Positions 1 to 9,327 of a DNA stretch of 9,327 nucleotides are shown in pieces. A program made the translations under genes and the position numbers. Under the pieces are notes generated by a model. It was not told where the DNA came from and searched no databases. It saw only the letters and a program-made list of their open reading frames with translations. Each line of letters starts with the position of its first letter. The first letter of the stretch is position 1. The stretch comes from Candidatus Fermentibacterales bacterium. GTDB lineage: Bacteria; Fermentibacterota; Fermentibacteria; Fermentibacterales; JAFGKQ01. The DNA lies in contig JAFGKQ010000112.1 in assembly GCA_016928495.1 (NCBI GenBank), forward strand, positions 1 through 9,327, given 5' to 3'.

Positions 1-1482
1 GCCCCGGGCATCGGGCCAGTCCGTCAGTATCAGGTTGATGTCCCACTCATCGAGCAGCCTGACCTGCAGCGGCGCAGGGATGCTGTCGGGAGCCGTGGCC
101 AGCACCAGGTACTCGGCGAAGAGGTCCTCGGGGTAGAGCAGGCACCTTCCATCCATGAAGAGGGGCAGAGACTCGCCCAGGCGATACTCCAGGTAACCGG
201 CGATCTCGTTGGAGTTGAATACGTTGCCGGTCACGTCATTCCGTTCCAGGAAGTCCGCCAGGCCCACCGGGTAGACATCCCACTGGACGCCAAGCCCCGG
301 TGAGCGGGGGGGTCCGAACTCCCGGGGAATCCCGTGCAGCGGCACCACGAGGGCCGCCAGGAGAAGCAGCAGGGAGGGAACCCAGGCACGCACCCTGGGC
401 AGCAGAGGAGGAATCCAGGCGATCATGGCGAGCGCCAGCAGCTCGAGGTTCCTCGCCGCGAAGCTGCTGGCCGCAACCAGAGCGGCAAGCCCGACGCAGC
501 GCGAGAGTTTGAGCCTCTTCCTGGCGAAGACCAGGGCAAGTACCAGAGCAACGCACACCAGGATGAAAGCCAGGGCCGTCCTGGAAAAGGGGTGCCCGGG
601 CTGGAACCGCGGGTCGAACGGGCTCCACCATTCCCTTATGGACTCCCTGAACAGGCCCTGGTGGAGGAATGAGGTCGTGTAGCGTATCGACCCGTAACCG
701 TTCGGATGCACACCGCAGACGGCGATAGAGGCCAGGAGCAGGAGCGCGCGGTCGCGCAGCAGTCTCCAGGCCCTGGAGAACAGAGGATCCAGGACGTCGA
801 GCCCGAGAAGGAACAGACCCATCGTGAAACCCGCGTGCAGGTTAACCCACAGCACCTGCAGGGGGAGTATGAGCGCCAGGTCCCGTGACAGCCTGCGGCC
901 GCTCCTGCCCAGAACGACCAGGTAGAGAGCGAAGAACAGGTCGGTGAAGATGTGCGGCCGGGCTATCCACCTGCCGTGCGCCACGCTGAGAGCAACCACC
1001 GCAACGAGCACGGCCGCCTCCGGGGAGGCGCCCCGCGCTCGAGCCGCCCTCAGGCACAGCAACACGGTGGTGCAGATGACCGCCATCTTCAGGATGACGA
1101 CCCCTGCACCGCCCGCCAAGCTCCAGGGAAGATAGAGCAGGACCTCCGCCAGCCACTCCGCCTGGAGCCACTCACAGCCCTGGCGTGTGAGGGTGAAGGG
1201 ATCGGTGGTCCGGATGTGCAGCGACTGCACGATGTCCTCGCCGTTCCGGATATGCCAGAAGAAGTTGCCGTTGCTGATGGGGAACATCGAGTATAGAGCG
1301 CATACGCCGATCAGCAGGATCAGGAGCGCTCGAGAGCCAGGGCCCGACCGACCGGAGCCCCGCTCCGGAAGCGAACCATCCATCAGAGTATTCACAGGCT
1401 GTCTCCCGGTGGCATAACCTTCCCTGACTCGACTGCGTCGAAGCGCGAACCGGTCCCTGGCGGGCAGGAAACTGTAGCGCAT
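1..1482 (-). CDS. Polytopic membrane protein, GT-C glycosyltransferase-like, 3'-truncated by window edge
   Basis: An unbroken minus-strand frame gives 494 codons to the window edge, so the C-terminus is missing. The ATG at 1482 has GAGAGGTG just upstream, and an in-frame TGA four codons upstream limits the start. About 50 charged residues precede many hydrophobic segments (roughly 51-70, 113-143, 155-170, 180-192, 203-230, 246-258, 302-320, 329-362, 368-385). Between segments 1 and 2 lies FFWHIRNGEDI (74-84), then TTDPFT (92-97) and CEWLQAEWLAE (103-113). A soluble part follows after about 385, with FNSNEIAGYL (422-431) and LFMDGRCLLY (441-450). I recall this order (WH..G..I, DPF, W..EWL, later DGR..LY) from widespread uncharacterised bacterial membrane proteins often labelled glycosyltransferase family 39-like. 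Sugar transfer from a lipid carrier is inference; no catalytic residue is proven. It is divergent from the malic enzyme. Confidence 0.85.
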   Translation of the reverse strand, partial: MRYSFLPARDRFALRRSRVREGYATGRQPVNTLMDGSLPERGSGRSGPGSRALLILLIGVCALYSMFPISNGNFFWHIRNGEDIVQSLHIRTTDPFTLTRQGCEWLQAEWLAEVLLYLPWSLAGGAGVVILKMAVICTTVLLCLRAARARGASPEAAVLVAVVALSVAHGRWIARPHIFTDLFFALYLVVLGRSGRRLSRDLALILPLQVLWVNLHAGFTMGLFLLGLDVLDPLFSRAWRLLRDRALLLLASIAVCGVHPNGYGSIRYTTSFLHQGLFRESIREWWSPFDPRFQPGHPFSRTALAFILVCVALVLALVFARKRLKLSRCVGLAALVAASSFAARNLELLALAMIAWIPPLLPRVRAWVPSLLLLLAALVVPLHGIPREFGPPRSPGLGVQWDVYPVGLADFLERNDVTGNVFNSNEIAGYLEYRLGESLPLFMDGRCLLYPEDLFAEYLVLATAPDSIPAPLQVRLLDEWDINLILTDWPDARG

Positions 1483-1547
1483 CGGCACCTCTCAGGCAAG
1501 TGAAGGCAGTATGGCCCGAGTCTGTCCCGATGACCCGTGAGCCTCTA

Positions 1548-1576
1548 TTGCCACGGCTCGAGCCTTTGGCTAGATA
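1548..1576 (+). promoter_or_regulatory. Weak sigma70-like promoter candidate
   Basis: TTGCCA (1548-1553) and TAGATA (1571-1576) are separated by exactly 17 bases. The -35 box matches the consensus at 5 of 6 positions, the -10 box at only 3. If used, it would give the malic enzyme a leader of about 350 bases. A competing -10-like hexamer, GATAAT (1861-1866), is closer to the gene but has no good -35 partner. Both are guesses from consensus matching. Confidence 0.2.
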
Positions 1577-1802
1577 CGTCCAGTCAAAAAAGGGCTCGCT
1601 GCCACCCGGGCGACCGGGGATTTCGGCCTCCCCACCGGCAGCGCAGCTTCTGGGAGGCATCCCTGCCGGAACCTCCCCTGCGGCTCTGCCGCGATCACGG
1701 CCATGCCCGCCGGCGATCCACTCGTGGTTCCGGCATCCAGTCCAGAGAGGGGGCGTTCATCAGGAACCCCTGTTTCGACGATTGCCTGCAGCTCCCACCC
1801 AC

Positions 1803-1822
1803 CCGGGGTACCCGGAACGGGT
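1803..1822 (+). other. Two overlapping, mutually exclusive small hairpins upstream of malic enzyme
   Basis: CCGGG (1803-1807) pairs with CCCGG (1811-1815) around a GTA loop. ACCCG (1810-1814) pairs with CGGGT (1818-1822) around a GAA loop. They share bases 1810-1815, so only one can form at a time. ACCCG at 1801-1805 is a further alternative partner for CGGGT. Both stems are perfect but only 5 bp, in GC-rich DNA where such matches arise by chance. They lie 110-130 bases before the start codon. Confidence 0.3.
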
Positions 1823-1915
1823 CCTCCCCCGGACTCGAGCAAGCACATTCCGGCAAGATCGATAATCGTGCGCTCCGCAAGCTGCCGCCCGTGGACGGGC
1901 GACCGCCGAACGGAC

Positions 1916-1922
1916 AAGGAGG
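1916..1922 (+). promoter_or_regulatory. Ribosome binding site deciding the malic enzyme start
   Basis: AAGGAGG lies 11 bases before the ATG at 1934. The same frame is open back to an ATG at 1703, but the extra 77 residues look like translated noncoding DNA. This strong Shine-Dalgarno match supports 1934. Confidence 0.75.
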
Positions 1923-1933
1923 AGTGTAGACCG

Positions 1934-3397
1934 ATGCCTCATCTCGAAGACCTGACGCTCAGCGATCTGCGCAAGCTGTTCCCGGACGAGTTCACCGAGG
2001 AGCAGCTTGCCAAGGCCAAGACCATGTTCCTCAAGGAGCTGGCCCTGCGCGCCCACGCTTTCTACCACGGCAAGATGATCACGGTTCCGAAGGCCGGCCT
2101 CTACGGGTTCAACTGGTTCAACGTCTGGTACACCCCCGGAGTATCCAGGATCTCCACGACGATAAGGGACGACAACGACGCTTCCTTCGAGCTGACCAAC
2201 CGGGGCAACTTCGTGGGTGTCGTGAGCGACTCCACCAGGGTGCTGGGGGACGGGGACTGCACGCCTCCGGGGGGACTGGGCGTGATGGAGGGCAAAGCCT
2301 TCCTCATGAAGTACCTCGGAGGCGTGGACGGCGTGGCCCTGTGCCTGAACAACAGGGACGAGAACGGCAAGCCCGATCCCGACAAGATCATCGACTTCGT
2401 GAAGATGGTCGAGCCCAGCTTCGGCGCGATCAACCTGGAGGACATCTCGCAGCCCAACTGCTTCAAGGTGCTCGACACCCTGCGCGAGGAGTGCAACATC
2501 CCGGTCTGGCACGACGATGCTCAGGGCACCGGGTGCGTGACCCTGGCCGGGCTTCTCGGAGCTCTGCAGGTAGTCGGCAAAAAGCTCGAGGAGATCAGAA
2601 TCGTCTTCATAGGAGCCGGAGCCTCGAACACCACCATAACCAGGCTGATCATCCAGGCCGGTGGCGACCCGAAGAAGATGGTGATGTTCGACTCTCACGG
2701 CTCGCTCTCCACCGACAGGGATGACATCCGGGCCGACAAGCGCTTCTACAGGAAATGGGAGCTGTGCGAGAAGACCAACCCGGACAGGATCACGACGATC
2801 GAGGATGCCTGCCGTGGGGCAGACGCGCTGATAGCCGTCTCCAGACCCGGCCCCGACGCCGTAGACCCTGAGTGGATAAGCTCGATGGGCGACAAGCCCA
2901 TCGTGTTCGCCTGCGCCAACCCGGTGCCCGAGATCTATCCCTACAGGGCCAGGGAGGCCGGTGCGCACATAGTGGCAACCGGGCGAGGCGACTTCCCGAA
3001 CCAGGTGAACAACTCTCTCGGCTTCCCCGGCATACTCAAGGGTGCACTCCTGGTCAGGGCCAGGAAGATCACCGACAACATGGCCGTTGCCGCTGCCAAG
3101 TCACTGGCGAGGTTCGCCGGGCGGAGGGGATTCACCCCCTACTACATCATCCCCACAATGGACGAGGCCGACGTGTTCCCGGAGGAGGCGGCCGATGTCG
3201 CGATGCAGGCCATCGAGGACGGCGTAGCGCGTGTCGAGAAGACCCGAGAGCAGCTCCTCAAGGAGGCCAGAAGGGACATCACGGAGGCCAGGAGCCTGGT
3301 GCAGAGGCTCATGGATCAGGGAGTGATCAGCCCTCCGCCGCGGGAGATCCTCGAGAAGGCGATAGAACTGGCCATCGACAGCGTGAAGAAGAGCTGA
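1934..3397 (+). CDS. Malic enzyme (malate dehydrogenase, oxaloacetate-decarboxylating)
   Basis: A complete 487-residue cytosolic enzyme. The family oxidatively decarboxylates malate to pyruvate and CO2 with NAD(P)+, linking the TCA side of metabolism to pyruvate. Family landmarks in order: YTPGV (66-70, candidate catalytic Tyr66); SDSTRVLGDGD (98-108); VMEGKA (117-122, candidate catalytic Lys121); FGAINLEDI (163-171) and WHDDAQGT (192-199), whose acidic residues fit the divalent metal site; the dinucleotide-binding GAGASN (227-232); CANPVPEI, with its Asn at 329; and NNSLGFPGI (359-367). The segment after GDGD is CTPPGGLG rather than the usual GxxxxxGxP style, so it is a somewhat divergent branch. 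The last 75 or so residues are helical and charged. No phosphotransacetylase domain follows, unlike long MaeB proteins. NAD versus NADP preference cannot be read; FDSHG after the binding fold hints at NAD. The gene stands alone on the plus strand, ending 19 bases from the convergent hydrolase gene. Confidence 0.96.
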   Translation: MPHLEDLTLSDLRKLFPDEFTEEQLAKAKTMFLKELALRAHAFYHGKMITVPKAGLYGFNWFNVWYTPGVSRISTTIRDDNDASFELTNRGNFVGVVSDSTRVLGDGDCTPPGGLGVMEGKAFLMKYLGGVDGVALCLNNRDENGKPDPDKIIDFVKMVEPSFGAINLEDISQPNCFKVLDTLREECNIPVWHDDAQGTGCVTLAGLLGALQVVGKKLEEIRIVFIGAGASNTTITRLIIQAGGDPKKMVMFDSHGSLSTDRDDIRADKRFYRKWELCEKTNPDRITTIEDACRGADALIAVSRPGPDAVDPEWISSMGDKPIVFACANPVPEIYPYRAREAGAHIVATGRGDFPNQVNNSLGFPGILKGALLVRARKITDNMAVAAAKSLARFAGRRGFTPYYIIPTMDEADVFPEEAADVAMQAIEDGVARVEKTREQLLKEARRDITEARSLVQRLMDQGVISPPPREILEKAIELAIDSVKKS

Positions 3398-3416
3398 CCC
3401 CGGGTCTCCCTACGAG

Positions 3417-4802
3417 CTACTGAGGCACGGAAGGCACCCGAACGGCATCCTCATCGGCAGCGCGTTCAGCGTCGGTCCCCGTTCCGAGGATCACGGCCGC
3501 CATCCGCTCAGCTATCAGCCTGTTCCCCCTGCAGCTCACGTGGCAGCCGGCCCGGTCTACGTAGACATCCAGCGTCTCCCCGTCGAAAACCCCGCGCAGG
3601 TCGTGAACCGCGAGGCAAGAGTCGTATCCCGACACTATCGAGTCGTACGCGGCCGAGAGGAGCCGGGTGAAGAGCGCGGCATCGCCACGCTCGAACACGG
3701 CCGAGGGCAGCTCCATCAGCGCTTGCTCCCGCTCGGTAAGCAGCTTTGCGCCGGTCCAGATAGTCGGCTGCAGGAAGAAGAAACACTCGAACTCCAGCGA
3801 TTCGGCGAGCAACTGCGCGATCCCCGCATTCGAGAGGTAGACTCCGGCGATATCGCCCGCCAGTGGTGAGACGCCGGACGAGTCGAGCTGACGGGCGGCT
3901 GCAAGGGACAGGCGCCTCTCGGGAAGCAGTCCGGCCGCATCCAGTGCAAGATAGGTGTTGGTCGATTCGAACAGAGCGGTTGGAAGACTCCTCCGGGCTT
4001 CGTAGGAGGCTCTGCCCTCGAGCGTGCATCGGATGTTCTCGTACTCCCAGTGCACTCCTGCCAGACCGGTGTAGTAGGCCATGCACACATCGTTGAACCC
4101 GTCGAAGAAGATGACCAGTTCGGGCCTGCATCCGCCCCTCAGCATGAAGATGAGCTCCAGCAGCTCCTGGGTGTTCACCCACGAGATCTGCCCGAGATTG
4201 AGCATCCTCACCGGCCTGCCCGTCTCCCTCTCCAGCTCCTTCAGGAGGTAGGCCGCCACGGTGGAGGAGTCGGGCGCCTGCGCGCCCCAGGCTGCCGATC
4301 CTCCGAGCAGCAGCACGACCATGGCATCCGGAGCGTCGGATGAGCCTGCCGTCAGCCTGTGCCCGCACTCGTCCGTAGCGTACATCCCGCGTTGTCCGGG
4401 GGCTGCCTTCCAGACCAGATAGGGCTCGTATCTCCCGGGGATGCTGCGCCCTTGGCCGGCATCGAACGCTTCGACGCGTTCGGCCGGAATGCCCGCGGGG
4501 AGTCTCCGGGGGGATATCATCTTGAACACACCGAGGGCGAGAAGCTCGAGAACTGCCAGCATCACGAGGAGGTTCAGCAGCACGAGCCCGAGACCCCTGT
4601 AGAAGCGTGTGAACCTGCGGCCGAGGAAGCCTGCGAGCAGCAACAGGAGGCCCAGCAGAAGGACGATGACCTGATTCCTGCTGATGCTGTGGCCTGCGCT
4701 CAGCCCGACACGGTCGGCAAGAACGGACAGCAGAACCAGCAGCACGCCGCTGACCGCCCCCAGCACGCGCAGGCTCCTTACGCAGCGATCACTGAGCATC
4801 AT
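3417..4802 (-). CDS. Membrane-anchored SGNH/GDSL hydrolase-like protein
   Basis: 461 residues from the ATG at 4802. A second ATG immediately follows at 4799, and GGAAGAGG (4804-4811) could serve either. The frame is open further upstream to a GTG at 4874, which lacks support. The N-terminus has three hydrophobic helices (about 11-30, 44-62, 70-93), then a soluble domain. SGNH blocks are visible: LLLGGSAAWG (164-173, nucleophile Ser169), NLG (202-204, oxyanion Gly204) and FFDGFNDV (232-239, Asn237). A closing block VDRAGCHVSCRGNRLIAE has His421 but Asp416 five residues before it, where DxxH is usual. The domain probably faces outside and acts on an ester such as an acyl or acetyl group on a surface glycan; the substrate is unknown. 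It lies 117 bases downstream of the VCBS gene and may be cotranscribed with it. Fold call is firm, activity is inferred. Confidence 0.85.
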   Translation of the reverse strand: MMLSDRCVRSLRVLGAVSGVLLVLLSVLADRVGLSAGHSISRNQVIVLLLGLLLLLAGFLGRRFTRFYRGLGLVLLNLLVMLAVLELLALGVFKMISPRRLPAGIPAERVEAFDAGQGRSIPGRYEPYLVWKAAPGQRGMYATDECGHRLTAGSSDAPDAMVVLLLGGSAAWGAQAPDSSTVAAYLLKELERETGRPVRMLNLGQISWVNTQELLELIFMLRGGCRPELVIFFDGFNDVCMAYYTGLAGVHWEYENIRCTLEGRASYEARRSLPTALFESTNTYLALDAAGLLPERRLSLAAARQLDSSGVSPLAGDIAGVYLSNAGIAQLLAESLEFECFFFLQPTIWTGAKLLTEREQALMELPSAVFERGDAALFTRLLSAAYDSIVSGYDSCLAVHDLRGVFDGETLDVYVDRAGCHVSCRGNRLIAERMAAVILGTGTDAERAADEDAVRVPSVPQ

Positions 4803-4919
4803 TCCTCTTCCGGCTCTGGTCGGTTTCGACGATCGCACAACACGGTGGGGACAGTACTCGGATTCCCGGCACACAGCAATCCCGGAAAGCAGCGGCCGCA
4901 GCCCGGGCCCTGCCGACAG

Positions 4920-6704
4920 CTAGAGCTTCAGAAGCCTCGCGGTAGCTGACTGATCCCCCGCCTGCAGCCTGGCAAGGTAGACTCCTGCAGGCAGGCGGCT
5001 CCCGTCCAACTGGCAACTCAATGCTCCCGCCATCGCCTCGCCATCGAACAGCACCTCGACGAGCCGGCCGCTGAGGTCGTAGACGCCAAGCGACGCGGTC
5101 GCCGGGGAACCCGGCTCCGCCCACAGGGTGACCGAGCAACTGAAGGGGTTCGGGAAGGCCCGGACAGCACAACTCCCGGCCGAAGGAGGATCGCCCTGAT
5201 CCCCGTAGACAGAGGTCACGACCGAGATCCCTTCGTTCTCGACGGCCAGGTAGAACTCCTCCACATCGAGGCCGGTGTAGAAGTCAACGATGCCCGAGGG
5301 CCATTCAATCACCAGAGAGTCGAGTGTCTCCGCCGCCCCGAGCCCGAACTCGACGTTGAAGCTCTCCTGAGCGTTGAAGCCCTGATGGCCGCTGACCTCA
5401 CGGTGCTGGGAGACAAGGGTGTCGACCAGGATGGCAGCCGCAGTCAACCTGGCTCCGATCCCCGACGCATTCGACGCGGTACCCACGAGCCTGATGTTGA
5501 CCCAGCTGTTCCCGGACAGGCCGTTATTCATGTAGAGGAAGTTGCTCTGAGGCGGGGCCTGGCCGTTGGGAACGAACATATCGAGAAAGCCGTCGTTGTT
5601 GTAGTCGGCCCACGTGGCCCCGTTCGACCTGCCCCCGTTGCTGACGATGTCTCCGGTCGTGATCCGGGTGAAGCTGCCATCCCCGTCGTTCAGGTAGAGG
5701 AAGTTGTCCTCGTTCCAGTCGTTCGTGACGTACAGGTCCAGGTGGCCGTCGTTGTCGTAGTCGCCCCATGCCCCGCTCACGGAGTTCCCTCCGTCGCTCA
5801 CGACGCTCCCGGACGTCACTCTGGAAAAGGACCCGTCACCCTCGTTCCGGTAGAGCTGATTGTCCTCGCCATACCAGTTCGCTACGAACAGGTCGAAATC
5901 CCCGTCGTTATCGTAGTCGCCCCAGCTTCCGCCGGTGGATATCCGGACATCGGTGACCACGATGCCCTCGGTGAGCTTCGTGAACGTGCCGTCCCCGTTG
6001 TTCAGGTACAGGAAGTTCGCGATGGCCACGCCATTGAACGGATCGCTGTTGGCCGTGAACAGGTCCTGGTCCCCGTCGTAGTCGAAGTCACACCAGCTCG
6101 AGCTCAGACAGTGCTCGCGATCGTTGACCGGGTCCCCCTCCGTTACCTTCGTGAACGTGCCGTCCCCGTTGCCGTGGTACAGGGAGTTGTTCTCGCCGAA
6201 GCTGGTGAACGCCCCGTTGTCGACGTAGATGTCCAGGTTGCGGTCGTTGTCGTAGTCCACCACACTGGAGTTGAACGACCACCCGCCGTCGCTCACGATC
6301 TGCCCCGAGGTGACCTTGGTGAAGCTGCCGTCTCCGTTGTTCAGGTACAGGTGGCTGTTCATGCCCTCCCAGTTCTGGACGAACAGGTCCAGGTCACCGT
6401 CGTTGTCGAAATCCCCGAAGCTGCATCCCGAGGACCTGCTGATATCGGTCACCACCGGGCCCTCGGTGACCTGCGTGAAGCTGCCGTCCCCGTTGTTGAG
6501 GAATAGCAGGTTCGACCTCTCGGCATAGGCATCAGGAACGAAGACGTCGAGAAGGCAGTCGTTGTTGATATCGCCCCAGGACGAGCCCTCGGAGTATCGG
6601 TCATCGTTGACCAGCGGCCCCTCGGTTATCCTCGTGAAGTCCTGGGCCTGAACCTGTAGCGCGAGGAGGGCCAGGCACGCTAGCGGGTTCGTCAGCCTCG
6701 TCAT
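4920..6704 (-). CDS. Secreted FG-GAP/VCBS repeat protein with ASPIC/UnbV and C-terminal sorting domain
   Basis: 594 residues. The ATG at 6704 follows GGAAGGGAG (6711-6719). A signal peptide ends near VQA-QDF (residue 20). Residues 24-397 are seven FG-GAP/VCBS-type repeats of 52-57 residues, each with a DxDNDGDLD-like calcium-loop motif and ending near LYLNNGDGSF; seven units suit a seven-bladed beta-propeller. Residues 398 to about 490 match the ASPIC/UnbV domain (SWVNIRLVG, GIGARL, REVSGHQGFNAQ, FGLG, VIEWPSG). Residues 513-594 are a type IX secretion or FlgD-like C-terminal domain, with FPNPF, VYDLSGRLVE and LPAGVYLARLQAG. The protein should be exported and held on or released from the outer surface, probably for adhesion or ligand binding; no enzyme motif is seen. 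Nearly the same tail occurs in the gene at the right edge. Confidence 0.93.
   Translation of the reverse strand: MTRLTNPLACLALLALQVQAQDFTRITEGPLVNDDRYSEGSSWGDINNDCLLDVFVPDAYAERSNLLFLNNGDGSFTQVTEGPVVTDISRSSGCSFGDFDNDGDLDLFVQNWEGMNSHLYLNNGDGSFTKVTSGQIVSDGGWSFNSSVVDYDNDRNLDIYVDNGAFTSFGENNSLYHGNGDGTFTKVTEGDPVNDREHCLSSSWCDFDYDGDQDLFTANSDPFNGVAIANFLYLNNGDGTFTKLTEGIVVTDVRISTGGSWGDYDNDGDFDLFVANWYGEDNQLYRNEGDGSFSRVTSGSVVSDGGNSVSGAWGDYDNDGHLDLYVTNDWNEDNFLYLNDGDGSFTRITTGDIVSNGGRSNGATWADYNNDGFLDMFVPNGQAPPQSNFLYMNNGLSGNSWVNIRLVGTASNASGIGARLTAAAILVDTLVSQHREVSGHQGFNAQESFNVEFGLGAAETLDSLVIEWPSGIVDFYTGLDVEEFYLAVENEGISVVTSVYGDQGDPPSAGSCAVRAFPNPFSCSVTLWAEPGSPATASLGVYDLSGRLVEVLFDGEAMAGALSCQLDGSRLPAGVYLARLQAGDQSATARLLKL
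5514..6635 (-). repeat. Seven tandem FG-GAP/VCBS-coding repeats
   Basis: Seven consecutive coding repeats of about 156-171 bases within the propeller protein. Unit residues are 24-76, 77-128, 129-184, 185-241, 242-293, 294-345 and 346-397. Each opens with T(R/K)(V/I)T(E/S/T)G and carries the D.D.DxxLD core mid-unit. Units 3 and 4 are longer through an insertion after the calcium loop. Unit 7 lacks the final GDGSF and passes straight into the ASPIC/UnbV domain. The first position of the loop and the LD pair are kept in all seven. Confidence 0.9.
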
Positions 6705-6721
6705 GGCTTGCTCCCTTCCGA

Positions 6722-6742
6722 GAGGAGCTACGGGCCCTCCTC
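6722..6742 (-). promoter_or_regulatory. Leader hairpin upstream of the VCBS gene
   Basis: GAGGAG and CTCCTC form a perfect 6-bp stem with a 9-base loop in the transcript, just 5' of the Shine-Dalgarno at 6711-6719. The arms are themselves SD-like and anti-SD-like, so the leader could tune translation, but this is only inferred. A TATATT hexamer (complement of 6757-6762) sits upstream as a possible -10 without a good -35. Confidence 0.3.
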
Positions 6743-6793
6743 ACAACATATCCGCCAATATAGACGCCTGCAGGAGCCCGGCCACCTCGTCCT

Positions 6794-6839
6794 GTAGCTT
6801 AGGGAGTCAGCGGAGAGCGCCTCGCAGGAGGGAAGCTAC
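6794..6839. other. Inverted repeat between methyltransferase and VCBS genes
   Basis: GTAGCTT (6794-6800) and AAGCTAC (6833-6839) are perfect 7-base arms around a 32-base GC-rich loop that can form a smaller internal stem. No T-run follows on either strand, so it is not a standard intrinsic terminator. Function unknown. Confidence 0.3.
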
Positions 6840-6878
6840 CCGGCAAGCCGTTCACTACTCTGCCTGCCTCGCGTCTGC

Positions 6879-6898
6879 TCCCGCTCGACCGGGCGGGA
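6879..6898 (-). terminator. Possible terminator hairpin after the methyltransferase, no U-tract
   Basis: On the minus strand TCCCGC and GCGGGA pair as a 6-bp stem with an 8-base loop, starting four bases after the TAG at 6902-6904. The position suits a terminator, but no run of T follows, so it is at best a weak or factor-assisted one. Confidence 0.3.
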
Positions 6899-6901
6899 CC
6901 C

Positions 6902-7039
6902 CTAACGGCTGGTCACCACGGTGTAGTGGGGAATCAGCCGCTTCTCTGGAACGTAGTACTGCTTGTGGAAGCAGGTCCGAGCCCTCTCGAAGCCGAGCGC
7001 CCTGAGAAACCTCCGCACTGCCAGGGGGCTGATGTACCA
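6902..7039 (-). pseudogene. Detached C-terminal part of the methyltransferase, downstream of the in-frame TGA
   Basis: Directly after the TGA at 7040-7042 the same frame continues for 45 residues to a TAG at 6902-6904. The sequence is clearly protein-like: WYISPLAVRRFLRALGFERA, a His-Lys-Gln-Tyr-Tyr stretch, and an end in HYTVVTSR. Such endings (a Trp-rich turn, a helix ending in LGF, then strands ending in TVV) are usual for this methyltransferase class. This is the natural C-terminus, cut off by one codon and not by a frameshift. No separate start codon or binding site for it is visible. It would be made only by stop-codon readthrough, or the TGA is a sequence error. Confidence 0.75.
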
Positions 7040-7702
7040 TCAGGTGAGGTCGTTCGTTGCTCTCGGCGGGTCGGGTATGAAGGTCATCGTTGGTGCATTC
7101 CTTACCGTGATCCTGTGGCAGAAACGCATCAGTAGTCGCAGCACGAGTCCCCCTGTTGGTCGTTGAGCGGGTGGCATCACATCCGTCACGATCACCGACT
7201 CCGTGGCAATGCGGCCGGCTCGCTGGAGCGCCAGAAACGGGTCTCGCAGGTGGAGCAGAATGGAGCCGAAGAGGGCTACATCCACTTCCCCGATCTCATC
7301 CACCGGCAGGTCGTACACCGACCCACGTACGAGCCTTGCCCTGGACCCGAAGCTTGCATGGGCCAGCTCCCACCCCCTGCGGATACGCTCGATGTGGGCC
7401 TTCATCGCCGCACGTCGGTCAGGGTTGGCAGCCCCGCCATAGGGGATGAAATCCCAGTCCTGTTCTGGTGAGAGATCGAAAGCGACAACCGACGCGCCCA
7501 TTCTCTCCATCTGGAAGCAAAGGAACCCGCTCGAAGTGCCCACATCCAGGACGCGCTTGCCGGCAAGATCCACATTCCCCAAGTAGTCGACCACCCCGCG
7601 CCTGAGGTCCCACTGGCCCTCCACTTCCCCGTGTCCGGGGAGATCCATGGAGTGGTAGAACTCGCAGCTCTCTAGCTGCAGAGACCCGGAACTATCCTGC
7701 AC
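7040..7702 (-). CDS. Class I SAM-dependent methyltransferase, interrupted by an in-frame TGA at codon 221
   Basis: GTG at 7702 is chosen because GAGGGAG (7711-7717) lies 8 bases upstream; a TTG at 7735 is possible but has no binding site. The 220 residues before the TGA carry YHSMDLPG (16-23), GQWDLR (29-34), the SAM-binding motif VLDVGTSSG (51-59), the strand-2 acid Asp76 in VVAFD, and DVALFGSILLHLRDP (141-155). It resembles the methyltransferase class related to tRNA cmo5U-type enzymes and glycan or lipid methylases; the substrate is unknown. Compared with the family, the protein lacks its last strand block at the TGA, where the coded context is T-stop-W-Y and family logic suggests T-W-W-Y, so one G-to-A change (TGG to TGA) explains it. 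TGA also closes three other genes here, so it normally means stop. Confidence 0.85.
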   Translation of the reverse strand: MQDSSGSLQLESCEFYHSMDLPGHGEVEGQWDLRRGVVDYLGNVDLAGKRVLDVGTSSGFLCFQMERMGASVVAFDLSPEQDWDFIPYGGAANPDRRAAMKAHIERIRRGWELAHASFGSRARLVRGSVYDLPVDEIGEVDVALFGSILLHLRDPFLALQRAGRIATESVIVTDVMPPAQRPTGGLVLRLLMRFCHRITVRNAPTMTFIPDPPRATNDLT

Positions 7703-7710
7703 GAGCGATA

Positions 7711-7717
7711 CTCCCTC
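7711..7717 (-). promoter_or_regulatory. Ribosome binding site favouring GTG start of the methyltransferase
   Basis: GAGGGAG on the minus strand with an 8-base gap to GTG at 7702. The alternative TTG at 7735 has an in-frame TGA three codons upstream and no purine-rich site. Confidence 0.6.
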
Positions 7718-7740
7718 AGCTGAAGAAACCCGCAAGCGAT

Positions 7741-7746
7741 ATCATA
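7741..7746 (-). promoter_or_regulatory. Candidate -10 element for the methyltransferase
   Basis: TATGAT on the minus strand matches TATAAT at 5 of 6 positions, 38 bases before the GTG. The best -35 candidate at 17-base spacing is TGCCTG, which is poor. A GTCGAAAC octamer lies four bases upstream of the -10. Confidence 0.3.
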
Positions 7747-7924
7747 GCCCGTTTCGACAACGTCAGGCACCGTAGGCATGCGATCGGCAGAATGAAGGGC
7801 CGGGGACGCACATGTCCTGGCTGGCCCACCGGCCATCCGGCGAATCGAGGGAGGCCCGGAACGCGTCCCAGGAAGCTCTAACGCGGTTCTGTCGATCACA
7901 CCCGCATGTTCAATCAGGAGCCGG

Positions 7925-7938
7925 TCCGTTACAACGGA
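7925..7938. promoter_or_regulatory. Operator-like palindrome
   Basis: TCCGTT-AC-AACGGA is a perfect 6-base inverted repeat with a 2-base spacer, about 220 bases upstream of the methyltransferase start. The form suits a dimeric regulator site, but I cannot tie it to a known family and saw only one copy in the window. Confidence 0.3.
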
Positions 7939-8066
7939 TACTGGCCAGCAAGAATCTGCCATGACGCGGGGATGGGGGGTGCGACCAGGCCGAAGCGGGC
8001 CTCGAGAAGTCAGATAGCGTCTGCGCTCAGCAAGCCCGGAGCATTGCCGTCCCTCTCATCCGCGAA

Positions 8067-8597
8067 TCAGTCTGCGGCGAACAGGGCTTTGATGGTACCG
8101 AAGGTGGCCTGGTCCAGCGAGAGATCCTCGTCGTACATGATCGAGACATCGTCGAGGTAGTTGTAGTCGGGATCGGGGCCTCCCCCCGAGTATCCCCAGA
8201 TCCTCACTGCCTCCAGGTTTCCAGCCGGGCGAAGCAGGTACGTGGCATCGTATTCGGACCAGTCCGGCCCCTGAGCGTGGATGATGTCGAAGTCGTAGTC
8301 GGACTGGCCGTAGTAGAACTCGATGCCGAAAAGGGCAACCTCGGGCTGCCTGTGCCAGAAGGTCACGGAGACGACCTTCGAGACGTCGACGGGCGTGAAG
8401 TCCTGCCTGATCCAGTAGTTGCCCTCAACGAAGGCGCAATATGCCCCCCAGTGGGGTTCCGTTGTGGATATGGTCCAGCTATTCGTTGTCCACGGAGAGA
8501 GAACTCCGGATTCGAAGTCCCCGTTCTCGAGCAGTTCGACCGGCACTGCCAGAGCAAGGCCGGTTGCTGTCAGGAGCAGCAGAAACGGACTTCTCAT
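8067..8597 (-). CDS. Small secreted jelly-roll (carbohydrate-binding-module-like) protein
   Basis: 176 residues from the ATG at 8597, chosen for AGGAGG (8603-8608) five bases upstream; the frame is open further upstream but that part is Arg/Gly-rich junk. A signal peptide with hydrophobic core FLLLLTATGLALA ends after Ala17. The mature part begins LLENGDFESG (22-31), the classic opening of CBM4/9-like galactose-binding-type beta-sandwiches. Alternating aromatic strands follow, then YNYLDDVSIM, the usual closing strand of this fold. No enzyme motif is present. It ends DQATFGTIKALFAAD, not with the VYDLSGR-type sorting domain of its neighbours, so it may be periplasmic or released another way. 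Fold call is from motif style; sugar binding is inference. It is divergent from the helix-turn-helix gene, with 169 bases between starts. Confidence 0.8.
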   Translation of the reverse strand: MRSPFLLLLTATGLALAVPVELLENGDFESGVLSPWTTNSWTISTTEPHWGAYCAFVEGNYWIRQDFTPVDVSKVVSVTFWHRQPEVALFGIEFYYGQSDYDFDIIHAQGPDWSEYDATYLLRPAGNLEAVRIWGYSGGGPDPDYNYLDDVSIMYDEDLSLDQATFGTIKALFAAD

Positions 8598-8602
8598 GAT
8601 TT

Positions 8603-8608
8603 CCTCCT
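8603..8608 (-). promoter_or_regulatory. Ribosome binding site deciding the jelly-roll protein start
   Basis: AGGAGG on the minus strand, five bases before the ATG at 8597, directly ahead of a good signal peptide. It excludes the longer open frame that reaches to 8738. Confidence 0.75.
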
Positions 8609-8766
8609 CTTGCAGGCATGACATACCACATCCACGCCGGGGGAATAGCCTGCCACCACCCCGGCGCGGCGATCGTATCTCGATAGAGCCGCTGGACTGC
8701 CTCCCACCATGGTAAGTCGGCGCTGACACGGGAGTCAAGGATTACAAGCAGACTGGGCGGTCAGCC

Positions 8767-9126
8767 GTGACATCGATCTGGTACGCCGACTTGATCTCTC
8801 AACGAACCCTGCCCGGCCCTCCGATCTGGTTGCCGACCATGCGGTTCAGGAAAGAAGCCCTCAACCGCCCTCCCAAGACCTACCGCAACCCGGTCATCTA
8901 TGCCCGTGAGCTCCACGACGAGATGGTCCGTGACGGCCTTTCAAGGAAGCAACTGGCTGAAAGACACAGTATCTCCCCCGACAGGATCACCCAGTGGCTC
9001 TGTCTCCTGAAGCTGCCGGAGGAGGTCCTGACCGAGATCGAGAGCCTGGGCGACAATTGGGACAGGCAGGTGGTAACCGAGAGGGAGCTGAGGGAGATCA
9101 GGAGATCTACAGCTTCACGAGCCTGA
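8767..9126 (+). CDS. Small ParB/Spo0J-like helix-turn-helix DNA-binding protein
   Basis: 119 residues if it starts at GTG 8767 (GGGCGG six bases upstream, weak); ATG at 8839 would give 95 residues and keeps the whole recognisable domain. The start is uncertain. Residues 44-90 read as helices ending in a helix-turn-helix: YARELHDEMVRDGLSRKQLA, then ERHSISPDRITQWLCLLKLP. The pattern (GLSRKQLAE, S.DRITQ.L.LLKLPEEV) matches the central HTH of ParB/Spo0J partition proteins and of short stand-alone HTH proteins found near recombinases. No ParB N-terminal nuclease-like domain is present. The tail has TERELREI, a motif I recall from the stand-alone group. No partner ParA or recombinase is in the window. 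It is the only plus-strand gene in the right half and its last 20 bases overlap the opposite gene's end. Role, probably DNA binding, is inferred. Confidence 0.7.
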   Translation: MTSIWYADLISQRTLPGPPIWLPTMRFRKEALNRPPKTYRNPVIYARELHDEMVRDGLSRKQLAERHSISPDRITQWLCLLKLPEEVLTEIESLGDNWDRQVVTERELREIRRSTASRA

Positions 9127-9327
9127 CGGTGGCAGACTGACCTCCTGCCTGCAGCCGGGCGAGGTAGACGCCTGCCGGCAGGCGACTGCCGTCCAGCCAG
9201 CAGCTCATGGGCCCCAGTGGGGCCTCTCCATCGAAGGGAGTCTCGATAAGGCGGCCGGAGAGGTCGTAGACACGAAGAGATACGGGTCCCGGACTGGCCA
9301 GCTCGAACACCATCGTAACAGAGCCCC
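9107..9327 (-). CDS. C-terminal sorting domain of a secreted protein, 5' part beyond the window
   Basis: Only the last 72 residues and the TAG (9107-9109) are visible; the frame runs off the right edge, so an ATG at 9313 is internal and not the start. The sequence is GSVTMVFELASPGPVSLRVY onward, with VYDLSGRLIE, FDGE and LPAGVYLARLQAG, ending SATVRLVKL. It is the same type IX secretion or FlgD-like domain as in the VCBS protein, sharing an identical 18-residue run (LDGSRLPAGVYLARLQAG). The domain marks cargo for export and surface attachment; what the cargo does cannot be seen. Confidence 0.85.
   Translation of the reverse strand, partial: GSVTMVFELASPGPVSLRVYDLSGRLIETPFDGEAPLGPMSCWLDGSRLPAGVYLARLQAGGQSATVRLVKL

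Follow-up and report, generated by a model that had tools for sequence, protein, structure and literature searches.

In-frame stops of pseudogenes arise most often from a set of codons that includes TGG, and do so by a single transition (PMC8629427). In Mycoplasmatales, Zinderia, and others, UGA is recoded to Trp and TGA stands at conserved Trp codons, as it does in the gene described here. In E. coli, UGA readthrough has been reported at the background level of the endogenous tRNA-Trp(CCA), and a tRNA-Trp with a 4-bp stem boosts this readthrough (PMC13092985). The window analyzed here is a stretch of 9,327 nucleotides from the draft genome of a Candidatus Fermentibacterales bacterium, and it contains a methyltransferase frame with a TGA at an otherwise invariant Trp codon.

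The interrupted methyltransferase frame and its relatives

The original prediction described a methyltransferase frame interrupted by a single TGA. This interruption is real: reading from 7702 to 6902, the TGA is the only internal stop, and an independent whole-genome search listed '1 TGA' within the frame. The coordinates given for the frame at that time hold as plus-strand numbers; the strand was not named and is in fact minus (Table 1). The part before the stop matches the Pfam profile PF08241 (Methyltransf_11) with 28.1 bits, above the gathering cut-off of 21.2. An AlphaFold run on the methyltransferase without an alignment gave a pLDDT of 36 and was discarded.

Table 1. Features of the window discussed in the text (positions are plus-strand numbers).
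Feature	Position	Strand	Remarks
Class I SAM-dependent methyltransferase frame	6902..7702	-	GTG at 7702 to TAG at 6904-6902; 265 sense codons and one internal TGA
Alternative start (TTG) of the methyltransferase frame	7735	-	
In-frame TGA, first Trp of the invariant T-W-W motif	7040..7042	-	From the alignment with seven homologues
Pre-stop part of the frame	7043..7702	-	220 codons from GTG; contains the methyltransferase domain match
Post-stop part of the frame	6905..7039	-	45 codons, conserved; WYISPLAVRRFLRALGFERARTCFHKQYYVPEKRLIPHYTVVTSR
ATG frame overlapping the TGA (TGATG)	6855..7040	-	61 codons; judged a shadow frame
FG-GAP/ASPIC repeat protein	4920-6704	-	Type IX-like C-terminal sorting domain
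Partial protein	9107-9325	-	Type IX-like C-terminal sorting domain

A search of 60 genomes recovered full-length relatives of the methyltransferase from five same-order genomes, with 48-51% identity, and one partial copy with 46% identity; searching 42 members of the order added no further relatives. A contig scan with the methyltransferase protein brought up no named relative. In the seven homologues that cover the site (loci L003-L007, L010, and L011; genomes G002, G004, G006, G010, and G038), a T-W-W motif is present throughout, its first Trp aligns with the TGA, and none of the seven has an internal stop. The alignment across the codon that had been proposed earlier thus returned Trp in 7/7 same-order sequences (46-51% identity), in agreement with the suggested change from TGG to TGA in a TWW-type motif. 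The TGA at 7042-7040 is one G-to-A transition away from TGG, the changed base being window position 7040. The homologues align across the site in one frame, showing that no base was gained or lost there, and the homology continues through the 45 codons after the stop, so that both sides are family-like, as had been stated. A natural end of the homologues at this point had been named as grounds for refutation, and this objection falls away because no homologue (0/7) ends at the TGA. Three relatives (G004:C82, G006:C4, and G010:C2) carry prfB, which encodes RF2, at a distance of 2-5 kb from the methyltransferase gene. Unlike these neighborhoods, the window does not contain prfB.

Identity to the relatives is 48-51% in the pre-stop part, compared to 48-57% among the distant relatives themselves, and 35-42% over 43 columns in the post-stop part, compared to 30-48% among distant relatives. 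Relative to this between-relative range, there is no excess decay before or after the TGA. Only two of the 11 columns after the site that are invariant in six full-length relatives are altered in the window, both conservatively (L to I and R to K), and the GC content at the three codon positions of the post-stop part (0.53/0.47/0.84) is coding-like. The open tail alone is unconvincing, with about 25% of shuffles stop-free over 45 codons; it is the homology, and not the lack of stops, that establishes the tail as conserved. Judged by its sequence, we take the methyltransferase tail to be still in use, or to have been in use until very recently.

The ATG that overlaps the TGA and opens the 61-codon frame would be compatible with a split gene, in which coupled reinitiation at the TGATG starts a second protein. 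The register of this frame differs from that of the conserved one, which runs through the TGA site in all relatives and has the coding-like GC pattern. As the methyltransferase frame is the one of the two that is conserved in seven relatives, we rejected the second ORF as a shadow frame and regard reinitiation as extremely improbable.

Genome-wide use of TGA and the missing RF2

For the codon counts, the proteins of relatives were aligned to about 0.5 of the 2.3 Mb of the genome of the window and coding-like frames were kept, which yielded 124 homology-supported stretches. The comparison sequence comprised 1.0 Mb from relatives, nearly all of it from G006. In this GC-rich genome, an unfiltered scan for in-frame stops was dominated by shadow frames, most of which were removed by a filter on GC by codon position. 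In the 124 sampled stretches, conserved Trp columns are encoded by TGG 318 times and by TGA once, namely at the methyltransferase site. When 61 genes were checked for the first stop past the end of the homologue, this was TAG in 36 and TGA in 25 cases. The TGA is a working terminator, since 23 of these 25 TGA gene ends fall at most 10 residues from the end of the homologue. TAA was not used in any of the 61 sampled genes, whose stop usage is unusually TAG-rich. In the window itself, TGA ends the malic enzyme, jelly-roll (CBM-like), and HTH genes, as observed earlier. A scan with the malic enzyme matched sequences of many phyla and did not place the genome clearly.

A genome-wide reassignment of UGA to Trp was suggested by the missing RF2. 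A profile search of the contigs found no RF2 gene in the 81%-complete draft, and two matches to the prfB model are pieces of RF1, as judged by their sequence and by the neighboring prmC, which lies beside one of them. The RF1 gene is split over two contig ends (C203:3-710 and C196:4701-4973). Given the presence of RF2 in 40/41 relatives and a draft completeness of 81%, its gene has most likely just been missed by the assembly. At first plausible from the absence of RF2, recoding is ruled out by the codon counts and gene ends, i.e., by the ratio of 318 TGG to one TGA at conserved Trp positions and by TGA ending genes where their homologues end. Furthermore, RF2 is kept by nearly all relatives, and the sole tRNA-Trp found in the draft has the canonical CCA anticodon. 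The probability that we assign to genome-wide reassignment is therefore negligible, and the original view that it is unlikely is borne out by the TGG count, the 25 TGA-ended genes, and the canonical tRNA-Trp. In this case, counts across the genome settle the question of recoding at once. The case mainly serves as a warning that a solitary TGA in place of a Trp codon, when met in a draft assembly, is no evidence of recoding.

Readthrough and selenocysteine at the internal UGA

If the near-cognate tRNA-Trp(CCA) read the UGA at some frequency, this functional readthrough would yield two products, a truncated methyltransferase and a full-length one that has regained its Trp. In favor of this explanation, tRNA-Trp reading UGA would be expected to insert Trp, the tail after the TGA is conserved, and background readthrough is known from E. 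coli. Against it stand the lack of any known enhancing feature at this site, the 53-71 nt at the TGA, which fold less stably than most shuffles, and the homologues, none of which (0/7) has a stop at the site, so that there is no conserved readthrough site. In the tRNA-Trp of the genome, with the anticodon CCA, the anticodon stem is 5 bp long (CCGGA/TCCGG) and the G24-C11 pair is intact, so that this tRNA is neither of the 4-bp-stem nor of the Hirsh type (types: PMC13092985). No suppressor tRNA-Trp (UCA, or CCA with a 4-bp stem or G24A) was seen in the draft, which is 81% complete, and we rejected such a tRNA since the tRNA-Trp that was found is canonical. Altogether, we consider functional readthrough unlikely, and it is even more doubtful that the UGA is a leaky stop kept in the species, with a short and a long methyltransferase and Trp in the long form. 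Leakiness of UGA could yield a little full-length methyltransferase, and nothing marks programmed readthrough. Retention of the TGA in conspecific genomes would make the site a candidate for naturally occurring readthrough of UGA.

Insertion of selenocysteine had to be considered because the organism has both SelB (305.9 bits) and tRNA-Sec (74 bits), each scoring over its cut-off. This explanation is opposed by the homologues, which have Trp at the site in 7/7 cases and in no case Cys or Sec, and by the sequence from the TGA onward, which folds worse than shuffles (z +1.0 and +1.8) and thus gives no indication of a SECIS-like hairpin. The hairpin test is weak because a plausible selenoprotein from the same genome, L227, also failed to stand out strongly, with z +0.34 and -1.31. 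With Trp in the relatives and no stable hairpin after the stop, we rejected selenocysteine at the methyltransferase TGA as very improbable. L227 (G000:C98, minus strand, TGA at 2322) is a thioredoxin-like secreted protein that carries the sorting domain Por_Secre_tail, for which the draft has 33 matches. Its frame reads TG-TGA-SSC at the place where the G006 homologue has Cys (SACSYC), and with both SelB and tRNA-Sec present in the genome, L227 is likely a UxxC selenoprotein.

Origin of the stop and comparison with known systems

The genome otherwise uses TGA as a stop, so the TGA described here most likely goes back to an ordinary, recent nonsense mutation or to an erroneous base call rather than to a new genetic code. 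We are confident that the locus would prove to be an ordinary methyltransferase gene with a recent nonsense change or a draft-consensus error. A real recent nonsense mutation is the probable cause, an error in the base calls or the strain consensus of the fragmented draft is a possible but less likely one, and causes other than mutation, consensus error, or natural readthrough are hardly to be expected. A real mutation and an error have the same appearance in the assembly and are not separable from it. Of the three options named in the original prediction (mutation, error, and readthrough), readthrough is the least supported.

If the mutation is real, the TGG codon of an invariant Trp would have turned into TGA with 45 codons left to the end of a class I methyltransferase gene, and RF2-dependent termination at the UGA would result in a protein of about 220 residues that lacks the conserved C-terminal part and is probably inactive. 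The change would be recent enough for no further decay to have accumulated, or carried by only part of the population, or an error of the draft. Two observations count against the mutation: the 81%-complete draft yielded no RF2, though 40/41 relatives have it, and the absence of post-stop decay is equally expected from readthrough or a base-call error.

Lone nonsense codons occur in roughly one per hundred compared genes, both in the draft and in a relative. An MFS transporter frame (L224, G000:C69, minus strand) contains a lone TAG at 3138 in place of a conserved Tyr; homology is good before and after this stop, and the frame is otherwise intact. In the relative G006, a lone TAA is found at a Phe position inside a conserved frame. 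Because these stops also occur, single stops of all three kinds represent background.

Among described methyltransferases, NCBIfam TIGR04290 is matched weakly by all seven aligned family members (best E 4.3e-14), and the window protein, which reaches 52.5 bits where the cut-off lies at 300, does not belong to it. The same-order homologues (G002, G004, G006, G010, and G038) have the frame, the T-W-W motif, and the C-terminal tail in common with the window gene but, unlike it, are without an internal stop. Compared to recoding of the Mycoplasmatales or Zinderia type, only one site is affected here, TGA is a normal terminator, the tRNA-Trp has a CCA anticodon and a 5-bp stem, and the relatives have RF2. 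The isolated nonsense mutation or young bacterial pseudogene, which in the window gene is indistinguishable from a consensus error on the assembly alone, shares with this locus the single stop, the conserved frame, the distance of one transition from the ancestral Trp codon, and the absence of other decay.
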